Positions 1 through 64,000 of a stretch of 64,000 bases of DNA are shown here, in pieces (position 1 is the first letter of the stretch; every line of letters starts with the position of its first letter). The position numbers and the translations under genes were made by a program. The notes beneath the pieces are model-generated. The model was not told the origin of the DNA. It saw only the letters and a list, made by a program, of their open reading frames with translations, and made no database searches. Where the stretch lies: NCBI GenBank assembly GCA_913057205.1, contig CAJXNO010000014.1:1-64000 (forward strand), written 5' to 3'. The DNA comes from an uncultured Flavobacteriales bacterium. Its GTDB lineage: Bacteria > Bacteroidota > Bacteroidia > Flavobacteriales_G > Salibacteraceae.

Positions 1-215
1 GCGTAGGTTCCACCCACATCTTCGTACTTCAATACCCCCGAAGAGGGATTGTTCGCATTAGAAAAAGGATTGCTGAATCCAGCATCCACATTGCAATCGT
101 CGCCCACCCACTCGGCGATGGTACCGTTGCCTTCAAAGTCGTCTTCAATGGTTTGGGCTTGCATCCATGCAGCACAAAAAATGATCAGGGCAGAGAGGAA
201 GTAGTGTTTCGTCAT
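1..215 (-). CDS. Secreted protein, N-terminal fragment
   Basis: Only the first 71 codons lie in the window; the gene runs off the left edge. The ATG at 213-215 opens a frame starting MTKHYFLSALIIFCAAW, a clear Sec signal peptide with likely cleavage after MQAQ. The mature start (TIEDDFEGNGTIAEWVGDD) is typical of exported Bacteroidota proteins that carry a carbohydrate-binding or jellyroll domain after the signal peptide. That identification is inference, because the diagnostic C-terminus is missing. A T9SS cargo protein is the most likely class. Confidence 0.6.
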   Translation of the reverse strand, partial: MTKHYFLSALIIFCAAWMQAQTIEDDFEGNGTIAEWVGDDCNVDAGFSNPFSNANNPSSGVLKYEDVGGTY

Positions 216-385
216 TTCCCGAAGATATGGTAAAAAATACAAAAAGCTTGAGGGTGACGGATATTTGGTAGAGTACAGAGTAGTTAGTACAGAGTACTTA
301 GTAGGTTTGCTCCTAGCTCCTAGCTCCTAGCTCCTAGCTCCTAGCTCCTAGCTCCTAGCTCCTGCTGACAGCTGATAGCTGACAA
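216..385. repeat. Spacer with 7-bp tandem repeat
   Basis: This spacer has no gene. From 271 it holds near-repeats of TAGTACAGAGTA. From 311 to 359 there are seven perfect copies of TCCTAGC, then a degenerate eighth. At 364-383 follows CTGACAGCTGATAGCTGAC, a member of the AGCTG(T/A)CAGC low-complexity family that recurs in spacers across the window (about 14.77, 50.79, 54.11 and 63.72 kb). It separates the divergently read left-edge gene from the 3' end of the ABC1 kinase gene. Confidence 0.8.
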
Positions 386-1711
386 TCAAGCGCTCTTCCT
401 CAACACCTCCCTTGGAAACACATTGCTTGTATCGATCTCGGCGTCTAACTGGTTCAGCAGTTGGTAGAGTCCGAAGAAGGTACGGTTGAAGTAGATGAAA
501 TGCTTGGAGCCTTGGGCGCTCAAGCCACGGAGTTCTGAATTCTTGCTCAGGGCTTCTCCGCGCTCGTAGATGGAGGCGAAGAAATCGTCTTGTCCGAAGT
601 CAAAGCGCTCGGAGAACAATGGCTTGCCTACCAGGGTGAACATCTCGCGGAATACGCCCAAGACCAATTCACGCTCTTTTTTCGGTGCGCTATCATCGTA
701 CAGTCCCAACTCGATCAGGGCGTCCATGAACTCCTTGGAGTTGAGGTCTTGTCCGTGCTGCAACAACTTCAGGTAAGACCTGTAGAAATCATCCGGGATC
801 TCCTTGATGCAACCGAAGTCGATCACCCCAAGTTCATCGTGCGGGGTGATAATGAAGTTACCGGGATGTGGATCGGCATGCATGAAGCGCAGCTGGTGGA
901 TTTGGTGTTGGTAGAAATCCCACAAACGCTGACCGATGCTGTTCTTAGCTTCCTGGCTTGGGTTGCTGTCGATCCAGTCTTTTAAGCCCTGTCCTTCAAT
1001 CCACGTCATGGTGATGATGCGCTTGCCGCTGAGCTCGGGTTTAAACTGAGGGAAGACCGTGCCGCTTAGGTGCTGGCATCCTTCAATGATGCGCTCAGCG
1101 CTGCTCAATTCTTGCACATAGTCGGTTTCCTCCAGCAGCTTATGCTCCACTTCATCGATGTAGGGCTGCACTTCCGCTTTGCTGATGCCCAGCATGCGGG
1201 TAGCAAAGGGCGCCACCAAGCGGATATCGCTCTTCAATGAATCCGCCACGCCAGGGTACTGCAGCTTGATGGCGTAGCTTGTGCCGTTGATGCTGCCTTT
1301 GTGCACCTGTCCGATGCTCGCAGCATTGACCGCAGACGTACTGAAGCCTTCAAAGACCTCTTCCGGATATTGACCCACCTCCTTTTTGAAGGTGCGACGA
1401 ATCAGCGGATACGACAAAGGTGTAACCCGGTTTTGGGCTTGTGCGAACTGCTCGGTATAGCTCTTTGGAAGCAACTGCTCGCCGAGGCTTAGCATCTGGG
1501 CCATCTTAAGCGGACCGCCCTTCAACTCACTGAAAGCCTCGTACACATCCTTGGCATTGGCTTCATCCAGGCTGCTGCGATCGGTGTCTTTGCTCACCAA
1601 GCGCTTGGCGTAGTGCTTCATGTAGTTGGCACCCACCTTGGCACCGGTATTGGCCAATTTGCCAGCGCGGGCCAGCTTACTGACCGAGATACGTTTCTGT
1701 TCTTTCTTCAT
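386..1711 (-). CDS. ABC1/AarF (UbiB/ADCK) family atypical kinase
   Basis: A 441-residue atypical protein-kinase-like ATPase of the UbiB/ADCK family, which generally supports isoprenoid quinone or lipid metabolism at membranes. Visible features: a KGGPLKMAQ segment (residues 64-72) matching the family KxGQ region but with A in place of G, the ASIGQVHKG nucleotide loop (131-139), the ATP lysine in AIKLQYPG (147-154), the catalytic HADPHPGN (278-285) and VIDFGC (296-301). An in-frame start lies 23 codons further out, but it overlaps the upstream TetR-like gene and lacks family similarity; MKKEQKR is the better start. The gene lies 13 bases after the TetR-like gene on the same strand, so the two probably form one transcript. 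Natural substrate unknown. Confidence 0.88.
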   Translation of the reverse strand: MKKEQKRISVSKLARAGKLANTGAKVGANYMKHYAKRLVSKDTDRSSLDEANAKDVYEAFSELKGGPLKMAQMLSLGEQLLPKSYTEQFAQAQNRVTPLSYPLIRRTFKKEVGQYPEEVFEGFSTSAVNAASIGQVHKGSINGTSYAIKLQYPGVADSLKSDIRLVAPFATRMLGISKAEVQPYIDEVEHKLLEETDYVQELSSAERIIEGCQHLSGTVFPQFKPELSGKRIITMTWIEGQGLKDWIDSNPSQEAKNSIGQRLWDFYQHQIHQLRFMHADPHPGNFIITPHDELGVIDFGCIKEIPDDFYRSYLKLLQHGQDLNSKEFMDALIELGLYDDSAPKKERELVLGVFREMFTLVGKPLFSERFDFGQDDFFASIYERGEALSKNSELRGLSAQGSKHFIYFNRTFFGLYQLLNQLDAEIDTSNVFPREVLRKSA

Positions 1712-1724
1712 CGTGTTGCCTTCC

Positions 1725-2393
1725 CTAATCCCAGCTGAAAACCGTTTCCTTGCGCGACGCCATGAACTTACCCAGGTCAAACATGCTCATCAGGGTAGAG
1801 GTATCGGTCAAGCGGAAAAGCAAGTCCGTAGACTTTTCAATGAAGGCATCGGTATCTTGTTTGTCGGCGCTCTTGTCTCGGAGGTAGAAATAGATCATGC
1901 CCAGTGCATGGTTGGTTAGGGCCGACTTTTTCGGGTTGATCTTCAATTTCTCAAACTGCTCACTGAAGCGTCCGTCTGAACGCAGCACCTCAAAACTTTG
2001 CTTGTTCAGCACATGCAAGAACTGCTTCACGTAGCTGCCATCTTGCTTCTTGTCCTGCAAGAATTGCTGCAAGAAGATCTCATCTTCACCCACGAGCTCC
2101 ACCAAAACGTAGCAAAAGGTCAAGTGCCGTTCCTTCGGACTCAGCGCTGCGCTGTGTTCATCGGCCAACACCGCATCGTTGGCCCGCTTGAAGTAGAGCA
2201 GCATCGTAGCCACCTCCAATGCCTCCAGGCTATCAAACACCGCCTTGAAATCACCGAAAGCGAAATCTCCAAACGACATGAACTCCTTCAAGTTGGCCGG
2301 ACAAGCGCCGTGGGTGTAAACAAACTGCTTATACAGATCCACAAACTCCAACCGCGGATCTTGGTTCTTTTTCTTGTTGCTCTTCTTTGCCAT
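1725..2393 (-). CDS. TetR-like protein paired with ABC1 kinase
   Basis: A 222-residue cytoplasmic protein with a Lys-rich start (MAKKSNKKKNQD). The layout resembles Bacteroidota TetR-like proteins whose N-terminal helix-turn-helix is poorly conserved (residues about 15-60, around YTHGACPANLKEFMSFGDF), followed by an all-helical C-terminal domain. No transmembrane segment is seen. It precedes the ABC1 kinase gene on the same strand with a 13-base gap, a pairing I recall from other Bacteroidota. A role as regulator of, or partner for, the kinase is inferred from that. The degenerate DNA-binding region means it may not bind DNA at all. Confidence 0.6.
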   Translation of the reverse strand: MAKKSNKKKNQDPRLEFVDLYKQFVYTHGACPANLKEFMSFGDFAFGDFKAVFDSLEALEVATMLLYFKRANDAVLADEHSAALSPKERHLTFCYVLVELVGEDEIFLQQFLQDKKQDGSYVKQFLHVLNKQSFEVLRSDGRFSEQFEKLKINPKKSALTNHALGMIYFYLRDKSADKQDTDAFIEKSTDLLFRLTDTSTLMSMFDLGKFMASRKETVFSWD

Positions 2394-2433
2394 GATTACT
2401 AATCTAGAAGTAGAACAGGCGTGGCGGGAGAAG

Positions 2434-2640
2434 GTTGTGTCATTTCGAGTGATCTGATCGGCTGAGTGCTTTCATATTGCGAGGGCCATTGATCGTTTCA
2501 AGAAAGACAGCGGAGTACGATGCTCGAAAAACGCACAACGCACAACGGTAGCTGTCATGCTGACTTGTACGCCTTTGGAGTAGGTTTTTTCGCCTTCAGC
2601 GAAAAAAGTCTCGAAGCAAGACAGCGGAATCCATTCTTGA
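2434..2640 (-). repeat. Dispersed hairpin repeat, inverted orientation
   Basis: The spacer 2394-2722 has no credible gene. Positions 2548-2640 are close to the reverse complement of 54290-54375: shared flanks GTAGCTGTCATGCTGACTTG and AGTCTCGAAGC, and two hairpins in the same places. The hairpins are TACGCC-ttt-GGAGTA (2568-2582) and TTTTTTCGC-cttca-GCGAAAAAA (2585-2607). A more diverged TTTCGAGTG...GACAGCGG half lies at 2440-2520. The element is inverted relative to the copy at 4.06-4.31 kb, so the HNH nuclease gene sits between inverted copies. Confidence 0.75.
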
Positions 2641-2722
2641 TTATCACTAGATGTGCGACTCAGGCGGTTTTCGTTCTGACGTTGTGTTTTGCTTTGGAGG
2701 TTAGAAGGGTAAGTGTGAACCC

Positions 2723-3670
2723 TTAGAACCTGAATTCATTTCTGTGCCATTCTAGTAATTCCTGTGAAGGAGCTAAGCGTGGATCAATCGGTAGCTTTAA
2801 TGGTTGCCTGATGAACTGACTTAGCGCATAAGTTGAATTTCTGTCTTCATCGAAAACGCTATCTGCGATTAACACTCGGTAATCTGATGAAATAGAGATT
2901 AATCCTCTGTCAAATGCCCGGTGTAGAGTAGGGGTCAAGCATATCCCGTTTTGAATGGTGTCATTATGAGCAATGTGCCACGGTTGAATGTGACATGCAT
3001 CAACCATGCTTACACTTGTTTTGGCACTTACTCGTAGACCACTTATTGCACATTGATAGCCATAAACCCTTGGTACTTGTACCTTAAAAACAGATGATCT
3101 GGTTTCGTATTGTATCTCAGACTCTGCGGCAGACTTCTTCTTACCAAGGAACTCATCTTCGATATCGGTTAGGTATGCCTTACGGTCATTTATGAGTTTA
3201 TGCTGATCAAAAGTTCGGTTAGGGAAGAATTCGTCAAGGAGTTTCTGTTTGACGATTCTTCTTGTAGCTGAGTTCATGAAGAGCTCAAAAACAGAGCTAT
3301 TTAAGTAGGCAAAGGCTACAACTGAATCCAATGCATGCAGGCTCTTTGGAGAATAAGAGCTTGTTAGAACATCACCAAGACCTCCTTCTGATTGAATGTG
3401 CCAAAAAGGGTCCTTCTCAGTGCTGAGGTGGTAGAATGGAAGATAAAGTCTAGGTTGCCAATGCGGTTCAGGTACAAGTGCCGCCCAAATCTTCTCAAAA
3501 GTAGCGACTAGTTCAGGGGTTATGTGTATTCGGTTCTCCGCTAAGATACCTTCTTCGAATAGTTGTATTACCGCGAGCAGAAGGATGGGCTTATGTGGTG
3601 CTTTCTCACCTCGGTGCTTTCTAGAAGGTGCTCTCTTGAGCTTTAGAAGACGTTTGATCACTCTATCCAT
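2723..3670 (-). CDS. HNH endonuclease, phosphorothioate-sensing (SBD-HNH) type
   Basis: A 315-residue protein in two parts. Residues 20-130 match the sulfur-binding-domain type N-terminus of modification-dependent nucleases such as ScoMcrA: HKPILLLAVIQLFEEG (26-41) and PFYHLSTEKDPFWHI (78-92). Residues 200-265 are an HNH domain: CAISG (207-211), DACHIQPWHI (224-233) and NGICLTPTLHRAFDRGL (241-257). Proteins with this build are type IV restriction enzymes that cut DNA bearing phosphorothioate or methylated bases. No modification genes adjoin it, as expected for type IV. The gene looks more A+T-rich than its neighbours and sits between repeat-rich spacers, suggesting acquisition. A -7 box (TACTTTTG) lies 26 bases upstream. 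Sulfur recognition is inferred from the domain match. Confidence 0.75.
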   Translation of the reverse strand: MDRVIKRLLKLKRAPSRKHRGEKAPHKPILLLAVIQLFEEGILAENRIHITPELVATFEKIWAALVPEPHWQPRLYLPFYHLSTEKDPFWHIQSEGGLGDVLTSSYSPKSLHALDSVVAFAYLNSSVFELFMNSATRRIVKQKLLDEFFPNRTFDQHKLINDRKAYLTDIEDEFLGKKKSAAESEIQYETRSSVFKVQVPRVYGYQCAISGLRVSAKTSVSMVDACHIQPWHIAHNDTIQNGICLTPTLHRAFDRGLISISSDYRVLIADSVFDEDRNSTYALSQFIRQPLKLPIDPRLAPSQELLEWHRNEFRF

Positions 3671-3696
3671 ATCTCAGATATCATCGCGTTGCCTTT

Positions 3697-3704
3697 CAAA
3701 AGTA
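3697..3704 (-). promoter_or_regulatory. -7 box of HNH nuclease gene
   Basis: TACTTTTG on the minus strand fits the Bacteroidota -7 consensus TAnnTTTG and would place the transcript start about 20 bases before the HNH gene ATG at 3670. No good -33 TTTG is visible at the usual distance. Confidence 0.4.
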
Positions 3705-4059
3705 GCCCTAAGGGATCAAGTTTTTGTAATAGTGTCCAGGAGTATTTCAAACAGTTTAGGCTTAAGGCTTGCGGATATGTATTCGAGAACCATACGGTAC
3801 GATAAAACTACCCCTCCACCCCTGAGAAGCCAAGGGCTTCCCAACCACTTGAGCCGTACAGCTAGGACAAGGACGGAGTGCTAACAGCCAGCGGCGTTTG
3901 CATAACGCGTTGTGTCAAGTTCTACATATGCTAAAGGAACCCACCCCTCGTTCCCCTCCCAAGAGGGGAAGGTGGATTTGTTGGTTTTTATTTCTAGTCC
4001 TGAAGCTTTAAAAAGTCTAATGTCTAACGTCTAGCTTCTAATGTCTATCATCAATCCCC
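3705..4059. other. Gene-free spacer with G/C-run repeats
   Basis: No plausible gene is seen. The stretch holds CCCCTCC...AGAGGGGA-type inverted sequence (about 3950-3973, related to 8686-8705) and a GAAGCCAAGGGCTTCC hairpin (about 3820-3840). It also has a run of near-repeats of TCTAATGTCTAACGTCTAG (4013-4045), the start of the low-complexity family that continues into the composite element after 4060. Confidence 0.5.
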
Positions 4060-4310
4060 TCCCGCTGTCGTGCTTCGAGACTCCGTTCACCTCCGGCGAA
4101 CGAACCTCAGCATGACAGCTACAACTACGGTATCAGAAGCTAGAAGCTAGAAGCCAGCAGCCAGTTCTAAGTTGTCAACCATTTTGACAGTCCTTTGTCT
4201 TTCGTCCTTCATCTTTTACTCATGCCATGATGTTTTTCAGCGGTATTCGTGCTTGCCCGCCTCAAGCGGGCAGGTGTCTTTTGTCTTTGGTCTTTTCTCT
4301 TTTGTCTAGA
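4060..4310 (+). repeat. Composite dispersed repeat, copy 1
   Basis: About 250 bp matched in the same order by 54295-54583. The parts are: TGCTTCGAGACT, a variable hairpin (CGTTCaCC-tcc-GGcGAACG, 4084-4102), CTCAGCATGACAGCTAC, an AGAAGCTAGAAGC run, GT(T/G)(A/G)TCAACCATTTT, TTTTACTCAT(G/A)CCATG, CAGCGGTATTCGTGCTTG, a second hairpin, and a GTCTTTTGTCTTT run. The second hairpin is TGCCCGC/GCGGGCA (4254-4272); in the other copy it is TGTCCGCC/GGCGGACA, a compensated C:G to T:A change. No reading frame spans it. Confidence 0.78.
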
Positions 4311-4345
4311 CAAAAAAATCCCCAGAAGCCGAAGCTCCCGGGGAT
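4311..4345 (-). terminator. Rho-independent terminator after RRM gene
   Basis: On the minus strand a fully paired 12-bp stem (ATCCCCGGGAGC with GCTTCTGGGGAT, including G-T pairs) closes a TTCG tetraloop and runs into seven T. It lies 31 bases after the RRM gene and ends the helicase-RRM transcription unit. Confidence 0.85.
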
Positions 4346-4375
4346 GCTGTTGGTGGGATGATATCTGTACAGGAC

Positions 4376-4621
4376 CTATCGGCGGTCTTCTGCTTCTTTT
4401 ACTACGATGTTTCTACCGCGTAATTCCATGCCGTCTGCCTCGTGGATGGCACTCATGGCCTCCTCTTGGTTGGGCATTTCTACAAATCCGAATCCACGTG
4501 ATTGACCGGTATCGCGATCGTTGATCACGTTAGCGGCGTTCACAGTTCCAAAGTCTTCAAATACGGTGCGCAAGGCATCGCTGGTTACCCCGTAATCGAG
4601 GCGTGCTACAAATAGTTTCAT
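4376..4621 (-). CDS. Small single-RRM RNA-binding protein
   Basis: An 81-residue protein that is a single RNA recognition motif and little else. RNP2 is LFVARL (3-8) and RNP1 is RGFGFVEM (42-49), with the aromatic residues that stack on RNA bases in place. It ends in an acidic/basic tail (VKEAEDRR). Small RRM proteins of this kind in Bacteroidota and cyanobacteria bind mRNA and are often cold-induced. It follows the DEAD-box helicase by 62 bases on the same strand and is closed by a strong terminator. A shared role in RNA remodelling, perhaps in the cold, is inferred. Confidence 0.9.
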   Translation of the reverse strand: MKLFVARLDYGVTSDALRTVFEDFGTVNAANVINDRDTGQSRGFGFVEMPNQEEAMSAIHEADGMELRGRNIVVKEAEDRR

Positions 4622-4683
4622 ACTTAAAAATTGATCAGCGCGGGTTGATTGTTTTATCCCTTGCTGCGGTTATGGGTGGTTGA

Positions 4684-5928
4684 TTATTTATTCTGATTTC
4701 TGGTGACGAAGGTGAGCGCTCGACCGGTCTTGCCTGCCCGTCCAGATCGTCCGATCCGGTGGATGTAGGTGTCAAAGGTCATCGGCATCTGGTAGTTGAT
4801 CACCAAGGCGATGTTGTCTACGTCAATGCCCCGTGCTGCTACATCGGTAGCTACCAATACGTTCACTCTGCCGTCTTTAAAGGCTTTCAGCGCGGTTTGA
4901 CGCGCATTCTGGCTCTTGTTGCCATGGATCTCCTCGGCTTGGATGCCGGCTTGATTGAGCTTCTTGGCCAGTTTCTTTACGCCGTGCTTGGTCTCTTCAA
5001 AAAGCAGGATCTTGGCGTCGTCGCCTTCTGCCTCGATGAGCGCCTTCAGCATATCCATCTTGTCTTCTCCTTCGCCTACCTCGATGATGTCTTGATCGAT
5101 GTTCTCACTGCTGGCCTGGCCACTGCTCACTTTTACGGTGACGTGATCGGTCAACAGTTCGTTGATCAAGGCTTCTTGGTTGCGCTCCAATGTGGCAGAG
5201 AAGAGCATCGTGTGCTGGCGAACTTGCATGCCGCGAACAATGCGCTTTACGTCGTTCACAAAGCCCATGTCGAGCATGCGATCGAACTCATCCAGCACCA
5301 AGGCGTGGACCTTTCTAAGGTCGATGGCCTTGCGCTGCACCAAGTCGAGCAACCTGCCGGGTGTGGCGATGATCACGTGACTGGAACGGTTGAGGGTTTG
5401 GAGGTCTTTGTTGATGTTGGTACCGCCAATGAAGCACGCACTGTAGAGCCCTAAGCCCTTGGTCATGCTCTTGAATTCTTCTTCAACCTGGTTGGCCAAC
5501 TCGCGTGTAGGTACCAATACCAAGGCGTAGTTCTTTTGGTTTTGCTTCAACAACTGCTCGATGATCGGGATCAAGAAGGCAGCGGTCTTACCGGTGCCGG
5601 TTTGGGCGATGCCAAGCAGGTCGCGCTGATTGAGCAAGCTCATCAGGGTCTTGTCTTGGATCTCGGTCGGACGCTCATAGCCTTTGTTCAAAAGGCGTTG
5701 CTTGAGTTTATCGCTGATGGGTAGCTCCGCGATGCTGTGCTTTGATTCATAGCTTTTCACCTCCTGAACGGTGGCGCTTTGTACCAATCTTCCGGGATCG
5801 ATGTTGCTTGTGCGTTTCTTGTTGCGACCTCGGTTGTTGTTTTGAGGCCTGCGTTTAGCGCCGGGTTTCGACGCCTTGTGGAATCCGCCGCTGCTTTTGC
5901 GACGTCTGGGATGTTTTGTTGTTTGCAT
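4684..5928 (-). CDS. DEAD-box RNA helicase (RhlE-like)
   Basis: A 414-residue ATP-dependent RNA helicase. In order: a basic Gly/Asn/Lys-rich N-tail (1-45), Q-motif RPTEIQ (86-91), Walker A AQTGTGKT (108-115), PTRELA (140-145), ATPGR (188-192), motif II, SAT (244-246) and HRIGRSGRAG near the C-terminus. Motif II reads DEFD (213-216), not DEAD, a variant I recall in Bacteroidota RhlE-like enzymes. Such helicases act in ribosome assembly and mRNA turnover. The mRNA probably starts about 350 bases upstream (see leader), suggesting post-transcriptional control. The RRM gene follows in the same unit. Confidence 0.93.
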   Translation of the reverse strand: MQTTKHPRRRKSSGGFHKASKPGAKRRPQNNNRGRNKKRTSNIDPGRLVQSATVQEVKSYESKHSIAELPISDKLKQRLLNKGYERPTEIQDKTLMSLLNQRDLLGIAQTGTGKTAAFLIPIIEQLLKQNQKNYALVLVPTRELANQVEEEFKSMTKGLGLYSACFIGGTNINKDLQTLNRSSHVIIATPGRLLDLVQRKAIDLRKVHALVLDEFDRMLDMGFVNDVKRIVRGMQVRQHTMLFSATLERNQEALINELLTDHVTVKVSSGQASSENIDQDIIEVGEGEDKMDMLKALIEAEGDDAKILLFEETKHGVKKLAKKLNQAGIQAEEIHGNKSQNARQTALKAFKDGRVNVLVATDVAARGIDVDNIALVINYQMPMTFDTYIHRIGRSGRAGKTGRALTFVTRNQNK

Positions 5929-6287
5929 AGTTTAATGTTGTTGATCTGGGCGCGTTGCGGTGGTATGCCTGGAAGCCCGGAGTGTTTTTTCTGTGATGGA
6001 AGTACGGTCTGTGTTGACCCTGCTTCGAAGTGTTGAACCACGACCGATGCATCGATGCGCAGGAATGCTGCGTTGCGGTTAACTGATTTGAAAATGAAAA
6101 GATGTAATTGAGTTTAGCATGAAGTGAATAGCAGCGGTGAGGCGGTTTGATCGTTTGAATGCCTCGAGGCTCTGTTGGCGCGCGATTTCAATTTATCGCC
6201 GCGTCTTAGCCGAATCAAAAAGTGAAGAGAGGGATTACCCGTTTTGGGTTGCTGCCTTGACAAGAAGTCTGCTAAGAATAATACGAT
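5929..6287 (-). promoter_or_regulatory. Long 5' leader of helicase mRNA (proposed)
   Basis: About 355 bases separate a good minus-strand -7 box (6288-6296) from the helicase ATG. Small frames here are short and unlike known proteins. Long structured leaders are typical of cold-shock helicase and csp mRNAs. That this leader is regulatory is inference. The rest of the spacer, 6319-6420, shows nothing further. Confidence 0.4.
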
Positions 6288-6318
6288 GCAAAGGTAGAGC
6301 AATTACCTACGCCACTAA
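6288..6318 (-). promoter_or_regulatory. Promoter upstream of helicase leader
   Basis: On the minus strand TACCTTTG (6289-6296) is an exact TAnnTTTG -7 box. TTAG sits 22 bases upstream, start to start, where TTTG is expected. Confidence 0.5.
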
Positions 6319-6420
6319 CGGATAAGGCCGAAACATGCGTTAAGTCATGTTATTGATCCATGCAGCTCTGAGCCGGAAAAACGAAGGCAGCCTTAGTGCT
6401 GCATCATTTGTTGGATGATG

Positions 6421-6876
6421 CTATGCGATGGAAAGTAGCGTGAAAATATTTCCATTCACTTCGATGGAATCTCCGGTTTTCTTATCGATGCATTGCTTTC
6501 CGAGTGGGCTTTGAATCGAAATACCGGTGATGAATTGACCCTTCACCTGCAAGCGTCCAAAGGCCGCACCGATCAGAAATACGCCACGATCGGTAGTAAT
6601 GATCGAGCCGCTGGATACTTTCTCAGCGGATGTAGGCTGTTTAGTCAGTTGCTCCACTTCATGCAGCAGCCGGCGTTCATGATCCAGTCGCTTGCTCAAG
6701 TTCTCCATCTCCATGTGAACCATCGCACGTTCGGTATCGTGCTTGTCGCCTGCCGTGCTTTTGCTGTTATCGGCATTTCCCGCCTGCAGGGCCTGCAATT
6801 CATCCAGGCTCGCTTGGATGCGCTCCTTCAGCTGTGATGCAACCACATTCAGGATGGCTGTTCGATCGATGCTCAT
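6421..6876 (-). CDS. GreA/GreB-family elongation factor-like protein
   Basis: A 151-residue protein with a helical N-terminal half and a small beta C-terminal half. [20 protein letters not shown] (39-58) lies in the coiled-coil part. [18 protein letters not shown] and [10 protein letters not shown] form a GreA/GreB C-terminal (FKBP-like) domain. True Gre factors rescue backtracked RNA polymerase by inserting an acidic-tipped coiled coil. This shorter Bacteroidota form is often mislabelled as 3-oxoacyl-ACP synthase. The start overlaps the stop of the pseudouridine synthase gene (ATGA, 6873-6876), so translation is probably coupled. Polymerase binding is inferred from family. Confidence 0.75.
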
Positions 6877-7784
6877 CGCCTGCGTCCGCGGTTGCTTTTG
6901 TTGCGCCCACCCGCTTTGCCGCCTTTACTGTTGGCACTACGCGGACCACCACCGGGCTTTCCACCTCGTGCAGCGTGACCAGGTTTCTTCAACTTGCCTT
7001 TGGGTTTCGGTCCGCCCGTTGGGTTTGACTTGTTCGGCGCTTTGCTTTTGCTGCTGCTCTGTTGGGTTTTAGATGACTTGGCCAAGAGCTGCTCCATGGT
7101 AGCCAGTTCTTGATCGGTGAACGGACGCCAATCGCCAGGAGGAAGGTCGAGGTTGAGGTGCATGATGCGGGTACGCTTGAGCTTTTGCACTTCGTAGCCG
7201 AAGTACTCGCACATCCTGCGGATCTGTCGGTTCAAACCTTGTTGTAAGGTGATGCGGAAGATGAAGGGAGCCACCTGCTCCACCTTACATTTCTTGGTCA
7301 CCTGACCAAGGATGGGCACACCATGCCCCATGTCGTGCACGAACTTCTCCGTAACGGGCTTGTCTACCGTTACTTCATACACCTTGTCGTGCTGGTTGCC
7401 GGCTCGGAGGATCTTGTTGACCACATCGCCATCGTTGGTGAGGATGAGCAAGCCCTCGCTGTCTTTGTCTAACCGACCCACCGGAAAGATGCGTTCCGGG
7501 TAGTTCACGAAGTTGATCACGTTATCCGGTTCGCTTGAATCCGTAGTGGTCACGATGCCCGTTGGTTTATTGAACAACAGGTAGACCGGCTCCACGGCGT
7601 TGTTTTCCACTTCATGGCCATTCACCCGCACCTTGTCGCGCGGTTTCACCCGTTGACCCGTAGTGGGCACCTTGCCATTGATGGTCACCTGTCCCAACTC
7701 GATCATCCGGTCTGCCTCTCGCCGGGAGCAGATGCCAGCTTCGCTGAGGAACTTGTTGATGCGTTTTCCCGATGCTTCGCTCAT
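6873..7784 (-). CDS. RluF-like pseudouridine synthase (23S rRNA)
   Basis: A 303-residue enzyme of the RluB/E/F/RsuA group. An S4 RNA-binding domain ([20 protein letters not shown], residues 7-26) is followed by the synthase domain with the catalytic-Asp motif [17 protein letters not shown] (about 100-116) and [14 protein letters not shown] near 185. A 65-residue Lys/Gly/Arg-rich tail ends [12 protein letters not shown], likely a disordered rRNA-binding extension common in Bacteroidota. The closest well-known function is RluF, which modifies 23S U2604, but target choice within the family cannot be read from sequence. It is coupled to the downstream GreA/B-like gene. Confidence 0.88.
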
Positions 7785-7858
7785 GCGATGAAAGTAGTAA
7801 ATGAATACCGAGTCTATTGCATCGGTGCGCTATTGGGTGAACTTATGTGTCGGCCTGA

Positions 7859-8551
7859 TTAAAAGGTATAACCCAACCGAACATTGAGCGGCACCGAAAT
7901 GCCAAGATAAGTGCCTCTTTTAGGAGCAAATGATGCAAGTGCGGAGACTTGTTCTGGCTCATTTCGATCAATGACCTTTGCATAGTTGGCGTCGCTTAAA
8001 CCGGGGTAATCTACCTGGACCAAACGCGGACCAATCCCAAAGAAAAGATCCATCATGAGCCTACCGAAGGTTCTTTGATAACCAAGCTTGATGTTGGCAG
8101 AAGCATACATGATCTCGATATCATACCGAAAATCACCGGGGTCACGCGGGCCAGAAACTTCAGAGCGGTAGGTTTCATTTCTAGTCATATATCCACCGTC
8201 AAGCTCCATTGCGGTATACCATCCTTGACCAGATCCAGCGGTGCTGAACCGCTTTAGTTCTACTCCTAGTCGTCCGCCTTGTGCGTCTTGCACGGTCGAG
8301 GATAATGGGGGTAAGGTGTAGGCATAGACCCAGCCGGTCTTGGCCTGCAAACTCGTGCGTTCAGATACGAATCGCTGGTAGCTTAATTCAGGGCCAACAT
8401 AGGATAGGTATGCCAATCGAAGCGGTGTAATGGACAGTACATTCTTATGCTTCAAAACCTCATCCGTTTTGGTGGTATCAACCGTTTCTTGCGCAGCTGC
8501 TTTGATCCAAGCGAAGCACAAAGCAATAAAGATGAAGAGCTTGGTTCTCAT
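7859..8551 (-). CDS. Outer-membrane beta-barrel-like protein
   Basis: A 230-residue exported protein. The signal peptide is MRTKLFIFIALCFAWIKAAA with cleavage near AAAQ. The mature part alternates polar and hydrophobic residues and has many aromatic girdle residues. It ends in a strand finishing LNVRLGYTF; a final F is typical of outer-membrane barrels recognised by BamA. No enzyme motif is seen. It could be a small porin or a DUF3575-like barrel. It stands alone on its strand, 75 bases before the pseudouridine synthase gene. Confidence 0.6.
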   Translation of the reverse strand: MRTKLFIFIALCFAWIKAAAQETVDTTKTDEVLKHKNVLSITPLRLAYLSYVGPELSYQRFVSERTSLQAKTGWVYAYTLPPLSSTVQDAQGGRLGVELKRFSTAGSGQGWYTAMELDGGYMTRNETYRSEVSGPRDPGDFRYDIEIMYASANIKLGYQRTFGRLMMDLFFGIGPRLVQVDYPGLSDANYAKVIDRNEPEQVSALASFAPKRGTYLGISVPLNVRLGYTF

Positions 8552-8682
8552 GTCCGGTAAGTCATTGGTTCACTTTAAACGAACGCTGAATTGGCAGCTT
8601 ATTGTATAATCCTCCTTGCGCCTTCAAGCGTATCTGAACGAAATGTCATTCAAGTGCAACAATCATTCAGCTGCATCAGAAA

Positions 8683-8762
8683 TCCCCTCCCCAGAGGGGA
8701 CTTTTGGTTGCCTCCGAGAATCAGCCAGTGGCCAGAAGCTAACCGCCAGAAGCCAACAGCTT
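8683..8762. repeat. Low-complexity intergenic repeats
   Basis: ATCCCCTCCCCAGAGGGGAC (8683-8702) is a G/C inverted repeat like that near 3.95 kb. It is followed by CCAGTGGCCAGAAGC and GCCAGAAGCCAACAGC (8725-8762), of the same family as the runs at 4.14 and 54.4 kb. It lies immediately before the start of the next gene. Confidence 0.6.
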
Positions 8763-8780
8763 TCCCTATCTTCACCCATC

Positions 8781-9506
8781 ATGCGCATCCACCCTGATCT
8801 TCGTCGCTTTTGGCCACAGCTGCTCTTCTTGATGCTGGCGGTGCTTTGGTTCTACCGTGCGCGTTATTTCACTTTCTACGGATTAGGGATCTATTCCTTC
8901 ATCGATATTTTTCTCGTTCTTCTTATCACTTTACTGGTGTTGCGCTTCATCTTCAAGCAAGCGTGGCAGCCAGCGTGGCGTGGAGCTTGGATCGCTGGGT
9001 GTTTGCTTACCCTTTTTCACCTTGGGTTCAATGTAGTTGCCAAGTACCGACCAACGTATGACATCAATATTCACCCTGACGCAGAGGGCTGTATTTACCT
9101 GTTCGTTTCAACCTTGACTGAAGATAACGCACCGTTTGAGGTGGATGCCAACGGTATTGGATACATACCGCGCGGCGGACGATACGATGTGCAGTTCAAC
9201 TACCGAGGAGAAGACATCACTGAATTTTGGGAGCACAGCCAAGTACAGCAGATCACGATGTACAACCAAGACAGTACCCAGAAGACAGCCATTTCGCTTC
9301 AATGCTTTGACTTGAAGGTAGACTCCACGTACATAGGGAGAAATCCGTACGCCTTCTTGGGCTGCATGGATGAAGGGCTGCTGAACGATTACATCGAGAT
9401 CAACTGGGTAGAGCCGGCATTGCTCTTTAAACAAGTGTGGTCCAAACGCGGTGCTCTTTATGATTGGGAATATGATCACAAGCTATCCAGTACGCATCCT
9501 AATTAG
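8781..9506 (+). CDS. Membrane-anchored hypothetical protein
   Basis: I do not recognise the family. Starting at ATG 8781 (MRIHPDLRRFW) it is 241 residues. Two to three hydrophobic helices occupy about residues 10-85 (LLFLMLAVLWF, FIDIFLVLLITLLVLRFIF, GAWIAGCLLTLFHLGF). An extracytoplasmic domain of about 150 residues follows, rich in acidic and aromatic residues (CIYLFVSTLTEDNAPFEVD, GRYDVQFNYRGEDITEFWE). A longer in-frame start at 8616 would put repeat DNA into the protein and is rejected. It is followed 35 bases later by a T9SS gene on the same strand. The domain may be a beta-sandwich; function unknown. Confidence 0.55.
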   Translation: MRIHPDLRRFWPQLLFLMLAVLWFYRARYFTFYGLGIYSFIDIFLVLLITLLVLRFIFKQAWQPAWRGAWIAGCLLTLFHLGFNVVAKYRPTYDINIHPDAEGCIYLFVSTLTEDNAPFEVDANGIGYIPRGGRYDVQFNYRGEDITEFWEHSQVQQITMYNQDSTQKTAISLQCFDLKVDSTYIGRNPYAFLGCMDEGLLNDYIEINWVEPALLFKQVWSKRGALYDWEYDHKLSSTHPN

Positions 9507-9541
9507 ACGCTACAACGCGTAGATTCCTGTACTTTTACGGT

Positions 9542-11626
9542 ATGAGGTTGGCCCTTTCCATTTTTTGCGTGCTTTTGCTCCCGTTAACAGACCATGCGCA
9601 GGTATCGGAGTGGCGGTTTCAGTATGCGCACAAGGTGTACGAAAACGCATTCACATACAGTCCTCAACCCCTTCAAGTGGATTTGGACCACAACCTGTAT
9701 TTCGGAGGTGAATTATTCGGCCGTTTGACCGTTATGGACGATACCGACGGGGAGATGATCGAGATTCCGGATGCTCCACGCGGCTCTGCTTATTTCCAGC
9801 TTACCCCTGATGGAGATGCATCCGCGCACACCGTTAGTCAGAATTCTTATGCTCAGGTGCTGTATGGCCCGGACGGCAATCGCTATGTGGGCGCCCGCTT
9901 TTTCGACAATACAACGATAGCCATTGGAAATCTACAGCTTGATCTTATGGATCAGAATCCACAGCAGATCTCCTATTTCTTGCTCAAGATCGATGAGACG
10001 GATAGTATCCATTGGTTGAATGTTTACGATGTAAACTGTACACCTTACCCAAGAGTTAAGTTTGATATGGATACCAATTTGGTGATAAGCGGATCCTATT
10101 TCAATTCGTTTAATGCCAATCCCAACGGTACTACCATGAATCTAGCGCTCGATGGTATCTCTGACGTATTCGTGATGAAAGTGTCAGCTTCAGATGGCCT
10201 GACCAAATGGGCGCGGCGATTCGGAGGCGATGGCCGGGCCTATGCTGAAGTGTACGATATCGATGAGGAAGGAAACATCTTGGTCGCCGGATGGTATCGC
10301 GGCGACTTCGACCTTGATCCAGGTGCTGGTAGCATCATTGTTTATGCTGATTCTTCAGAAAGCATATTCAATCCTGATGCCTTTATCGTGCGGCTTGATT
10401 CATCTGGAGATCATCAATGGTCTAAGGCGCTTAGGGGCTCTGGCGGAGCACTCACAGGCGGAGCTGTGGCCTCTAATGGTACGATTTATTGGGGAGGGTG
10501 GACCTATAACCAGACTTACCTATGGCCCGGTTCATCTACCTATTTCACCCAGAATAGTAATGGCTTTGTATACACTTTTGATGACAGTGGCAATGAATTG
10601 CAGCACGGCTTACTTGAAGCCAATCTAGCGAATGAATACAGCTACGTCCATGCGATGGATAAGGATACCGCAGGCAAGGTATTTATCGCTGCAGGCTTCA
10701 TTGGGTCGGTAGACCTGAGCCCTCACCCATTTGAAGTGCTTTGGCTTGATGCAGAAAGTGAAGGTAGAAGTGCACTGCTTAAGCTTGATGACAACCTTGG
10801 TGTTTTAGACTACTTTGAGTACGGCTCTCCATTCAGCACCGCACGCATTGAAAGATTACTGATCGATGATGCGGATCAGATTTATGTGCATGGCCGCTTT
10901 AGAGGCGCAACAGATTTTAATCCTTCCCCAGAAACAGATGACACGCTCTATGCTGATTTTGAAGGGCCAAACCGCTACTTCATCTCCAAATGGGTGCAGT
11001 GCACCACCAAGGTAGACTCCATCGTGATCGAAGAGGTGTGCGGTGGGTTTACCTCCTTCAGCGGAACAGAAATTTGGCGAGAGCCTGGTTTCTATCACGA
11101 TACCCTGACCAATCAGCGGGGATGCGACTCGGTTGTGGTGGTGGAGCTCAAGAAGGTGATCGACAACACCGCATACCGAGAGGATGAACACCTCTATACG
11201 AAAATGAGCGGAGCGGAGTACCAATGGTATGAATGCACTAATTTCGGTTTGCAGGGCGTACAAGGTGCCAATGACAGCGTGTTTTACGGGGAAGTAGGGA
11301 AGGCCTACTGTGTGGTCATTACCACCGATAGCTGCGTGGATACTTCTGCATGCAAGACCATCTATCCACTCGGACTTGGGGAAGGAACTGCTTATGCATT
11401 GAACGCTTTTCCAAATCCATCCAATGGAGCATTCCAGATCCAATGGAGTGAACCAAGGTCAGGTAGACTTGTAGTTTATTCAGCCTATGGGGCACTCATC
11501 TTGGATCAAAGACTGAGCGATGATCGGTTCACCATTGAGGGCTCGCTGCCTTCTGGTTTGTACGTACTCAATTGGTACGATGACGACGGTAGTATGCTTC
11601 AAAGGTCACTGATCAAAACAGAGTGA
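9542..11626 (+). CDS. T9SS-secreted protein with SBBP-like repeats
   Basis: A 694-residue secreted protein. The signal peptide is MRLALSIFCVLLLPLTDHAQ. Residues about 30-480 repeat a propeller-like unit of the form KVSASDGLTKWARRFGGDG, then DIDEEGNILVAGWYRGDFDL (SBBP/WD-like beta-propeller blades). A Cys-rich linker follows (CTTKVDSIVIEEVCGG, GCDSVVVVELKK). The C-terminal 75 residues form a type A sorting domain: FPNPSNGAFQIQW, then GRLVVYSAYGALILDQRL, ending in a basic LIKTE tail. The protein is therefore exported by Sec, moved across the outer membrane by T9SS, and released or lipid-anchored. Ligand unknown. Confidence 0.82.
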   Translation: MRLALSIFCVLLLPLTDHAQVSEWRFQYAHKVYENAFTYSPQPLQVDLDHNLYFGGELFGRLTVMDDTDGEMIEIPDAPRGSAYFQLTPDGDASAHTVSQNSYAQVLYGPDGNRYVGARFFDNTTIAIGNLQLDLMDQNPQQISYFLLKIDETDSIHWLNVYDVNCTPYPRVKFDMDTNLVISGSYFNSFNANPNGTTMNLALDGISDVFVMKVSASDGLTKWARRFGGDGRAYAEVYDIDEEGNILVAGWYRGDFDLDPGAGSIIVYADSSESIFNPDAFIVRLDSSGDHQWSKALRGSGGALTGGAVASNGTIYWGGWTYNQTYLWPGSSTYFTQNSNGFVYTFDDSGNELQHGLLEANLANEYSYVHAMDKDTAGKVFIAAGFIGSVDLSPHPFEVLWLDAESEGRSALLKLDDNLGVLDYFEYGSPFSTARIERLLIDDADQIYVHGRFRGATDFNPSPETDDTLYADFEGPNRYFISKWVQCTTKVDSIVIEEVCGGFTSFSGTEIWREPGFYHDTLTNQRGCDSVVVVELKKVIDNTAYREDEHLYTKMSGAEYQWYECTNFGLQGVQGANDSVFYGEVGKAYCVVITTDSCVDTSACKTIYPLGLGEGTAYALNAFPNPSNGAFQIQWSEPRSGRLVVYSAYGALILDQRLSDDRFTIEGSLPSGLYVLNWYDDDGSMLQRSLIKTE

Positions 11627-11677
11627 TCTCCTCACTCAGAACATTTTTCTTGATCAACGGGGATGAACGTTAAGGGC

Positions 11678-11706
11678 AAAAAAAGCCCATCCTTTCGGAC
11701 GGGCTT
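11678..11706 (-). terminator. Terminator between convergent genes
   Basis: AAGCCCaTCC-tttc-GGAcGGGCTT (11683-11706) is flanked on its left by a run of A. It therefore reads as stem plus T-run on the minus strand and ends the 11728-12543 gene. It may also slow transcription from the left. Confidence 0.75.
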
Positions 11707-11727
11707 GAAAAACTATTGTTGCCGCAA

Positions 11728-12543
11728 TTATTTCACAACCTGCATGCGCTTGCTATCGATCATCCGGCCATCTTCCCACAACGAGTAGAAGTAGATGCCA
11801 GCGTCTAATTCGCCTTGCAGGGTCAATACACCTTGCTGTTGATTCAATGCTCGCTCCATTACCAATTTTCCGGTAAGGTCATGGAACTTCATAGAGCCAT
11901 TGCCACTGTTCAATGCGTATTCAATGCGCGTTAGTCCGTTGAAAGGATTCGGAGCGTTTTGTCCGAGTACCGCAGCAAAACGATCAGCTGCTTTCATGCC
12001 GAGCGGAACCCATCCACCTTCATAAAGCTCAAATGTATCACCGTCTACAACAGCGATCTGCTTGCCGTTGAAATTGTCGAAGATGGTATCCAACGGAACA
12101 ATGTGTAAGGTCACGTTAAATGTCTGAACGGTGTTCGCTGAGTCACCCTCTTCAAAAATGATGGCCGTGCTGTGGAACGTTCCAGTATCCGCCTCATCGC
12201 CACGCATCATCCAAATGTGGTGATACATTTCAATCTCCTCGCCTGCTTCTAGGGTAAAGGTGTTGAAACGCTTGGTGTAAGGCCAACAAACGAATAAGCC
12301 TTCACACATGTAATCTTGCCAAATGTTCTCTCCTGTATTGGGGTCTTGAGAACTGACCGTATCGTGCGTAAAGATCCAAGTGATATCGATGTCTTGGCTA
12401 CCCGTATTGGTCAGGTTGTAATAGAACCCAACATCATCTCCGGGATTGCCCTCCTTTATAGAATCTGATTGCCATTCTACCGAGAACTGTCCAAAGCTGA
12501 GCAAGGGTAAAAAAGCGAGTACAAACGCGTAAATTTTCTTCAT
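11728..12543 (-). CDS. T9SS-secreted protein
   Basis: A 271-residue exported protein. The signal peptide is MKKIYAFVLAFLPLLSFGQ. The central region (20-175) looks like an immunoglobulin-like or CARDB-type beta-sandwich (VEWQSDSIKEGNPGDDVGFY, YYNLTNTGSQDIDITWIFTH), a fold often used for binding or spacing. From about 190 there is a type A T9SS sorting domain (QNAPNPFNGLTRIEYALN, then MKFHDLTGKLVMER, GIYFYSLWEDG), ending in a basic MQVVK. The strong terminator directly downstream marks a single-gene unit. No enzymatic motif is seen. Confidence 0.78.
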   Translation of the reverse strand: MKKIYAFVLAFLPLLSFGQFSVEWQSDSIKEGNPGDDVGFYYNLTNTGSQDIDITWIFTHDTVSSQDPNTGENIWQDYMCEGLFVCWPYTKRFNTFTLEAGEEIEMYHHIWMMRGDEADTGTFHSTAIIFEEGDSANTVQTFNVTLHIVPLDTIFDNFNGKQIAVVDGDTFELYEGGWVPLGMKAADRFAAVLGQNAPNPFNGLTRIEYALNSGNGSMKFHDLTGKLVMERALNQQQGVLTLQGELDAGIYFYSLWEDGRMIDSKRMQVVK

Positions 12544-12618
12544 AAGAATTGACTTTAAGCTTCAAAGGTAACTGATGAGTCTCATGCTTTTTAAGCAAAA
12601 TCGATTGATTATTGTTCG

Positions 12619-12648
12619 TTTAACTGTTATTCACGAATCATACTTTTG
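12619..12648 (+). promoter_or_regulatory. Putative promoter of paa genes
   Basis: TTTA (12619-12622) and TACTTTTG (12641-12648) are spaced 22 bases start to start, as in the two best promoters of this window. The start would fall about 20 bases before the paaC ATG. Confidence 0.5.
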
Positions 12649-12673
12649 ACCAGATTCTAAATCGCATAGACGA

Positions 12674-13432
12674 ATGAGTAAAGACACAGCACGCTACAAC
12701 GCCGTTACCCACTTGGGCGACAACGCCCTGATCTTAGGGCATCGAATCTCTGAATGGTGTGGTCACGGACCAGTACTCGAGCAAGACATCGCCATGACCA
12801 ATATCGCCCTTGACCTTATTGGCCAAGCACGCATGTACCTCGAATATGCAGGAAGGCTAAGCGGTGAAGAGAAGTCCGACGACGATATGGCATACCGACG
12901 TGATGTGTTGGACTTCAAGAACTTTTTGGTGACGGAATTACCTAACGGCGACTATGCAGACACCATTGCGCGTCAGTTTGTTTTTGATCAGTGGCACTTT
13001 TTGTTTCTTTCGGCACTGCAGCAGTCGACCGACGAAACCCTCTCGGCTATAGCACAGAAATCTTTGAAGGAAGTTACCTACCACAAGCGCTGGAGTGCAG
13101 AGTGGGTGGTTCGCTTAGGCGATGGTACCGACGAGAGCAAGGAAAAGATGCAACGTGCCATCGATGATATTTGGATGTTCACTGGTGAGCTATTCACTCA
13201 AACAGACGAAGAAAAAGAACTTGTGAAGAAGGGTGTGCTTCCAAACGCGGAGGCCTTGAAATCAACCTGGGATTCAGAGGTGAAGCGGATTCTTGACGAA
13301 GCTACCCTGAGCCTTCCGGGAGACGAATGGATGCAGTCAGGCGGCAAGACCGGTTATCACACTGAACACCTCGGCTTCATTTTAGCAGAGATGCAGTTTT
13401 TACCTCGTGCTTATCCAGATGCTACATGGTAG
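12674..13432 (+). CDS. paaC: Phenylacetyl-CoA epoxidase subunit PaaC
   Basis: A 252-residue subunit of the phenylacetyl-CoA 1,2-epoxidase, a ferritin-like helical-bundle scaffold without a working di-iron site that pairs with the catalytic PaaA. Recognisable stretches are LGDNALILGHRISEWCGHGP (15-34), DIALDLIGQARMYLEYAG and QFVFDQWHFLFLSALQQS, and it ends HTEHLGFILAEMQFLPRAYP. Length fits the family. Unusually, paaA and paaB, which normally sit directly upstream, are absent; the gene before it is an unrelated T9SS protein on the other strand. The stop overlaps the paaD start (ATGGTAG). Confidence 0.93.
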   Translation: MSKDTARYNAVTHLGDNALILGHRISEWCGHGPVLEQDIAMTNIALDLIGQARMYLEYAGRLSGEEKSDDDMAYRRDVLDFKNFLVTELPNGDYADTIARQFVFDQWHFLFLSALQQSTDETLSAIAQKSLKEVTYHKRWSAEWVVRLGDGTDESKEKMQRAIDDIWMFTGELFTQTDEEKELVKKGVLPNAEALKSTWDSEVKRILDEATLSLPGDEWMQSGGKTGYHTEHLGFILAEMQFLPRAYPDATW

Positions 13433-13920
13433 AAACCGATCGCATAGCAAAGGCTTGGGAGGTGCTGGAAACAGTGGAAGATCCAGAGATCCCCGTGATC
13501 TCGGTGGTAGACCTCGGCATTGTGCGCGATGTAAGTGATGATGATGGAACCCTGAAGGTGAACATCACCCCAACCTACAGCGGTTGTCCTGCTACCCAAG
13601 TGATCGAAGATTCCATTGTGGAAGCCTTGGATAAGGCGGATATGCGTCCGTTTGATGTGAAGACAGTACTCAGTCCACCGTGGAGCACCGCCATGATCCG
13701 CGAAGAAGGAAAGCGCAAGCTGAAGGAATACGGCATCGCGCCACCAGCGGATGACGCCGTAGACAAAAAAGCACTGATGGGCGAGGAGCGACAGATCACC
13801 TGTCCAAATTGCGGTTCAAACAACACCCACATGGTGAGCCAGTTTGGATCCACCCCGTGCAAGGCACATTTCAAGTGCAAGGAGTGCCTGGAGCCTTTCG
13901 ATTACTTCAAGTGCCTATAA
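13426..13920 (+). CDS. paaD: PaaD, Fe-S maturation factor of phenylacetyl-CoA epoxidase
   Basis: A 164-residue protein. Residues 1-100 form a MIP18/DUF59 domain (VEDPEIPVISVVDLGIVRD, YSGCPATQVIEDSI), as in SufT-like iron-sulfur assembly factors. A C-terminal zinc-ribbon-like part carries CPNCGSNNTH, then CKAHFKCKECLEPFDYFKC. PaaD is thought to help mature or repair the epoxidase metal centres. The start overlaps the paaC stop by seven bases, indicating coupled translation. Confidence 0.92.
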   Translation: MVETDRIAKAWEVLETVEDPEIPVISVVDLGIVRDVSDDDGTLKVNITPTYSGCPATQVIEDSIVEALDKADMRPFDVKTVLSPPWSTAMIREEGKRKLKEYGIAPPADDAVDKKALMGEERQITCPNCGSNNTHMVSQFGSTPCKAHFKCKECLEPFDYFKCL

Positions 13921-13982
13921 TTCCGCGTAGGTTTCGAGCTTTCTGAAGCCGATTGTTTTTCTTTGAAGCAAATCATTGAAAC

Positions 13983-14765
13983 ATGGCTTCTGATACGATC
14001 ATTACATCCATTCAAGACGGCGTAGGTAAGATCGCCCTCCACCGCCCGAAGGTGTTCAATAGCTTCAACCAAGAAATGTCAAAGGCTTGCCACGAAGCCT
14101 TGGATGCATTCGCTGCCAACGATGAGGTGCGCGCAATCTATTTCACCGGCGAGGGAAAGGCTTTCTGCGCTGGACAAGACCTCGGTGAAGCCATCGATCC
14201 GGATGGACCGGACATTCAACGCATTGTAGAGGAGCATTACAATCCGCTCATCTTGCGTTTGCGGGAGATCGAGAAGCCCATTGTGTGTGCCGTTAACGGC
14301 GTGGCAGCGGGAGCCGGAGCCAATGTGGCCTTGGCTTGTGATATTGTGGTGGCCAAGAAGTCGGCCGTGTTCGTTCAAGCGTTCAGCAGCATCGGCTTGA
14401 TCCCAGATTCAGGCGGCACCTACATCCTTCCTCGATTGATCGGCTGGCAGCGCGCCAGTGCTTTGATGATGCTGGCCGACAAGGTCAACGGCGAGGAAGC
14501 CCAAGAAATGGGCATGATCTACAAGTGTTTTGACGACGAAAGCTTCGAGGAAGAAGCATGGAACATCGCCACCAAACTGGCCAAGCTGCCTACGAAAGGA
14601 CTCGGACTTACCAAGCGCCTGTTGAATGAATCCTATCACAACACCCTAAAAGACCAACTTCACTACGAAGGCGAGGTCCAAACCATGGCTGCAGCTACGG
14701 AAGATTTCCGCGAAGGCGTAAATGCTTTTTTGGAGAAAAGAAAGCCAGACTTTAAAGGACGTTAG
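13983..14765 (+). CDS. paaG: Enoyl-CoA hydratase/isomerase, PaaG type
   Basis: A 260-residue crotonase-fold protein. PaaG isomerises ring-1,2-epoxyphenylacetyl-CoA to the oxepin-CoA and shifts later enoyl double bonds. Visible are GEGKAFCAGQDLGEA (about 56-70), the oxyanion-hole region CAVNGVAAGAGANVALACD (about 102-120) and IGLIPDSGGTYILPRL (about 142-157), whose Asp is expected to be catalytic in this subfamily. It sits 62 bases after paaD. A repeat-rich spacer separates it from the dehydrogenase gene. PaaF or a general enoyl-CoA hydratase is the alternative, but the QDL and PDSGG motifs favour PaaG. Confidence 0.85.
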   Translation: MASDTIITSIQDGVGKIALHRPKVFNSFNQEMSKACHEALDAFAANDEVRAIYFTGEGKAFCAGQDLGEAIDPDGPDIQRIVEEHYNPLILRLREIEKPIVCAVNGVAAGAGANVALACDIVVAKKSAVFVQAFSSIGLIPDSGGTYILPRLIGWQRASALMMLADKVNGEEAQEMGMIYKCFDDESFEEEAWNIATKLAKLPTKGLGLTKRLLNESYHNTLKDQLHYEGEVQTMAAATEDFREGVNAFLEKRKPDFKGR

Positions 14766-15057
14766 TCAGCTCCCGATAGCTATCAGCTGTCGGCTGTCAG
14801 CTGTCAGAGGGAACTGAGGTTCTCCGTCACTTCGAGTAGCCGCGCCACAGGCGCGGATGTATCGAGAAGGACAGCACCCGTGGTCGCGAATAGAAAGGAA
14901 GTGGAATCATTCCGCTTCTGGTCTCGATACGCCCACGCCAAGCGCGGGCACTCGACCTGACGCTACATGGGTAGGTGACTGTAACTACGCCTGTGGTCTA
15001 AAGTCTAACTACTAATGCCCAACGTCTTTTGTCTTTCGTCTTTCGTCTTTTCTCTTC
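14766..15057 (+). repeat. Dispersed hairpin repeat inside the paa locus
   Basis: This fills the 346-base gap between paaG and paaH. In order: CCCGATAGCTATCAG and an AGCTGTC run (14772-14806); GTCACTTCGAGTA, then hairpin CCGCGCC-aca-GGCGCGG (14840-14856), then ATGTATCGAGAAGGACAG; GTGGAATCATTCCGCT; a second hairpin GCCCaCGC-caa-GCGcGGGC with TCGA flanks (about 14920-14950); and a GTCTTTTGTCTTTCGTCTTT run (15022-15057). The left half matches 54207-54260 with a wholly different hairpin in the same slot. Confidence 0.75.
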
Positions 15058-15111
15058 CCCCTCAACTCCTCCTTACTACTTTCGTCCCTCCAAATCACAA
15101 ACACTTAGAGC

Positions 15112-16287
15112 ATGGAGATAGGAATAATCGGAGCAGGAACCATGGGAAGCGGCATCGCGCAGGTAGTGGCGCAGGCTGGACATACCGTATGGTTGTTTGA
15201 TACACAGGACGCGGCCTTGGAGAAGGCGCAAGCCAAACTCAAGAAGATCATGGCGCGCTTGGTAGAGAAGGGTAGGTTGAATCAAGCCGATGCAGATGGC
15301 GTAGTGGCACGTGTGAAAACGTCTACCGACTATGCTTCCTTTAAGGATTGCGGTATGGTGATCGAGGCGATCGTGGAGAACCTTGATGTGAAGAAGAAGG
15401 TGTTTCAATCCCTTGAGGCGGTGGTCAGCAAAGACTGCATCCTTGCATCCAATACCAGCTCCCTTTCGATTGCCTCCATTGCGGCATCGTGTGAGGTAGC
15501 AGAACGGGTGATCGGGATCCATTTCTTCAATCCCGCGCCTTTGATGCCTTTGGTGGAGATTATTCCAGCCGTACAAACGGCCGATGCTACCTTGAAACAG
15601 GCACGCGACCTCATCGATGCGTGGAAAAAGGTGACCGTTGTTGCAAAGGACACCCCGGGCTTCATCGTGAACCGGGTAGCCCGACCCTTCTATGGCGAGG
15701 CGATCCGCATCTATGAAGAAGGCATCGCTGACATGGCCACCATCGACTGGGCCTTGAAAGAACTCGGCGGCTTCCGCATGGGTCCGTTTGAACTGATGGA
15801 CTACATCGGTAACGATGTGAACTATACCGTAACAGAAACGGTGTGGACCGCCTTCTATTACGATTCGCGCTACAAGCCTTCGTTTACCCAGAAACGTATG
15901 ATGGAAGCAGGCTACCTAGGACGAAAGACGGGTAAAGGGTACTATGACTACAGCGAAGGAGCTAGCCTGCCTGAACCCGATCAGAACGAAGTGGTGGGTG
16001 AAGCCATCCTTTGGCGGGTGCTCATCATGTTGATCAATGAGGCTGCTGATGCCTTGCATCTTGGAATAGCAACCAAAGAGGACATCGACCTCGCCATGAC
16101 CAAAGGGGTCAATTATCCGAAAGGACTCCTGAAATGGGCAGATGAAAAAGGCATTCAGAACGTGCTCGATGGCCTAGATAAACTGTACATGGCCTATCAT
16201 GAAGAGCGCTATAGAGCAAGTGTACTGCTCCGTCAAATGGCCGCCTACCAGCGGGATTTTTATCCCGCTCCAAAAGAGGTAAAGTAG
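15112..16287 (+). CDS. paaH: 3-hydroxyacyl-CoA dehydrogenase, PaaH type
   Basis: A 391-residue NAD-dependent dehydrogenase that oxidises 3-hydroxyadipyl-CoA in phenylacetate breakdown. The N-terminal Rossmann motif GIIGAGTMGSGIAQVVAQAG (residues 4-23) and NTSSLSIASIA mark the NAD domain. The catalytic-His segment GIHFFNPAPLMPLVE (about 139-153) and DTPGFIVNRVARPF are intact. Two C-terminal dimerisation domains follow, the last near DEKGIQNVLDGLDKLY. The context of paaG before and paaI/paaJ after supports the assignment. A degenerate -7 box (TACTTTCG) lies 27 bases upstream. Confidence 0.9.
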   Translation: MEIGIIGAGTMGSGIAQVVAQAGHTVWLFDTQDAALEKAQAKLKKIMARLVEKGRLNQADADGVVARVKTSTDYASFKDCGMVIEAIVENLDVKKKVFQSLEAVVSKDCILASNTSSLSIASIAASCEVAERVIGIHFFNPAPLMPLVEIIPAVQTADATLKQARDLIDAWKKVTVVAKDTPGFIVNRVARPFYGEAIRIYEEGIADMATIDWALKELGGFRMGPFELMDYIGNDVNYTVTETVWTAFYYDSRYKPSFTQKRMMEAGYLGRKTGKGYYDYSEGASLPEPDQNEVVGEAILWRVLIMLINEAADALHLGIATKEDIDLAMTKGVNYPKGLLKWADEKGIQNVLDGLDKLYMAYHEERYRASVLLRQMAAYQRDFYPAPKEVK

Positions 16288-16288
16288 G

Positions 16289-17710
16289 CTACTGTTGCAC
16301 CGCAGCGGTCAGCACCGCTTCAAACTTGCTGATCACTTCCTGCTTTCGGGCTTCATCGAAATCGTTCATGAACAGGGAGAAAGCGATGCGCTCACCTTGT
16401 TCATTCGTTACGTAGCCTGCGTAGTTGCGCGTGCCTTTCATACTTCCACTCTTGCCCTTAACGTTACCTTGGAGCGCTGCGTCCTTGAAATACCATTTCA
16501 AGGTACCAACCTCACCGCCGATGGCAAGGCTTTCTTCATAGGCAGGAAATTGGGGATCCATGCTAGCAATGAATAACAACTGAACCACCTCATCGGCGCT
16601 CAAACGGTTCATGGGCGATGCCCCACTGCCGTCCATCATCCGCATGGCACGTATGGGGGCACGCTGCGTTTTGAGCTGCTGCTGAACGTATTCCAATCCG
16701 CCACTGATCTTTTTGTTCTCTTTCTGAGGATCCAGGGCGATTAGTACAGCTTCAGCGAAAAGATTTACGCTCTGTTGATTGATCAGCGTCACCAGCTCTT
16801 TCAAAGAAGGCGAAGTGATGATATGCAAGGTTTTGGTTTGATCCGGCCTATAGGGATCATAGTGTTGCTGATATTCGAGATCCATACCCAGTTTTTCCTG
16901 GAGCTCATGATGGAACGTGAAAACAGGGTCTGGGTCAGCAATCTTTACCACGAAATCTGATTGGTTGGCGGGGATGCTCCCCTCACCATAAACCAAGCGG
17001 GTCATTGGCGCACTGAAGAACCATGCATCATCCTTGTTTTCATTCGATGCTTCTATGCGATGCAAGAATTCATAAGGCTTGTCGGCGGGAAGTTCGGTGA
17101 TGAGTTCAGCCATACTTCCAGCTTCACCGCTTTTGAAATGTAGGGGGATGGTGTTATCCCTCCAAACCAACGCCGTTGGGGTAGCCCCAAAGTAGTTGCC
17201 CATATCTTCCCAGATGTAGCCTCGAGGGGTGTTGTGCGGGTAGTGAACAGAAAGGTCGTAGTGAACCTTGCCATTGATGGATTTGATCCCTGCCTTATCG
17301 AGGGTATACTTGATCTCACCGAGTACATCCTTTCCGGTAAAATAACGAGACCCTAGACTGGGGTCACCTGAAGCAACAATGATGAGGTCTCCGTTCAACA
17401 CGCCGTCCTGCACCGCTCCTGTGTGCAAGAATTTTGTCTCAAACCGATGGTCTACACCCAGGGTCTTCATTGCAACCCATGTGGTATAAAGCTTCATGAT
17501 GGATGCCGGTATCATCGCTCGCCCTGAGTTGTATTCAGCGAGCATCTGTCCATTGTCAACATTCATTGCCGTGAAGGCCAAGTGTCCGTGTGCAAATGCA
17601 GGATCAGCCGCAAGCTGTTGCAGCTGTTCTTCAACGGGATTCAGTGCACGGTCCTGTCCCATGAACGGATGAGCGAACAACAAGCAAAGAGCGAGGAGTA
17701 GGTGTTTCAT
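16289..17710 (-). CDS. dacB: D-alanyl-D-alanine carboxypeptidase/endopeptidase (PBP4, S13)
   Basis: A 473-residue periplasmic penicillin-binding protein of family S13, trimming or opening peptidoglycan cross-links. The signal peptide is MKHLLLALCLLFAHPFMGQ; an earlier in-frame start adds 23 residues ahead of it and is rejected. Active-site motifs: SxxK in PASIMKLYTTW (about 68-78), SxN in QQSVNLFAEAVL, and KSG in GKSGSMKGTRNYAG (equivalent to KTG). It lies on the opposite strand, one base past the paaH stop, and splits the paa genes; no functional link to phenylacetate is expected. Confidence 0.9.
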   Translation of the reverse strand: MKHLLLALCLLFAHPFMGQDRALNPVEEQLQQLAADPAFAHGHLAFTAMNVDNGQMLAEYNSGRAMIPASIMKLYTTWVAMKTLGVDHRFETKFLHTGAVQDGVLNGDLIIVASGDPSLGSRYFTGKDVLGEIKYTLDKAGIKSINGKVHYDLSVHYPHNTPRGYIWEDMGNYFGATPTALVWRDNTIPLHFKSGEAGSMAELITELPADKPYEFLHRIEASNENKDDAWFFSAPMTRLVYGEGSIPANQSDFVVKIADPDPVFTFHHELQEKLGMDLEYQQHYDPYRPDQTKTLHIITSPSLKELVTLINQQSVNLFAEAVLIALDPQKENKKISGGLEYVQQQLKTQRAPIRAMRMMDGSGASPMNRLSADEVVQLLFIASMDPQFPAYEESLAIGGEVGTLKWYFKDAALQGNVKGKSGSMKGTRNYAGYVTNEQGERIAFSLFMNDFDEARKQEVISKFEAVLTAAVQQ

Positions 17711-17813
17711 TTCGATCAAAATTGAGTGTGGTAAACCTAGTGAATTCCTGCGTTCAGAGCAGATGTAGCCACCATGCATTTTGTACTATTGTTCAACAAT
17801 CAAGCCAAGCAAG

Positions 17814-18248
17814 ATGAGTGATTCAGAAAAGCAAACCATGGCCACCAAGGTGGTGGATAAGATGTACAACAACGATCCATTCAGTCAATGGCTCGGTATC
17901 GAACGGGTAAAAGATGGTGCCGGCGATTCGGTATTGCGCATGACCGTACGAAAGGAGATGCTCAACGGCTTCGCGATCGCGCATGGCGGTATCACCTATT
18001 CCTTGGCGGATTCTGCACTGGCCTTTGCTTCCAATGGCTACGGACAAATGGCGGTTTCGGTAGAAACGTCCATTTCCCACACTGCACAGGTCAAAGAAGG
18101 AGATGCGCTCACCACCTCTGTTCGCGAGGTGAGCCTAACCCGCAAGATTGGCGTGTACTACATCGATATTCACAACCAAAACCAAGAGCTGGTAGCCACC
18201 TTCAAAGGCACGGTTTATCGTACCGGCAAGGATTGGTTTCCGGAATAG
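17814..18248 (+). CDS. paaI: Hotdog-fold thioesterase PaaI
   Basis: A 144-residue acyl-CoA thioesterase that rescues CoA from stalled ring-hydroxylated phenylacetyl-CoA intermediates. The core motif NGFAIAHGGITYSLADSALA (about 52-71) holds the HGG and Asp positions of the PaaI family, and the length is typical. MSDSEKQTM is chosen over a start 11 codons upstream, which falls in sequence with no family match. It is followed 37 bases later by the thiolase gene. Confidence 0.9.
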   Translation: MSDSEKQTMATKVVDKMYNNDPFSQWLGIERVKDGAGDSVLRMTVRKEMLNGFAIAHGGITYSLADSALAFASNGYGQMAVSVETSISHTAQVKEGDALTTSVREVSLTRKIGVYYIDIHNQNQELVATFKGTVYRTGKDWFPE

Positions 18249-18285
18249 GGGAATAGTCCCACCTTTGCACAAACTTTTCAAAACC

Positions 18286-19494
18286 ATGAGAGACGCATTC
18301 ATCGTTGACGCCATCCGTACCCCAATCGGGAAATTTCAAGGGACCCTTGCTCCTGTACGAACAGACGACTTGGCTGCATTGGTAATCAAGGAGCTGATGA
18401 GCCGCAACGGTGGCGTTGATTGGGAACAAGTGGATGACGTGATCCTCGGCTGTGCCAATCAAGCCGGTGAAGACAACCGCAATGTGGCCCGCATGGCCCT
18501 GCTGTTGGCGGGTATGCCTTGGAAGGTGCCCGGAGAAACGGTGAACCGACTGTGCAGCTCAGGCATGAGTGCGGCCATCCATGCCCGCCGAGCGATCGCG
18601 GTCAATGAAGGAGACCTTTTCGTTACCGGTGGTGTGGAGCACATGACGCGCGGACCATGGGTCATGAGCAAGGCCTCCAAACCTTTCGGCAACGATAGCA
18701 AGCTCTATGATTCCAGTTTCGGTTGGCGTTTCGTGAATAAGAAGATGCATGACCTCTACGGTACCCACGCGATGGGGGAGACTGCAGAGAACTTGGTGGA
18801 TCAATTCAAGATCTCCCGTGAAGATCAAGATGCCTTTGCCTATTGGTCGCAAATGAAGGCTTCGGAAGCACGTGCGAACGGACGTTTGGCGGAGGAGATC
18901 GTAGCGGTAGCAATCCCCCGCCGCAAGCAAGACCCACTGATCTTTGATCAGGATGAATTCATCAAAGAGACCACCACGCCAGAGATCCTCGCGAAGCTGC
19001 GTCCCGTCTTCCGTGCAGAAGGTGGCTCCGTTACCGCTGGTAATGCTTCAGGGTTGAATGACGGTGCCGCAGCCATGCTCATCGCCAGTGAAGAAGGCTT
19101 GAAACGACATCAACTCACCCCAAAAGCGCGCATTGTATCGTCTGGGGTGTCGGGCGTGGAGCCGCGCATCATGGGCATCGGTCCGGTAGACGCCTCTAAG
19201 CTTGCCTTAAAGCGGGCGGGATTGACCTTGGATGACATGGATATCCTGGAATTCAACGAAGCCTTTGCTGTACAGACTTTGGCGGTAACAAGGGAGCTGG
19301 GTGTAGCAGATAATGACCCCCGCATCAACCCGAACGGCGGTGCCATCGCTATTGGACACCCACTGGGAATGACCGGTTCACGCATCTTGCAAACCGCAGC
19401 CATTGAGCTGCACAAGCAAAACAAGCGCTATGCCTTGGTGGCCATGTGCGTGGGGGTCGGACAAGGTTATGCAACCATCATCGAACGCGTCTGA
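18286..19494 (+). CDS. paaJ: Thiolase, 3-oxoadipyl-CoA type (PaaJ)
   Basis: A 402-residue thiolase that cleaves 3-oxoadipyl-CoA and 3-oxo-5,6-dehydrosuberyl-CoA, the last step of the phenylacetate route. The acylated Cys lies in NRLCSSGMSAAIHARRA (about 87-103), the His in IGHPLGMTGSR and the second Cys in CVGVGQGYATIIE near the C-terminus; NEAFAVQ is also present. The start MRDAFIVDAIRTPIGK matches the family. A weak promoter (CACCTTTG, 18260-18267) lies just upstream. The stop overlaps the era start by one base. Confidence 0.92.
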   Translation: MRDAFIVDAIRTPIGKFQGTLAPVRTDDLAALVIKELMSRNGGVDWEQVDDVILGCANQAGEDNRNVARMALLLAGMPWKVPGETVNRLCSSGMSAAIHARRAIAVNEGDLFVTGGVEHMTRGPWVMSKASKPFGNDSKLYDSSFGWRFVNKKMHDLYGTHAMGETAENLVDQFKISREDQDAFAYWSQMKASEARANGRLAEEIVAVAIPRRKQDPLIFDQDEFIKETTTPEILAKLRPVFRAEGGSVTAGNASGLNDGAAAMLIASEEGLKRHQLTPKARIVSSGVSGVEPRIMGIGPVDASKLALKRAGLTLDDMDILEFNEAFAVQTLAVTRELGVADNDPRINPNGGAIAIGHPLGMTGSRILQTAAIELHKQNKRYALVAMCVGVGQGYATIIERV

Positions 19495-20372
19495 TGGCTC
19501 ACCACTCCGGCTTCGTCAACATCATCGGTCACCCGAACGTGGGGAAGAGTTCCTTGCTCAACGCCTTCATCGGCGAACGCTTGGCGATCATCAACCCCAA
19601 AGCACAGACCACCCGCCACCGCATCTTTGGGATCTACAATGACGACGACTACCAGATCGTATTCTCCGACACCCCTGGGGTGATCGATCCGGCATACAAG
19701 ATGCAGGAGAGCATGATGGGTTTCGTGAAGGAGGCCATGCAAGATGCAGATGTATTCTTGTTCATGGTTGAGATCGGACAGAAGCATTTCAAGGATCCGA
19801 GCATCCTCGCACAGCTTCAGAAGGCGGAGGTGCCGGTTTACGTGGTCATCAACAAGATCGATACCGGAGATCAAGCAGGTCTTGAAGCAAGTGTTGCACA
19901 TTGGAAGGAACAGATCCCCAACGCTCGGCAGGTGGTGCCGCTGTCGGTAACGGAGGGCTTCAATGTAGCGCAGTTATTCGCGGCCATCAAGGAAGATATC
20001 CCCGCGGGACCAGAGTGGTTTCCGAAGGATCAATTGACGGATAAGAACGATCGTTTCATCACCTCAGAAGTGATCAGGGAACGCATCCTAAGCAACTTCA
20101 AGCAAGAGATCCCTTATGCCGTTCAAGTAGAGGTAGACGCATTCAAGGAAGAAGAGCAAATCATTCGCATAAGAGCAACCATCATCGTAGCCCGAGACAG
20201 CCAGAAGTCCATCGTGGTGGGCAAGGGAGGAAGCATGATCAAGCGCGTTGGCATGGAAGCACGCAAGGCCTTGGAGAAGTACTACGGTAAGAAGGTTTTC
20301 CTAGAGACCTTTGTCAAGGTAGACAAAGACTGGCGCGACGATGAGCGAAAGTTGAAGCGCTACGGCTATTGA
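19494..20372 (+). CDS. era: GTPase Era
   Basis: A 292-residue ribosome-assembly GTPase that binds the 3' end of 16S rRNA. G1 GHPNVGKSS (11-19), G2 QTTRHRIFG, G3 DTPG and G4 NKID are all present. The C-terminal KH domain has GKGGSMIKRVGMEARKALEK. The start overlaps the thiolase stop (TGATG), so at least some era transcript comes from the paa unit. der follows after 59 bases with its own promoter. Confidence 0.97.
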   Translation: MAHHSGFVNIIGHPNVGKSSLLNAFIGERLAIINPKAQTTRHRIFGIYNDDDYQIVFSDTPGVIDPAYKMQESMMGFVKEAMQDADVFLFMVEIGQKHFKDPSILAQLQKAEVPVYVVINKIDTGDQAGLEASVAHWKEQIPNARQVVPLSVTEGFNVAQLFAAIKEDIPAGPEWFPKDQLTDKNDRFITSEVIRERILSNFKQEIPYAVQVEVDAFKEEEQIIRIRATIIVARDSQKSIVVGKGGSMIKRVGMEARKALEKYYGKKVFLETFVKVDKDWRDDERKLKRYGY

Positions 20373-20414
20373 TCTTCAGCCACTGAAATCTGAGTCTTCA
20401 CGCTGAAAAGAAGC

Positions 20415-20422
20415 CTACCTTT
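20415..20422 (+). promoter_or_regulatory. -7 box of der
   Basis: TACCTTTG is an exact TAnnTTTG box ending nine bases before the der ATG. The transcript would be leaderless or nearly so. No clear -33 element is seen. Confidence 0.45.
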
Positions 20423-20431
20423 GCCCTCCTT

Positions 20432-21733
20432 ATGGCATTGGTAGCAATCATCGGTAGACCGAACGTTGGGAAGTCGACCCTTTTCAATCGACTTGTTGGA
20501 AGAAGACAAGCGATCGTGGATGAATATTCCGGGGTGACTCGTGATCGGCATTATGGTTTATCCGATTGGGGTGGACGCACGTTCTCGTTGATCGACACGG
20601 GCGGCTACGTCTCTGAAACGGAAGACCTCTTCGAAAAAGAAATCGCCAAGCAGGTGAAGATCGCGATGGAAGAGGCTAACTTGATCCTTTTCGTTTGCGA
20701 TTCCCGTCAAGGCCTCAACGACCTCGATCGCGACGTGTCGCGTTTGCTTCGCCAGAGCAAGAAGCCGGTGATGATGGTCGCCAACAAGGTGGATAACCCA
20801 GGCATGGAAGCCGAGAGCTTTGAATTCTATGAGTTGGGCTTTGAAAAGATCTATCCCGTATCGGCGATGACTGGAACAGGAACAGGCGACCTGCTCGACG
20901 ACCTGATCAAGTTATTACCTGAAGAAGAAGAACAAGAAGAAAGCGACTTGCCTCGGATATCCATTGTAGGTAGACCGAATGCTGGGAAGTCTTCCTTGGT
21001 GAATGCACTCCTCGGTCATGATCGCAACATCGTTACCGACATCGCAGGCACTACCCGAGATACCATTGATACTCACTACAATGCCTACGGCTTTGATTTC
21101 ATGTTGGTGGATACCGCGGGGATCAGAAAGAAGGCGAAGGTGCATGAAGACCTGGAGTTCTACTCCGTGATGCGCGCCATTCGCGCGATCGAACACGCCG
21201 ACGTTTGCGTGTTGATGATCGATGCCGTTGAAGGCATCGGACAGCAAGACCTCAACATTTTTAGTTTGATCCAGAAGAACCGCAAAGGGGTGGTGGTGCT
21301 GATCAATAAATGGGACCTTGTGGAGAAGGAAACCAATACCGCGAAGGAGATGGAAGATGAGATCCGGAAGCGGTTTGCACCGTTTGCAGATATTCCGATC
21401 CTCTTCACCTCTGTGACCGAGAAGCAACGCATCCACAAGGCCTTGGAAACGGCGCTAGAGGTATACAAGAACCGAACACAGCGCATCAAGACCCACAAAC
21501 TGAACGAGGTGATGCTGCCGATCATCGAACATACACCTCCGCCAGCAACCAAAGGCAAGTACATCAAGATTAAGTACGTGCAGCAGTTACCAACGCACGC
21601 TCCCACTTTCGCTTTCTACTGCAACCTGCCGCAGTACATCAAGGACCCGTACCGCCGATTCGTAGAGAACCAACTGCGCATGCATTTCAGTTTGACCGGC
21701 GTTCCGATTCAGATCTTCTTCCGTAAGAAGTAG
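20432..21733 (+). CDS. der: GTPase Der (EngA)
   Basis: A 433-residue tandem GTPase for 50S subunit assembly. G-domain 1 begins [20 protein letters not shown] (5-24) with DTGG and NKVD. G-domain 2 carries [16 protein letters not shown] (about 178-193), DTAGIRKK and [11 protein letters not shown]-terminal KH-like domain ends with the short basic tail FFRKK. The second G1 motif has Ala (RPNAGKS), as in many homologues. Length and architecture are canonical. Confidence 0.97.
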
Positions 21734-21797
21734 GTCAGGAATCCTCGCATTAAGCATTCCTAACAAGGTCAGAACCATGTGCTCAAGTAGTATGTTA

Positions 21798-21805
21798 TAT
21801 CTTTG
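21798..21805 (+). promoter_or_regulatory. -7 box of HYC_CC_PP gene
   Basis: TATCTTTG lies four bases before the ATG at 21810, where the transcript start itself is expected. It supports the chosen start and a leaderless message for the metal-linked module. Confidence 0.45.
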
Positions 21806-21809
21806 CAGC

Positions 21810-22196
21810 ATGCGATTGACCGCTTTCATATGGGCATTTTTTTACCTCATGAGCGCTGTGGGCTATGGCGCTGAGGTACACTACTGCCTTGGTCAAGTGT
21901 CTGAAGTTTCCTACATCTGGTTTGATGCTTCATGCGTTTGCGACGAGGCGGGCGACGAGGTCAAGCGCAAGATGAATTGCTGCGAGGATGAGCGCTTCTT
22001 TGTGCAACTCGAAGACGATCATCAACACAAGACGACTACAGCGCTCATTACGGTTCAGGTGGCACAAGAACGAAGCCTTTTGTCCATCCAACAACCTGAA
22101 GCGGATCAAGCCACCCCCGTCCATTTTACAGACCGAGCGCCCCCGTCCACGAAGGAACGCTTGATCGCCCTTCATCGATTGACCTTCTATGCTTGA
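21810..22196 (+). CDS. HYC_CC_PP family exported protein
   Basis: A 128-residue protein with an N-terminal signal or anchor helix (MRLTAFIWAFFYLMSAVGYG). The three marks that name this Bacteroidota family are present: VHYCLGQ (about 23-29), a Cys pair in MNCCEDE (about 54-60) and a late PP in RAPPS. The Cys/His content suggests metal binding. It opens a three-gene run with a secreted HMA-domain protein and a TonB-dependent receptor, a grouping I recall around copper- or zinc-related loci. The precise role is unknown. A start 11 codons upstream would precede the promoter box and is rejected. Confidence 0.75.
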   Translation: MRLTAFIWAFFYLMSAVGYGAEVHYCLGQVSEVSYIWFDASCVCDEAGDEVKRKMNCCEDERFFVQLEDDHQHKTTTALITVQVAQERSLLSIQQPEADQATPVHFTDRAPPSTKERLIALHRLTFYA

Positions 22197-22259
22197 TGGA
22201 TTCCTTCTCCTAGAGGTTGAGGAGCATCCATTCATTTATATCGCATAGAACATTCAATC

Positions 22260-22610
22260 ATGAAATCATTTATCATCAGCATCATTACCCTCCTTGTCGC
22301 TTTGGTTAGCACAGGTGAGGTCCAAGCACAGAAGAAAGTAATAGAAGATACCCTCCATGTAAAAGGCGTCTGCGGCATGTGCAAGGAGCGCATTGAAGAA
22401 GCGGCCTACGGTAAGGGAGTGAAATATGTGAGTTGGGACAAAGCCACCGATAAGTTGGCGATCGCCTATCGCTCAGATAAGACCTCCATGGAAGAGGTAG
22501 AAGAGCGCATCCTCCAGGCAGGACACAGCACTGAGAATAAAGATGCAAAGCCCGAAGACTACGAGAAGCTTCCGATGTGTTGTCGCTATCAGGTAAAGGA
22601 GAAACACTGA
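22260..22610 (+). CDS. Secreted heavy-metal-associated (HMA) protein
   Basis: A 116-residue exported protein. Signal peptide MKSFIISIITLLVALVSTGE, then an HMA ferredoxin-like domain with the metal motif VKGVCGMCKERIEEAA (CGMC, about residues 38-41) and a further CC in KLPMCCRY near the C-terminus. HMA domains bind soft metals such as Cu(I). Here the domain is periplasmic instead of part of a P-type ATPase, and it sits eight bases before a TonB receptor gene, so a metal hand-off or sensing role at the envelope is inferred. Confidence 0.8.
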   Translation: MKSFIISIITLLVALVSTGEVQAQKKVIEDTLHVKGVCGMCKERIEEAAYGKGVKYVSWDKATDKLAIAYRSDKTSMEEVEERILQAGHSTENKDAKPEDYEKLPMCCRYQVKEKH

Positions 22611-22617
22611 TCCTGCC

Positions 22618-24834
22618 ATGAAACGTATGCTTGTATTTCTGCCGCTGCTGATGTTGGTGGCATCGGTCACGGCACAGGAGAAGGTGAGCGGCGTGGTTAT
22701 TGAAGAGACCAAAGAAGGTCGGTTCAATCCCATTCCTTTTGCTAATGTCTACTGGTTGGGTACTCAATTGGGTACCACCACGGATACCACGGGCTATTTT
22801 GAGATCGATCCTCATCCGGATACGGAAAAACTCGTATTCAGCTACGTTGGTTACCGAACGGATACTGTCAAGATCAAACGACCAGATCAACTCACCATGG
22901 TCCTCAAACGAGAGCAGGTGTTGGATGCGGTTGAAGTAACCTACCGAGAGAAGTCCACCGAGATCAGCTACATGGACCCCATCAAGACAGAGAACATTGG
23001 GGAAGAGGAACTGTATAAAGCAGCCTGCTGCAACCTTTCAGAGAGCTTTGAAACGAATCCGTCTGTTGATGTTGCCTTCACCGACGCGGTTACCGGAACC
23101 AAGCAGATCTACATGTTGGGTCTGGATGGAAAATACACACAGATCACCCGTGAGGCCATTCCAGACGTGCGGGGCTTGGCTTCCATTCAAGGGTTAACTT
23201 ACACCCCTGGTGTCTGGATTGAAGGAATCCAACTCAACAAGGGTGCTGGTTCGGTAGCTACGGGTTTTGAAAGCATCACCGGACAGATCAATGTTGAGAT
23301 GCACAAACCGGAGATGGCAGACCGTTGGTTTTTGAATGGCTATGCCAATCAAGGGGGTAGAACCGAGTTGAACCTGCTTACATCCCATAAGCTCAGTGAC
23401 AAAGTGAGTACAGGTTTCTTACTTCACGGGAACCTACGCCCCTTGGAAGTGAATGGAAATGGCGATAGCTTCTTGGATTTCCCAACCGGACATTCAGTGA
23501 ACTTGCTCAATCGATGGAAGTTCAGCAATAACAAAGGATGGATGGGGCAGGTTGGCATGCGGGTTATCCAAGAAGAGCGTCAGGGCGGACAGTCAGAGAA
23601 CGAGATAAGCAATCCTTATCGTCTCGGATGGCAGACCAACCGATACGAGGCCTGGGCAAAGAGTGGATACGTTTTTCCTGAGGCTAAGTACAACAGCGTG
23701 GGATTCAGAGGGAAAGCGGTGCAGCACCTGCAACGCAGCTACTTCGGAGACCAAAGCTATGTGGGCTTGCAAGAATCTGGATATGTGAACGGGATCTTTC
23801 AATCGATCATAGGAACGAGCACCCACAAGTATCGTACGGGCTTGAGCCTGCAATATGATCGGTTCGATGAGCAATTGGACTCCTTGCAGTTCCAGCGCCA
23901 AGAGATTGTCCCAGGGGCATTCGTGGAATATACCTTCACTTACTTCACGAAGTTTTCTTTGGTAGCTGGTTTGCGCGCCGATCATCACAATTACTATGGT
24001 CTATTCTTCACGCCACGTCTGCACTTGCGTTATGAAATCGTGGAGGGGAGCGTCTTGCGTGCTTCAGGAGGCAGGGGGCAACGAACCGCCAACGTGATCG
24101 CAGAGAATTTTGGCCTGTTGGCCTCGTCACGCTCTTGGGATATTCAAGGAGATCCGAACGTTCCAGGCTTTGGACTTCAACCGGAGATTGCTTGGAATGC
24201 AGGCTTGAACTTCACCCAGAACCTCCGGATCAATTATCGACCAGGCACGTTTGCAGTAGACTTCTACCATACCGAGTTTGAGCAACAAAGCGTCGTAGAC
24301 ATGGAAGACCCCAGAGAGGTGGCGATCTATGACCTCGATGGGCGAAGCTATGCCACCAGCCTACAGGTGCAGTTCGATTATGAATTGATCCGCAGACTGG
24401 ATGTGCGCTTGGCTTACCGTTGGTTTGATGTAATGACCACTTATGACGGACTGCTCTTGAGAAAGCCCTATGTTGCGAAGCATCGAGCATTCGCCAATTT
24501 GGCGTATGAAACCACTTCAGGCTGGAAGTTCGACTATACCATCCAGTGGCAAGGACCAAAACGCATACCGAGTACGGCAGCAAATCCAGCGACGTTTCAG
24601 CGCGGAACCCAATCACCAGATCTGGTCTTGATGAATACGCAGATCACCAAGTCTTGGAAAGACAAGTATGCGGTATATGTTGGGGTAGAGAACATAACAA
24701 ATGTCCAGCAGCCCAATCCGGTCATTGCAGACGGTGAGCCCTTCGGTCCGTTCTTTGATGCTTCCATGATCTGGGGACCGATCTTCGGCCGGATGGCTTA
24801 TTTCGGTTTCCGATTGAAAGGAGGAGCTAGATAA
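22618..24834 (+). CDS. TonB-dependent receptor, metal-linked context
   Basis: A 738-residue outer-membrane receptor. Signal peptide MKRMLVFLPLLMLVASVTAQ, a carboxypeptidase-regulatory-like domain (VSGVVIEETKEGRFNPIPFA, then FSYVGYRTD), a plug domain with a Cys pair in YKAACCNLSESFETNPSVDV, and a 22-strand-type barrel ending FGFRLKGGAR. The plug lacks an obvious ligand signature, but the gene follows an HYC_CC_PP and an HMA gene within 8 bases, so a metal or metallophore ligand is the best guess. The last eight bases overlap the convergent lipid-kinase gene. Confidence 0.85.
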   Translation: MKRMLVFLPLLMLVASVTAQEKVSGVVIEETKEGRFNPIPFANVYWLGTQLGTTTDTTGYFEIDPHPDTEKLVFSYVGYRTDTVKIKRPDQLTMVLKREQVLDAVEVTYREKSTEISYMDPIKTENIGEEELYKAACCNLSESFETNPSVDVAFTDAVTGTKQIYMLGLDGKYTQITREAIPDVRGLASIQGLTYTPGVWIEGIQLNKGAGSVATGFESITGQINVEMHKPEMADRWFLNGYANQGGRTELNLLTSHKLSDKVSTGFLLHGNLRPLEVNGNGDSFLDFPTGHSVNLLNRWKFSNNKGWMGQVGMRVIQEERQGGQSENEISNPYRLGWQTNRYEAWAKSGYVFPEAKYNSVGFRGKAVQHLQRSYFGDQSYVGLQESGYVNGIFQSIIGTSTHKYRTGLSLQYDRFDEQLDSLQFQRQEIVPGAFVEYTFTYFTKFSLVAGLRADHHNYYGLFFTPRLHLRYEIVEGSVLRASGGRGQRTANVIAENFGLLASSRSWDIQGDPNVPGFGLQPEIAWNAGLNFTQNLRINYRPGTFAVDFYHTEFEQQSVVDMEDPREVAIYDLDGRSYATSLQVQFDYELIRRLDVRLAYRWFDVMTTYDGLLLRKPYVAKHRAFANLAYETTSGWKFDYTIQWQGPKRIPSTAANPATFQRGTQSPDLVLMNTQITKSWKDKYAVYVGVENITNVQQPNPVIADGEPFGPFFDASMIWGPIFGRMAYFGFRLKGGAR

Positions 24835-25723
24835 GCTGGAGTGCGTCTGACGACTTCTTGTAGGAGATGCGCTCACCCGCTTCGAGGGTAACCAGGTATT
24901 CACCATCGGCCTCAATGCTGAAAGGACCTTGCATCACTACTATCGTCAATTGTTCGGCGCGTTGATAACTTACCCTAGGGTCTTTCACTTCTTGGCAACG
25001 TTGCAAGGTGCTTTGGTAGCGGAGAAAGTCAAGGACCCCTACGTTACCGATGTTGGTCAAGGCGAAGCCTGCGTGCGTGAGATCCGCTTGTGGACATAGT
25101 CCCAGTCCATTTCCTGCGTACTTTCCATTGCCCAGCGCTAGAAGGAAGGGTTTAGCTTCCAAGGCTGCACTGGAATCATCGATGTGCATGTTGACGTGCG
25201 GGGCTCGGTAGCGCGCCAACCAATGCAGAATGGCGGTGTAGTAATTTACAGCAGGTGGTATCTTAAACTTTCTGCGGTTTACCAGCTGTGCGATCTCAGC
25301 ACCGATACCAGCTGTACTTATGTTCAGGGCATAGCGCTGATGGTCCTTCCATTGGATGTCGAGAACGCGAATGTTGCTTGCTTGACCTGAAGTGAACGCG
25401 GCATAAATCTCACTCGCCAGCAGCGGACGTCGAATGCGCATGAAGTCATTGCCAGAACCGCCCCCAATGGGTGTAAATGTTGGACGTTTGCTTGGCGGAA
25501 GCTTCATCAGTCCGTTCACCACCTCATGGTGGGTTCCATCGCCTCCACAGGATACCACTAGATCATAGTCGCTTGCAGCTTGAGCGAGTCCTTCAGCATG
25601 ACCCATACCTTCGGTGAGCTGGATATGGAGTTCAAATACCTTGCTCTTTGCAAGGTTGCTCCAACTGCTTTCCGTGAGGCTTTTCAAGTGTGATCGGCCG
25701 TGTATGATCAGGCATACCTTCAT
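24827..25723 (-). CDS. Diacylglycerol/sphingosine kinase-like lipid kinase
   Basis: A 298-residue cytoplasmic lipid kinase of the DAGK catalytic/LCB5/YegS family. The nucleotide loop SCGGDGTHHEVVNGLM (about 58-73) and PIGGGSGNDFMRIRRP (about 88-103) are diagnostic. The start MKVCLIIHGRSHLKSL puts the first beta strand in place; a start 25 codons upstream is rejected. Likely substrates are diacylglycerol or, in Bacteroidota, sphingoid bases; sequence alone does not decide. It overlaps the convergent TonB gene by eight bases. Confidence 0.85.
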   Translation of the reverse strand: MKVCLIIHGRSHLKSLTESSWSNLAKSKVFELHIQLTEGMGHAEGLAQAASDYDLVVSCGGDGTHHEVVNGLMKLPPSKRPTFTPIGGGSGNDFMRIRRPLLASEIYAAFTSGQASNIRVLDIQWKDHQRYALNISTAGIGAEIAQLVNRRKFKIPPAVNYYTAILHWLARYRAPHVNMHIDDSSAALEAKPFLLALGNGKYAGNGLGLCPQADLTHAGFALTNIGNVGVLDFLRYQSTLQRCQEVKDPRVSYQRAEQLTIVVMQGPFSIEADGEYLVTLEAGERISYKKSSDALQLI

Positions 25724-25789
25724 GACGTTCAACGATGTGCGCCAAAATAAGCGTTTTGTGATTGTGCCGAAATGCGTTAAGATCGTAAC

Positions 25790-26642
25790 ATGTAGCACCT
25801 AACCTTACTACTTTTCGCTGTGCTGCTGCTGAGCAGCTGTGGTGAGGATTGTACCCCGTTGACCGAAGAACGTGATCAAGTTCAAGCGGAACTCATTCAG
25901 CGAGATTCTGTGATCCAAGCGATAGACACCACTTTTGGGTTGATCGACTCCAACTTGGTCAGCTTGAAACAGATCGAGTCTGAGCTTATGCTGCAGATGC
26001 GGGAACCCCGTAAAGACAAGGAAGCCATTCAAGGCAATGTGGTGAAGATGAAGGCGATCATGGAGATGAACAAGACCTACATCAACGATCTACAAAGTAG
26101 TCTGGATGTGAGCAATACTAACATGTCTACGCTGTTCAACATCATCAACAGCATGGAAAGCAAGATCATGAAGAACAACCTTCACATGGCGCGTTTAAAT
26201 CATGATCTAGGAACCTTAGGAGCTGATTTAAGGACTGTTTGATGAGTATATGCAGGTGGAAGTGAGTAAGATGGTCTTGGAGGAAAACCTCCAAGCGATG
26301 CAGGGCGATGTAAGCAGCATGGAGGCGAAAATGAAGCAGTTAGAGAACCATATGAATACGGTTTATTTGGCGCTGGGTAAGAAGCGGGAACTGATCGAGA
26401 ATGGTGTCCTTGAGAAAGGTGGATTGTTGCGACCTTCAGATGTCAACGAGGATTTCGATACGGAGCATTTCAATGCCCATGACATGCGGAAACTGGAGGT
26501 CTTTGACTTGGCAAGCGATAAAGCACGCATCGTAACAGAACACCCGAGCGAGAGTTATGTCATCAACGGACAACAGCTGAGGATCAAGGACCGAAAACTG
26601 TTTTGGAGCATATCAAAATTCTTGATTATCGTTACTGACTAG
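25790..26642 (+). pseudogene. Coiled-coil lipoprotein gene with nonsense codon and frameshift
   Basis: ATG at 25790 is followed at once by TAG (25793). The same frame then reads HLTLLLFAVLLLSSCGED, a clear lipoprotein signal with lipobox LSSC, so codon 2 looks mutated to a stop. The frame runs as a heptad-rich coiled coil (KQIESELMLQMREP, QSSLDVSNTNMSTLF) until a stop at 26240. Homology-like sequence continues one frame over from about 26232 (GLFDEYMQVEVSKMVLEEN) to 26642; deleting one base of TTAAGG would join them. The 3' end overlaps alkB by 11 bases. Two independent lesions argue for decay. A GTG start at 25820 would cut off most of the signal peptide. Confidence 0.72.
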
Positions 26643-27669
26643 TGGATTCAATTCGCGGGTTGATAACCCTGAAAAAGAGGGGAGGAACAAGGCTCAATAA
26701 CATCATGGCAGGATATCCGGCGGGTAATTGCGGACTACCTTCTAGGTGCCTTAATAGCGGGTACTTTCTACTCGCCTTGTAGTGGTGATCGCTGTGCCGG
26801 GTAAGCTCAAAAAGTACAATGCGACCAATCGGATAGTCGCTGTTCCATGAATGCCAAGGCTGAACCCGCTCGTAGCGTCCGTTCTCCAATTGCTTGCGCC
26901 GTAGTCCGTAGTGCTCAATATAGTTAACGGTTTCAAGCAGTAGGATGCCGATAAGTGAAGTCAATAGAAAGGCTTTCAATCCTATCCAGCCAAATATCAA
27001 GTAGAGCAGAGTTAGGAGTCCGCCTTCAATGACCAGCGCTTGGAGCATTTCGTTGCGTATGTTCCACGTGCTTCTGCCTGACTTCTCTTGCAAGCTGCGT
27101 TCAATGTTCCACGCCGAAAGGAAGGAACCGACAATGGTCCTGAACCAGAAGGTGTAGATCGGCTCATTCAAGCGGGCAGACGCAGGATCCAAGGGTGTTG
27201 CTACGTTCTTGTGATGCCCCCTGTTGTGCTCCACGATGAAATGCATATACAACGAACTCAAGAGCAATGCACGAGCAAGGTTTCGCTCAAATCGCGTGGT
27301 TCGGTGGCCCAACTCATGGGCTACATTGATGCCTACCGCTCCGCATTGCACGCCCATGCTCAGTATCAACCCCGTTCGCGTGAATGCATCTATTGGCCCC
27401 ACTACTGTCCAAAGAAACCATCCCAGCGTTATGTATTGTGCCGGAACCATAGCGTATAACAGTAGATCATACAGTCGGTCTTGAAGCACATGGTTCTCGT
27501 CTTCTTCCGAACCAATTCCGCTTTTGTCTGGTGCGGTCATGAGCTCTAATCCGGGTATGATCACAAAGGCAAGAATGAGGGTGGAATAGCTCCATATTCC
27601 TTGCAGGTACAACGCCATCAATGTGGCTAGTGGCAAGATAAAAGCAAAAAAGTATCTCGTTGACTTCAC
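26632..27669 (-). CDS. alkB: Alkane 1-monooxygenase AlkB
   Basis: A 345-residue integral-membrane di-iron hydroxylase. Six hydrophobic helices carry the four His motifs of AlkB: HELGHRTTRFE (about 134-144), EHNRGHHKNVATPLDPA (about 165-181), the NYIEHYGLRR motif (about 250-259) and RHSDHHYKASRKYP (about 290-303). This set separates AlkB from fatty-acid desaturases and sterol hydroxylases. It hydroxylates terminal carbons of medium-chain alkanes using electrons from rubredoxin; no rubredoxin gene adjoins. The gene lies alone on its strand between decayed lipoprotein genes. Confidence 0.9.
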   Translation of the reverse strand: MKSTRYFFAFILPLATLMALYLQGIWSYSTLILAFVIIPGLELMTAPDKSGIGSEEDENHVLQDRLYDLLLYAMVPAQYITLGWFLWTVVGPIDAFTRTGLILSMGVQCGAVGINVAHELGHRTTRFERNLARALLLSSLYMHFIVEHNRGHHKNVATPLDPASARLNEPIYTFWFRTIVGSFLSAWNIERSLQEKSGRSTWNIRNEMLQALVIEGGLLTLLYLIFGWIGLKAFLLTSLIGILLLETVNYIEHYGLRRKQLENGRYERVQPWHSWNSDYPIGRIVLFELTRHSDHHYKASRKYPLLRHLEGSPQLPAGYPAMMLLSLVPPLFFRVINPRIESTSQ

Positions 27670-27691
27670 AGCTCTAACCTTTTTCGATAGG

Positions 27692-28009
27692 ATGCGTATA
27701 AAATTACCAAAACCTCTTGAATTTCCTACACCGACCCCGTATATGAATACTGAAGTACTTCGCGAAGTTCATCCTGTGGTGTATGCTGATCAAGGCAAAA
27801 AGAAAGTGTTTGTCATGACAGAAGATCGCAGCAGGACCTACGAGCCGGATGAATTGCTCTTTGAAGATGTGTCTGGCAACACCTTGTCTGTACCCACCTT
27901 TGTTCAAGTTTACATGACCGTATTGGATGTCTCGCAAATGAAGGCAGGAGGTTATTTTCTGCGCTTTCTCAACAATGCAAGTAAAAGCATCAAGGTGATC
28001 TTGTTTTAG
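27692..28009 (+). CDS. Small hypothetical protein
   Basis: A 105-residue soluble protein I do not recognise. The start MRIKLPKPLEFPTPTPYMN is taken because the longer frame (from 27623) overlaps alkB antisense. It has no signal peptide or membrane helix; the body is mixed beta-like (VVYADQGKKKVFVMTEDRSR, FVQVYMTVLDVSQMKAGG). It lies divergent to alkB with a 22-base gap and ends two bases before the convergent glycosyltransferase gene. Confidence 0.5.
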   Translation: MRIKLPKPLEFPTPTPYMNTEVLREVHPVVYADQGKKKVFVMTEDRSRTYEPDELLFEDVSGNTLSVPTFVQVYMTVLDVSQMKAGGYFLRFLNNASKSIKVILF

Positions 28010-28010
28010 A

Positions 28011-29117
28011 TCAATCCAGTAGTGATTGGTAAAGCCGATCGTATGCTGCAATACTCTTTTCTACATTCAAGAAGGCCGCAATGTGTTTTCGGCTTGTTTC
28101 TCCCATCTGCTTTCGACGTTCGGGGTTATCGTGCAACGCCGCCAGCGCTTCTGTAACCGCTTTGGCATTTGCAGGAGGTACGAGATAGCCGCCTTCGCCG
28201 TTGATCAACATGCCTTTATTCCCGATGATGTCAGACATGATTACGGGGTTTCCTAAGTACATGGCCTCGATCATCGCTTTTTGTGTTGCCTCCCCAAATA
28301 AAGACAGTGAGATGGAGACATCGCAGGCCTTTACTAAACTAGAGGCATCGCGCCTAAAACCTGTGAACGTGAATTGCTTTTCCACTCCTTGTTCGGCCAT
28401 CCATCCTCGCACTTCCGGTGTGTCCAATCCATCTCCGATCATCAGGATATGCACCTGCTTTTCTCTTGGCAGCTCACCCATAGCTTCCAACAGATAGCGC
28501 ACCCCCTTCATCTTGGTTCGATGATTGGCTACGAAGGAACAGATCATGGCATCTTTGGACAGGTTGAATTCGCTCAGATCTGCTGGTTCAATGTGATCAT
28601 ACCACGCGGAGCTGTGCCCTTTGTGGATGGTAACCGCTCGCTCTGGTTTCACACCATTTTGGATGTAGCGTTGGCGCACGCTCTCGGCCAAACAGACCAT
28701 TTTATCGATCCTTGGATTCAGAAACGACAAATACAAGGTTGGGTCGTACCAATGGATGTTGCCCGTGTATCCTCGGTAAGAGAGTAGCTTAACGGTTGGT
28801 TTGTTCCAAACTGCCCACGCTGCATTCGCGATGGCCTTACTGTAGAATGCTTGAATCAACTGAATGCCTTCTTGATCGACCAGTTTCCGAATGTGCTGAA
28901 TACTTTTCCGGTCCATCTTGCTTTGTGGTCGGTGATCAACAATGGTGCAGCCTGCAGCTTCGAGCTTTTCAATGTATGCAGACCTTCCTGGGGTCATGAC
29001 CCAAACCTTGTAGCCAAGTTGTACCAGCCCGAGTACGATCTCTGCTTCCGGACGAATGGGATTCGGTGCTCCGCTGTAGTTGCTGATCACCAATAACCTA
29101 GGAGCAGATGCATTCAT
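28011..29117 (-). CDS. Family 4-type glycosyltransferase
   Basis: A 368-residue GT-B glycosyltransferase starting MNASAPRLLVISNYSGAPNP. The N-terminal Rossmann half handles the acceptor. The C-terminal half has VCSFVANHR-like strand sequence, LMIGDGLDTPEVRGW (about 245-259), and the donor-site segment DVSISLSLFGEATQKAMIEA (about 292-311), whose GE...EA spacing matches the EX7E motif. The open frame continues upstream without a stop through another 150 codons that belong to a broken lipoprotein gene; those residues are unlike glycosyltransferases. A TATCACCTTCG box lies just before the ATG. Cell-surface polysaccharide synthesis is likely. Confidence 0.8.
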   Translation of the reverse strand: MNASAPRLLVISNYSGAPNPIRPEAEIVLGLVQLGYKVWVMTPGRSAYIEKLEAAGCTIVDHRPQSKMDRKSIQHIRKLVDQEGIQLIQAFYSKAIANAAWAVWNKPTVKLLSYRGYTGNIHWYDPTLYLSFLNPRIDKMVCLAESVRQRYIQNGVKPERAVTIHKGHSSAWYDHIEPADLSEFNLSKDAMICSFVANHRTKMKGVRYLLEAMGELPREKQVHILMIGDGLDTPEVRGWMAEQGVEKQFTFTGFRRDASSLVKACDVSISLSLFGEATQKAMIEAMYLGNPVIMSDIIGNKGMLINGEGGYLVPPANAKAVTEALAALHDNPERRKQMGETSRKHIAAFLNVEKSIAAYDRLYQSLLD

Positions 29118-30017
29118 GCTACGAAGGTGATAAAAAGAAAGTCTGCAAGGAAGGGCATCTTCAAGCTGCTGCAGGATGTTCGTACGGAAGGCTTTCAGCT
29201 CACTCCGAATGGTGGCAATGTCTTCTGGCTTGATGTTCGAAACGGACTTTTGACCCGACTTGATGTCATAGATCGTGGGCACATCCATCTGAGCCAAGAT
29301 TTCCTTTATGGTACTAAACTGGGCGTATGCAACACTCGCCTCCGTTGGGATCTCATATTGCTCTAACATCATGTGCAAGTTGGCCACGTAGTGCTTATTC
29401 TGGTTGAGCAGGTGAACGAACAACAGGAGGTCATTCGGTCGCACATGGTTTACATCCAAGTGCAAGCCCTCCATGAAGCACCCCATGATCATCAATAGTC
29501 CGATGCCTTCTTTGTCTTGTTGCGTCAGTACCTTATGTCCACCATCGTAGATTTTGAGAATCGTACGTCCCAATGAGTCGGGAGCATTGATGTTCTTTTG
29601 GAAACGATCACGCAGCCCTTATGGCATGGTAATGCCGAGTCCGAGCTCATTGGTGATGTCTTGACATGCAGCGAAATAATCTAAGCTTCCCTGCTGGTGA
29701 TTGTAAGAGCTGGCATAGCCTAAGTCCATCAGGTAGGCACCCAATACGATGCTCGACTTGAAAAAGGTTAACTTCTGGTTGGTGATGGGCAGCATCATGT
29801 CTGGCGCATATGGAATCCTAGCATTGCGCAACAACGCAGGCGTTTGCATCGGCGTAGGCAAGGTGAACATACGCGTAGTCTTACCACTGTCGTCGGATGT
29901 TGCCGCTTCTTCCTGTTCGGAATCAGAGAGGTTCTTTTCCACAGGGGTACTTGTGCCGCCGCATCCGGTGAGGAGCAGAAGGAAGATCATCGATATGCCA
30001 AGGAGATGCTTGATCAC
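29118..30017 (-). pseudogene. Lipoprotein gene with in-frame TAA
   Basis: A GTG start at 30017 gives MIKHLLGISMIFLLLLTGCG, a lipoprotein signal with lipobox LTGC. The frame stops at TAA 29619-29621 (codon 133) but continues in the same frame with matching character: GLRDRFQKNINAPDSLGRTI, then LMIMGCFMEGLHLDVNHV, as in a Bacteroidota lipoprotein family I recall of about 300 residues. The downstream part also lacks its own stop and runs into the glycosyltransferase frame. The GTG overlaps the TGA of the upstream T9SS gene (GTGA), showing the two were translationally coupled. Decay by nonsense mutation is the simplest reading; sequencing error is the alternative. Confidence 0.7.
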
Positions 30018-31117
30018 TTGATCATCACTTTTTTGGTTACTTCTTTTCCTTCTCCTACTGCCTTGATGAAATAGATACCTGGCATCATGAAGTTGTTCGG
30101 ATCAATGTGATAGACAGATTAACGGTTGAATTTTGAGACAGGGATCAGCTGCGAAATCTCGCTACCATAACCGTCGATGACATAGGTCCTAAACATGCTG
30201 CGAGAGCAATCCAATACGGCTCTACAAGATGGAACGCATGGGTTTGGATAAACTTCGATGTCGCAAGGCTCTTCCCCGTTACCATTGTCTTCAATGCTAG
30301 CCACAACTACATCAAATCGTTCCTCATCGCCATCATAGTCTACTTGTGTAAGCCGATAGTAGTAGGTACCTGGATAAAGAGGTCCGTCTTCAAAGGTGTA
30401 GTGACTTTCAGATCGGCTGTTGCCTGCTCCATCTACTCGGTTTACCAATTCAAAGACAAGCCCGTTGGTGGAACGTTCAACGATAAATCGATCATTATCA
30501 ACCTCCGTCGCGGTGGTCCATTCCAAGGAGATGTAGTTGTTTCCCTGTTGTACCATTGCATCAAAGTGCACAAGCTCAACAGGAAGTGTGCTTACACCTA
30601 GGCACCACCCTTCGCCCGAGATTGTTCCACTGACGTTAGCTGCACCAGACCCACAAACCTCACCGTTGCCGGTCACATTCACATCTCCATTGATCGTTAG
30701 GTCTCCAGAGAGGTCTAGTTCGCCTGATCCGGTTACGTTCAGATCACCGTTGATGGTTAACGCTGCATCATCCTCGATTTCAAACTCCGCATTACCAGAA
30801 ATTTGAAGGTTTCCATTGATGATCAAGTTGCCCCCCTCTTCGATCGTAAAATCAGCATTACCATTGATGATGATTGGGTCGAAATTAGTCTCAAGTGAGT
30901 CTGCGATGAAAATGTCTACGTTGCCATTAATGATGCAGCCGGGATTCACTCCACTGCTGCTACCGCTATGGCTGCTGTTAGACCATTATCCATTCTGTTC
31001 GAAGATCCCATCTTGGATCGAGAAGAAGTTGGATCCCGGTGGCTGTGCGAAGGATGCTGCGGAATACAGGGTTCCGAGCAACACAACCAGCAAGATTCGA
31101 AAGCGCGATGCTGACAT
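30014..31117 (-). pseudogene. T9SS-secreted protein gene with two in-frame TAA codons
   Basis: One 368-codon frame runs from ATG 31117 to TGA 30014, broken by TAA at 30986-30988 (codon 44) and 30119-30121 (codon 333). Signal peptide: MSASRFRILLVVLLGTLYSA. After the first stop the frame reads WSNSSHSGSSSGVNPGCIIN, then six or more INGN/INGD repeats of a beta-helix type (30690-30950), a fibronectin-like part (ISLEWTTATEVDNDRFIVER) and a sorting domain. Beyond the second stop the frame still gives MPGIYFIKAVGEGKEVTKKV, the end of a T9SS type A signal, and its TGA overlaps the next gene start. Intact homologous ends on both sides of each stop show one broken gene. Confidence 0.8.
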
Positions 31118-31172
31118 GCTAGGGCGTTTTGGTAATGCGTATGTGTGATTATACGTATTCGCTACCAAAAGG

Positions 31173-32600
31173 TTAGTTATCTGATATTTTACTCACCTTG
31201 AGCATGTTAGACATTCCTTTCTTTGCAATTGGCATACTAGCGATGTTGATCATGAGGTCTTCATCGTCTAAGAAGCCTGCCTTTTTTAGTTCGTACTTGA
31301 TGTCAGCGATGGTATGATCAGTGCTGACGAATTTGTCGTAATAAAAGCCTTTTACACCCCATACCAAACTCAGCATATTCAAGATGCGGAAATTGGAGGT
31401 GAACACGAAGATCCAAGCATTGGGTCGATAGGATGAAATCCGGAAAGCGGTGTAGCCGGAAAAGGTCATGGTTACAATGGCCTTGGCACCGGTCTTTTGA
31501 CTTAAGCGTACGGCAGAGTGACAAATGGCATCGGTGATGATTCGGTCAGGCCTGCTTTCGTGCTCCATTTCCTTGAAATAGATTCCGTCATAGTCTTCTA
31601 CACGGGTAATAATGCTCGACATCGTGCGTACCACTTCAACCGGGAACTTACCTACGCTTGTTTCTCCACTCAACATTACGGCATCGGCGCCATCCATTAC
31701 GGCGTTTGCCACGTCGTTCACTTCGGCTCTACTAGGAGTCATGCTGTCGATCATGCTCTCCATCATCTGCGTGGCGATGATCACAGGCTTACCGGCACGC
31801 TGGCATTTATTCACGATCTCTTTCTGCACCAATGGAACATTCTGCAGCGGAATCTCTACTCCAAGGTCACCGCGGGCTACCATGATACCATCGGTCTCTT
31901 GAATGATCTCGTCAATGTTTGCAACCGCTTCAGGTTTCTCGATCTTGGCAATGATCCTCACATTCTTGCCCTTGGCTTCGATGTATTCTCTGAGTTCAAT
32001 GATGTCTGATGGTTGGCGAACGAATGAGAGTGCCACCCAACTCACGTTGTGTTGGAGTGCAAAATCAAGGTCTTCTTTGTCTTTATCGGTCAAGCATGGC
32101 AGTGAAAGCTTCGTATCCGGCAAGTTCACACCTTTGCGTGGCTTTAGCATTCCACCTTGGGTCACCTCAGCTACTACGTCATTTCCTTCAATGCGAAGTA
32201 CCTTGATGTGCAGCTTTCCGTCGTCCAATAAGATCGACTCCCCTGGTTTCACGTCTTCCAAGAGGGGAGGGTAGCTGACCATGACGCGTTCGGCATTTCC
32301 GATCACCTCTTCGGGTGTTAGCCTGAACTCCGCTCCATTCTTAAGTTCAACTTCAGCTGATTCAAGCTCACCTACGCGGAGTTTCGGACCACTGAGATCA
32401 GCGAGAATGGCGGTGTGGCTTTTCATCTCCCCGTCTAACGCACGCAAGCGGTGGATCACTTCTTCGTGATCGCTGTGTTTTCCATGCGAAAAGTTGAGTC
32501 GCGCAACGGTCATGCCGTGATCGATCATACCCTTCAACTTCTCCTTGGAAGAGCAGGCCGGACCGATGGTTGCGACGATTTTTGTTTTGTTCTTTAGCAT
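31173..32600 (-). CDS. pyk: Pyruvate kinase
   Basis: A 475-residue glycolytic enzyme converting phosphoenolpyruvate and ADP to pyruvate and ATP. Substrate motifs: MTVARLNFSHG (about 30-40), LADLSGPKLRVGE, the catalytic-Lys segment RIIAKIEKPEAVANIDEI, ARGDLGVEIP and the TQMMESMI helix with the nearby SGETSVGKFP. The C-terminal domain ends ISDN and lacks the extra PEP-utiliser domain found in some Gram-positives. A -7 box lies 49 bases upstream. The order rnc, IPExxxVDY, pyk is one I recall as common in Bacteroidota. Confidence 0.96.
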   Translation of the reverse strand: MLKNKTKIVATIGPACSSKEKLKGMIDHGMTVARLNFSHGKHSDHEEVIHRLRALDGEMKSHTAILADLSGPKLRVGELESAEVELKNGAEFRLTPEEVIGNAERVMVSYPPLLEDVKPGESILLDDGKLHIKVLRIEGNDVVAEVTQGGMLKPRKGVNLPDTKLSLPCLTDKDKEDLDFALQHNVSWVALSFVRQPSDIIELREYIEAKGKNVRIIAKIEKPEAVANIDEIIQETDGIMVARGDLGVEIPLQNVPLVQKEIVNKCQRAGKPVIIATQMMESMIDSMTPSRAEVNDVANAVMDGADAVMLSGETSVGKFPVEVVRTMSSIITRVEDYDGIYFKEMEHESRPDRIITDAICHSAVRLSQKTGAKAIVTMTFSGYTAFRISSYRPNAWIFVFTSNFRILNMLSLVWGVKGFYYDKFVSTDHTIADIKYELKKAGFLDDEDLMINIASMPIAKKGMSNMLKVSKISDN

Positions 32601-32648
32601 GGTTCGAGGGAGTTAAAAGTATGGATTAGATAGGGTAAGCTTCACGGC

Positions 32649-32656
32649 CAAAGGTA
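32649..32656 (-). promoter_or_regulatory. -7 box of pyk
   Basis: TACCTTTG on the minus strand, exact TAnnTTTG, giving a leader of about 40 bases to the pyk ATG. No clear -33 box is visible. Confidence 0.4.
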
Positions 32657-32670
32657 GGGTCATTAACAAC

Positions 32671-33090
32671 TCAATCTTCAAAGAGTGCATACTGAATATG
32701 TTCAAATGCATCCGGGTCAAGTTCTGATACCAATTGGAAAGACTCGATGGAGCGAAGACGTGCCTGGAAGTCTTCCAAGGGAAACAATTCAATGTAACCT
32801 TCGATGAAGAGGAAGAAGTCGTATTGCTTCAGGTTTCCCATGAGATAGATTTCATCGTTCTGGTTATCCAGTAACATGTACTTCAAGTGCACATCCGGGT
32901 CTTTGTGCAAGAAGAAGGGGAAGCGATCGAGTTTACCACCCTTCACGGGAAGGTCGATGGTATTCCGAACGAAATTCATGCCGAGGGCCAGATTCAAGAT
33001 GCCAGCTACACGATAGTCTTTCAAGTGGCAACTGACACCAAAGACCAAGTACTCATAACCGTCATCAAATTGCAGTCGGTGCTTAGTCAT
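32671..33090 (-). CDS. IPExxxVDY family protein
   Basis: A 139-residue protein of a small Bacteroidota family named for its central motif. Here the equivalent stretch is around LPVKGGKLDRFPFFLH, and the protein ends LDPDAFEHIQYALFED. No signal peptide, membrane helix or enzymatic motif is seen, and function is unknown. Placement between rnc and pyk on the same strand is the usual context and the main support for the call. Confidence 0.7.
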   Translation of the reverse strand: MTKHRLQFDDGYEYLVFGVSCHLKDYRVAGILNLALGMNFVRNTIDLPVKGGKLDRFPFFLHKDPDVHLKYMLLDNQNDEIYLMGNLKQYDFFLFIEGYIELFPLEDFQARLRSIESFQLVSELDPDAFEHIQYALFED

Positions 33091-33099
33091 GGGGCAAGA

Positions 33100-33822
33100 T
33101 TAAAGCATGAGCTGTTCACATGCCAGCTCAGAGGCTTTTTGTTCAGCTTTTTTCTTCGACTTTTCTTTTGCCGTAGCAAGCAGTACTTCATTGACCACTA
33201 CCGCACAGCTAAAGCACTGGTCATCGTCTGTATTGTTGGAGGTATTGAAGTTGATCTTCTTTTTTTCTCGTTGCGCCCATTCGATCAACTTGCTCTTGAA
33301 GTCATAGGACTGCTTAACGATCATGTCGATGTCTAGGTACTTCGGGATGAGGTAGCCTTCGATGCTCTTTTTGGCCACCTTGAAACCTCGATCGATGTAG
33401 ATCGCTCCCAACCAGGCTTCCAGTGCGTTGCCTACGATCTTGTCCATGGAATCTTCGTTACCGATACGGGCTTCTATTACCTTGTGCAGCTTAGATGCTT
33501 TGCCCACATCGCCTAGGGTTCCTCGGTTAACGATGCGTGAACGCAGTTTTGTAAGACTTCCTTCATTGGAGCTTGGATAGCGTTTGAAGAGGAACTCGGT
33601 GATCACCGTATCGAGCACCGCATCGCCAAGCAATTCAAGGCGCTCGTTGCAATCCAAATGTTCATACTTTCCAGAACCGATGACCGACTTGTGCCGAAGC
33701 GCTTTTTCATACCAAGCGATTTCGCGCGGTTGTACACCCCACTTCAATTGCAGGTATTGCTTGAGCTGCTTCTGCCTGGGGGAATATGATTTAAAAAACG
33801 AAAAGAAGGCTGGCTGTGTTAT
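33100..33822 (-). CDS. rnc: Ribonuclease III with no standard start codon
   Basis: A double-strand RNA endonuclease for rRNA and mRNA processing. The signature NERLELLGDAVLD and the acidic EAWLGAIYID segment (Glu, Asp metal ligands) are intact, and a C-terminal dsRNA-binding domain follows (DFKSKLIEWAQREKKKINF, KKKAEQKASELACEQLM). The only conventional start is TTG at 33747, giving 215 residues and removing the first helix. In-frame sequence TQPAFFSFFKSYSPRQKQLK upstream has the length and character of the family N-terminus and begins next to an ATA (33820-33822) that overlaps the fabF stop, giving 240 residues. The upstream in-frame TGA leaves no ATG or GTG. Confidence 0.85.
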   Translation of the reverse strand: MTQPAFFSFFKSYSPRQKQLKQYLQLKWGVQPREIAWYEKALRHKSVIGSGKYEHLDCNERLELLGDAVLDTVITEFLFKRYPSSNEGSLTKLRSRIVNRGTLGDVGKASKLHKVIEARIGNEDSMDKIVGNALEAWLGAIYIDRGFKVAKKSIEGYLIPKYLDIDMIVKQSYDFKSKLIEWAQREKKKINFNTSNNTDDDQCFSCAVVVNEVLLATAKEKSKKKAEQKASELACEQLML

Positions 33823-35078
33823 TAGCCCTCACACTTCTTAAAGATCACGGAGGCGTTGTGTCCACCAAACCCGAAGGTGTTGCTGAGGGCCACATTCACC
33901 GTGCGTTCTTGAGCCGTGTGGAACGTAAGGTTTAACTTGGGGTCTATTTCTTCATCATCCGTGAAGTGGTTGATGGTAGGTGGTACAATATCGTTCTTTA
34001 CCGCCAGCAAGGTGGCGATACCTTCAATGGCTCCGGCAGCACCCAATAGGTGACCGGTCATTGACTTGGTTGAACTGATGTTGAGCTTTTCAGCATGGTC
34101 ACCAAAGACTCCGCGTATCGCCTTCAACTCTGCAACATCACCCAATGGTGTACTGGTGCCGTGAACATTGATATAATCAAAGTCCTCCGGCTTCAAACCT
34201 GGGTCATCTTCCATAGCCGACCGCATCACGTTCAACGCGCCAAATCCTTCTGGATGAGGAGCTGTGATGTGGTGAGCGTCTGCAGACAGTCCACCGCCTG
34301 CAATTTCTGCGTAGATCTTGGCACCCCGTGCCTTTGCGTGTTCGTACTCTTCTAAAATAAGCGCACCTGCACCTTCGCCCATCACAAAACCATCGCGGTC
34401 TTTATCGAATGGACGAGAAGCTGTGGCTGGATCGTCATTTCTAGTGGAGAGTGCATGCATGGCGTTAAATCCGCCGATGCCTGATTCATTGACCGCTGCT
34501 TCAGAACCTCCCGTTACGATCACATCCGCCTTACCCAATCGGATATAGTTGTATGCGTCGATCATAGAGTTCGTACTGGTAGCGCAAGCGCTGACCAGGC
34601 TGAAGTTAGGTCCGCGAAAGCCATATTTGATTGAAATATGCCCTGCCGCGATATCTGAAATCATTTTTGGAATGAAGAAAGGGTTAAAACGAGGGTTTCC
34701 TCCTCCTTCCACAAAACCTTTGACTTCATCCTGGAAGGTCATGATTCCTCCGATCCCTGAGCCCCAGATGACGCCGATTCGATCAACGTTCATCTTATCC
34801 GCATTCAAGCCTGCATCATTGATGGCTTCATCTGCCACAATCATTGCAAACTTGCTGAAGAGGTCGAGCTTACGGCCTTCCTTACGATCAAAATGATCAT
34901 CGAGGTTCAAGCCCTTCACCTCGCAAGCGAACTGGGTCTTAAAATTAGAAGCGTCAAAGCGGGTGATGGGTGCCGCACCACTTACACCTTTCAATAGGGC
35001 ATCCCAATAAGCCTGGGCATTATTCCCAATTGGCGTGAGTGCTCCAATACCGGTTACCACTACCCGCTTCAACGACAT
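33822..35078 (-). CDS. fabF: 3-oxoacyl-ACP synthase II
   Basis: A 418-residue beta-ketoacyl-ACP synthase that elongates fatty acids on acyl carrier protein. The catalytic Cys is in VSACATSTNSMIDAYNYI (about 163-180), the two His in NVHGTSTPLGDVAELKAI (about 303-320) and KSMTGHLLGAAGAIEG (about 338-353). NTFGFGGHNASVIF closes the fold. Length and motifs are canonical. It follows acpP by 21 bases, the classic arrangement, and its TAATAA end is where rnc appears to begin. Confidence 0.96.
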   Translation of the reverse strand: MSLKRVVVTGIGALTPIGNNAQAYWDALLKGVSGAAPITRFDASNFKTQFACEVKGLNLDDHFDRKEGRKLDLFSKFAMIVADEAINDAGLNADKMNVDRIGVIWGSGIGGIMTFQDEVKGFVEGGGNPRFNPFFIPKMISDIAAGHISIKYGFRGPNFSLVSACATSTNSMIDAYNYIRLGKADVIVTGGSEAAVNESGIGGFNAMHALSTRNDDPATASRPFDKDRDGFVMGEGAGALILEEYEHAKARGAKIYAEIAGGGLSADAHHITAPHPEGFGALNVMRSAMEDDPGLKPEDFDYINVHGTSTPLGDVAELKAIRGVFGDHAEKLNISSTKSMTGHLLGAAGAIEGIATLLAVKNDIVPPTINHFTDDEEIDPKLNLTFHTAQERTVNVALSNTFGFGGHNASVIFKKCEG

Positions 35079-35099
35079 ATCTAAAGTTTTAGGAATTTC

Positions 35100-35336
35100 T
35101 TAGGAGATGTGCTCCTCGATGTACTTGATTGCTTCACCAACAGTAGCGATGTTCTCCGCCTGATCGTCTGGAATAGCAATGTTGAATTCCTTTTCGAATT
35201 CCATGATCAATTCTACGGTATCCAAAGAATCCGCTCCGAGGTCATTTGTAAAGCTTGCCTCTGGATTAACTTCTCCTTCGTCTACTCCGAGCTTATCAAC
35301 GATGATAGCTACTACTCTTTCTTTGATATCAGCCAT
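35100..35336 (-). CDS. acpP: Acyl carrier protein
   Basis: A 78-residue acidic helical carrier. The 4'-phosphopantetheine serine is in [20 protein letters not shown] (Ser about residue 38). [17 protein letters not shown] is the family start; a start 12 codons upstream is rejected. It precedes fabF by 21 bases in one unit, so the two are co-expressed for fatty-acid synthesis. Confidence 0.97.
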
Positions 35337-35409
35337 AATGCTTGATTTTAAATGTGCTTTTTGAGACTGCAAAGAAATATCTTTTAGGTTGATACTACCA
35401 AATAGAATG

Positions 35410-36102
35410 TCAATCGTACACTACTGCGATCTCGTCGAAGCCTTTTCTTGCTAGATCAGGAACCTTGGCATCGTCTGCTGGATACCCCACTGGTAAGAGT
35501 AAATAGGGCCTTTCATTCTCCGGGCGCTCAAGCAGTTGCGTGAGAAAATTCATGGGGCTCGGTGTATGCGTTAAGGTGGCTAATCCAACATGATGTATCG
35601 CGCTGATTAGCATTCCACATGCGATGCCAACCGACTCATTCACGAAATAATTCTGGTGTTTGTTGCCTTCTTCCAATTCGTAAGCACGCTTAAAAACGAC
35701 GATGATCCATGGTACGGTCTCCAAGAATGGCTTTTGCCAATTGGTTCCGAAGGGTTCGAGGTCTTTCAGCCAGGTTTCACTCATTCGGCCGTTGTAGCTT
35801 TTATACTCTTCCTCTTCTGCGGCCTGCCGAATCTTAGCTTTTAAATCGGTCGACCGCACGATGCAGAAGGTCCAGGGCTGTTTGTGGGCACCTGAGGGGG
35901 CTGTTCCCGCAGTCTTTACAATGTACTCGATCACTTCAAACGGCACATCTCGGTCTGAGAACATCCGTATGCTTCTGCGTTCGTTCATGAGGCGGTAGTA
36001 AGAACTACTCCGTTCTAGCATTTCCTGCTCTGTTTGATCTCGCTTTTGATAGGGAATGAATTCTTCTGAGTTGCTCATATGGCTTGCTACATTTGCCGCC
36101 AA
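35410..36102 (-). CDS. Nitroreductase-fold flavoprotein, iodotyrosine-deiodinase-like
   Basis: A 230-residue FMN protein. Beyond the general nitroreductase features ([27 protein letters not shown]), it closely follows the iodotyrosine deiodinase (IYD) subgroup: [14 protein letters not shown], the active-site lid [16 protein letters not shown] with a Glu and Tyr, a Lys in [12 protein letters not shown], the [14 protein letters not shown] helix, LTHTPSPM and [17 protein letters not shown]. In IYD a Glu, Tyr and Lys of the lid grip the zwitterion of halotyrosine. Bacterial IYDs, including one from the Bacteroidota Haliscomenobacter, are known to dehalogenate halotyrosines. No membrane anchor, as expected for bacterial forms. 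Confidence 0.78.
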
Positions 36103-36128
36103 GTTAATCGAATTCTACGCAATGCATC

Positions 36129-36707
36129 ATGGGAGTTAAGATCGCAGTTTTTGCTTCGGGTACCGGTACCAATGCTGATGCCATCATTCGTTTCTTTAAA
36201 GCGGATGAAGTGGCGGATGTTACACTAGTGGTGAGTTCAAAACACGGTGCTGGAGTGCTTGATGTGGCAGATGGGCATGGCGTTGTTTCAGTAGTTGTAG
36301 ACAAGGATGTCATGGCCGACGAAGAGGTGTTGTTGGCGCTCTTAGAGGCTTATGAGATCGACTTTATCGTGCTCGCGGGATGGCTGCGCCTGATCCCACC
36401 GTTCTTGGTGCGTGCATTCAATGGACGAATGCTCAACATTCACCCGGCTTTGCTCCCAAAATTTGGTGGGAAAGGAATGTGGGGACATCACGTTCATGAA
36501 GCGGTAAAGGCCGCGGGTGAGAAGGTGAGTGGCATCACCATACATCAGGTCAGTGAAGCGTATGATGAAGGTGCGATCGTGGCACAGTTTGAGACATCGG
36601 TGGAAGCGAATGACAGCGCATCGGATATTGAGGCGAAGGTGAGGGCGCTTGAACTGAAGCACTTTCCAGTCGTGATAAAAAAATTCATCCTTGCTTCGAT
36701 GGGATAG
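36129..36707 (+). CDS. purN: Phosphoribosylglycinamide formyltransferase
   Basis: A 192-residue purine-synthesis enzyme moving a formyl group from 10-formyl-THF to GAR. VFASGTGTNADAII (8-21) binds the phosphate. The catalytic Asn-His pair is in MLNIHPALLPKFGGKGMWGH (about 102-121) and the Asp in EAYDEGAIVAQ. Length is typical of the stand-alone form. It is divergent from the deiodinase-like gene with a 26-base gap. Confidence 0.95.
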   Translation: MGVKIAVFASGTGTNADAIIRFFKADEVADVTLVVSSKHGAGVLDVADGHGVVSVVVDKDVMADEEVLLALLEAYEIDFIVLAGWLRLIPPFLVRAFNGRMLNIHPALLPKFGGKGMWGHHVHEAVKAAGEKVSGITIHQVSEAYDEGAIVAQFETSVEANDSASDIEAKVRALELKHFPVVIKKFILASMG

Positions 36708-36767
36708 TAGGTTTCCTCGACAAAATCAATATTTTGGGCGCACTAAGCCTAATTTAAGCCTAATGCA

Positions 36768-39700
36768 ATGTCGAATCGAAGCCTGCGATCCTTCGGATTG
36801 ATCTGTCTGCTTACTGCGCTTGTATTGATCTTTTTTGCTGATGATGTACAGTCGGCTCACTATCCAATAGATGCATCAGATGTAACGCGTTATGGTGCCG
36901 TAGAAGGACCAGAACACCAGGATCATGATGACCATGCGTCAGCAAACGGTGCTGAGCATTTGGAGCACGAGGAGCATGGCTCCCATGAGGAGGAGGGTGT
37001 TCATCATGGACCAGACACCAACCCCCTGTTCTTTATCATTCTAGCTGTTTTCATCGGTGCAGCTACCCGGCATTTCCTGAAACGTATTCCGGTGCCCTTT
37101 ACGGCGCTTCTGCTCATTATTGGAATCATATTGGGTGTGCTGAATCGGATGGGGCTTTTCATCCAATGGGGGAGCGTTGATGTGAGCGTCATTCATGACT
37201 CCTTTATATGGGCCGCACACATTGATCCACACATGTTGTTCTTTGTCTTTCTGCCGATCTTGATTTTCGAGGCGGCCTTCGCAATGGACTTGCACACCTT
37301 TAAAAAGTCTGCTGCTAACTCTGTGATTTTAGCCGTGCCCGGTATACTCATGGCCATGGTGTTGTCTGGAGGAATGGTCTATGCTATTGATGTCTTCGAT
37401 ATAGGTTTGGAAGGCTGGGCGAACTGGGGCTTGGCCTTCATGTTCGGTTCGGTGATCAGTGCTACGGATCCTGTGGCTGTTGTAGCGCTGCTGAAAGAGC
37501 TCGGAGCGAGTAAAAAGCTCGGTACACTGATTGAAGGTGAGTCGTTGCTGAACGACGGTACGGCGATCGTGCTGTTCATGGTGTTTTTCTTGGGCATCTC
37601 TGGCGAGGCATCCGATACCAATGGAATACTGGAATTCTTGAGGGTAGCCCTCGGTGGTGTGGGAACAGGATTGATCATCGGTTTCATTGTTTTACGATGG
37701 ATCAAAGGCGTATTTAATGATGCCATGGTGGAGATCTCCGTGGTGGTAGCGGCTGCCTACATCACGTTTTATATTGCGGAACACTTCATGCACGTATCCG
37801 GTGTACTAGCCCTTGTAGCCCTTGGGTTGATGATCGGAGGTTTTGGTCGATCCAGTATCTCACCGCAGGTAGAGCACTTCATGCACGAGTTTTGGGAATT
37901 GGCCGGTTTCATCGCCAACTGTTTGATCTTCTTGATCGTGGGATTCGTGATTGCTGAACGTACGGAGTTCACCGCAAATGACTTCCTGATGTTGCTCTTG
38001 ATCTACGTCGGAATTCACGTAACACGGGCCATTGTGATGGTGACCCATTATCCCTTCATGAAGAATGCAGGGTACGGACTTCCGGTGAAAGATGCGATCG
38101 TCGTATGGTACGGTGCCTTGCGTGGTGCGATCGGTTTGGCATTGGCGCTGATCGTGGCGGGTGTGGATTCCAATGTGATGGCAGATTCCATGGGAATCAC
38201 ACCGGAGCATGCCACTAAGATCAAAGACCAGTTCTTGTTCTTGATCGCGGGTACAGTGACCTTGACCTTGTTGGTGAATGCCACTACCATCAAGCTGCTC
38301 ATTCAAAAACTCGGCTTGCTCGATATTCCACCAGCCAAGGCGTTGATGATCAAGTCTTCGAGTCAATACATGTGCAGCAGTGCTGAATCACACGTTCAGA
38401 AATTGAAAGCCGATCGCCATCTGCGCAGAGCGAACTGGAGTACGGTTTCAGAGTACCTCCCCAAAGAGATCGGTTTGATTGAAGACATGGATGAGAGTAA
38501 ACTGGCGGTGGCAAAGATGGCGGAGCATCGAACCCGTATCCTTGAGAAGGAAAAAAGCAGCTACTGGCGCCAGTTCAAGGAAGGCATGTTGGGTGCTGAT
38601 GCGGTGCGAACGCTTACAGATACCGTGAATGAGATATTAGATATCAAAGGTGAGATCTCCTTGTCTGAACGAAAAGACCTGGAAGAGCTCTGGAAGCCGC
38701 CGAAGTGGTTGAGCACCATGCAGTCTTACCCGATCATAGGTAAGATCACCAGCAACAGTTTCTTCAACCGCTTGGCTGTAAGTTACGATTGTGCGGTTGG
38801 TTTTGTGAAGGCACAAGAAGACTGCTTGAAGCTCTTGGAAAGCATGTATCGTGGAGAGGGCGAAGAAGAACGTCCGAACCTAGAAAAGATCGAGCAGGAG
38901 ATCAATGAGAACATCATCTCCGGACAAACCTTCATTCGAAACCTGAGGAATACCTATCCGGAGATCTATCGCTCCATTGCAACCCGGCAGGCCATACGAT
39001 CGGTCTTGAATTATGAGTTGCATACCGTAGAGCGTCTCAAGGGCAAGGGAAGGTTGAATAATTCCGAGGTCGGCCGACTCACCAGCGATATTGAAGCGCG
39101 CATGAAGAAGCTGATGGAGAAGCCTCCGAGCATCGAGCTGCCAGAAACCAAGGAGTTGGTCAAGTCCATTCCATGGCTACAAGACTTTCCGAAGGGAGGG
39201 CAGAAGTTGTTGGCTGAGCTGTGTTCTACGCGCATCTATTCCAATGGTCAGCGCATTGCAAAGAACATGACCTCATCAGACGGACTGTACATCATCGCAA
39301 GAGGGAATGCACTGATCAAGGATGGTAAGAAGACCATCGAAGCGTTGGGCAAGGGCGATGGCATCGGTGAGATCCTGTACTTAACCAAGGGCAGTAGTAC
39401 AACGACAATACTTGCGGAGACGCCAGTAACGGCTCTTTACCTGACGGCAGGAAACCTAGAGCGTGTAGTTCAGCAGTATCCTGATTTCGAAGCCGTATTG
39501 TGGAGACATGCCCAAGAGCGTGTAGCACTTCGGGCGCTAGAGAAACAAGAGGAATTTAAGCGGGTAGACAAGCGACAACTACGCAGCATGGGGGCAGAGG
39601 GTGAACTCCACGCCATGAAAGAAGGAGAGGTCTTCGAGATTCCAGAAGACTGTACCTGCGTGATGGTTCACGGAGAAGGAATAAGCACCCAAAACGAGAA

Positions 39701-39791
39701 GCTCACCGTAGGCAAGGTACAGGTGATCAAATTGAAGGAAGTAAAGCTCACCAAAGACAGCTGGATCCTCAAGATCAAGAAAGAAGCATAG
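36768..39791 (+). CDS. NhaP/SOS1-like Na+/H+ antiporter with cNMP-binding domain
   Basis: A 1007-residue membrane protein. An N-terminal hydrophobic helix (SFGLICLLTALVLIFFADDV) is followed by a His/Glu/Asp-rich loop (about 35-82: HQDHDDHASANG, HLEHEEHGSHEEEGVHH). A 12-helix CPA1 exchanger core (about 83-520) has GSVISATDPVAVVALLKELG and GESLLNDGTAIVLF, which contain the ion-binding Asp region. The 480-residue cytoplasmic tail ends in a cyclic-nucleotide-binding-type domain (about 800-930: IARGNALIKDGKKTIEALGK, GDGIGEILYLTKG). This order matches plant SOS1 and bacterial NhaP-long antiporters that export Na+. The His-rich extracytoplasmic loop is the odd part and may bind metal or sense pH. 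Confidence 0.88.
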   Translation: MSNRSLRSFGLICLLTALVLIFFADDVQSAHYPIDASDVTRYGAVEGPEHQDHDDHASANGAEHLEHEEHGSHEEEGVHHGPDTNPLFFIILAVFIGAATRHFLKRIPVPFTALLLIIGIILGVLNRMGLFIQWGSVDVSVIHDSFIWAAHIDPHMLFFVFLPILIFEAAFAMDLHTFKKSAANSVILAVPGILMAMVLSGGMVYAIDVFDIGLEGWANWGLAFMFGSVISATDPVAVVALLKELGASKKLGTLIEGESLLNDGTAIVLFMVFFLGISGEASDTNGILEFLRVALGGVGTGLIIGFIVLRWIKGVFNDAMVEISVVVAAAYITFYIAEHFMHVSGVLALVALGLMIGGFGRSSISPQVEHFMHEFWELAGFIANCLIFLIVGFVIAERTEFTANDFLMLLLIYVGIHVTRAIVMVTHYPFMKNAGYGLPVKDAIVVWYGALRGAIGLALALIVAGVDSNVMADSMGITPEHATKIKDQFLFLIAGTVTLTLLVNATTIKLLIQKLGLLDIPPAKALMIKSSSQYMCSSAESHVQKLKADRHLRRANWSTVSEYLPKEIGLIEDMDESKLAVAKMAEHRTRILEKEKSSYWRQFKEGMLGADAVRTLTDTVNEILDIKGEISLSERKDLEELWKPPKWLSTMQSYPIIGKITSNSFFNRLAVSYDCAVGFVKAQEDCLKLLESMYRGEGEEERPNLEKIEQEINENIISGQTFIRNLRNTYPEIYRSIATRQAIRSVLNYELHTVERLKGKGRLNNSEVGRLTSDIEARMKKLMEKPPSIELPETKELVKSIPWLQDFPKGGQKLLAELCSTRIYSNGQRIAKNMTSSDGLYIIARGNALIKDGKKTIEALGKGDGIGEILYLTKGSSTTTILAETPVTALYLTAGNLERVVQQYPDFEAVLWRHAQERVALRALEKQEEFKRVDKRQLRSMGAEGELHAMKEGEVFEIPEDCTCVMVHGEGISTQNEKLTVGKVQVIKLKEVKLTKDSWILKIKKEA

Positions 39792-39806
39792 CCCAATGAA
39801 AAAATA

Positions 39807-39836
39807 TTGTGTCGAATAAACTTTCGTGTATATTTG
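39807..39836 (+). promoter_or_regulatory. Promoter of tRNA-Val(UAC)
   Basis: TTGTG (39807-39811) and TATATTTG (39829-39836), 22 bases apart start to start, are a near-perfect Bacteroidota promoter. Transcription would begin about 20 bases before the mature tRNA. Confidence 0.7.
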
Positions 39837-39864
39837 CGCCCCTTTTTGAGGGAAACCTTTTGAA

Positions 39865-39939
39865 GGGAGCTTAGCTCAGTTGGTTCAGAGCACCTCGTTT
39901 ACACCGAGGGGGTCGGGGGTTCGAATCCCTCAGCTCCCA
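39865..39939 (+). tRNA. tRNA-Val(UAC)
   Basis: A full cloverleaf: acceptor GGGAGCT pairs with AGCTCCC, D-arm GCTC/GAGC, anticodon stem CCTCG/CGAGG with loop TTTACAC (anticodon TAC), and T-arm with TTCGAAT. The discriminator is A39939 and CCA is not encoded. It reads GUA and GUG valine codons. Confidence 0.97.
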
Positions 39940-39951
39940 CTAGATGATCAA

Positions 39952-39983
39952 AGCCTTGCCGCAAAGCGGCAGGGCTTTTTTTT
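39952..39983 (+). terminator. Terminator after tRNA-Val(UAC)
   Basis: AGCCTTGCCGC-aaa-GCGGCAGGGCT followed by nine T, 12 bases after the tRNA end. A fully paired 11-bp stem. Confidence 0.85.
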
Positions 39984-40190
39984 ATGCACCGCACCGAGCT
40001 AGCTCGAGTGCGAGTGCAAAAAAAAAGCCCTATGAGCCGCGCATCGGCTCAGGCTTTGGAATCCACTTCTCGGGGAAAAGGGATCACGAGGCGCGGGAGC
40101 GCCGAGTAATCAGAGGACGAGGAACTCGCTCGAGTGCAAAAAAAAGACCGATGTGTCGCATACCTCATACCTCACCAGCAAACGCTGACC
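39984..40190 (+). repeat. Structured repeat trailing tRNA-Val(UAC)
   Basis: This gene-free stretch between tRNA and glycosidase begins TGCACCGCACCGAGCTAGCT, then CTCGAGTGCGAGTGCA and a run of A. Hairpin GAGCCG-cgcat-CGGCTC, AGGCTTTGGAATCCACTTCT and hairpin GGCGC-ggga-GCGCC follow. A second, shorter unit starts near 40120 (ACTCGCTCGAGTGCA plus A-run), about 125 bases on. The order of elements parallels the array after tRNA-Val(GAC) although the sequence has diverged. From 40191 to 40289 nothing further is seen. Confidence 0.7.
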
Positions 40191-40289
40191 TTTCACAGGT
40201 GATGTTTGGTGCTTCCAAAAACATATAGTAAAAAATACCATAAGCAAAGCCGTTTAGCATTATGTTTGCTTCAGATATTCTTTAAAGTA

Positions 40290-41162
40290 ATGAGCTACAG
40301 AGTAGACCGGGTGTTAAGCTTGGCAACAAGTAAACATCTCAATAAGAAGTCTTTGAACTTCAAGGAAACCCTCGATCACGGCATGCATGGATTGGGCTTC
40401 AGCCCGTATGGACAAGGCCAAGCTCCGGGTGATGTGATCACCGAAGAGCAAGTGCGGGCGCGGATGAAGATCATTGCTCCATATACCTTATGGGTACGCT
40501 CCTTTTCTTGCACGGAAGGCAATGAATGGATTCCGATTGTTGCGAAGGAGATGGGTTTGAAGACCCTCGTTGGTGCTTGGATCAGCGATGATCATGAGAA
40601 GAACGAAGAGGAAATTCAAGCACTGATCGACTTGGCCAATCGCGGGTTTGTGGATATTGCTGCGGTGGGCAATGAGGTGCTTTATCGTGAAGAGCTGGAG
40701 GAAGAGGAGTTGCTGCAACTGATGCGTCGCGTCAAGCAATCGCTGCCCCATGTTCCCATCGGCTATGTAGATGCCTATTATGAATTCGAGAACCGTCCCG
40801 CCTTGGTCGATCACAGTGATGTGATCCTCAGCAACTGCTATCCCTTCTGGGAAGGCTGTGCCTTTGAATACTCGATCTTGTACATGAAGGATATGTACCG
40901 GCGAGCCTCACAAGCCGCGCAGGGTAAAAAAGTGATCATCACCGAGACGGGTTGGCCCAGTCGAGGACAAGCTTTCCATGGTGCAGTTCCTTCTCAGGAG
41001 AACGCCAAACATTACTTCATCGAATGCCAAAAATGGTCGCACGAAGAGGCTATCGAAATGTTCTACTTCACCTCCTTTGATGAGGACTGGAAAGTAGGTG
41101 CAGAAGGCGATGTTGGCGCCTATTGGGGAATCTGGGATAAGAACGAACAATTCAAATTCTAA
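40290..41162 (+). CDS. GH17-like glycoside hydrolase A
   Basis: A 290-residue TIM-barrel protein similar to family 17 beta-1,3-glucanases and glucanosyltransferases. GLGFSPYGQGQAPGDVITEE is the family N-terminal motif. The acid/base Glu is in VDIAAVGNEVLYREELEEEE (GNE) and the nucleophile in VIITETGWPSRGQAFHG (ETGWPS). It lacks a signal peptide, so it should act in the cytoplasm, unlike most GH17 enzymes. MSYRVDRVL (40290) is taken as the start; the start could be as late as the Met of MHGLGFSPY. It lies 11 bases before a second GH17-like gene. Confidence 0.75.
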   Translation: MSYRVDRVLSLATSKHLNKKSLNFKETLDHGMHGLGFSPYGQGQAPGDVITEEQVRARMKIIAPYTLWVRSFSCTEGNEWIPIVAKEMGLKTLVGAWISDDHEKNEEEIQALIDLANRGFVDIAAVGNEVLYREELEEEELLQLMRRVKQSLPHVPIGYVDAYYEFENRPALVDHSDVILSNCYPFWEGCAFEYSILYMKDMYRRASQAAQGKKVIITETGWPSRGQAFHGAVPSQENAKHYFIECQKWSHEEAIEMFYFTSFDEDWKVGAEGDVGAYWGIWDKNEQFKF

Positions 41163-41173
41163 AAACGCTGCCT

Positions 41174-42085
41174 ATGTTTCCGTATGCACCAGCTATATGC
41201 TATTCAGGTTTTCGTGATGGCCAGAGTCCAGACCTTGGGATCTTTCCAAGCTACGAAGAAATCCGTGAAGACCTGCGCATCCTTCAGCATGATTGGAACT
41301 ACCTGAGGCTCTACGACTGTGATGAGCATGCAGAATTGGTGTTTGAAGTGATCGAGAAAGAGAATATGGATTTTGAGGTGATGCTCGGAGCCTATGTGGC
41401 GGCAGAAGTGAGCAATCCCAATTGTCCGTGGGGCGCTGAATATACCCCAGAGCAGCTGCAAGCCAATCGAGCACATAATGATGAACGTATGCGCGCTTTG
41501 GTTAAAATGGCTCAGCGCTATTCCGACTGTGTTTTTTCCGTGAGTATCGGGAATGAAGCAACCGTAGAATGGACAGATCACCTGATCCCAACCGAACGCA
41601 TGGTGGAGATGGCTGAATACGTCAAGCAGCATACCGACAAGCCGGTGACCTTCTGTGAGAACTTCGTGCCTTGGTTGGATACGCTAGCACCTTTGGTGGA
41701 GGTGTTGGACTTTATCTCCATCCACACCTATCCGGTGTGGGAGTACAAGGGCATCGATGAAGCAATGGCCTACACCAAGAAGAACTATTGGGATGTGGCC
41801 AATCGCTATCCGGAGAAGACCGTGGTCATCACCGAAGCTGGCTGGACAACCGCATCCGACGGAAGAGGAATAGATCCTCATAACGCCAACCTTGAACTAC
41901 AGAATAGGTATGTGCGAGAACTGCTTGACTGGAGCAGAGAGGAGGACATCCTCTGCTTTCTGTTTGAAGCTTTTGATGAGAATTGGAAAGGCAGCAACGA
42001 TCCTTTAGAGCCTGAAAAGCACTGGGGCATCTATCGAGCGGATAGAAGCAGAAAGCCCGTGGTGGATCTTCTTGCGATCAAGTAA
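41174..42085 (+). CDS. GH17-like glycoside hydrolase B
   Basis: A 303-residue paralogue of the preceding gene. Family start AICYSGFRDGQSPDLGIFPS (8-27), acid/base Glu in VFSVSIGNEATVEWTDH and nucleophile in VVITEAGWTTASDGRG. FLFEAFDENWKGSNDP near the end parallels FTSFDEDWKVG in its neighbour. Also without a signal peptide. Two cytoplasmic GH17-like enzymes in tandem suggest stepwise handling of imported beta-1,3-gluco-oligosaccharides or of an internal glucan; which one is inference. Confidence 0.75.
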   Translation: MFPYAPAICYSGFRDGQSPDLGIFPSYEEIREDLRILQHDWNYLRLYDCDEHAELVFEVIEKENMDFEVMLGAYVAAEVSNPNCPWGAEYTPEQLQANRAHNDERMRALVKMAQRYSDCVFSVSIGNEATVEWTDHLIPTERMVEMAEYVKQHTDKPVTFCENFVPWLDTLAPLVEVLDFISIHTYPVWEYKGIDEAMAYTKKNYWDVANRYPEKTVVITEAGWTTASDGRGIDPHNANLELQNRYVRELLDWSREEDILCFLFEAFDENWKGSNDPLEPEKHWGIYRADRSRKPVVDLLAIK

Positions 42086-42099
42086 TAGCGGGTATTTGA

Positions 42100-43428
42100 T
42101 CATTCATCGGTGTCTTCCTCGGCTCCATGCGTCAACAGCTTCAGTCGTTTAACAAAGACCAGAAGCAGCGCCCCAAATAGGAAACAGAAGATACTTACCC
42201 CTAGGAATACTTCGAGTGGACCACTCTTCTCGGCTTGCTCACCAATGATCCCTGCTAGTTTATTACCCAAGCCGGTTACCGCAAAGTAGGCACCCATGGA
42301 GAAGCTGGCGTACTTAGCCGGAGCTAGCTTTGTGATGAAGGATAGCGCCACGGGCGAACTACTCAATTCACCCACAACATGTAGTAAATAGGAGAGCAAC
42401 AACCAGTATAAACTGGCTTTTTCCAAGGCCATGACACTCACTTCATAGGCTGCGCCCACCAAGGCCATGAATCCGAGTCCCATCACGATGGTTCCAAATC
42501 CCATTTTGAAGATGGCAGATGCTTCGTATCCTTTTCGCTTCCACCATAACCAGAAAGCGGCCATCGGAACACCAAGAATGATCACATAGAACGCATGGAG
42601 CGATTGTAAGAAACTCGCTGGGATCTCATAGCCAAACACTTCCCGGTCAACCACCTGCTTGGCATACAGATTCATGAATCCACCTGCTTGTTCATAGGCG
42701 GCCCAAAAAACAATCATGATCAAGAAGGAAAGCAACAGCACCACCATTCTCTCCTTTTCGATCTTGGAGAGCGGCTTCGCCATCACTTCCTTGTGTTCTG
42801 CAGACCGCTTCGGCGACTCACCAATCCCTTGGAGGTATTTTCCGCCCCACACGTAAACGATCTGCCCGAGGATCATACCGAATCCGGCTAAACTGAAACC
42901 TAAATGCCAATCGATCACCTCCCCAAAGTACCCCACCAGAAGTGGGGCAGAGAAGGCGCCAATGTTGATGCCAATATAGAAGATCGTAAAGCCGGAATCC
43001 CTTCGAATATCTCCCGCCCGATACAAGCCTCCAACCATAGTGCTGATATTCGGCTTTAACGCACCTACGCCGGAAATAATCAGGACTAAACCCGTGTAGA
43101 AGGCTGTAATGGAGTCTATGGCCAGCACGAATTGACCCAAAATGATCAGCAAGCCTCCAAGCATGACCGATTTCTTTTGTCCCAACCACCGGTCAGCCAA
43201 GATGCCGCCGGGTATACTCATCAGGTACACGAACATGGTATAGGTTCCATACAGCTCCAGTGCTGATGCATTATCCCAACCTAAGCCTGGATTATCACCC
43301 GTGGCTGCAGCGGTGAGATAAAGCACCAAAATGGCGCGCATGCCGTAAAAGGAGAATCGTTCCCAGAGTTCGGTGAAGAACAGGATGAATAGGCCGATCG
43401 GGTGGCCAAAGAGGGTCTTTTGTTGCAT
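42100..43428 (-). CDS. POT/PTR2-family proton-coupled transporter
   Basis: A 442-residue MFS protein with 12-14 hydrophobic helices, importing di- and tripeptides with protons. The ExxER-type motif lies in FTELWERFSFYGMRAILVLY (about 18-37) and the PTR2 signature in FTIFYIGINIGAFSAPLLVG. MQQKTLFGHPIG is the chosen start; 25 extra upstream codons are unlike the family. It is convergent with the GH17 pair, 14 bases apart. Some POT members carry other substrates, so peptides are the default call. Confidence 0.88.
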   Translation of the reverse strand: MQQKTLFGHPIGLFILFFTELWERFSFYGMRAILVLYLTAAATGDNPGLGWDNASALELYGTYTMFVYLMSIPGGILADRWLGQKKSVMLGGLLIILGQFVLAIDSITAFYTGLVLIISGVGALKPNISTMVGGLYRAGDIRRDSGFTIFYIGINIGAFSAPLLVGYFGEVIDWHLGFSLAGFGMILGQIVYVWGGKYLQGIGESPKRSAEHKEVMAKPLSKIEKERMVVLLLSFLIMIVFWAAYEQAGGFMNLYAKQVVDREVFGYEIPASFLQSLHAFYVIILGVPMAAFWLWWKRKGYEASAIFKMGFGTIVMGLGFMALVGAAYEVSVMALEKASLYWLLLSYLLHVVGELSSSPVALSFITKLAPAKYASFSMGAYFAVTGLGNKLAGIIGEQAEKSGPLEVFLGVSIFCFLFGALLLVFVKRLKLLTHGAEEDTDE

Positions 43429-43511
43429 GGAGCGCAAATTAGGACTTCTTCCTTTTTGTTGCGCCAATTCAAATCTAGGCAGCCTCAGAAATGTGGAAGT
43501 CAAGATGGCAA

Positions 43512-43898
43512 TCAGGCGCTTACAAGCAAACCTCTAGCCCAGGCTCGGGCGTCTGAATGCTTGCTGAATACCTTGAAAGTGGTTGGACTAGACTGCAGTT
43601 TGAAGATCAGTTTCAAGGTGTTGCGTAGCAATGTTCCTGGAATCACGTAGGCTACCCCAACGCAGTATTGTTGGATCAAGCCTTCGTGCTGCTTCATCCA
43701 CTTTGCTTGTTTCAGTTGATAGGTCGGGTTGAGCGGAAGTGCTTTTGATGCATCAAAGATGAGGCTGACCCTTTCTTTTCGTTCATAGTTCTCCTCTAAC
43801 CCTCGCAAGTATGCCTGAAAGTTCTCGTCGGTTTCCTTCTCACCGGTAAACCGGATCTCGATAAGCGGAAAGTCATCTCGATGAAAAGTGGCGAACAT
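43512..43898 (-). CDS. STAS/SpoIIAA-like small protein
   Basis: A 128-residue soluble protein starting MFATFHRDDFPLIEIRFTGE. It resembles SpoIIAA/STAS-like families with alternating strands and helices: VSLIFDASKALPLNPTYQLK, QYCVGVAYVIPGTLLRNTLK, and the end VFSKHSDARAWARGLLVSA. Such domains serve as binding modules for lipids or partners. The phospho-serine of true anti-sigma antagonists is not evident. It lies downstream of the truncated pirin gene on the same strand. Function unknown. Confidence 0.5.
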   Translation of the reverse strand: MFATFHRDDFPLIEIRFTGEKETDENFQAYLRGLEENYERKERVSLIFDASKALPLNPTYQLKQAKWMKQHEGLIQQYCVGVAYVIPGTLLRNTLKLIFKLQSSPTTFKVFSKHSDARAWARGLLVSA

Positions 43899-43947
43899 AC
43901 GGCAAGGGTTTGCTATGTAACACGATCTCAAACCCTATGTTCTGAGA

Positions 43948-44493
43948 CTAGGCCTTGTACGATCGTAAGCGCCCTGGTAGTGGGATGTAGGTGTCATCCC
44001 CCGGTACCTTCGGAAACGCCTTCGCCATCCACTGCTCCGCCGCTGCTTGTAATTTCTGCTTGCTGTGTGAGACGAAATTCCAAAGTAGGAAGTGCTCTTG
44101 CTCCAGCGGTGCACCCCCGAATAGGAGCAGCTGGGTTCCGGCATCCAGTGCAATGCTGCATTGTTCGTTGGTCTTGCTGATCAACATTTGTCCGGCTTCA
44201 ACGCGCTCACCGTGTTCACTGATCGCACCCTCAACAATCACGAAGGCTACCTCTCCTTCTAGCTGTCCACTTAGATCGATTTTCACTTCCTTCTCTGCGT
44301 GAATGTCTACCATGAACAGTGGCGAATACCCTTGAAGAGGAGCAGTTCTGCCAAAGGCATTTCCTGCCACCAGAACATAGTGCACGTGATCTGAGGTCCA
44401 ATGCGGCAGGCTTTCTTTAGAATAGAAGGCGAAGCGGGGCTCCATATCCTCCAGCGCTGGTGGTAGAGCCACCCAGATCTGGTAGCCATGCAT
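43948..44493 (-). pseudogene. Pirin-like protein, C-terminal half only
   Basis: The frame from 44493 reads MHGYQIWVALPPALEDMEPR, which matches the middle of pirins (HGxQLWVALP), through VLVAGNAFGRTAPLQGYSPL and FLLWNFVSHSKQKLQAAAEQ to the end VPGDDTYIPLPGRLRSY. The N-terminal half with the metal-binding cupin (HPHRGFET region) is missing. Upstream of the Met the frame is only the antisense of a different gene. The break falls in a palindrome at 44486-44495. Without its metal site the product should not be an active pirin dioxygenase. Confidence 0.8.
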
Positions 44494-45585
44494 GGTGAAG
44501 GTGCCTTCATATCCTTTGATGATGGTATGCATTGGAGCAGCATGCAGCTGAACCTGCCCATCGTTCCTATCACTGATATGGTGGTCAAAAACAAGAACCT
44601 GATTGCTGCTACCCAAGGCAGAGGGGTCTACATCTTGGATGACCTGACCGTGTTTCACCAGCTCACTGAGGAGGTTATGGAAAAAGACCTGCACTTATTT
44701 GCGCCGATTGACGCTTACCGCCTCGGTGGCTTTAATGGTCGACTGAAGCCACCAAAGCGGGCCGGACAGAATCACCACAACGGTGTGGGCTTTTATTTTC
44801 ACCTAAAAGATGAGCCTGGGCAGAAGGATACTGTTACGCTCAGTGTTTTGGATTCGACTGGAGATACCATCCGTACATTTAGCTCTATGCCGAATGAGAA
44901 ACGGGATTCTTTGCGAGTTGAAAAGGGGAGCAATGTTTTTTTGTGGGACATGTATTATCCAAAGGCAGAAGGGTTTCCCGGTATGATCTTATGGGCCGCT
45001 AATTTGAACGGACCTAGAGCAGTGCCGGGTGAATACAGAGCGGTATTGAGCAATGGGCGAGACAAGGTTGAGCAGGCGTTCAACATCCTAGCCGACCAGC
45101 GAAGTACCTCCTCACAAGCTGACCTCCAGGCACAATTCAACTTTGTGCAAAAGACCAATCAGAAGCTTAGTGAGACCCATAAAGCGATCAAGGAGATCAG
45201 AACGGTGCGCGAACAGTTGAAAGACCTAGAGAAAAGGATTGATAGCTTGGAGTACCCGGCGATCGATCAGCTCATCGATCACATGCGCTTGTCTATGAAG
45301 AGCATTGAAGAGGCGCTGTACCAAACCAAGAATCAAAGTGGACAAGACCCCTTAAATTATCCGATACGGTTAAACAATAAGCTAGCCGCGGTGAAGAGCC
45401 AGGCCTCTTATGGCAGCTTTGCTCCAACCGATCAAGCCATCGCGGTGGCCGATTCCATCACCCAGCAGATCGATGAACAACTCACGCTATGGTACACCAT
45501 GAAGGAGTCGGACTTGAGGAGTTTGAATGACCTAGTGCGTAAGGCACAGATCGATTTGATTGCAGTGCCTAGAGACGAAGAATAG
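44488..45585 (+). pseudogene. BNR/sortilin-type repeat protein, C-terminal part only
   Basis: The frame reads EGAFISFDDGMHWSSMQLNL, VPITDMVVKNKNLIAATQGR and GVYILDDLTVFHQL, the last propeller blades of the large exported BNR/VPS10-like proteins of Bacteroidota. A beta-sandwich (SVLDSTGDTIRTFSSMPNEK) and a helical tail (QKTNQKLSETHKAIKEIRTV) follow. Full proteins are about 1,000 residues; roughly the first two thirds, including the signal peptide, are absent. The sequence stops matching exactly at the palindrome where the opposite-strand pirin gene also stops. It is a fragment created by the junction. Confidence 0.8.
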
Positions 45586-45591
45586 GGACAA

Positions 45592-45620
45592 AAAAATATC
45601 CCGGTCTTACTGGGATATCC
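45592..45620 (-). terminator. Hairpin with T-run on minus strand
   Basis: ATATCCC and GGGATAT arms (about 45596-45619) lie beside a run of A on the left, so on the minus strand the stem is followed by T. It could stop read-through towards the BNR fragment; no minus-strand gene ends directly before it. Confidence 0.45.
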
Positions 45621-45714
45621 TCATCTGGTATGACCTCAATCAGTCACAAGGCTTCTTAAGTCTATTATGCTAGCCAAACGAAGAGTAAAGGTCGAGTATC
45701 AATAACGCTGGTGC

Positions 45715-45734
45715 AATAGCTAGTACTAGCTATT
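45715..45734. repeat. Perfect 20-bp palindrome
   Basis: AATAGCTAGTACTAGCTATT is perfectly self-complementary. It lies 65 bases before tRNA-Val(GAC) in a spacer (45586-45798) with no gene. It could be an operator or simply a member of the AGCTAG-rich repeat family. Confidence 0.6.
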
Positions 45735-45798
45735 CTGCATCCCGATAAAAATTCGCACCCTACAAAACCTGAAAAAATCCAATATTCGCACCCAACAG

Positions 45799-45873
45799 GA
45801 GGTATTAGCTCAGCTGGTTCAGAGCGCTGCCTTGACAGGGCAGAGGTCACTGGTTCGAACCCAGTATGCCTCA
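45799..45873 (+). tRNA. tRNA-Val(GAC)
   Basis: Acceptor GAGGTAT pairs with ATGCCTC (one G-T pair), D-arm GCTC/GAGC, anticodon stem CTGCC/GGCAG with loop TTGACAG (anticodon GAC), and T-arm ACTGG/CCAGT with TTCGAAC. The discriminator is A45873 and CCA is not encoded. It reads GUC and GUU, complementing the UAC tRNA six kilobases upstream. No strong promoter is seen. Confidence 0.97.
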
Positions 45874-45887
45874 CTCGATGACTGAAA

Positions 45888-45922
45888 AAGCCTTTTCCGC
45901 GACAGCGGAAAGGGCTTTTTTA
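45888..45922 (+). terminator. Terminator after tRNA-Val(GAC)
   Basis: AAGCCttTTCCGC-gaca-GCGGAAaGGGCTT followed by a T-run, 14 bases after the tRNA end. Same position and build as the terminator after tRNA-Val(UAC). Confidence 0.85.
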
Positions 45923-46342
45923 TTCCGAATGCGTCGAGCTAGCTCGTAAGCATTCGGAATAAAAAAGACCCAGAGCCGGACACCGGCTCAGGCTTTTGAG
46001 GTTCCCTTCACGGAGAAAGCTGGCTCAATCCGCGGCAGCGGATTAACCCAGAACAAGAAGTGAAGGGGGAGACAGAATGCGTCGAGCTAGCTCGTAAGCA
46101 TTCAGAATAAAAAAGACCCAGAGCCGGACACCGGCTCATGCTTTTGAGGTTCCCTTCACGGAGAAAGCTGGCTCAATCCGCGGAGGCGGATTAACCCAGA
46201 ACAAGAAGTGAAGGGAGAGACACAAGCGTCGAGCTAGCTCGTAAGCATTCAGAATAAAAAAGACCCAGAGCCGGACACCGGCTCATGCTTTTGAGGTTCC
46301 CTTCACGGAGAAAGCTGGCTCAATCCGCGGCAGCGGATTAAC
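45922..46342 (+). repeat. Tandem 147-bp structured repeat after tRNA-Val(GAC)
   Basis: Nearly three units of 147-148 bp (anchors GTCGAGCTAGCTCGTAAGCA at 45933, 46081 and 46228). Each unit holds a GAATGC/GCATTC stem around GAGCTAGCTC, AAAAAAGACCCA, hairpin GAGCCGG-aca-CCGGCTC, CCCTTCAC, hairpin AATCCGC/GCGGATT, and GTGAAGGG pairing back to CCCTTCAC. In the first unit the outer stem is a perfect 11-bp inverted repeat (ATTCCGAATGC). The last unit ends after GCGGATTAAC. No plus-strand frame is open; minus-strand frames contain stops. Confidence 0.9.
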
Positions 46343-46356
46343 AAAATGAGGGTGAG

Positions 46357-46374
46357 TCCCGATAGCTATCGGGA
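46357..46374. repeat. Perfect 18-bp palindrome
   Basis: TCCCGATAGCTATCGGGA, 15 bases after the tandem array. Its core CCCGATAGCTATC also occurs at the start of the repeat at 14.77 kb. The rest of the spacer to 46460 carries CCTAGTACCTAGTACC and no gene. Confidence 0.6.
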
Positions 46375-46460
46375 GAGAGCGAGCTAAATCCAACGATCGA
46401 ACAAACCTCAAAACAAGAAGCCCCCAAAGCAGTTCCTTTCCTAGTACCTAGTACCTGTAA

Positions 46461-48404
46461 TCACACTGGCTCCACCCAATCACCATGTGATGCGATCAAG
46501 GCGATCAATTCATCTACCGCCTCCGCCTCTGGTACATTGCGCTTCACCACTTCTTTTTCCTTGTACAGCGTGATCTTTCCCGGGCCTGTGCCAACGTATC
46601 CGTAATCTGCATCGGCCATCTCACCCGGTCCGTTCACGATACAGCCCATGATGCCGATCTTAACCCCTTTCAGGTGACTCGTTCTCGATCGGATCTTTGC
46701 TGTGGTCTCTTGGAGGTCAAATAACGTACGTCCACAAGATGGACATGAAATATATTCCGTTTTAGAAATCCGAACGCGCGTGGCTTGAAGAATACCGAAA
46801 CTCAATGAGTTGATCATCTTCTTGCTTCCACAATGCTCAGCATCGATCCAAATGCCATCACCTAGCCCGTCGATCAGGAGCGCCCCCATATCGGTACTAG
46901 CGTAAAGCTGTAAGGTGTTCTCATCCAAGTTGGCGTAAGAACGTTTGATGATCACCGGTACATCGCATTGAGCATCCATCAAACGGAAGAATGCAGCACG
47001 TTGCTCCGCCATTCCGTGTTTGTTCGATGTGGTCAGAACGAGCACTGCGGTCTTATCTTGCTTGAGCTTTTCTACCAGTACTTCAGATAGCCCTTTCAGA
47101 TTGGCTTCTACAAAGTTCAGTTCATCCGATGCCTTCGTCGAGCTGATGTAGTCGTTAGCAGCGAATACGGGATAATGCCGATCCTTCTTTTGCCAAACCG
47201 CGGCATCTTGGATCAAACCCAGCGTGCCAGGGATCTCAAAACCGATCTGGTGCTGGCCGATGTAAACGAAGTCACATGCTTGATCAGCGATGTTCCACTT
47301 GTCTAACGGGACAGAGTAGTTGTATCCAACCGCATGAAAATTCGCTGGCTTGATCTCTGATTGATGGGAAAAATCATGAATGATCCGCGGCACTTCATGG
47401 TCGCCGATGTTAACCACCTGTCGGGTAGCTCTACGTTGGTATGCAAATGGATCGATCGGATAGGAGGTCAGTTCAGGAATTGGGTCGTGACCTGCTCGGT
47501 TTTTGTATCGGTCGGCTAAAACTTGCGCTACGGGGATTTCAAACTCCGGCTCCTCGGTAAGTGAAACGCGGATGGTGTCGCCCAAGCCATCTTCCAACAA
47601 GGTGCCGATTCCAACGGCCGACTTGATCCGTCCATCTTCCCCTTCGCCCGCTTCGGTTACACCTAGGTGCAAGGGATAGTTCATTCCTTCCTGCATCATA
47701 CGATGCACCAACAAACGGTAAGCCTGTACCATCACCTGCGTGTTGCTCGCCTTCATCGAGAGTACGATGTTGTGGAATTCGTTGTCTCTACAGATATGCA
47801 AGAACTCCATCGCACTCTCTACCATGCCCAAGGGAGTGTCGCCGTATCGGCTTAAGATCCGGTCGCTCAAGGATCCGTGGTTGGTTCCAATGCGCATCGC
47901 GGTGCCGTGTTCTTTGCAGATCTTTACAAGCGGTGTAAAGCGTTCGCGGATCCGGTCGAGTTCTGCTTGATAGGTCTCATCGTTGTACTCGATGTGCTCA
48001 AATTTCTTCTTGTCGGCGTAATTTCCCGGGTTCACACGAACCTTCTCTACAATCTTGGCCGCAATTTCAGCAGCGTTTGGTGTGAAATGAATGTCAGCTA
48101 CAAGAGGAGTGCTATACCCTTTAGCGTGCAGCGCATCGCGTATAGCTGCCAAATTCTCTGCATCCTTCTTGCTCGGGGCGGTGATGCGCACCAACTCACA
48201 GCCCGCATCGATCATACGAACGCTTTGAGCAACCGTAGCTTCTGTATCCATGGTGTCTGTGGTGGTCATGCTTTGCACCCGGATTGGGTTCTTACCTCCC
48301 ATGGCGAGGTCGCCGATGTGCACTTCTCTCGTCTCGAATCGGTGATAAGCGGTTAAGCTGTTGCTGTACTGCTTCTCTGTGTGTGGTTTGGTCTCAGGCT
48401 GCAT
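46461..48404 (-). CDS. ispG: 4-hydroxy-3-methylbut-2-enyl diphosphate synthase, large form
   Basis: A 647-residue MEP-pathway enzyme that reduces MEcPP to HMBPP. N-terminal TIM barrel (VHIGDLAMGGKNPIRVQSMT, residues 25-44; RVNPGNYADKKKF), a large insert domain (about 270-540) typical of the Bacteroidota and plant form, and a C-terminal [4Fe-4S] domain with ISCPSCGRTLFDLQ and GIMGCIVNGPGEMADADYG holding the three cluster Cys. The chosen start MQPETKPHTEK lies four bases after a -7 box; a start 29 codons upstream would precede the promoter. It implies that the cell makes isoprenoids by the MEP route. Confidence 0.95.
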   Translation of the reverse strand: MQPETKPHTEKQYSNSLTAYHRFETREVHIGDLAMGGKNPIRVQSMTTTDTMDTEATVAQSVRMIDAGCELVRITAPSKKDAENLAAIRDALHAKGYSTPLVADIHFTPNAAEIAAKIVEKVRVNPGNYADKKKFEHIEYNDETYQAELDRIRERFTPLVKICKEHGTAMRIGTNHGSLSDRILSRYGDTPLGMVESAMEFLHICRDNEFHNIVLSMKASNTQVMVQAYRLLVHRMMQEGMNYPLHLGVTEAGEGEDGRIKSAVGIGTLLEDGLGDTIRVSLTEEPEFEIPVAQVLADRYKNRAGHDPIPELTSYPIDPFAYQRRATRQVVNIGDHEVPRIIHDFSHQSEIKPANFHAVGYNYSVPLDKWNIADQACDFVYIGQHQIGFEIPGTLGLIQDAAVWQKKDRHYPVFAANDYISSTKASDELNFVEANLKGLSEVLVEKLKQDKTAVLVLTTSNKHGMAEQRAAFFRLMDAQCDVPVIIKRSYANLDENTLQLYASTDMGALLIDGLGDGIWIDAEHCGSKKMINSLSFGILQATRVRISKTEYISCPSCGRTLFDLQETTAKIRSRTSHLKGVKIGIMGCIVNGPGEMADADYGYVGTGPGKITLYKEKEVVKRNVPEAEAVDELIALIASHGDWVEPV

Positions 48405-48408
48405 AGCG

Positions 48409-48416
48409 CAAAAGTA
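48409..48416 (-). promoter_or_regulatory. -7 box of ispG
   Basis: TACTTTTG on the minus strand ends four bases before the ispG ATG, so the message would be leaderless. No -33 box stands out. Confidence 0.4.
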
Positions 48417-48542
48417 AGTGGTTTGTGGTGGGTCCTTGCTCTCCTCAGGATACCAAAAGATTTTCTTTATTATCGATGCATGTAACGCCAACCTATGTTT
48501 CTTTGTTTTCGTTTAGTAGAAACAAACCCCATACTACCATCC

Positions 48543-50084
48543 ATGCGAACTCCTGCCTACCACCAAATCCTCTTTCTCTTCCTCCTTTTTGCTTTGCCAG
48601 CCTCCTTGAGTGCGCAATGCACCGCTGGATTCAATTATTCTGCCAGCGGCGCTTCCGTTGATTTTACAAGTACTGCTAGTGGTGCGTTCACTTTCATCTC
48701 CTATGATTACGGAGATGGGAACACAAGCAATGGTACCAGTAATCCAACCCATGTTTATGCTGAGGAGGGAGTGTACATCGCTTGTCAGATCATTCAGGAC
48801 TTCGGTGGAAGCTGTTTTGATGTCCTTTGTGATACGGTGTTCACTGAGAACGCTACGTGTTCTGCCGACTTTGATTGGTTTGATAGCGGATTGAGCGTTG
48901 ATTTTATTGACTTTTCGCTGGGAACCTACGATTCCTTGTCCTGGGAGTTTGGAGATGGTAACACTACGGGTGAGTTGGATCCAACACATACGTACGCAAC
49001 GCCCGGAAGCTATACCGCTTGCTTGTCGCTTTACGAGCAAGGAGTGCTGTGCGACAGTATCTGCAAGACGGTGAGTGTTGACTCAACAGGCGGCGGTGGA
49101 GGTGGTGTTTGTGTTGCTCAGTTTGCAGCAGATATTGCGGGACTCACCGTTGCGTTTACCAATCAATCCATTGGGAACTATAATACTCAGCTTTGGGATT
49201 TCGGAGATCAACTTGGAACAAGTTTTCAAAACAACCCTACTTACACTTACAGCAGCGCCGGAACATATGAAGTTTGCCTGCTGGTACTAGATTCGAACGG
49301 TGGAGCTTGCTTCGATGAGTATTGCATGGACGTTACTGTAGGCGGCGGTGGCGGCGGTGGTGCTTGTACTGCCGATTTCTCCTATGAAACGGATGGATTG
49401 ACCATCGACATGGAAGATGAGTCGACCGGATTGTACCTCACCGCCCTTTGGGATTATGGCGATGGCGGATTCCCGAGCTTCGATCCGAGCTATACTTACG
49501 ATGAAGCGGGAGAGTACGATGTGTGCCTTACCATTGTGAACCCTTTTCCTTTCTGCACCGACACCTATTGTGAAACCGTGGAGATCGTTGAACTTACGTG
49601 TGATGCTTCGTTTGAATACAGCTTTGATCCAGCTACCAACGCATACAGCTTCAGTAATACCACCACAGAGGGAAACGTGACTTCCGTGGAATGGGAATTT
49701 GGTGATGGAAATAGCAGCACCTTCGCAAACCCGACCTACAACTACAATGCACCGGGAGTGTACGAGGTTTGCCTGAGCACCTTCGACGAAGGCAACTTAT
49801 GCGGCTCCGTTTGTCGAGATGTGGAGGTCTATCCGTTGAGTATCGCAGAAGCGCAAAACCAATCCATTCAGGTATTTCCCAACCCCAACCAAGGAAGCTT
49901 CACCATTCAAGGCTTGTCCAAAGAAGGTGGAATGGCGGTACTAAGGGATTTAGCGGGCAGGATGGTACATGCGACAAGGCTAGACGCTTCAACCAACCTC
50001 GAATTAGATGTATCCAGCGGAACTTACGTGCTCGAGGTGCAATCCAACGGAGAAGTGCATTATCAGCGACTTGTAATTGAATAG
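48543..50084 (+). CDS. Five-PKD-domain T9SS-secreted protein
   Basis: A 513-residue exported protein: signal peptide ending LFALPASLSAQ, five PKD domains of about 80 residues each, and a type A sorting domain (IQVFPNPNQGSFTIQGLS to HYQRLVIE). Each PKD unit has a YGDG/FGDGN-type core (SYDYGDGNTSNG, SWEFGDGNTTGE, LWDFGDQLGTSF, LWDYGDGGFPSF, EWEFGDGNSSTF) and four Cys at equivalent places, probably disulfides. Poly-Gly linkers of six to seven residues follow units 2 and 3. The layout suggests a stiff surface or extracellular spacer; no catalytic domain is present, so it is likely adhesive. Confidence 0.88.
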   Translation: MRTPAYHQILFLFLLFALPASLSAQCTAGFNYSASGASVDFTSTASGAFTFISYDYGDGNTSNGTSNPTHVYAEEGVYIACQIIQDFGGSCFDVLCDTVFTENATCSADFDWFDSGLSVDFIDFSLGTYDSLSWEFGDGNTTGELDPTHTYATPGSYTACLSLYEQGVLCDSICKTVSVDSTGGGGGGVCVAQFAADIAGLTVAFTNQSIGNYNTQLWDFGDQLGTSFQNNPTYTYSSAGTYEVCLLVLDSNGGACFDEYCMDVTVGGGGGGGACTADFSYETDGLTIDMEDESTGLYLTALWDYGDGGFPSFDPSYTYDEAGEYDVCLTIVNPFPFCTDTYCETVEIVELTCDASFEYSFDPATNAYSFSNTTTEGNVTSVEWEFGDGNSSTFANPTYNYNAPGVYEVCLSTFDEGNLCGSVCRDVEVYPLSIAEAQNQSIQVFPNPNQGSFTIQGLSKEGGMAVLRDLAGRMVHATRLDASTNLELDVSSGTYVLEVQSNGEVHYQRLVIE

Positions 50085-50125
50085 GACTTACTAATAGCCA
50101 ACAGCCAATAGCGAATAGCCACTAG

Positions 50126-50737
50126 CTAAGCCCCAGCCGATTCTCTCGCCACTTCCACGATCACCTCATTCCGGCGATTCACCATTTCGTAGGGAGGATT
50201 GTAGCCAAGAAATTCTATATTGCCTTTCGCTTGAATGCCTTCACGCTCCAGTGCTCGCAGCAGCTTTTGCTTGTGTTCTTCGATGCGCTCATCGTCTGCC
50301 CATCCTCCAAAACGGATCGCAGCTACCACCCGCTCTTCTTCTTGCTCAAAACCAATGCGCTGATCGTTCGGCTTAGGCAATTGCTCTAGGGTGTACGACT
50401 GAGGCACCATAAATGCCATGCGCATGCTATCGCCCATTTCCATGCGAACGGGGGTGGTCATAGCAATCTTTTCCTCTGTCTCGTTTCCGCCAAAAATGTA
50501 GCCAGCCAATACACGAAAACCGCTGCCTGAAGCATTCCGGTAAGCCTGTCGCTCCATGTTCACATAACTGAATAAGGCAGCATCGTATTTGCGTATCTCA
50601 AAGTCAGGGTACGACTTGATTACTGTGTACGGATATTGCTCCGTTTCCCCGGTAGAGCGGGATGAATACCATTGAAACGCCATAAAAACAAGTGCTAAAA
50701 CGCCCAAAGAGATCAAAAGGATGGTGGTCCACTTCAT
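50126..50737 (-). CDS. SOUL heme-binding family protein
   Basis: A 203-residue protein with an N-terminal membrane helix (WTTILLISLGVLALVFMAF) and a SOUL domain: YPYTVIKSYPDFEIRKYDAA (35-54), GFRVLAGYIFGGNETEEKIA, MTTPVRMEM, then FMVPQSYTLEQLPKPNDQRI and ending GYNPPYEMVNRRNEVIVEV. SOUL proteins bind heme or tetrapyrroles, although several bacterial ones lack the axial His. Anchored to the inner membrane, facing the periplasm. It stands alone between repeat-bearing spacers. Confidence 0.88.
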   Translation of the reverse strand: MKWTTILLISLGVLALVFMAFQWYSSRSTGETEQYPYTVIKSYPDFEIRKYDAALFSYVNMERQAYRNASGSGFRVLAGYIFGGNETEEKIAMTTPVRMEMGDSMRMAFMVPQSYTLEQLPKPNDQRIGFEQEEERVVAAIRFGGWADDERIEEHKQKLLRALEREGIQAKGNIEFLGYNPPYEMVNRRNEVIVEVARESAGA

Positions 50738-50785
50738 AGCAATAGAACGATGAAGCCTTTAAGATTGTTCTAGGATGAGTAGGAA

Positions 50786-50930
50786 TCAGCTATCAGCTAT
50801 CGGCTATCGGCTGTCAGCTGTCGGCTATCAGCTGTTCGCTGCAAGATGTTTAACTATATCCGCAAAGGACAACACTCTAACGTCTAAAGTCTTTCGTCTT
50901 TTCTCTTTCGTCTTTTCTCTTTCCTCTCAA
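50786..50930. repeat. Low-complexity intergenic repeats
   Basis: ATCAGCTATCAGCTATCGGC and further AGCTGTCGGCTATCAGCTG units (50786-50841), then CTCTAACGTCTAAAGTC and a CTTTCGTCTTTTCTCTTTCG run to 50930. The same two families occur in the same order at 14.77-15.06 kb. A shorter AGCCAACAGCCAATAGC run lies at 50093-50125 on the other side of the SOUL gene. Confidence 0.75.
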
Positions 50931-50933
50931 CCG

Positions 50934-51836
50934 CTAATGCACCGGCACCTTCTCACCCTTCAGCCGGGCTCTGCGCTTGAAGTATCCGTTTAAGAAGATC
51001 ATGCTCATCACAATCACCGCACCTTGGTAGAAGAGCGGACTCATGAACTCGTCTTCCTTAAAGATCAATAAAGCAAAAACGATCGCATAGATCGGTTCCA
51101 TGTTGATGGACATACTGACCGTGAACGGACTCAAGACCTTCATTACCTCAATGCTCACCACAAAGGCCAGACTGGTGCACAGCAGACCGAGTATGAGCAA
51201 CCAAAGCCAATCCATGGGTGTAGGTAGTGCAAAGTGGTTGAAGCCACCGGTAAAGAGGTAGTAGATGCTGATCCCAACAACACCGCCTAGCATCTCGTGG
51301 GCGGTGATCAAGGTCGGACGGTCGTTCTTCACGAAAACGCCGTTCAAGGTACCAAACAAGGCAGCCAAAACAGCGGCGATCAAGGCATAAGCAATGCCTA
51401 AGGTGTAAGCGGTCTCCGCTTGAAAGATGATGCCCAATCCAGCCAACGTACCGACGCCGAGCAGCACTTCATAAGCGATGATCCTTCGCTTGAAGAAGAA
51501 GGGTTCGATGAAGGCCACAAAGAGGGAAGTGGAGGCTAAGGTTGTAAGGGTGATGGAAACGTTTGAGACCTTGAGCGCCTCAAAGAAGAAGATCCAATGT
51601 CCGGCGGTGATCACCCCTGTCCCAAGGTACTTGAGTCGATTCATTGCAGAGGTTTGGAACGACCGCTTTGTTAGTACCATGAATACCAACAATCCGATCA
51701 AGGCAATGCTCATACGATACCAAACGATACTTGTGGAAGAGATGGAAATCAGTCGGCCGAGAATGCCAGTGAATCCCCACATGAAAACGACCAGGTGTAG
51801 GGAGATGTAATGCTTCAGGTGCTCGGCGACCTTCAT
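50934..51836 (-). CDS. EamA-family (DMT) transporter
   Basis: A 300-residue ten-helix permease made of two EamA repeats. Repeat 1 begins HLVVFMWGFTGILGRLISIS and repeat 2 near GIAYALIAAVLAALFGTLNG; the second closes with YAIVFALLIFKEDEFMSPLF, the conserved EamA end segment. DMT transporters of this build move amino acids or small metabolites, often outward. Its ATG overlaps the stop of the DUF502 gene (51833-51836), so the two are coupled. Confidence 0.88.
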   Translation of the reverse strand: MKVAEHLKHYISLHLVVFMWGFTGILGRLISISSTSIVWYRMSIALIGLLVFMVLTKRSFQTSAMNRLKYLGTGVITAGHWIFFFEALKVSNVSITLTTLASTSLFVAFIEPFFFKRRIIAYEVLLGVGTLAGLGIIFQAETAYTLGIAYALIAAVLAALFGTLNGVFVKNDRPTLITAHEMLGGVVGISIYYLFTGGFNHFALPTPMDWLWLLILGLLCTSLAFVVSIEVMKVLSPFTVSMSINMEPIYAIVFALLIFKEDEFMSPLFYQGAVIVMSMIFLNGYFKRRARLKGEKVPVH

Positions 51837-52408
51837 TTTTTCTGCAGCTCGTTCACCTTGGTCACTCCTCCGGATACAATGAACTTCATCACATCCGCAG
51901 GCTTGGCATCGATGGGGGTCACATTTTCTGCCGGAACGATGAATAGGTTCCCCGAGAACGCATAACTGTGGGGTAGATACACCGCCACCTTGCCCTCATT
52001 GATCCCGATCTCTTGAAGGTCTGAACCGGTCATGAAGCCCAGCTTTTGAACTTCGGCTTGCTCGTACATCTTCACCAGCACGGGTTGGTCAAACTTCTTC
52101 TGCGTACCCACGAAGGCCGAAACCAAATCCTTGATCGCTGAGTAGATCGTTTGTACCAATGGTGCACTCTTCAAGATCTGATTGCCCCAATAAACAAAAG
52201 GCTGTGCGAGCACCGTGCCGGTAAAAACGCCAAAAACGGTAATTGCGCCGAGCAATGTCAACAGTCCAAGCCCAGGGATCTCATACGGGATGATCCCATC
52301 AATGATGATGAAGATTTCGATGATCACGTAGATCGTGGCTGCTGTCGGAACCAAGAAGATCAGGCCGCGAATGAATGCTCTAACAACGTAGGAGATGACC
52401 GATTTCAT
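51833..52408 (-). CDS. DUF502 membrane protein
   Basis: A 191-residue protein of the DUF502 family. Two hydrophobic segments near the N-terminus (GLIFLVPTAATIYVIIEIFI; GLGLLTLLGAITVFGVFTGT) precede the conserved core PLVQTIYSAIKDLVSAFVG, then VAVYLPHSYAFSGNLFIVP. No biochemical function is established for the family; proteins of this type may organise lipids or membrane stress. It is co-translated with the EamA transporter. Confidence 0.88.
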   Translation of the reverse strand: MKSVISYVVRAFIRGLIFLVPTAATIYVIIEIFIIIDGIIPYEIPGLGLLTLLGAITVFGVFTGTVLAQPFVYWGNQILKSAPLVQTIYSAIKDLVSAFVGTQKKFDQPVLVKMYEQAEVQKLGFMTGSDLQEIGINEGKVAVYLPHSYAFSGNLFIVPAENVTPIDAKPADVMKFIVSGGVTKVNELQKK

Positions 52409-52461
52409 AGCGTTGGATTTGTACGCAAAGAAAGGTTCAATGCCCGCTTGAAAGATGGAGG

Positions 52462-52824
52462 TTAGCTGATTTTTTTCAACGCTTCACGGTCGCGTTTCGG
52501 AAGTTTTGAAACCACCAACTCGTAGCTGTGATTGATGAGGTAGCGCATCACGTCATCGGAAACGCTGCCGTCGGTCTCAATGGTGTTCCAGTGTTTTTTA
52601 TTCATGTGGTAGCCTGGTAGGATGCCGCTGTAATTCTCTCGGTATGCGATCGCTTTTTCTGGGTTGCATTTGGCGTTGAAGCTGACGAATTCATCCACAT
52701 CACAAGCGGTGAACATCTTTCCCATTACCTTGAATACAAGGGTGTTGTTGTCAAAAGGAAAGGACTCTGATGTGCCTGGTTTAGACAGGCAGTACTCCCT
52801 GAACTCCTCGATGTTCATGTTCAA
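52462..52824 (-). CDS. MmcQ/YjbR family protein
   Basis: A 120-residue protein of the MmcQ/YjbR (CyaY-like) fold: MNIEEFREYCLSKPGTSESF, PFDNNTLVFKVMGKMF, NAKCNPEKAIAYRENYSG, PGYHMNKKHWNTI and ending NHSYELVVSKLPKR. Members are small DNA-binding-like or unknown proteins; the conserved KHWNT segment is intact. Its start overlaps the stop of the Lrp-type regulator gene (52821-52824), implying one transcript. Confidence 0.88.
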   Translation of the reverse strand: MNMNIEEFREYCLSKPGTSESFPFDNNTLVFKVMGKMFTACDVDEFVSFNAKCNPEKAIAYRENYSGILPGYHMNKKHWNTIETDGSVSDDVMRYLINHSYELVVSKLPKRDREALKKIS

Positions 52825-53300
52825 TCGTCGGTGTTCAACATCGGTGCAACCCTGGAGTGTTTGATCTCACTTAAGATGATGTGCGATTTGATTTGCCCAA
52901 CTTCCGGTAGCTTGCTGATGCGTTCTGTTATAAGTCGATCCAAGGCGCCGATCTCTGTGGTGTAAACCTTCAGTTGATAGTCATAGTCCCCGGTAACCTG
53001 GTTGCATTCCACCACCTCAGGAATTTTATGGATGGCCTCGATGAAACGGTGGATGTTGTTCTCTTGTTGGTGGATCAAGGTGACTTGAATGAATGCCTTG
53101 ATGGTGATCCCAAGCTTGCTCAAATTCACATCCGCATGGTAGCCTTCGATGTAGCGGAGTCGCTCCAATTTTCTAACCCGCTCAAGCGTGGGTGCAGGCG
53201 AAAGACCGATCTCCTTGCTGAGGTCGATGTTGGAAATCCTTCCGCGCTCCTGTAAGATCTTTAGGATCTTGTAATCGGTCTTGTCTATTGCTCTGGCCAT
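52821..53300 (-). CDS. Lrp/AsnC-family transcription regulator
   Basis: A 159-residue regulator. N-terminal winged helix (DKTDYKILKILQERGRISNI; LSKEIGLSPAPTLERVRKLE) and C-terminal ligand-binding RAM/ACT-like domain (EVVECNQVTGDYDYQLKVYT, with the GDYDY motif). These proteins form octamers and respond to amino acids. It sits 79 bases downstream of a cyclase-family gene on the same strand and is coupled to the YjbR gene. Its effector cannot be read from sequence. Confidence 0.93.
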   Translation of the reverse strand: MARAIDKTDYKILKILQERGRISNIDLSKEIGLSPAPTLERVRKLERLRYIEGYHADVNLSKLGITIKAFIQVTLIHQQENNIHRFIEAIHKIPEVVECNQVTGDYDYQLKVYTTEIGALDRLITERISKLPEVGQIKSHIILSEIKHSRVAPMLNTDD

Positions 53301-53379
53301 CGTAACAATGTTTGGTCGGTGTAACGTTTATCCGATAAAAGTATTACACAAACCCGAATTATGCCAAAGAAATGATCAG

Positions 53380-54096
53380 TTATACCGAATAAAGTACGGG
53401 TCGACTCGGAGAAGCGTCATTTTCAATCGGTGCCACCTGCAGGTTGAGCAGGTATTGGCCATCTTCAACACCAGATGGAACATAGATCAATTCAGTAATG
53501 GTCGCCTCCATCCGCGGCGCTTCGGGGTAGTTCCAAAACGCCTTGTGGGCCGCCAGTGCACCGCCGTCTTCTTCTCGGTCAACGGATGGAAGATCAATCA
53601 GGAGATGCATCACGCCCTGTTCGCGGAGCCAAGCAGCTGCTTCGGCTTCCATGTAGGTTGGATTGGTATTGCTGTAGTTGGTGAACAGCTTTTCATCGCT
53701 GTTGGGAAGGGTACGGATGATCACTGCTTCTGCACAGTCATCCTGCAATGAAGCTTGCAACTGTTGTAATGTAATCACCGCATCACCATCGCGTTGTGTT
53801 GGCGTAATGCTCACCAATCGCGCATCGAAAAACCAACGCTTAAGCAGCTGATTAACGCTATGTACTTCCGGAGCGATGTGTCCAACACACTCTGTGTGCG
53901 TACCATTCCCATGTGGGTTCAAGGTCAGGTCACGGAAATTCACAGAACTCCCTTTCACAACCGATCCAATCCAATCCCCCATCTCCACCGGCGAGATCAC
54001 CATTGGACCAACATACCAAGCTGAAGTAGCCTCCTTCTCCGTACGATAGGGGATCGAGATGTCTATACCGTTTTTCAAGTCAAACTTCGGGATCAT
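53380..54096 (-). CDS. Cyclase family protein (kynurenine-formamidase-like)
   Basis: A 238-residue metal-dependent hydrolase of the cyclase/KynB superfamily. The metal motif is NPHGNGTHTECVGHIAPEVH (about 61-80), an HxNGTHxE variant of the HxGTHxDxPxH motif; the usual Asp is Glu here. VIIRTLPNSDEKLFTNYSNT and LLIDLPSVDREEDGGALAAH follow the family. Possible substrates include N-formylkynurenine or cyclic amides and imides. A link to the adjacent Lrp-type regulator and amino-acid breakdown is inferred from position only. Confidence 0.75.
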   Translation of the reverse strand: MIPKFDLKNGIDISIPYRTEKEATSAWYVGPMVISPVEMGDWIGSVVKGSSVNFRDLTLNPHGNGTHTECVGHIAPEVHSVNQLLKRWFFDARLVSITPTQRDGDAVITLQQLQASLQDDCAEAVIIRTLPNSDEKLFTNYSNTNPTYMEAEAAAWLREQGVMHLLIDLPSVDREEDGGALAAHKAFWNYPEAPRMEATITELIYVPSGVEDGQYLLNLQVAPIENDASPSRPVLYSV

Positions 54097-54104
54097 GGGT
54101 CAAA

Positions 54105-54585
54105 GATAGCTGTCGGCTATCAGCTGTCAGCTGTCCGGGGGCTTAAGTCGTATGTCACAAGTCTTAAGAGGGGCTAGGAGCTGGGTGCTAGGCAAAACCG
54201 TTCACTGTCAGTTCGAGTATCGTTCCGCTGAAAGCGGAACGATGTATCGAGAACGACAGGACCCTAGTAGTGAACAGAGTGCAATTGGAATCATTCCGCT
54301 GCCGCGCTTCGAGACTTTTTTCGCCCTTGGCGAAAAAACCTGCGCCTGAGGCGCACAAGTCAGCATGACAGCTACAAGAAGAACTAGAGGCTAATAGCTA
54401 TCTGCTAACAGCCAACAGCACATTCGAAGTTATCAACCATTTTAGGCATAGTCATGAAGTCTTTTACTCATACCATGTTGTTTTCCAGCGGTATTCGTGC
54501 TTGTCCGCCTAAGGCGGACAGGTGTCTTTCGTCCCTGCCTGCCGGCAGGCAGGTTTCGTCTTTTCTCTTTTGTCTTTTGTCTGAC
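54105..54585 (+). repeat. Composite dispersed repeat, longest copy
   Basis: A 480-bp gene-free block with all modules in order: an AGCTGTCGGCTATCAGCTG run (54108-54133); GTCAGTTCGAGTAT, hairpin CGTTCCGCT-gaa-AGCGGAACG (54221-54241), ATGTATCGAGAACGACAG; GGAATCATTCCGCT; CTTCGAGAC, hairpin TTTTTTCGCC-ctt-GGCGAAAAAA (54316-54338), hairpin TGCGCC-tga-GGCGCA (54341-54355), GTCAGCATGACAGCTAC; an AGCCAACAGC run; TTATCAACCATTTT; CAGCGGTATTCGTGCTTG with hairpin TGTCCGCC-taa-GGCGGACA; and a GTCTTTTGTC run. It lies upstream of the glycan operon promoter. Confidence 0.8.
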
Positions 54586-54636
54586 GACCCCAACACATCC
54601 CCACCCACATCCGTAAAGCTAGCTGAAGAACAATTC

Positions 54637-54644
54637 TATATTTG
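54637..54644 (+). promoter_or_regulatory. -7 box of the 54.7-59.7 kb operon
   Basis: TATATTTG, exact TAnnTTTG, 28 bases before the first ATG. No clear -33 element. It is the only strong box ahead of six tightly packed genes. Confidence 0.5.
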
Positions 54645-54672
54645 AAGTCACAACCTGCACCGAACGCTTCGT

Positions 54673-55311
54673 ATGGCGAAAAAACCACGTAAGAAAGCTC
54701 CGAAACCCACCCCGAAAGAAACAGCAGCTAAGGCTAAGAAGCCTAAGCATCCGGATATGGAGATCCCTTTTCTGAAGAATGTCTTGGTATTGATCGCTTT
54801 GTTCTTCTTGACCTATTACTTGGTAGGAAATGTCAAGGGCTACAAGTGGCTACAGGAACGCTTCATTGAGGGTAACCTGAATAAGTTGGAGAAATTCGCC
54901 GATCTTACTACCGACCAAAAGTACCAAGCCTATTTCCGCTTCAACCATCAGTTCTTGACCTTCATTCGAGACAATACGGCTGATACAGCTATCATTTACA
55001 TGCCACCAGATTCTGTGCTGGATGTAGAAGACAAAAAGAGCGCCTTCTACACCAAGAAGCGTTCGAATTCGGTGCAGCATAAAACGTGGTCAACCTATCA
55101 CATCTACCCCAGAAAACTCGTGTATGACCGAGAGAAGGAGGAGATTCCCTCGTTTGATCAGTACACGCACGTAGCATGCGTAGACGGCTGGGGATACGAG
55201 TACTTGGAATACGATGTGCCCAAACAACAACGAGCACGTTACCAGGTCCTGCCCCGTACCGTAAAAGGACTGAAGGCGATGAATGAACGCGAAAAAAACC
55301 AAGCCCAATGA
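54673..55311 (+). CDS. Single-pass membrane protein, first gene of glycan operon
   Basis: A 212-residue protein I do not recognise. A very basic Lys/Pro/Ala-rich cytoplasmic start (AKKPRKKAPKPTPKETAAKA), one membrane helix (FLKNVLVLIALFFLTYYLVG, about 34-53) and an extracytoplasmic domain of about 150 residues (FRFNHQFLTFIRDNTADTAI, DKKSAFYTKKRSN, VACVDGWGYEYLEYD). The CVDGWGYEYLEYD patch resembles the small soluble domains that accompany membrane glycosyltransferases, but that is only suggestive. It ends overlapping the start of the GT-C-like gene (ATGA), so the two are co-translated and probably interact. Confidence 0.6.
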   Translation: MAKKPRKKAPKPTPKETAAKAKKPKHPDMEIPFLKNVLVLIALFFLTYYLVGNVKGYKWLQERFIEGNLNKLEKFADLTTDQKYQAYFRFNHQFLTFIRDNTADTAIIYMPPDSVLDVEDKKSAFYTKKRSNSVQHKTWSTYHIYPRKLVYDREKEEIPSFDQYTHVACVDGWGYEYLEYDVPKQQRARYQVLPRTVKGLKAMNEREKNQAQ

Positions 55312-56702
55312 CCTTGATCCACTTGATCGTACTGTTTCTCTGTGGCTTTGGTCTGATGAACTTGATCTCGCCCAAATTCGGACTGTTGGAGAAGATCGGT
55401 TTTAGCTTTCCGCTGGCCCACGGACTCGTAACCCTGCTGATGCTTCCCTACGACCTGTTGGGCATCCCGATCACGCTCACATCCCTCTACATTCCACAAC
55501 TCTTGGTCATCGCTTTCGTGGGAGGGTGGCTTTTCTACAAGCAACAACTTCCCCAGGCGGTTCGCATCCAGGATTGGAATAAGGCCAAGTCGTTCGGCTT
55601 CCTCAGCATCAACCTGCCTTGGATCTTCCTGATGTCCATCTTGGGCTACCTGCTTTATGTGGTGATCGCCAAGGCCATGTTCTGGCCAACGATCTCCTTT
55701 GACAGCGTGGCGGGCTATGATTTTGTTGGAAAGATGATCGCCATTGAAGGCAAGGTGAATGGGAGTATGTTCGACCCTGACCTGCCGTTCTATTCCATCC
55801 GAAGCGGTTATCCGCTTTATGTGCCCGGCGGCTTCGGCTATGCCTACCTGATGGGCTTTGATTCTTCCAAGATCACCACAGTCTTATTGATCCTCTCCAC
55901 CGTAGTGATGTACTACGCCCTCCTCTTGAATTACGTGAAGCACACCATGGCAGCCTTGTTCACCACGCTGTTCATCACCACCACAGAATACATCGCCATG
56001 AGCGCTCTATCGCTGTCAAATGTGCCGCACACCTTCCTGGCAGTAGCCGCAGTGGTCACCATCTTCATCTGGATGGATAAACGCGACCACCGCTATTTCT
56101 GGCTTGGGGTCATCTTCATGGCACTCAACGTGTGGGCGCGAAGCGACGGCATTGTCTTCATCGCAGGTACCGGTCTTTCTCTGCTCTTGTTTGCCTATCA
56201 AGAAAAAAAGTGGAAGGAACTCATCATCTTCGGCGCTGTATCAGGTGCGGCATTCATGATCTGGCAGGTTTACCTCAGCGGCACGCTAGGCATTACCAAC
56301 GACGGTGTTTTTGTAGACCATCTCTTCTGGGATGGGGAGAAGTTCGATCGCATGACAGATCTGATCTGGAGGGTGATCACCAATACCCAATTCTATGGAG
56401 TGGCGATGATCGTTATCCCGATCGGTATCCTGGCGAATTTCAGGACCATTCACAAGCAGCACTATCATTTGTTGATCGCCATTTTAGTGTCCTGGCTGGC
56501 TTACACGGCCTTGTACTATCAAATGGATAACGGAGGTGAGAACTTCGGTTACTCACTCAAGTCAATGATCAACTCATCCTACAAGCGCGGCATGTTCGCG
56601 ATCATCGGGGTGCTCTATTTCTACGTCGGCATCAGTCCGATGACCCAGAAACTCTCTCAGCTCATCATCGAGCCAGGTAATCCATTTAAACCCAAGCAAT
56701 AG
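55308..56702 (+). CDS. Polytopic membrane protein, GT-C glycosyltransferase-like
   Basis: A 464-residue protein with about 11-12 hydrophobic helices. A long extracytoplasmic loop after the third or fourth helix carries acidic residues (TISFDSVAGYDFVGKMIAIE, SMFDPDLPFYSIRSGYPLYV), the place where GT-C enzymes hold their catalytic Asp/Glu. Later helices (LNVWARSDGIVFIAGTGLS) resemble PMT/ArnT-type proteins. GT-C enzymes transfer sugars from polyprenyl-phosphate donors on the periplasmic face. The downstream UbiA-type gene could make such a donor. No close family is recognised, so the call rests on topology plus context. Confidence 0.6.
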   Translation: MTLIHLIVLFLCGFGLMNLISPKFGLLEKIGFSFPLAHGLVTLLMLPYDLLGIPITLTSLYIPQLLVIAFVGGWLFYKQQLPQAVRIQDWNKAKSFGFLSINLPWIFLMSILGYLLYVVIAKAMFWPTISFDSVAGYDFVGKMIAIEGKVNGSMFDPDLPFYSIRSGYPLYVPGGFGYAYLMGFDSSKITTVLLILSTVVMYYALLLNYVKHTMAALFTTLFITTTEYIAMSALSLSNVPHTFLAVAAVVTIFIWMDKRDHRYFWLGVIFMALNVWARSDGIVFIAGTGLSLLLFAYQEKKWKELIIFGAVSGAAFMIWQVYLSGTLGITNDGVFVDHLFWDGEKFDRMTDLIWRVITNTQFYGVAMIVIPIGILANFRTIHKQHYHLLIAILVSWLAYTALYYQMDNGGENFGYSLKSMINSSYKRGMFAIIGVLYFYVGISPMTQKLSQLIIEPGNPFKPKQ

Positions 56703-57380
56703 GTGAGCGCCATCGATTGGAGGCAGATCAAGCTGGTGGTGTTTGACGTGGATGGAACCTTGTACGATCAAGAAGGACTCCGCAGACACATGCTCCGTAA
56801 GCTGCTGCTTCACTACGGAGTGAGGCCTTGGTTTGCCCGGGAGTTGAAGGTGTTGCAATCGTTTCGTAGGCAGCGTGAAGCCCATGCCGGTGAATCCGGA
56901 GGAGGCATCGAGCGTTTGCAGTATGAATGGACGGCGCAAGAAACCGGTATATCCGCGGAGCGGGTAGAAGCCATCGTAACCCGATGGATGCTTGAAATTC
57001 CGCTACCACTGCTCAAACGCTACCGTTTTGCCGGTGTCGATACTTTCTTGGAAGCTTTGAAAGAACAAGGTATAAGCGCCCAGGTATACTCTGATTATCC
57101 CTATGAGCGAAAGCTGCAAGCGATGGAACTGATGATGGATGGCGGAGTAGACAGCACGCAAGCAGAAGTAGATGCCTTCAAGCCCCATCCCAAAGGATTG
57201 CAATACTTATTGGCATTGAACGATGTAAAGCCCGAGTTTTGCGTCTTCATCGGTGATCGGGAAGAACGCGATGGCGAGTGCGCACGCAATGCAGGGGTGC
57301 ATTCCATCATCGTGGATACCAAGAACCGACGATTTTTTAACGATTTGACCCTAGAATTACGTGGAAGCAGCAAAGGATAA
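56703..57380 (+). CDS. HAD-family phosphatase
   Basis: A 225-residue haloacid-dehalogenase-fold hydrolase starting at GTG directly after the previous stop. Motif I VFDVDGTLYDQEGLR (about 11-25) with the nucleophile Asp, motif II VYSDYPYERK with Ser, Lys in DAFKPHPKGL (motif III), and motif IV FIGDREERDGECARNAG. A helical cap sits between motifs I and II, giving access to small phosphorylated substrates. In the mycobacterial DPPR pathway a phosphatase removes the 5-phosphate from polyprenyl-phosphoribose. The position between a GT-C-like and a UbiA-type gene makes that reaction a reasonable proposal. It overlaps the next gene by 20 bases. Confidence 0.85.
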   Translation: MSAIDWRQIKLVVFDVDGTLYDQEGLRRHMLRKLLLHYGVRPWFARELKVLQSFRRQREAHAGESGGGIERLQYEWTAQETGISAERVEAIVTRWMLEIPLPLLKRYRFAGVDTFLEALKEQGISAQVYSDYPYERKLQAMELMMDGGVDSTQAEVDAFKPHPKGLQYLLALNDVKPEFCVFIGDREERDGECARNAGVHSIIVDTKNRRFFNDLTLELRGSSKG

Positions 57381-58254
57381 GTTACAATGTTGGGTGTGTG
57401 ATCACACCGACCTGAAAGAGGTGCGACCGTCACAGATCGACGGTAACTTGGGGAGCGAGAACTTCCTCATCACCAACAGCGATTACGGCAAGACCGCTGC
57501 GATCTACGAATGCCAGAACTGCAGCTTCAAGCAATGCCCTTACCTCACCGATGTGATCGAGTTCTATGAGTCCATGGAAGATGATCAATACGAGGAAGGT
57601 CGGGAACAACGCCTCTTGCAAGAACGCAAGGTGATGCAGCAGATCCAACGGATCAAACCGAACGGTAAGCTGCTCGACGTGGGTGCAGGTAGTGGTATCC
57701 TCATCCAAGCGGCCCAAGAATTAGGCTACGAGGCAGAAGGCATTGAACCCTCAAAGTGGCTCTATGAGCAAGCGCAAAAGCTGAACCTTCCGGTTGAACT
57801 CGGCATCTTTCCGCAGGACGATAAACTGCGTGGACCCTACGACATTGTCACATTGGTAGATGTGATCGAACACGTTAGCGACCCGAAAGGCCTGGTTGCT
57901 GAGATACGCAAGGTGCTTAAGCCTGATGGTATCTTGGTGGTGGTAACACCGGATGTGGACTCCATCATGGCAAAGGCCCTGAAATACAAATGGTGGCACT
58001 TCCGCATTGCACACATTGGTTACTTCAACAGGAAGAACCTGAACCTCGTGATGAAACGGGCCGGGTTTGATGTGTTCAAGATGATGCGTCCAACGTGGTT
58101 CTTCAGTGTGGAGTACCTCTTGGAGCGGGTGAGTGCCTACCTTCCTGGAAGGATGTCGGTTCCCGCGCCCGGATTCATCAAGCGCATGGTGGTACCGGTC
58201 AACCTACGCGATTCATGGATGGGCATTTATAAACGAGACGATAAAACGGCGTAA
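57361..58254 (+). CDS. SAM-dependent methyltransferase with zinc-finger N-terminus
   Basis: A 297-residue protein starting at GTG inside the HAD gene. Residues 10-59 have a Cys pattern C10xxC13...C51xxC54xxxxC59 (QCWVCDHTD; YECQNCSFKQC), a zinc-binding module seen on sugar- and small-molecule methyltransferases. The class I fold follows: LLDVGAGSGILIQAAQELGY (about 99-118), GIEPSKWLYEQA, VTLVDVIEHVSDPKGLVAEI and LKPDGILVVVTPD. The context suggests methylation of a lipid-linked or transferred sugar. The ending GIYKRDD abuts the UbiA-type gene (3-base gap). Confidence 0.85.
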   Translation: MEAAKDKLQCWVCDHTDLKEVRPSQIDGNLGSENFLITNSDYGKTAAIYECQNCSFKQCPYLTDVIEFYESMEDDQYEEGREQRLLQERKVMQQIQRIKPNGKLLDVGAGSGILIQAAQELGYEAEGIEPSKWLYEQAQKLNLPVELGIFPQDDKLRGPYDIVTLVDVIEHVSDPKGLVAEIRKVLKPDGILVVVTPDVDSIMAKALKYKWWHFRIAHIGYFNRKNLNLVMKRAGFDVFKMMRPTWFFSVEYLLERVSAYLPGRMSVPAPGFIKRMVVPVNLRDSWMGIYKRDDKTA

Positions 58255-58257
58255 ACC

Positions 58258-59178
58258 ATGTTCGGGAAGTTCAAGCACTACTTAGCGATCGCACGGCTAG
58301 ACCACTGGTTCAAGAACATCTTCATGCTGCCAGGCATCGTGATCCCATGGATCTACCTTTCTCCTGAGATAGATGTGCTATTGTTTATCAAACTGGTAGT
58401 TGGGGTCTTAAGTACCTGCTTCATCGCGTCGGCTAACTACGTCATCAACGAGTGGCTCGATGCGGAATTCGATCGCTTCCATCCCGTGAAAAAGCACCGT
58501 CCCAGTGTAACGCAAGGGCTCAAACAGAACTATGTGTACTTGGAATACGCCCTCTTCGGACTCGCCGGACTGGGCATGGCCATGTGGGTAGACCTGCGCT
58601 TCTTCTATGTTGCCCTGTTCTTCCTGATCATGGGATTCATGTACAACGTACGTCCTTTTCGCACCAAGGATCGGCCCTACATCGATGTGATCTCGGAATC
58701 CATCAACAACCCGATCCGGCTGACCCTCGGATGGTTGATGGTTTCGCCTGAGACCTTTCCGCCTTCCAGTCTGTTGGTGAGCTACTGGTTTGGTGGGGCC
58801 TTCTTGATGGCCACAAAGCGCTTCAGTGAATTCCGCTTCATCAACGACAAAGAATCTGCCAGTCTCTACCGCAAGAGCTTCGGTTTTTATGATGAGCAGA
58901 AACTGATGGTTTCAGTGGTCTTCTATGCGCTGGTTTCAACCTTCTTCCTAGCAATCTTCTTGTTCAAGCACCGCTTGGAGTTGATCGTTGCCTTCCCGTT
59001 CATCGCCCTGATCTTTGCCTGGTACCTCAACATGGGTTACGATGAGAACTCACCCGCTCAGCGTCCGGAGAAACTCTACAAGCAAAAGAGCTTCATCGCC
59101 TACCTCGGCTTTGTGGTGGTGCTGGTAGTGGCCTTGATGCTGGTGGATATCCCTTTCTTGGAGGTGTTCCAACAATGA
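58258..59178 (+). CDS. UbiA-type prenyltransferase, polyprenyl-phosphate phosphoribosyltransferase-like
   Basis: A 306-residue eight- to nine-helix membrane enzyme. The first Asp-rich motif is ANYVINEWLDAEFDRFHPVK (about 60-79: NxxxDxxxD), followed by KHRPSVTQG. Both the xxFHPVKKHRP sequence and the later GAFLMATKRFSEFRFINDK resemble 5-phosphoribosyl-1-polyprenol (DPPR) synthases such as Rv3806c more than quinone or heme prenyltransferases. The second motif is RPYIDVISESINNPIRLTL. DPPR synthases add phosphoribose from PRPP to polyprenyl phosphate. The neighbouring HAD phosphatase and GT-C-like protein fit later steps. A bacterial quinone role is less likely given the operon. Confidence 0.8.
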   Translation: MFGKFKHYLAIARLDHWFKNIFMLPGIVIPWIYLSPEIDVLLFIKLVVGVLSTCFIASANYVINEWLDAEFDRFHPVKKHRPSVTQGLKQNYVYLEYALFGLAGLGMAMWVDLRFFYVALFFLIMGFMYNVRPFRTKDRPYIDVISESINNPIRLTLGWLMVSPETFPPSSLLVSYWFGGAFLMATKRFSEFRFINDKESASLYRKSFGFYDEQKLMVSVVFYALVSTFFLAIFLFKHRLELIVAFPFIALIFAWYLNMGYDENSPAQRPEKLYKQKSFIAYLGFVVVLVVALMLVDIPFLEVFQQ

Positions 59179-59182
59179 CAGA

Positions 59183-59683
59183 ATGCAGATGCGGTCGTAT
59201 GTTGTCCTTCTAGTACTTCTCCTGGTTCAGCTGATGGCAGCGTGGCATGCTAAGGCACAGGACAATACCATCACCCATCGCGTGAATGATTCCGTGGTCT
59301 TGACCTTGGAGCGCATTCCTTTCAATGAAACCGCACATACCGTCAGTTATGAAGGCGACTTCCCTGTGGCCATTGATGGTACGCCGATCTTTGGAACGGA
59401 TGGAGACCTTCCGAAATTCAAGTTAGAGCGGGCTGAACTCACCATTGGAGCCGCACGCTATCAACTTCAGACCGATCATATGTACAACCCGTGGTTTGGC
59501 GCTGGTATCAACCCCAACCTGATTTATTTCTCCAAGGATGGAAGCAACTATCACCTTCAGGTGGTATGTTCAGACGGTGCAGGAACCTACGGAGCTGAGT
59601 GGATGATGGTAGGAGATGCAAGCATCAGAACCATCCTTACCCGCGACGAACACATCCTTTTTGAATACTTCGGCTCGCCTTGA
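59183..59683 (+). CDS. Small secreted protein, last gene of glycan operon
   Basis: A 166-residue exported protein, four bases after the UbiA-type gene. Signal peptide MRSYVVLLVLLLVQLMAAWH with cleavage near AKAQ; an ATG two codons earlier (59183) is equally possible. The mature part is all-beta in appearance (VVLTLERIPFNETAHTVSYE, YQLQTDHMYNPWFGAGINP, VVCSDGAGTYGAEWMMVGD). No known domain. It may be a periplasmic partner or an unrelated passenger. It ends two bases before the convergent ABC-F gene. Confidence 0.6.
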   Translation: MQMRSYVVLLVLLLVQLMAAWHAKAQDNTITHRVNDSVVLTLERIPFNETAHTVSYEGDFPVAIDGTPIFGTDGDLPKFKLERAELTIGAARYQLQTDHMYNPWFGAGINPNLIYFSKDGSNYHLQVVCSDGAGTYGAEWMMVGDASIRTILTRDEHILFEYFGSP

Positions 59684-59685
59684 GG

Positions 59686-61335
<1,650 letters not shown>

Positions 61336-61418
61336 TTAAAAGGCGAGCAGCAATGAAATGCCTTGTATTCCAAACCATTTACCGATTGTTGCGTCTACAT
61401 CTTAGTAAACCTTAATTC

Positions 61419-62258
61419 ATGAAGCATAACTACCTATTACCCATCGGCATCCTTGTTTTAGCCGGTGGCATCCTCTTTCAATCGAATTCCAGCGGTCCGG
61501 CAAACAATGGTAACCGAGCCACCGGAGCCCCTGGCGATGGCGGAACAACCTGTGTTACGTGTCACTCTGGCGGAAGCTTTGGCACCGTGAACATCGGCCT
61601 AACCATCAATACCGATTCGGGCAATGCCGTTACGGAGTACATGCCAGGCGCAACCTATAGCCTCGCGGTTGATGTAAGTGCGACTTCCGGAACACCTAGT
61701 GGTTACGGTTTTCAGATGATCGCGCTCCAAGATGCGGGCAATACGCCTACCAATAGTTTTCAGAATGCGGGTTCAGGTGTGCAGTTGAGTACTACTGCGA
61801 GTCGACAGTATGCGGAACATACCAGCGCCAGCGGAACGGGTAGCTTTACGGTCGATTGGGTGGCTCCTGCTTCTGGTGCAGGCGATGTCACCTTCTACAT
61901 TGGTGCCAATGCCGTAAATGGTAACGGTATCAACGGAGGCGATAATGCGGCCCTGTTTGATCTGACCATCGCTGAGATGGGTGGTGATACAACCGATACC
62001 ACAGGAAATGGCGATCCGAATGGCTTGTTTGATGCACCAGCTGCGTCGCGATTGAGCGCATTCCCTAATCCAGCAGTTGATGTTGTGCAGGTGAATGGAA
62101 TGGAAGACGATGAGCTCACTGGTTCGATCTATTCCCTCAATGGACAGCTCGTTAAGCAAACAAAGATGAGCAACGGGGCGATTGATGTTGCCGACCTTGA
62201 AACCGGTGTTTACGTGCTTTTCATTGGTGAGCAACACGTACGTTTTGTGAAGCAATAA
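61419..62258 (+). CDS. T9SS-secreted protein with CxxCH motif (choice-of-anchor V type)
   Basis: A 279-residue exported protein: signal peptide MKHNYLLPIGILVLAGGILF, then TGAPGDGGTTCVTCHSGGSF (about 36-55) with a single CxxCH heme-attachment-like motif, as in the choice-of-anchor V / reeler-like family. A beta-sandwich domain follows (VTEYMPGATYSLAVDVSATS, SGYGFQMIALQDAG), then a Thr/Asp/Gly linker and a type A T9SS sorting domain (SAFPNPAVDVVQVNGMEDDE, ending HVRFVKQ). The motif may bind one heme c, but no other cytochrome features are present. A strong terminator follows. Confidence 0.8.
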   Translation: MKHNYLLPIGILVLAGGILFQSNSSGPANNGNRATGAPGDGGTTCVTCHSGGSFGTVNIGLTINTDSGNAVTEYMPGATYSLAVDVSATSGTPSGYGFQMIALQDAGNTPTNSFQNAGSGVQLSTTASRQYAEHTSASGTGSFTVDWVAPASGAGDVTFYIGANAVNGNGINGGDNAALFDLTIAEMGGDTTDTTGNGDPNGLFDAPAASRLSAFPNPAVDVVQVNGMEDDELTGSIYSLNGQLVKQTKMSNGAIDVADLETGVYVLFIGEQHVRFVKQ

Positions 62259-62281
62259 TTTTTCAGACCACAATTTGAGAG

Positions 62282-62310
62282 AACCCGACATGAGCAATGT
62301 CGGGTTTTTT
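62282..62310 (+). terminator. Rho-independent terminator
   Basis: AACCCGACAT-gagca-ATGTCGGGTT followed by T-run, 24 bases after the CxxCH protein gene. A perfect 10-bp stem. Confidence 0.92.
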
Positions 62311-62324
62311 CATGATCAATGTTA

Positions 62325-62383
62325 TTGATTGACCACTTGGTCAATCAAAGATTACTTCTACCTTTGACCGGTCGTTCAATCAA
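62325..62383 (+). promoter_or_regulatory. TetR operators (two inverted repeats)
   Basis: O1 is TTGATTGACCA-ct-TGGTCAATCAA (62325-62348), a perfect 11-bp inverted repeat covering the -33 box. O2 is TTGACCGGTCGTTCAATCAA (62364-62383), sharing TTGACC and TCAATCAA with O1, starting in the -7 box and covering the transcript start. The placement predicts direct repression of the TetR-LolA-like operon by its own regulator. Confidence 0.75.
62337..62366 (+). promoter_or_regulatory. Promoter of TetR operon
   Basis: TTGG (62337-62340) and TACCTTTG (62359-62366), 22 bases start to start, match the Bacteroidota promoter. The start would lie near 62372, about 15 bases before the ATG. Confidence 0.65.
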
Positions 62384-62386
62384 AAA

Positions 62387-62968
62387 ATGTCACCACGCAC
62401 CACCGAGCAATACGAGGCTATTCGCAAAGAGCGCAGCACGGCAATCCTAGATGCCGCCTTATACGTCTTTGCAGAACAAGGCTATCATTCGTCTTCCGTA
62501 GCCGCCATCGCTAAGCGGGCAGGGGTGTCAAAGGGACTGCTCTACAACTACTTCTCCAGTAAGGAGGAAGTACTGAAGCGATTGATGCACGACCTCGTGG
62601 ATTACGCCTTGGAGGTGCTCGAGATCGAGCACATGGATCAGCTCACCGATGAACGTTTCGAGCAGATCATCGCGAAGAGCATAGACATTCCCCTTCAACA
62701 GCCACAACGATGGAAGCTCTTCATGAGCCTCTCCATGCAGCAGGATGTAACCGAGCTCATGCTCCGAGAAGTGCTTGGACGGTTTGCGCCCTACATGCAG
62801 GCCCTTTCTACCTACTTCGCAGCGAAGGGATACGATGATCCGATAGCTATGATGCGTGTGTTCTCCGCACTCCTGGATGGGGTTCAGATGCACTGCTTGT
62901 TAGATCCGGAGAACTTCCCAGCAGAGAAAGCCAAAGAATTTTTAATACAGCAATTCGTCAAACAATGA
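62387..62968 (+). CDS. TetR/AcrR-family repressor
   Basis: A 193-residue regulator. N-terminal helix-turn-helix: STAILDAALYVFAEQGYHSS (18-37), then VAAIAKRAGVSKGLLYNYFS (39-58), the canonical TetR DNA-binding helices. An all-helical C-terminal ligand domain ends PAEKAKEFLIQQFVKQ. Two operators sit over its promoter. Its stop overlaps the start of the LolA-like gene (62965-62968), so both respond to the same ligand. In other Bacteroidota this pair often continues with a transporter gene; here it does not. Confidence 0.92.
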   Translation: MSPRTTEQYEAIRKERSTAILDAALYVFAEQGYHSSSVAAIAKRAGVSKGLLYNYFSSKEEVLKRLMHDLVDYALEVLEIEHMDQLTDERFEQIIAKSIDIPLQQPQRWKLFMSLSMQQDVTELMLREVLGRFAPYMQALSTYFAAKGYDDPIAMMRVFSALLDGVQMHCLLDPENFPAEKAKEFLIQQFVKQ

Positions 62969-63717
62969 CCACCAGATCAACCACCACCTTACTACTCGCC
63001 TTTCTTTTCACTTTTACAGCTTTTGCCCAGGATGCCAAGGAGATCATTCGAAAGGCTGAAGAAAAGATGCGCGGCAAGGAATCCGCCTACATGGAAATGA
63101 CCATTGAGGTGGTTCGTCCGAAATGGACGCGCACCATGGCACTCAAAAGCTGGAGCAAAGGAGATGACAAAAGCCTGATGGTCTTGACCGCGCCGGCAAA
63201 GGACCAGGGCACGGCCTTCCTGAAGCGAGAAAAAGAGGTTTGGAACTGGGTGCCGAGCATTGAGCGCTCCATCAAAATGCCGCCCAGTATGATGATGCAA
63301 AGCTGGATGGGCACCGACCTCAGCAACGATGACCTCGTGCGTGAATCCTCGAACGTCACCGACTACACCCACAAGCTCGCCGGAGATTCTACCATCGATG
63401 GACGTAAATGCTGGAAGGTTATCCTTACCCCAAAGCCCGACGCGCCGGTGGTATGGGGAAAGGTCGTGGCTTTCGTAGACCAGGAACACTATGTGCAACT
63501 CAAGGCAGAACAGTACGATGAAGACGGGTTCATGGTCAACAAGATGATCGGAAGCGACATCAAAACCATGGATGGTGTAACCCTCGCGTCACGGTTGGAG
63601 TTGATCCCAGTAGAAAAGGATGGCCACAAAACCGTAATGATCATCGATGACATCAAGTTCAATGAACCCTACGAGGATGGGTTTTTTACGGTTCAGAATA
63701 TGAAAAGAATTAGGTAG
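62965..63717 (+). CDS. LolA-like outer-membrane lipoprotein-sorting protein
   Basis: A 250-residue periplasmic protein. Signal peptide about MTTRSTTTLLLAFLFTFTAF with cleavage after AQ. The body is of the LolA/LolB-like fold used by proteins linked to RND or MMPL exporters: KEIIRKAEEKMRGKESAYME, MKLSWSKGD-type strands, FLKREKEVWNWVPSIERSIK, MPPSMMMQSWMGTDLSNDDL and VNKMIGSDIKTMDGVTLASR. It is thought to carry hydrophobic cargo in a beta-barrel half-pipe. Co-translated with the TetR repressor. The expected exporter partner is not the next gene, which is separated by repeat DNA. Confidence 0.82.
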   Translation: MTTRSTTTLLLAFLFTFTAFAQDAKEIIRKAEEKMRGKESAYMEMTIEVVRPKWTRTMALKSWSKGDDKSLMVLTAPAKDQGTAFLKREKEVWNWVPSIERSIKMPPSMMMQSWMGTDLSNDDLVRESSNVTDYTHKLAGDSTIDGRKCWKVILTPKPDAPVVWGKVVAFVDQEHYVQLKAEQYDEDGFMVNKMIGSDIKTMDGVTLASRLELIPVEKDGHKTVMIIDDIKFNEPYEDGFFTVQNMKRIR

Positions 63718-63770
63718 CTAGAGCTAGCTTCTAGCCGCTGGCTGCTGGCTGCTAGCTAGGCTTCTGACGG
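63716..63770. repeat. AGCTAG/CTGGCTGCT repeat before four-helix gene
   Basis: TAGCTAGAGCTAGCTTCTAG, CCGCTGGCTGCTGGCTGC and TAGCTAGGCTTCTGACGG form a low-complexity run of the family seen at 0.3, 4.1, 14.8, 50.8 and 54.1 kb. It begins at the stop of the LolA-like gene and ends 23 bases before the four-helix-bundle ATG. Confidence 0.7.
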
Positions 63771-63792
63771 TTAGTACATAAGTGTGTAGAAA

Positions 63793-64000
63793 ATGAGAAA
63801 CTTCAAGAATTATACGATTTGGGAGGACGCGATGAGTGTTTGTGAAAGCTGTTTTCGATTGATCGATGGTCTGCCCAATTAGGAGAAGTGGGGATTGCGT
63901 AGTCAGATGTCTCGCGCAGCTGTATCCATTCCTTCCAACATCGCCGAGGGATCCGCCCGGGAGTCTGACCAAGAATTCAAACGCTACTTAGAGATCGCCT
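63793..64000 (+). pseudogene. Four-helix-bundle (S23-like) protein, in-frame TAG, cut by window edge
   Basis: ATG 63793 opens MRNFKNYTIWEDAMSVCESC, FRLIDGLPN, then TAG (63880-63882), then [20 protein letters not shown] and [19 protein letters not shown] to the edge. This is the bS23/TIGR02436 four-helix-bundle family, whose core reads P-x(2)E(K/R)yGL..Q.rRAa.SiP.NIAEG. The stop falls in a single codon of an otherwise perfect match. These proteins are encoded by 23S rRNA intervening sequences in some bacteria and scattered widely, often near repeats, in Bacteroidota. The right end is outside the window, so whether more lesions exist is unknown. Confidence 0.78.

Follow-up and report, generated by a model that had tools for sequence, protein, structure and literature searches.

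A predicted pentofuranose-donor operon in a Flavobacteriales bacterium with a UbiA-type protein from a putative sister subfamily of the DPPR synthases

Introduction

Lipid-linked pentofuranose donors have long been regarded as a mycobacterial speciality. A group of six closely packed genes in a 64,000-nucleotide stretch of DNA from an uncultured Flavobacteriales bacterium (the window) raises the question of whether a donor of this kind might be made in the Bacteroidota and used to decorate the envelope. Outside the mycobacteria, the biochemical demonstration of such donors came in 2024, for O antigens of Gram-negative bacteria (PMC11127046).

Results and discussion

Organization of the locus

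All six open reading frames, on the forward strand, were found at the positions originally claimed, and their coordinates, overlaps and gaps were re-derived. The first gene, g1 (54673..55311), encodes a basic protein that spans the membrane once and has a non-cytoplasmic domain, and overlaps by 4 bp with g2 (55308..56702), which encodes a polytopic GT-C-like glycosyltransferase; neither protein has a Pfam match of its own. With a gap of 0 follows g3 (56703..57380), a HAD-family phosphatase (HAD_2, 1.4e-15), which overlaps by 20 bp with g4 (57361..58254), a class I SAM methyltransferase with an N-terminal zinc finger (Methyltransf_23, 2.3e-29). The UbiA protein g5 (58258..59178) begins after 3 bp (PF01040, 79.9 bits against a cut-off of 34.2, 2.3e-22), and the secreted protein g6 (59183..59683; no Pfam match) after a further 4 bp. 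The enzyme classes of g3, g4 and g5 were thereby borne out by Pfam. The six genes include no flippase (MATE or GtrA) by Pfam, and no GtrA was found in the genome.

The operon of g1 to g5 is real, and the five genes form a single unit. The sixth gene, which the original prediction had included, is not conserved with them. Because no g6 homologue was present in any related locus searched, and only weak, scattered ones elsewhere in three genomes of the family, g6 is probably a bystander outside the system. The −7 box TATATTTG is present at 54637-54644, as described. It was rejected as evidence of a promoter because its pattern occurs at chance level (24 times in the window compared with 29 expected) and no −33 element was seen to accompany it.

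Relationship of g5 to known UbiA enzymes

The best NCBIfam model for g5 is the DPPR synthase NF008977, with 77.3 bits, compared with 12 to 40 bits for the quinone, chlorophyll and other prenyltransferase models; none of the MenA models reaches an E value of 0.1. The score lies below the equivalog cut-off of 234 bits, and by profile g5 is a sister of the curated DPPR synthase families, not a member. Its structure model (pLDDT 92.7) gave a best Z of 26.0 with PRPP-bound Rv3806c (8j8j), followed by 23.2, within a range of 19 to 26 for bacterial and archaeal UbiA structures. Since Foldseek placed an archaeal UbiA marginally ahead of Rv3806c, the fold alone is indecisive.

In trees covering E. coli UbiA, CyoE and MenA, the AU test rejected joining g5 to UbiA (p 0.021) or to CyoE (p 0.004) and retained MenA (p 0.35 to 0.66), a tie between DPPR synthase and MenA. 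FastTree and iqtree differ in where they put MenA, and with this conflict and the AU tie whole-sequence phylogeny was set aside as a decisive test. A quinone- or MenA-like prenyltransferase with incidental neighbours is a very improbable reading of g5. Such a reading could draw on the iqtree topology, in which the clade of g5 takes in E. coli MenA together with a host paralogue (UFBoot 99), and on the AU result for MenA; however, this grouping involves the longest branches, MenA has no equivalents of the Rv3806c residues K28, Y70, H84 and K87, and the conserved HAD, GtrA and GT-C context would be left unexplained, besides the rejected groupings and the absent MenA matches. By profile, fold and active site, the nearest relatives of g5 are the polyprenyl-phosphate phosphoribosyltransferases Rv3806c and Citrobacter ORF15, and g5 belongs to neither the 4-hydroxybenzoate nor the heme prenyltransferases. 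The DPPR-synthase-like character first read from its motifs is supported by the top NCBIfam model, the top Z and the kept PRPP-site residues described below. Had g5 grouped firmly with the quinone or the chlorophyll enzymes, this would, as named beforehand, have told against it; no such grouping was found, the chlorophyll enzymes being covered by profile.

The PRPP site and a separate subfamily

The residues of Rv3806c that contact the pyrophosphate, Mg2+, 5-phosphate and ribose of PRPP have been assigned (PMC10994848). R13, K19, Y61, N64, D68, K78, R81, Y129 and K137 of g5 match this site, and R22, K28, Y70, N73, D77, K87, R90, Y138 and K143 of Rv3806c (whose numbering is used hereafter for UbiA positions) are identical in g5 and in 83 of 83 relatives. 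These include all of the Mg2+ and pyrophosphate ligands (N73, D77, R22, K87, R90, K143 and Y138) and two 5-phosphate ligands, K28 and Y70, while the third, Y157, is replaced by Asn. K28, Y70 and K87 never occur jointly in E. coli UbiA, MenA, CyoE or the other UbiA proteins of the host.

Three changes are fixed in g5 and all 83 relatives: D74E, Q135G (at a ribose O3 contact; G126 in g5) and Y157N (N151 in g5). They are absent from all sampled classical and HAD-fused DPPR synthases; classical members carry Y or F at position 157 and mostly Q, N or T at 135. Because these three site positions are changed throughout, g5 belongs to a separate, widespread subfamily, for which we coin the name NE-type. 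Its members number in the hundreds and come from Bacteroidota, Lachnospiraceae, Pseudomonadota, cyanobacteria and other groups. Our literature search found no description of the group and no published assay of any NE-type enzyme, so that it is apparently an unstudied, large sister group of the key enzyme. In ORF15, alanine at the D74-equivalent position is damaging (PMC11127046).

The changed pocket may mean that the NE-type UbiA takes another 5-phosphorylated sugar 1-pyrophosphate or a modified form of PRPP, or that its lipid acceptor is not polyprenyl phosphate. We regard this as unlikely. The fixation of the three changes speaks for it, as does a radical SAM protein (HpnJ-like) encoded between UbiA and HAD in some Lachnospiraceae loci, but the ligand set for pyrophosphate and Mg2+ is complete and that for the 5-phosphate is two-thirds kept, the HAD and GtrA partners fit polyprenyl-P-ribose, and a locus of Rhodobacter CZR27 resembles a straight replacement. 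There, catalytic residues have been lost from the UbiA domain of a HAD-UbiA-GT-C-like fusion, and an intact NE-type UbiA comes after it, an arrangement that looks like replacement of the fused domain by the NE-type protein. Other 5-phosphosugar 1-pyrophosphates are not known as common metabolites. Were another sugar or acceptor used, the NE-type subfamily would make a novel lipid-linked sugar. Only tentatively can the NE-type be proposed as a functionally separate class, making a lipid-linked pentose unlike that of the Rv3806c/ORF15 pathway: methylated ribofuranosyl here and possibly radical-SAM-modified elsewhere.

The phosphatase and the sugar

A HAD homologue lies within two genes of the NE-type UbiA, on the upstream or downstream side, in 56 of 83 loci compared with 1 elsewhere (Fisher 1e-31; the loci are not independent). 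Culturable relatives such as Rufibacter and Adhaeribacter also have the HAD-UbiA pair. In g3 the motifs DVDGT, K and GDREERD are intact, and the protein is 42% identical to the phosphatase of a Rhizobium locus in which UbiA, HAD and GtrA are overlapping genes. From this conserved linkage and from precedent, g3 is proposed to be the 5-phosphate phosphatase of the lipid-linked phosphoribose. The HAD-methyltransferase-UbiA block recurs in six loci related to the window, and the full order g1 to g5 only once, on an Aquimarina MAG contig, so that the gene order, whose absence from relatives had been named as a counter-argument, is conserved. GtrA flippase or GT-C genes also recur beside NE-type UbiA, as on a 9-kb Paracoccus plasmid carrying a GT-C-like gene, UbiA and GtrA.

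The DprE1/DprE2 epimerase pair is absent from the operon and was not found within up to 10 kb in any of 80 NE-type loci, whereas DprE1 lies within 1.5 kb in 6 of 25 classical DPPR-synthase loci. The host genome (99.9% complete) has no ALO domain (PF04030, DprE1-type); the control, Corynebacterium glutamicum, was detected. Because these epimerases are missing, the sugar is probably ribose and not arabinose, as originally suggested for ribose.

The methyltransferase

All ten sequences compared keep the zinc-finger cysteines of g4 (C10, C13, C51 and C54). Nine related loci, spread over Bacteroidota, a cyanobacterium and a betaproteobacterium, have a g4 homologue directly upstream of UbiA, and seven loci, including the window, have the complete HAD-methyltransferase-UbiA block. 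From this conserved place between HAD and UbiA, g4 probably methylates the lipid-linked sugar.

Envelope glycans are commonly decorated by methyltransferases, and g4 might instead modify the acceptor, be it a glycan, a lipid or a protein, or the completed product, the donor being plain ribose. Most NE-type loci have no methyltransferase, which is therefore dispensable for the donor itself. This reading is possible but the less favored one: the methyltransferase is tied to UbiA in nine of nine loci while the polytopic neighbor varies (F29, g2 or none nearby), so a donor-side role fits better.

The GT-C pair

The GT-C nature of g2 received indirect support. PMT_2 matches were obtained for 5 of 11 family members (best 5.7e-9), and in hhalign g2 aligned at prob 89 and E 2e-6 with PMT_2 GT-Cs whose genes lie near UbiA. 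An NCBIfam model matched by g2 is the LA_3751 family putative glycosyltransferase (28.8 bits), and the g2 profile had no match among PDB sequences. D132, Y168, E227 and R278 are invariant, with Asp132 a candidate catalytic residue and Y168 part of a Y168-P motif. An AlphaFold model from two sequences (pLDDT 37) was set aside.

Homologues of g1 lie directly upstream of g2 homologues in the Aquimarina contig (39% identity), in a second locus, L056 (34%), in L051 and in f26 genomes, making g1 a probable partner of g2. In L056 the pair is followed instead by a GT2 gene, a donor swap. A reading of g1 as a periplasmic domain split off from a GT-C protein was rejected, as hhalign was not significant (prob 1.3).

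Proposed pathway

The operon is probably a pentofuranose-donor and transfer module. In this scheme, g5 would move phosphoribose from PRPP to polyprenyl phosphate, giving polyprenyl-P-ribose-5-P, as its residues, fold and context suggest; g3 would take off the 5-phosphate and g4 would methylate the lipid-linked ribose. Once a protein presumably encoded outside the operon has flipped the donor, g2, as the GT-C enzyme partnered by the single-pass protein g1, would attach the (methyl)ribofuranose to an acceptor of the envelope on the non-cytoplasmic side. The original prediction of a pentose donor for envelope decoration is supported by this sequence evidence.

Several observations were counted against the scheme: the three pocket changes in all 83 members, two of which affect contacts to ribose O3 or the 5-phosphate; the damaging alanine in ORF15; trees that do not part NE-type from MenA; an operon without flippase in a genome without GtrA; the single other contig with the full order; and the low pLDDT of the g2 model.

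Comparison with known systems

The closest published system, the three-component pentofuranose system of Citrobacter youngae O1/O2, comprises the PPPRS-PRP ORF15, the MATE protein ORF14 and the GT136 ORF12 (PMC11127046). Neither this system nor the distinct UbiA subfamily was foreseen in the original prediction. A UbiA-fold phosphoribosyltransferase, a HAD phosphatase and a GT-C transferase are common to both, as is the lack of DprE1/E2, which in Citrobacter applies to the ribose version. The PPPRS and phosphatase pairing is present in the window by homology and conserved linkage only. In Citrobacter, HAD and UbiA form one polypeptide, whereas they are separate genes here, and the HAD of the window has no BLAST similarity to that of a Ruegeria HAD-UbiA fusion of Citrobacter-type architecture. 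The window has the methyltransferase g4 and the small GT-C partner g1 in addition and no counterpart of the ORF14 flippase gene, and its UbiA belongs to another subfamily than ORF15; g2, homologous to PMT_2 GT-Cs, corresponds to ORF12 as a GT-C protein.

With the mycobacterial DPA pathway (Rv3806c, Rv3807c, DprE1/E2, Rv3789 and Emb/Aft) the window shares the UbiA enzyme fold, the PRPP-site residues and a separate phosphatase gene. That phosphatase is a PAP2 protein in mycobacteria and a HAD protein here, and the window differs further by its lack of epimerases, the D74E, Q135G and Y157N changes and the methyltransferase. The UbiA-GtrA-DprE1-DprE2 operons of Sinorhizobium alkalisoli and Ruegeria are likewise compact and predicted to make a polyprenyl-linked pentose, but they combine a UbiA of the classical clade with the epimerase pair and GtrA, whereas the window has an NE-type protein and neither epimerase nor GtrA.

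Conclusions

The five genes most likely make a lipid-linked, perhaps methylated, ribose for use in the envelope. The kind of pathway is already known from mycobacteria and Citrobacter, but the key enzyme here comes from a sister subfamily with a changed sugar pocket. The locus suggests that this subfamily is large and carries a fixed sugar-pocket difference, with a phosphatase that can be swapped and what looks like a methylation step. It yields a short list of testable enzymes and predicts pentofuranose decorations on envelope glycans of Bacteroidota and gut Lachnospiraceae.

Results

The six genes of the operon were found where the original prediction had placed them, all on the forward strand, and the ORF check of the window showed that neighbors overlap, or lie apart, by no more than 20 bases: g1 (54673–55311, a single-pass membrane protein), g2 (55308–56702, GT-C-like), g3 (56703–57380), g4 (57361–58254), g5 (58258–59178) and g6 (59183–59683, a secreted protein). 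Pfam searches with each of the six proteins bore out the HAD, methyltransferase and UbiA classes of g3, g4 and g5, respectively, and gave no name for g1, g2 or g6. The intergenic stretch upstream of the operon (54300–54600) contains palindromic repeats of the GCCTGCCGGCAGGC and CGCCTAAGGCG types.

In line with the predicted DPPR-synthase-like character of g5, the top NCBIfam model was decaprenyl-phosphate phosphoribosyltransferase at 77.3 bits, below its curated equivalog cut-off of 234. A HAD-UbiA fusion family was second (73.5 bits), and the heme (28), chlorophyll (27) and 4-hydroxybenzoate (12) models scored far lower. The top PDB sequence match was 8j8j, PRPP-bound Rv3806c, the mycobacterial DPPR synthase. 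The g5 structure model, built from 29 homologues, was confident (pLDDT 92.7) and matched 8j8j with Z = 26.0 across 284 residues, the next structure reaching 23.2. Mapping of the PRPP-site residues of Rv3806c (PMC10994848) showed that R22, K28, Y70, N73, D77, K87, R90, Y138 and K143 are identical in g5 (R13, K19, Y61, N64, D68, K78, R81, Y129 and K137), and all nine are kept in 83/83 g5 relatives. Equivalents of K28, Y70 and K87 are not jointly present in E. coli UbiA, MenA or CyoE. Three differences from Rv3806c are likewise fixed in 83/83, namely D74 to Glu, Q135 to Gly (the ribose O3 site) and Y157 to Asn (the 5-phosphate site; PMC10994848). Classical, Rv3806c-like enzymes have D, mostly Q/N/T, and Y/F at these positions; the comparison set included actinobacterial, archaeal, Lactococcus and HAD-fused enzymes from plasmids.

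The UbiA group of g5, here named NE-type, formed a clade separate from classical DPPR synthases. FastTree joined the two weakly (0.49), while iqtree placed E. coli MenA and one host paralogue with the NE-type (99), and the AU test retained both placements (DPPR synthase, p = 0.54; MenA, p = 0.35 to 0.66). Grouping with E. coli UbiA, CyoE or one other host paralogue was rejected by this test. The assignment of g5 draws on its active-site residues, its profile matches and its gene context rather than on deep branching.

One scan of named genomes yielded 329 g5 relatives, the best 80 of which (48 to 61% identity) belong to Bacteroidota, Lachnospiraceae, Pseudomonadota, one cyanobacterium and others. 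A g3 HAD homologue lies within two genes of UbiA, in either order, in 56 of 83 loci and farther off in one; these loci are interrelated, so the p value of the linkage is nominal. A g4 methyltransferase homologue stands immediately upstream of UbiA in nine loci. The expectation that relatives would keep the gene order held, with HAD-methyltransferase-UbiA recurring in six related loci and the five-gene order g1 to g5 complete in an Aquimarina MAG (4.95-kb contig, 39 to 61% identity). GtrA directly follows UbiA in 14 of the 83 loci, methylotroph loci carry a different HAD type (PF12710) behind GtrA, and UbiA often adjoins GT-C proteins, which match PMT_2 or GT87 or are polytopic with no matching model. 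The ribose-to-arabinose epimerase pair DprE1 and DprE2 was found in none of 80 NE-type loci; DprE1 occurred in 6 of 25 classical loci, whose visible flanks were far shorter.

Overlapping UbiA, HAD and GtrA genes were seen on an annotated Rhizobium plasmid. Paracoccus aestuarii plasmid p9146 (9,146 bp) carries genes for a GT-C-like protein, for NE-type UbiA and for GtrA, a putative compact mobile surface-modification module. On plasmid NZ_CP023549.1 of Rhodobacter sp. CZR27 (4296–7987 of locus L180), a HAD-UbiA-GT-C-like fusion of 885 residues is followed by an intact NE-type UbiA and GtrA. The fusion is 46% identical to a Ruegeria HAD-UbiA enzyme across 358 residues, and in this alignment its UbiA domain lacks the K28, Y70, N73 and D77 equivalents. 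Phosphoribosyl transfer seems to have been taken over by the NE-type protein, an apparent enzyme replacement.

Other neighborhoods differ in their accessory genes. An HpnJ-like B12-binding radical SAM protein lies between NE-type UbiA and HAD in five Lachnospiraceae and Solobacterium MAG loci (L099, L118, L122, L128 and L138), where radical modification of a lipid-linked sugar is possible. In seven Hymenobacteraceae loci (L083, L087, L093, L096, L123, L124 and L127), HAD-UbiA precedes a pyranose-oxidase-like GMC oxidoreductase and then one small and one polytopic protein, possibly an alternative sugar-oxidising step. The NE-type UbiA-HAD pair directly follows the prkC-rsgA-rpe housekeeping cluster in Lachnospiraceae, at L078, L089, L091 and L101 as well as at about 12 further loci, a placement that suggests a core envelope role in those gut and rumen bacteria.

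g2 was called GT-C because PMT_2 matches occurred in 5 of 11 members of its family and hhalign aligned it with PMT_2 proteins close to NE-type UbiA (E = 2e-6). Residues D132 and Y168 are invariant and are reminiscent of two motifs seen in GT-C enzymes, the acidic one and YPP. The g1-g2 pair also precedes a GT2 gene, with no UbiA, at L056, and a similar pair lies directly behind atpG (ATP-synthase genes), again without UbiA, in one group of genomes (f26, L041–L050). These arrangements fit a GT-C module with an exchangeable donor.

Discussion

The host genome (2.83 Mb, 99.9% complete) carries the cassette on contig 14. The g5 UbiA gene was not found in 34 other family genomes searched, 12 of the same genus (cut-off E = 1e-20), and the flank of the adjoining ABC-F gene, which is kept across the genus, differs in nine relatives examined. 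The cassette, with an unremarkable G+C of 0.51, is therefore accessory, through gain or loss.

Sequences, residues, linkage and fold similarity were observed directly for the window operon. In Citrobacter, a UbiA-fold PPPRS and a HAD phosphatase were shown to make polyprenyl-P-ribofuranose; a MATE protein was proposed as its flippase, a GT-C enzyme (GT136) uses it as donor, and candidate systems were found in many bacteria (Kelly et al. 2024, PMC11127046). The main text of that paper mentions neither Bacteroidota nor a methyltransferase in the donor route. For the window operon we infer all reactions, the sugar identity, the methylation and the acceptor. Judged against the Citrobacter account, the locus is a variant within this kind of pathway and not a separate kind.
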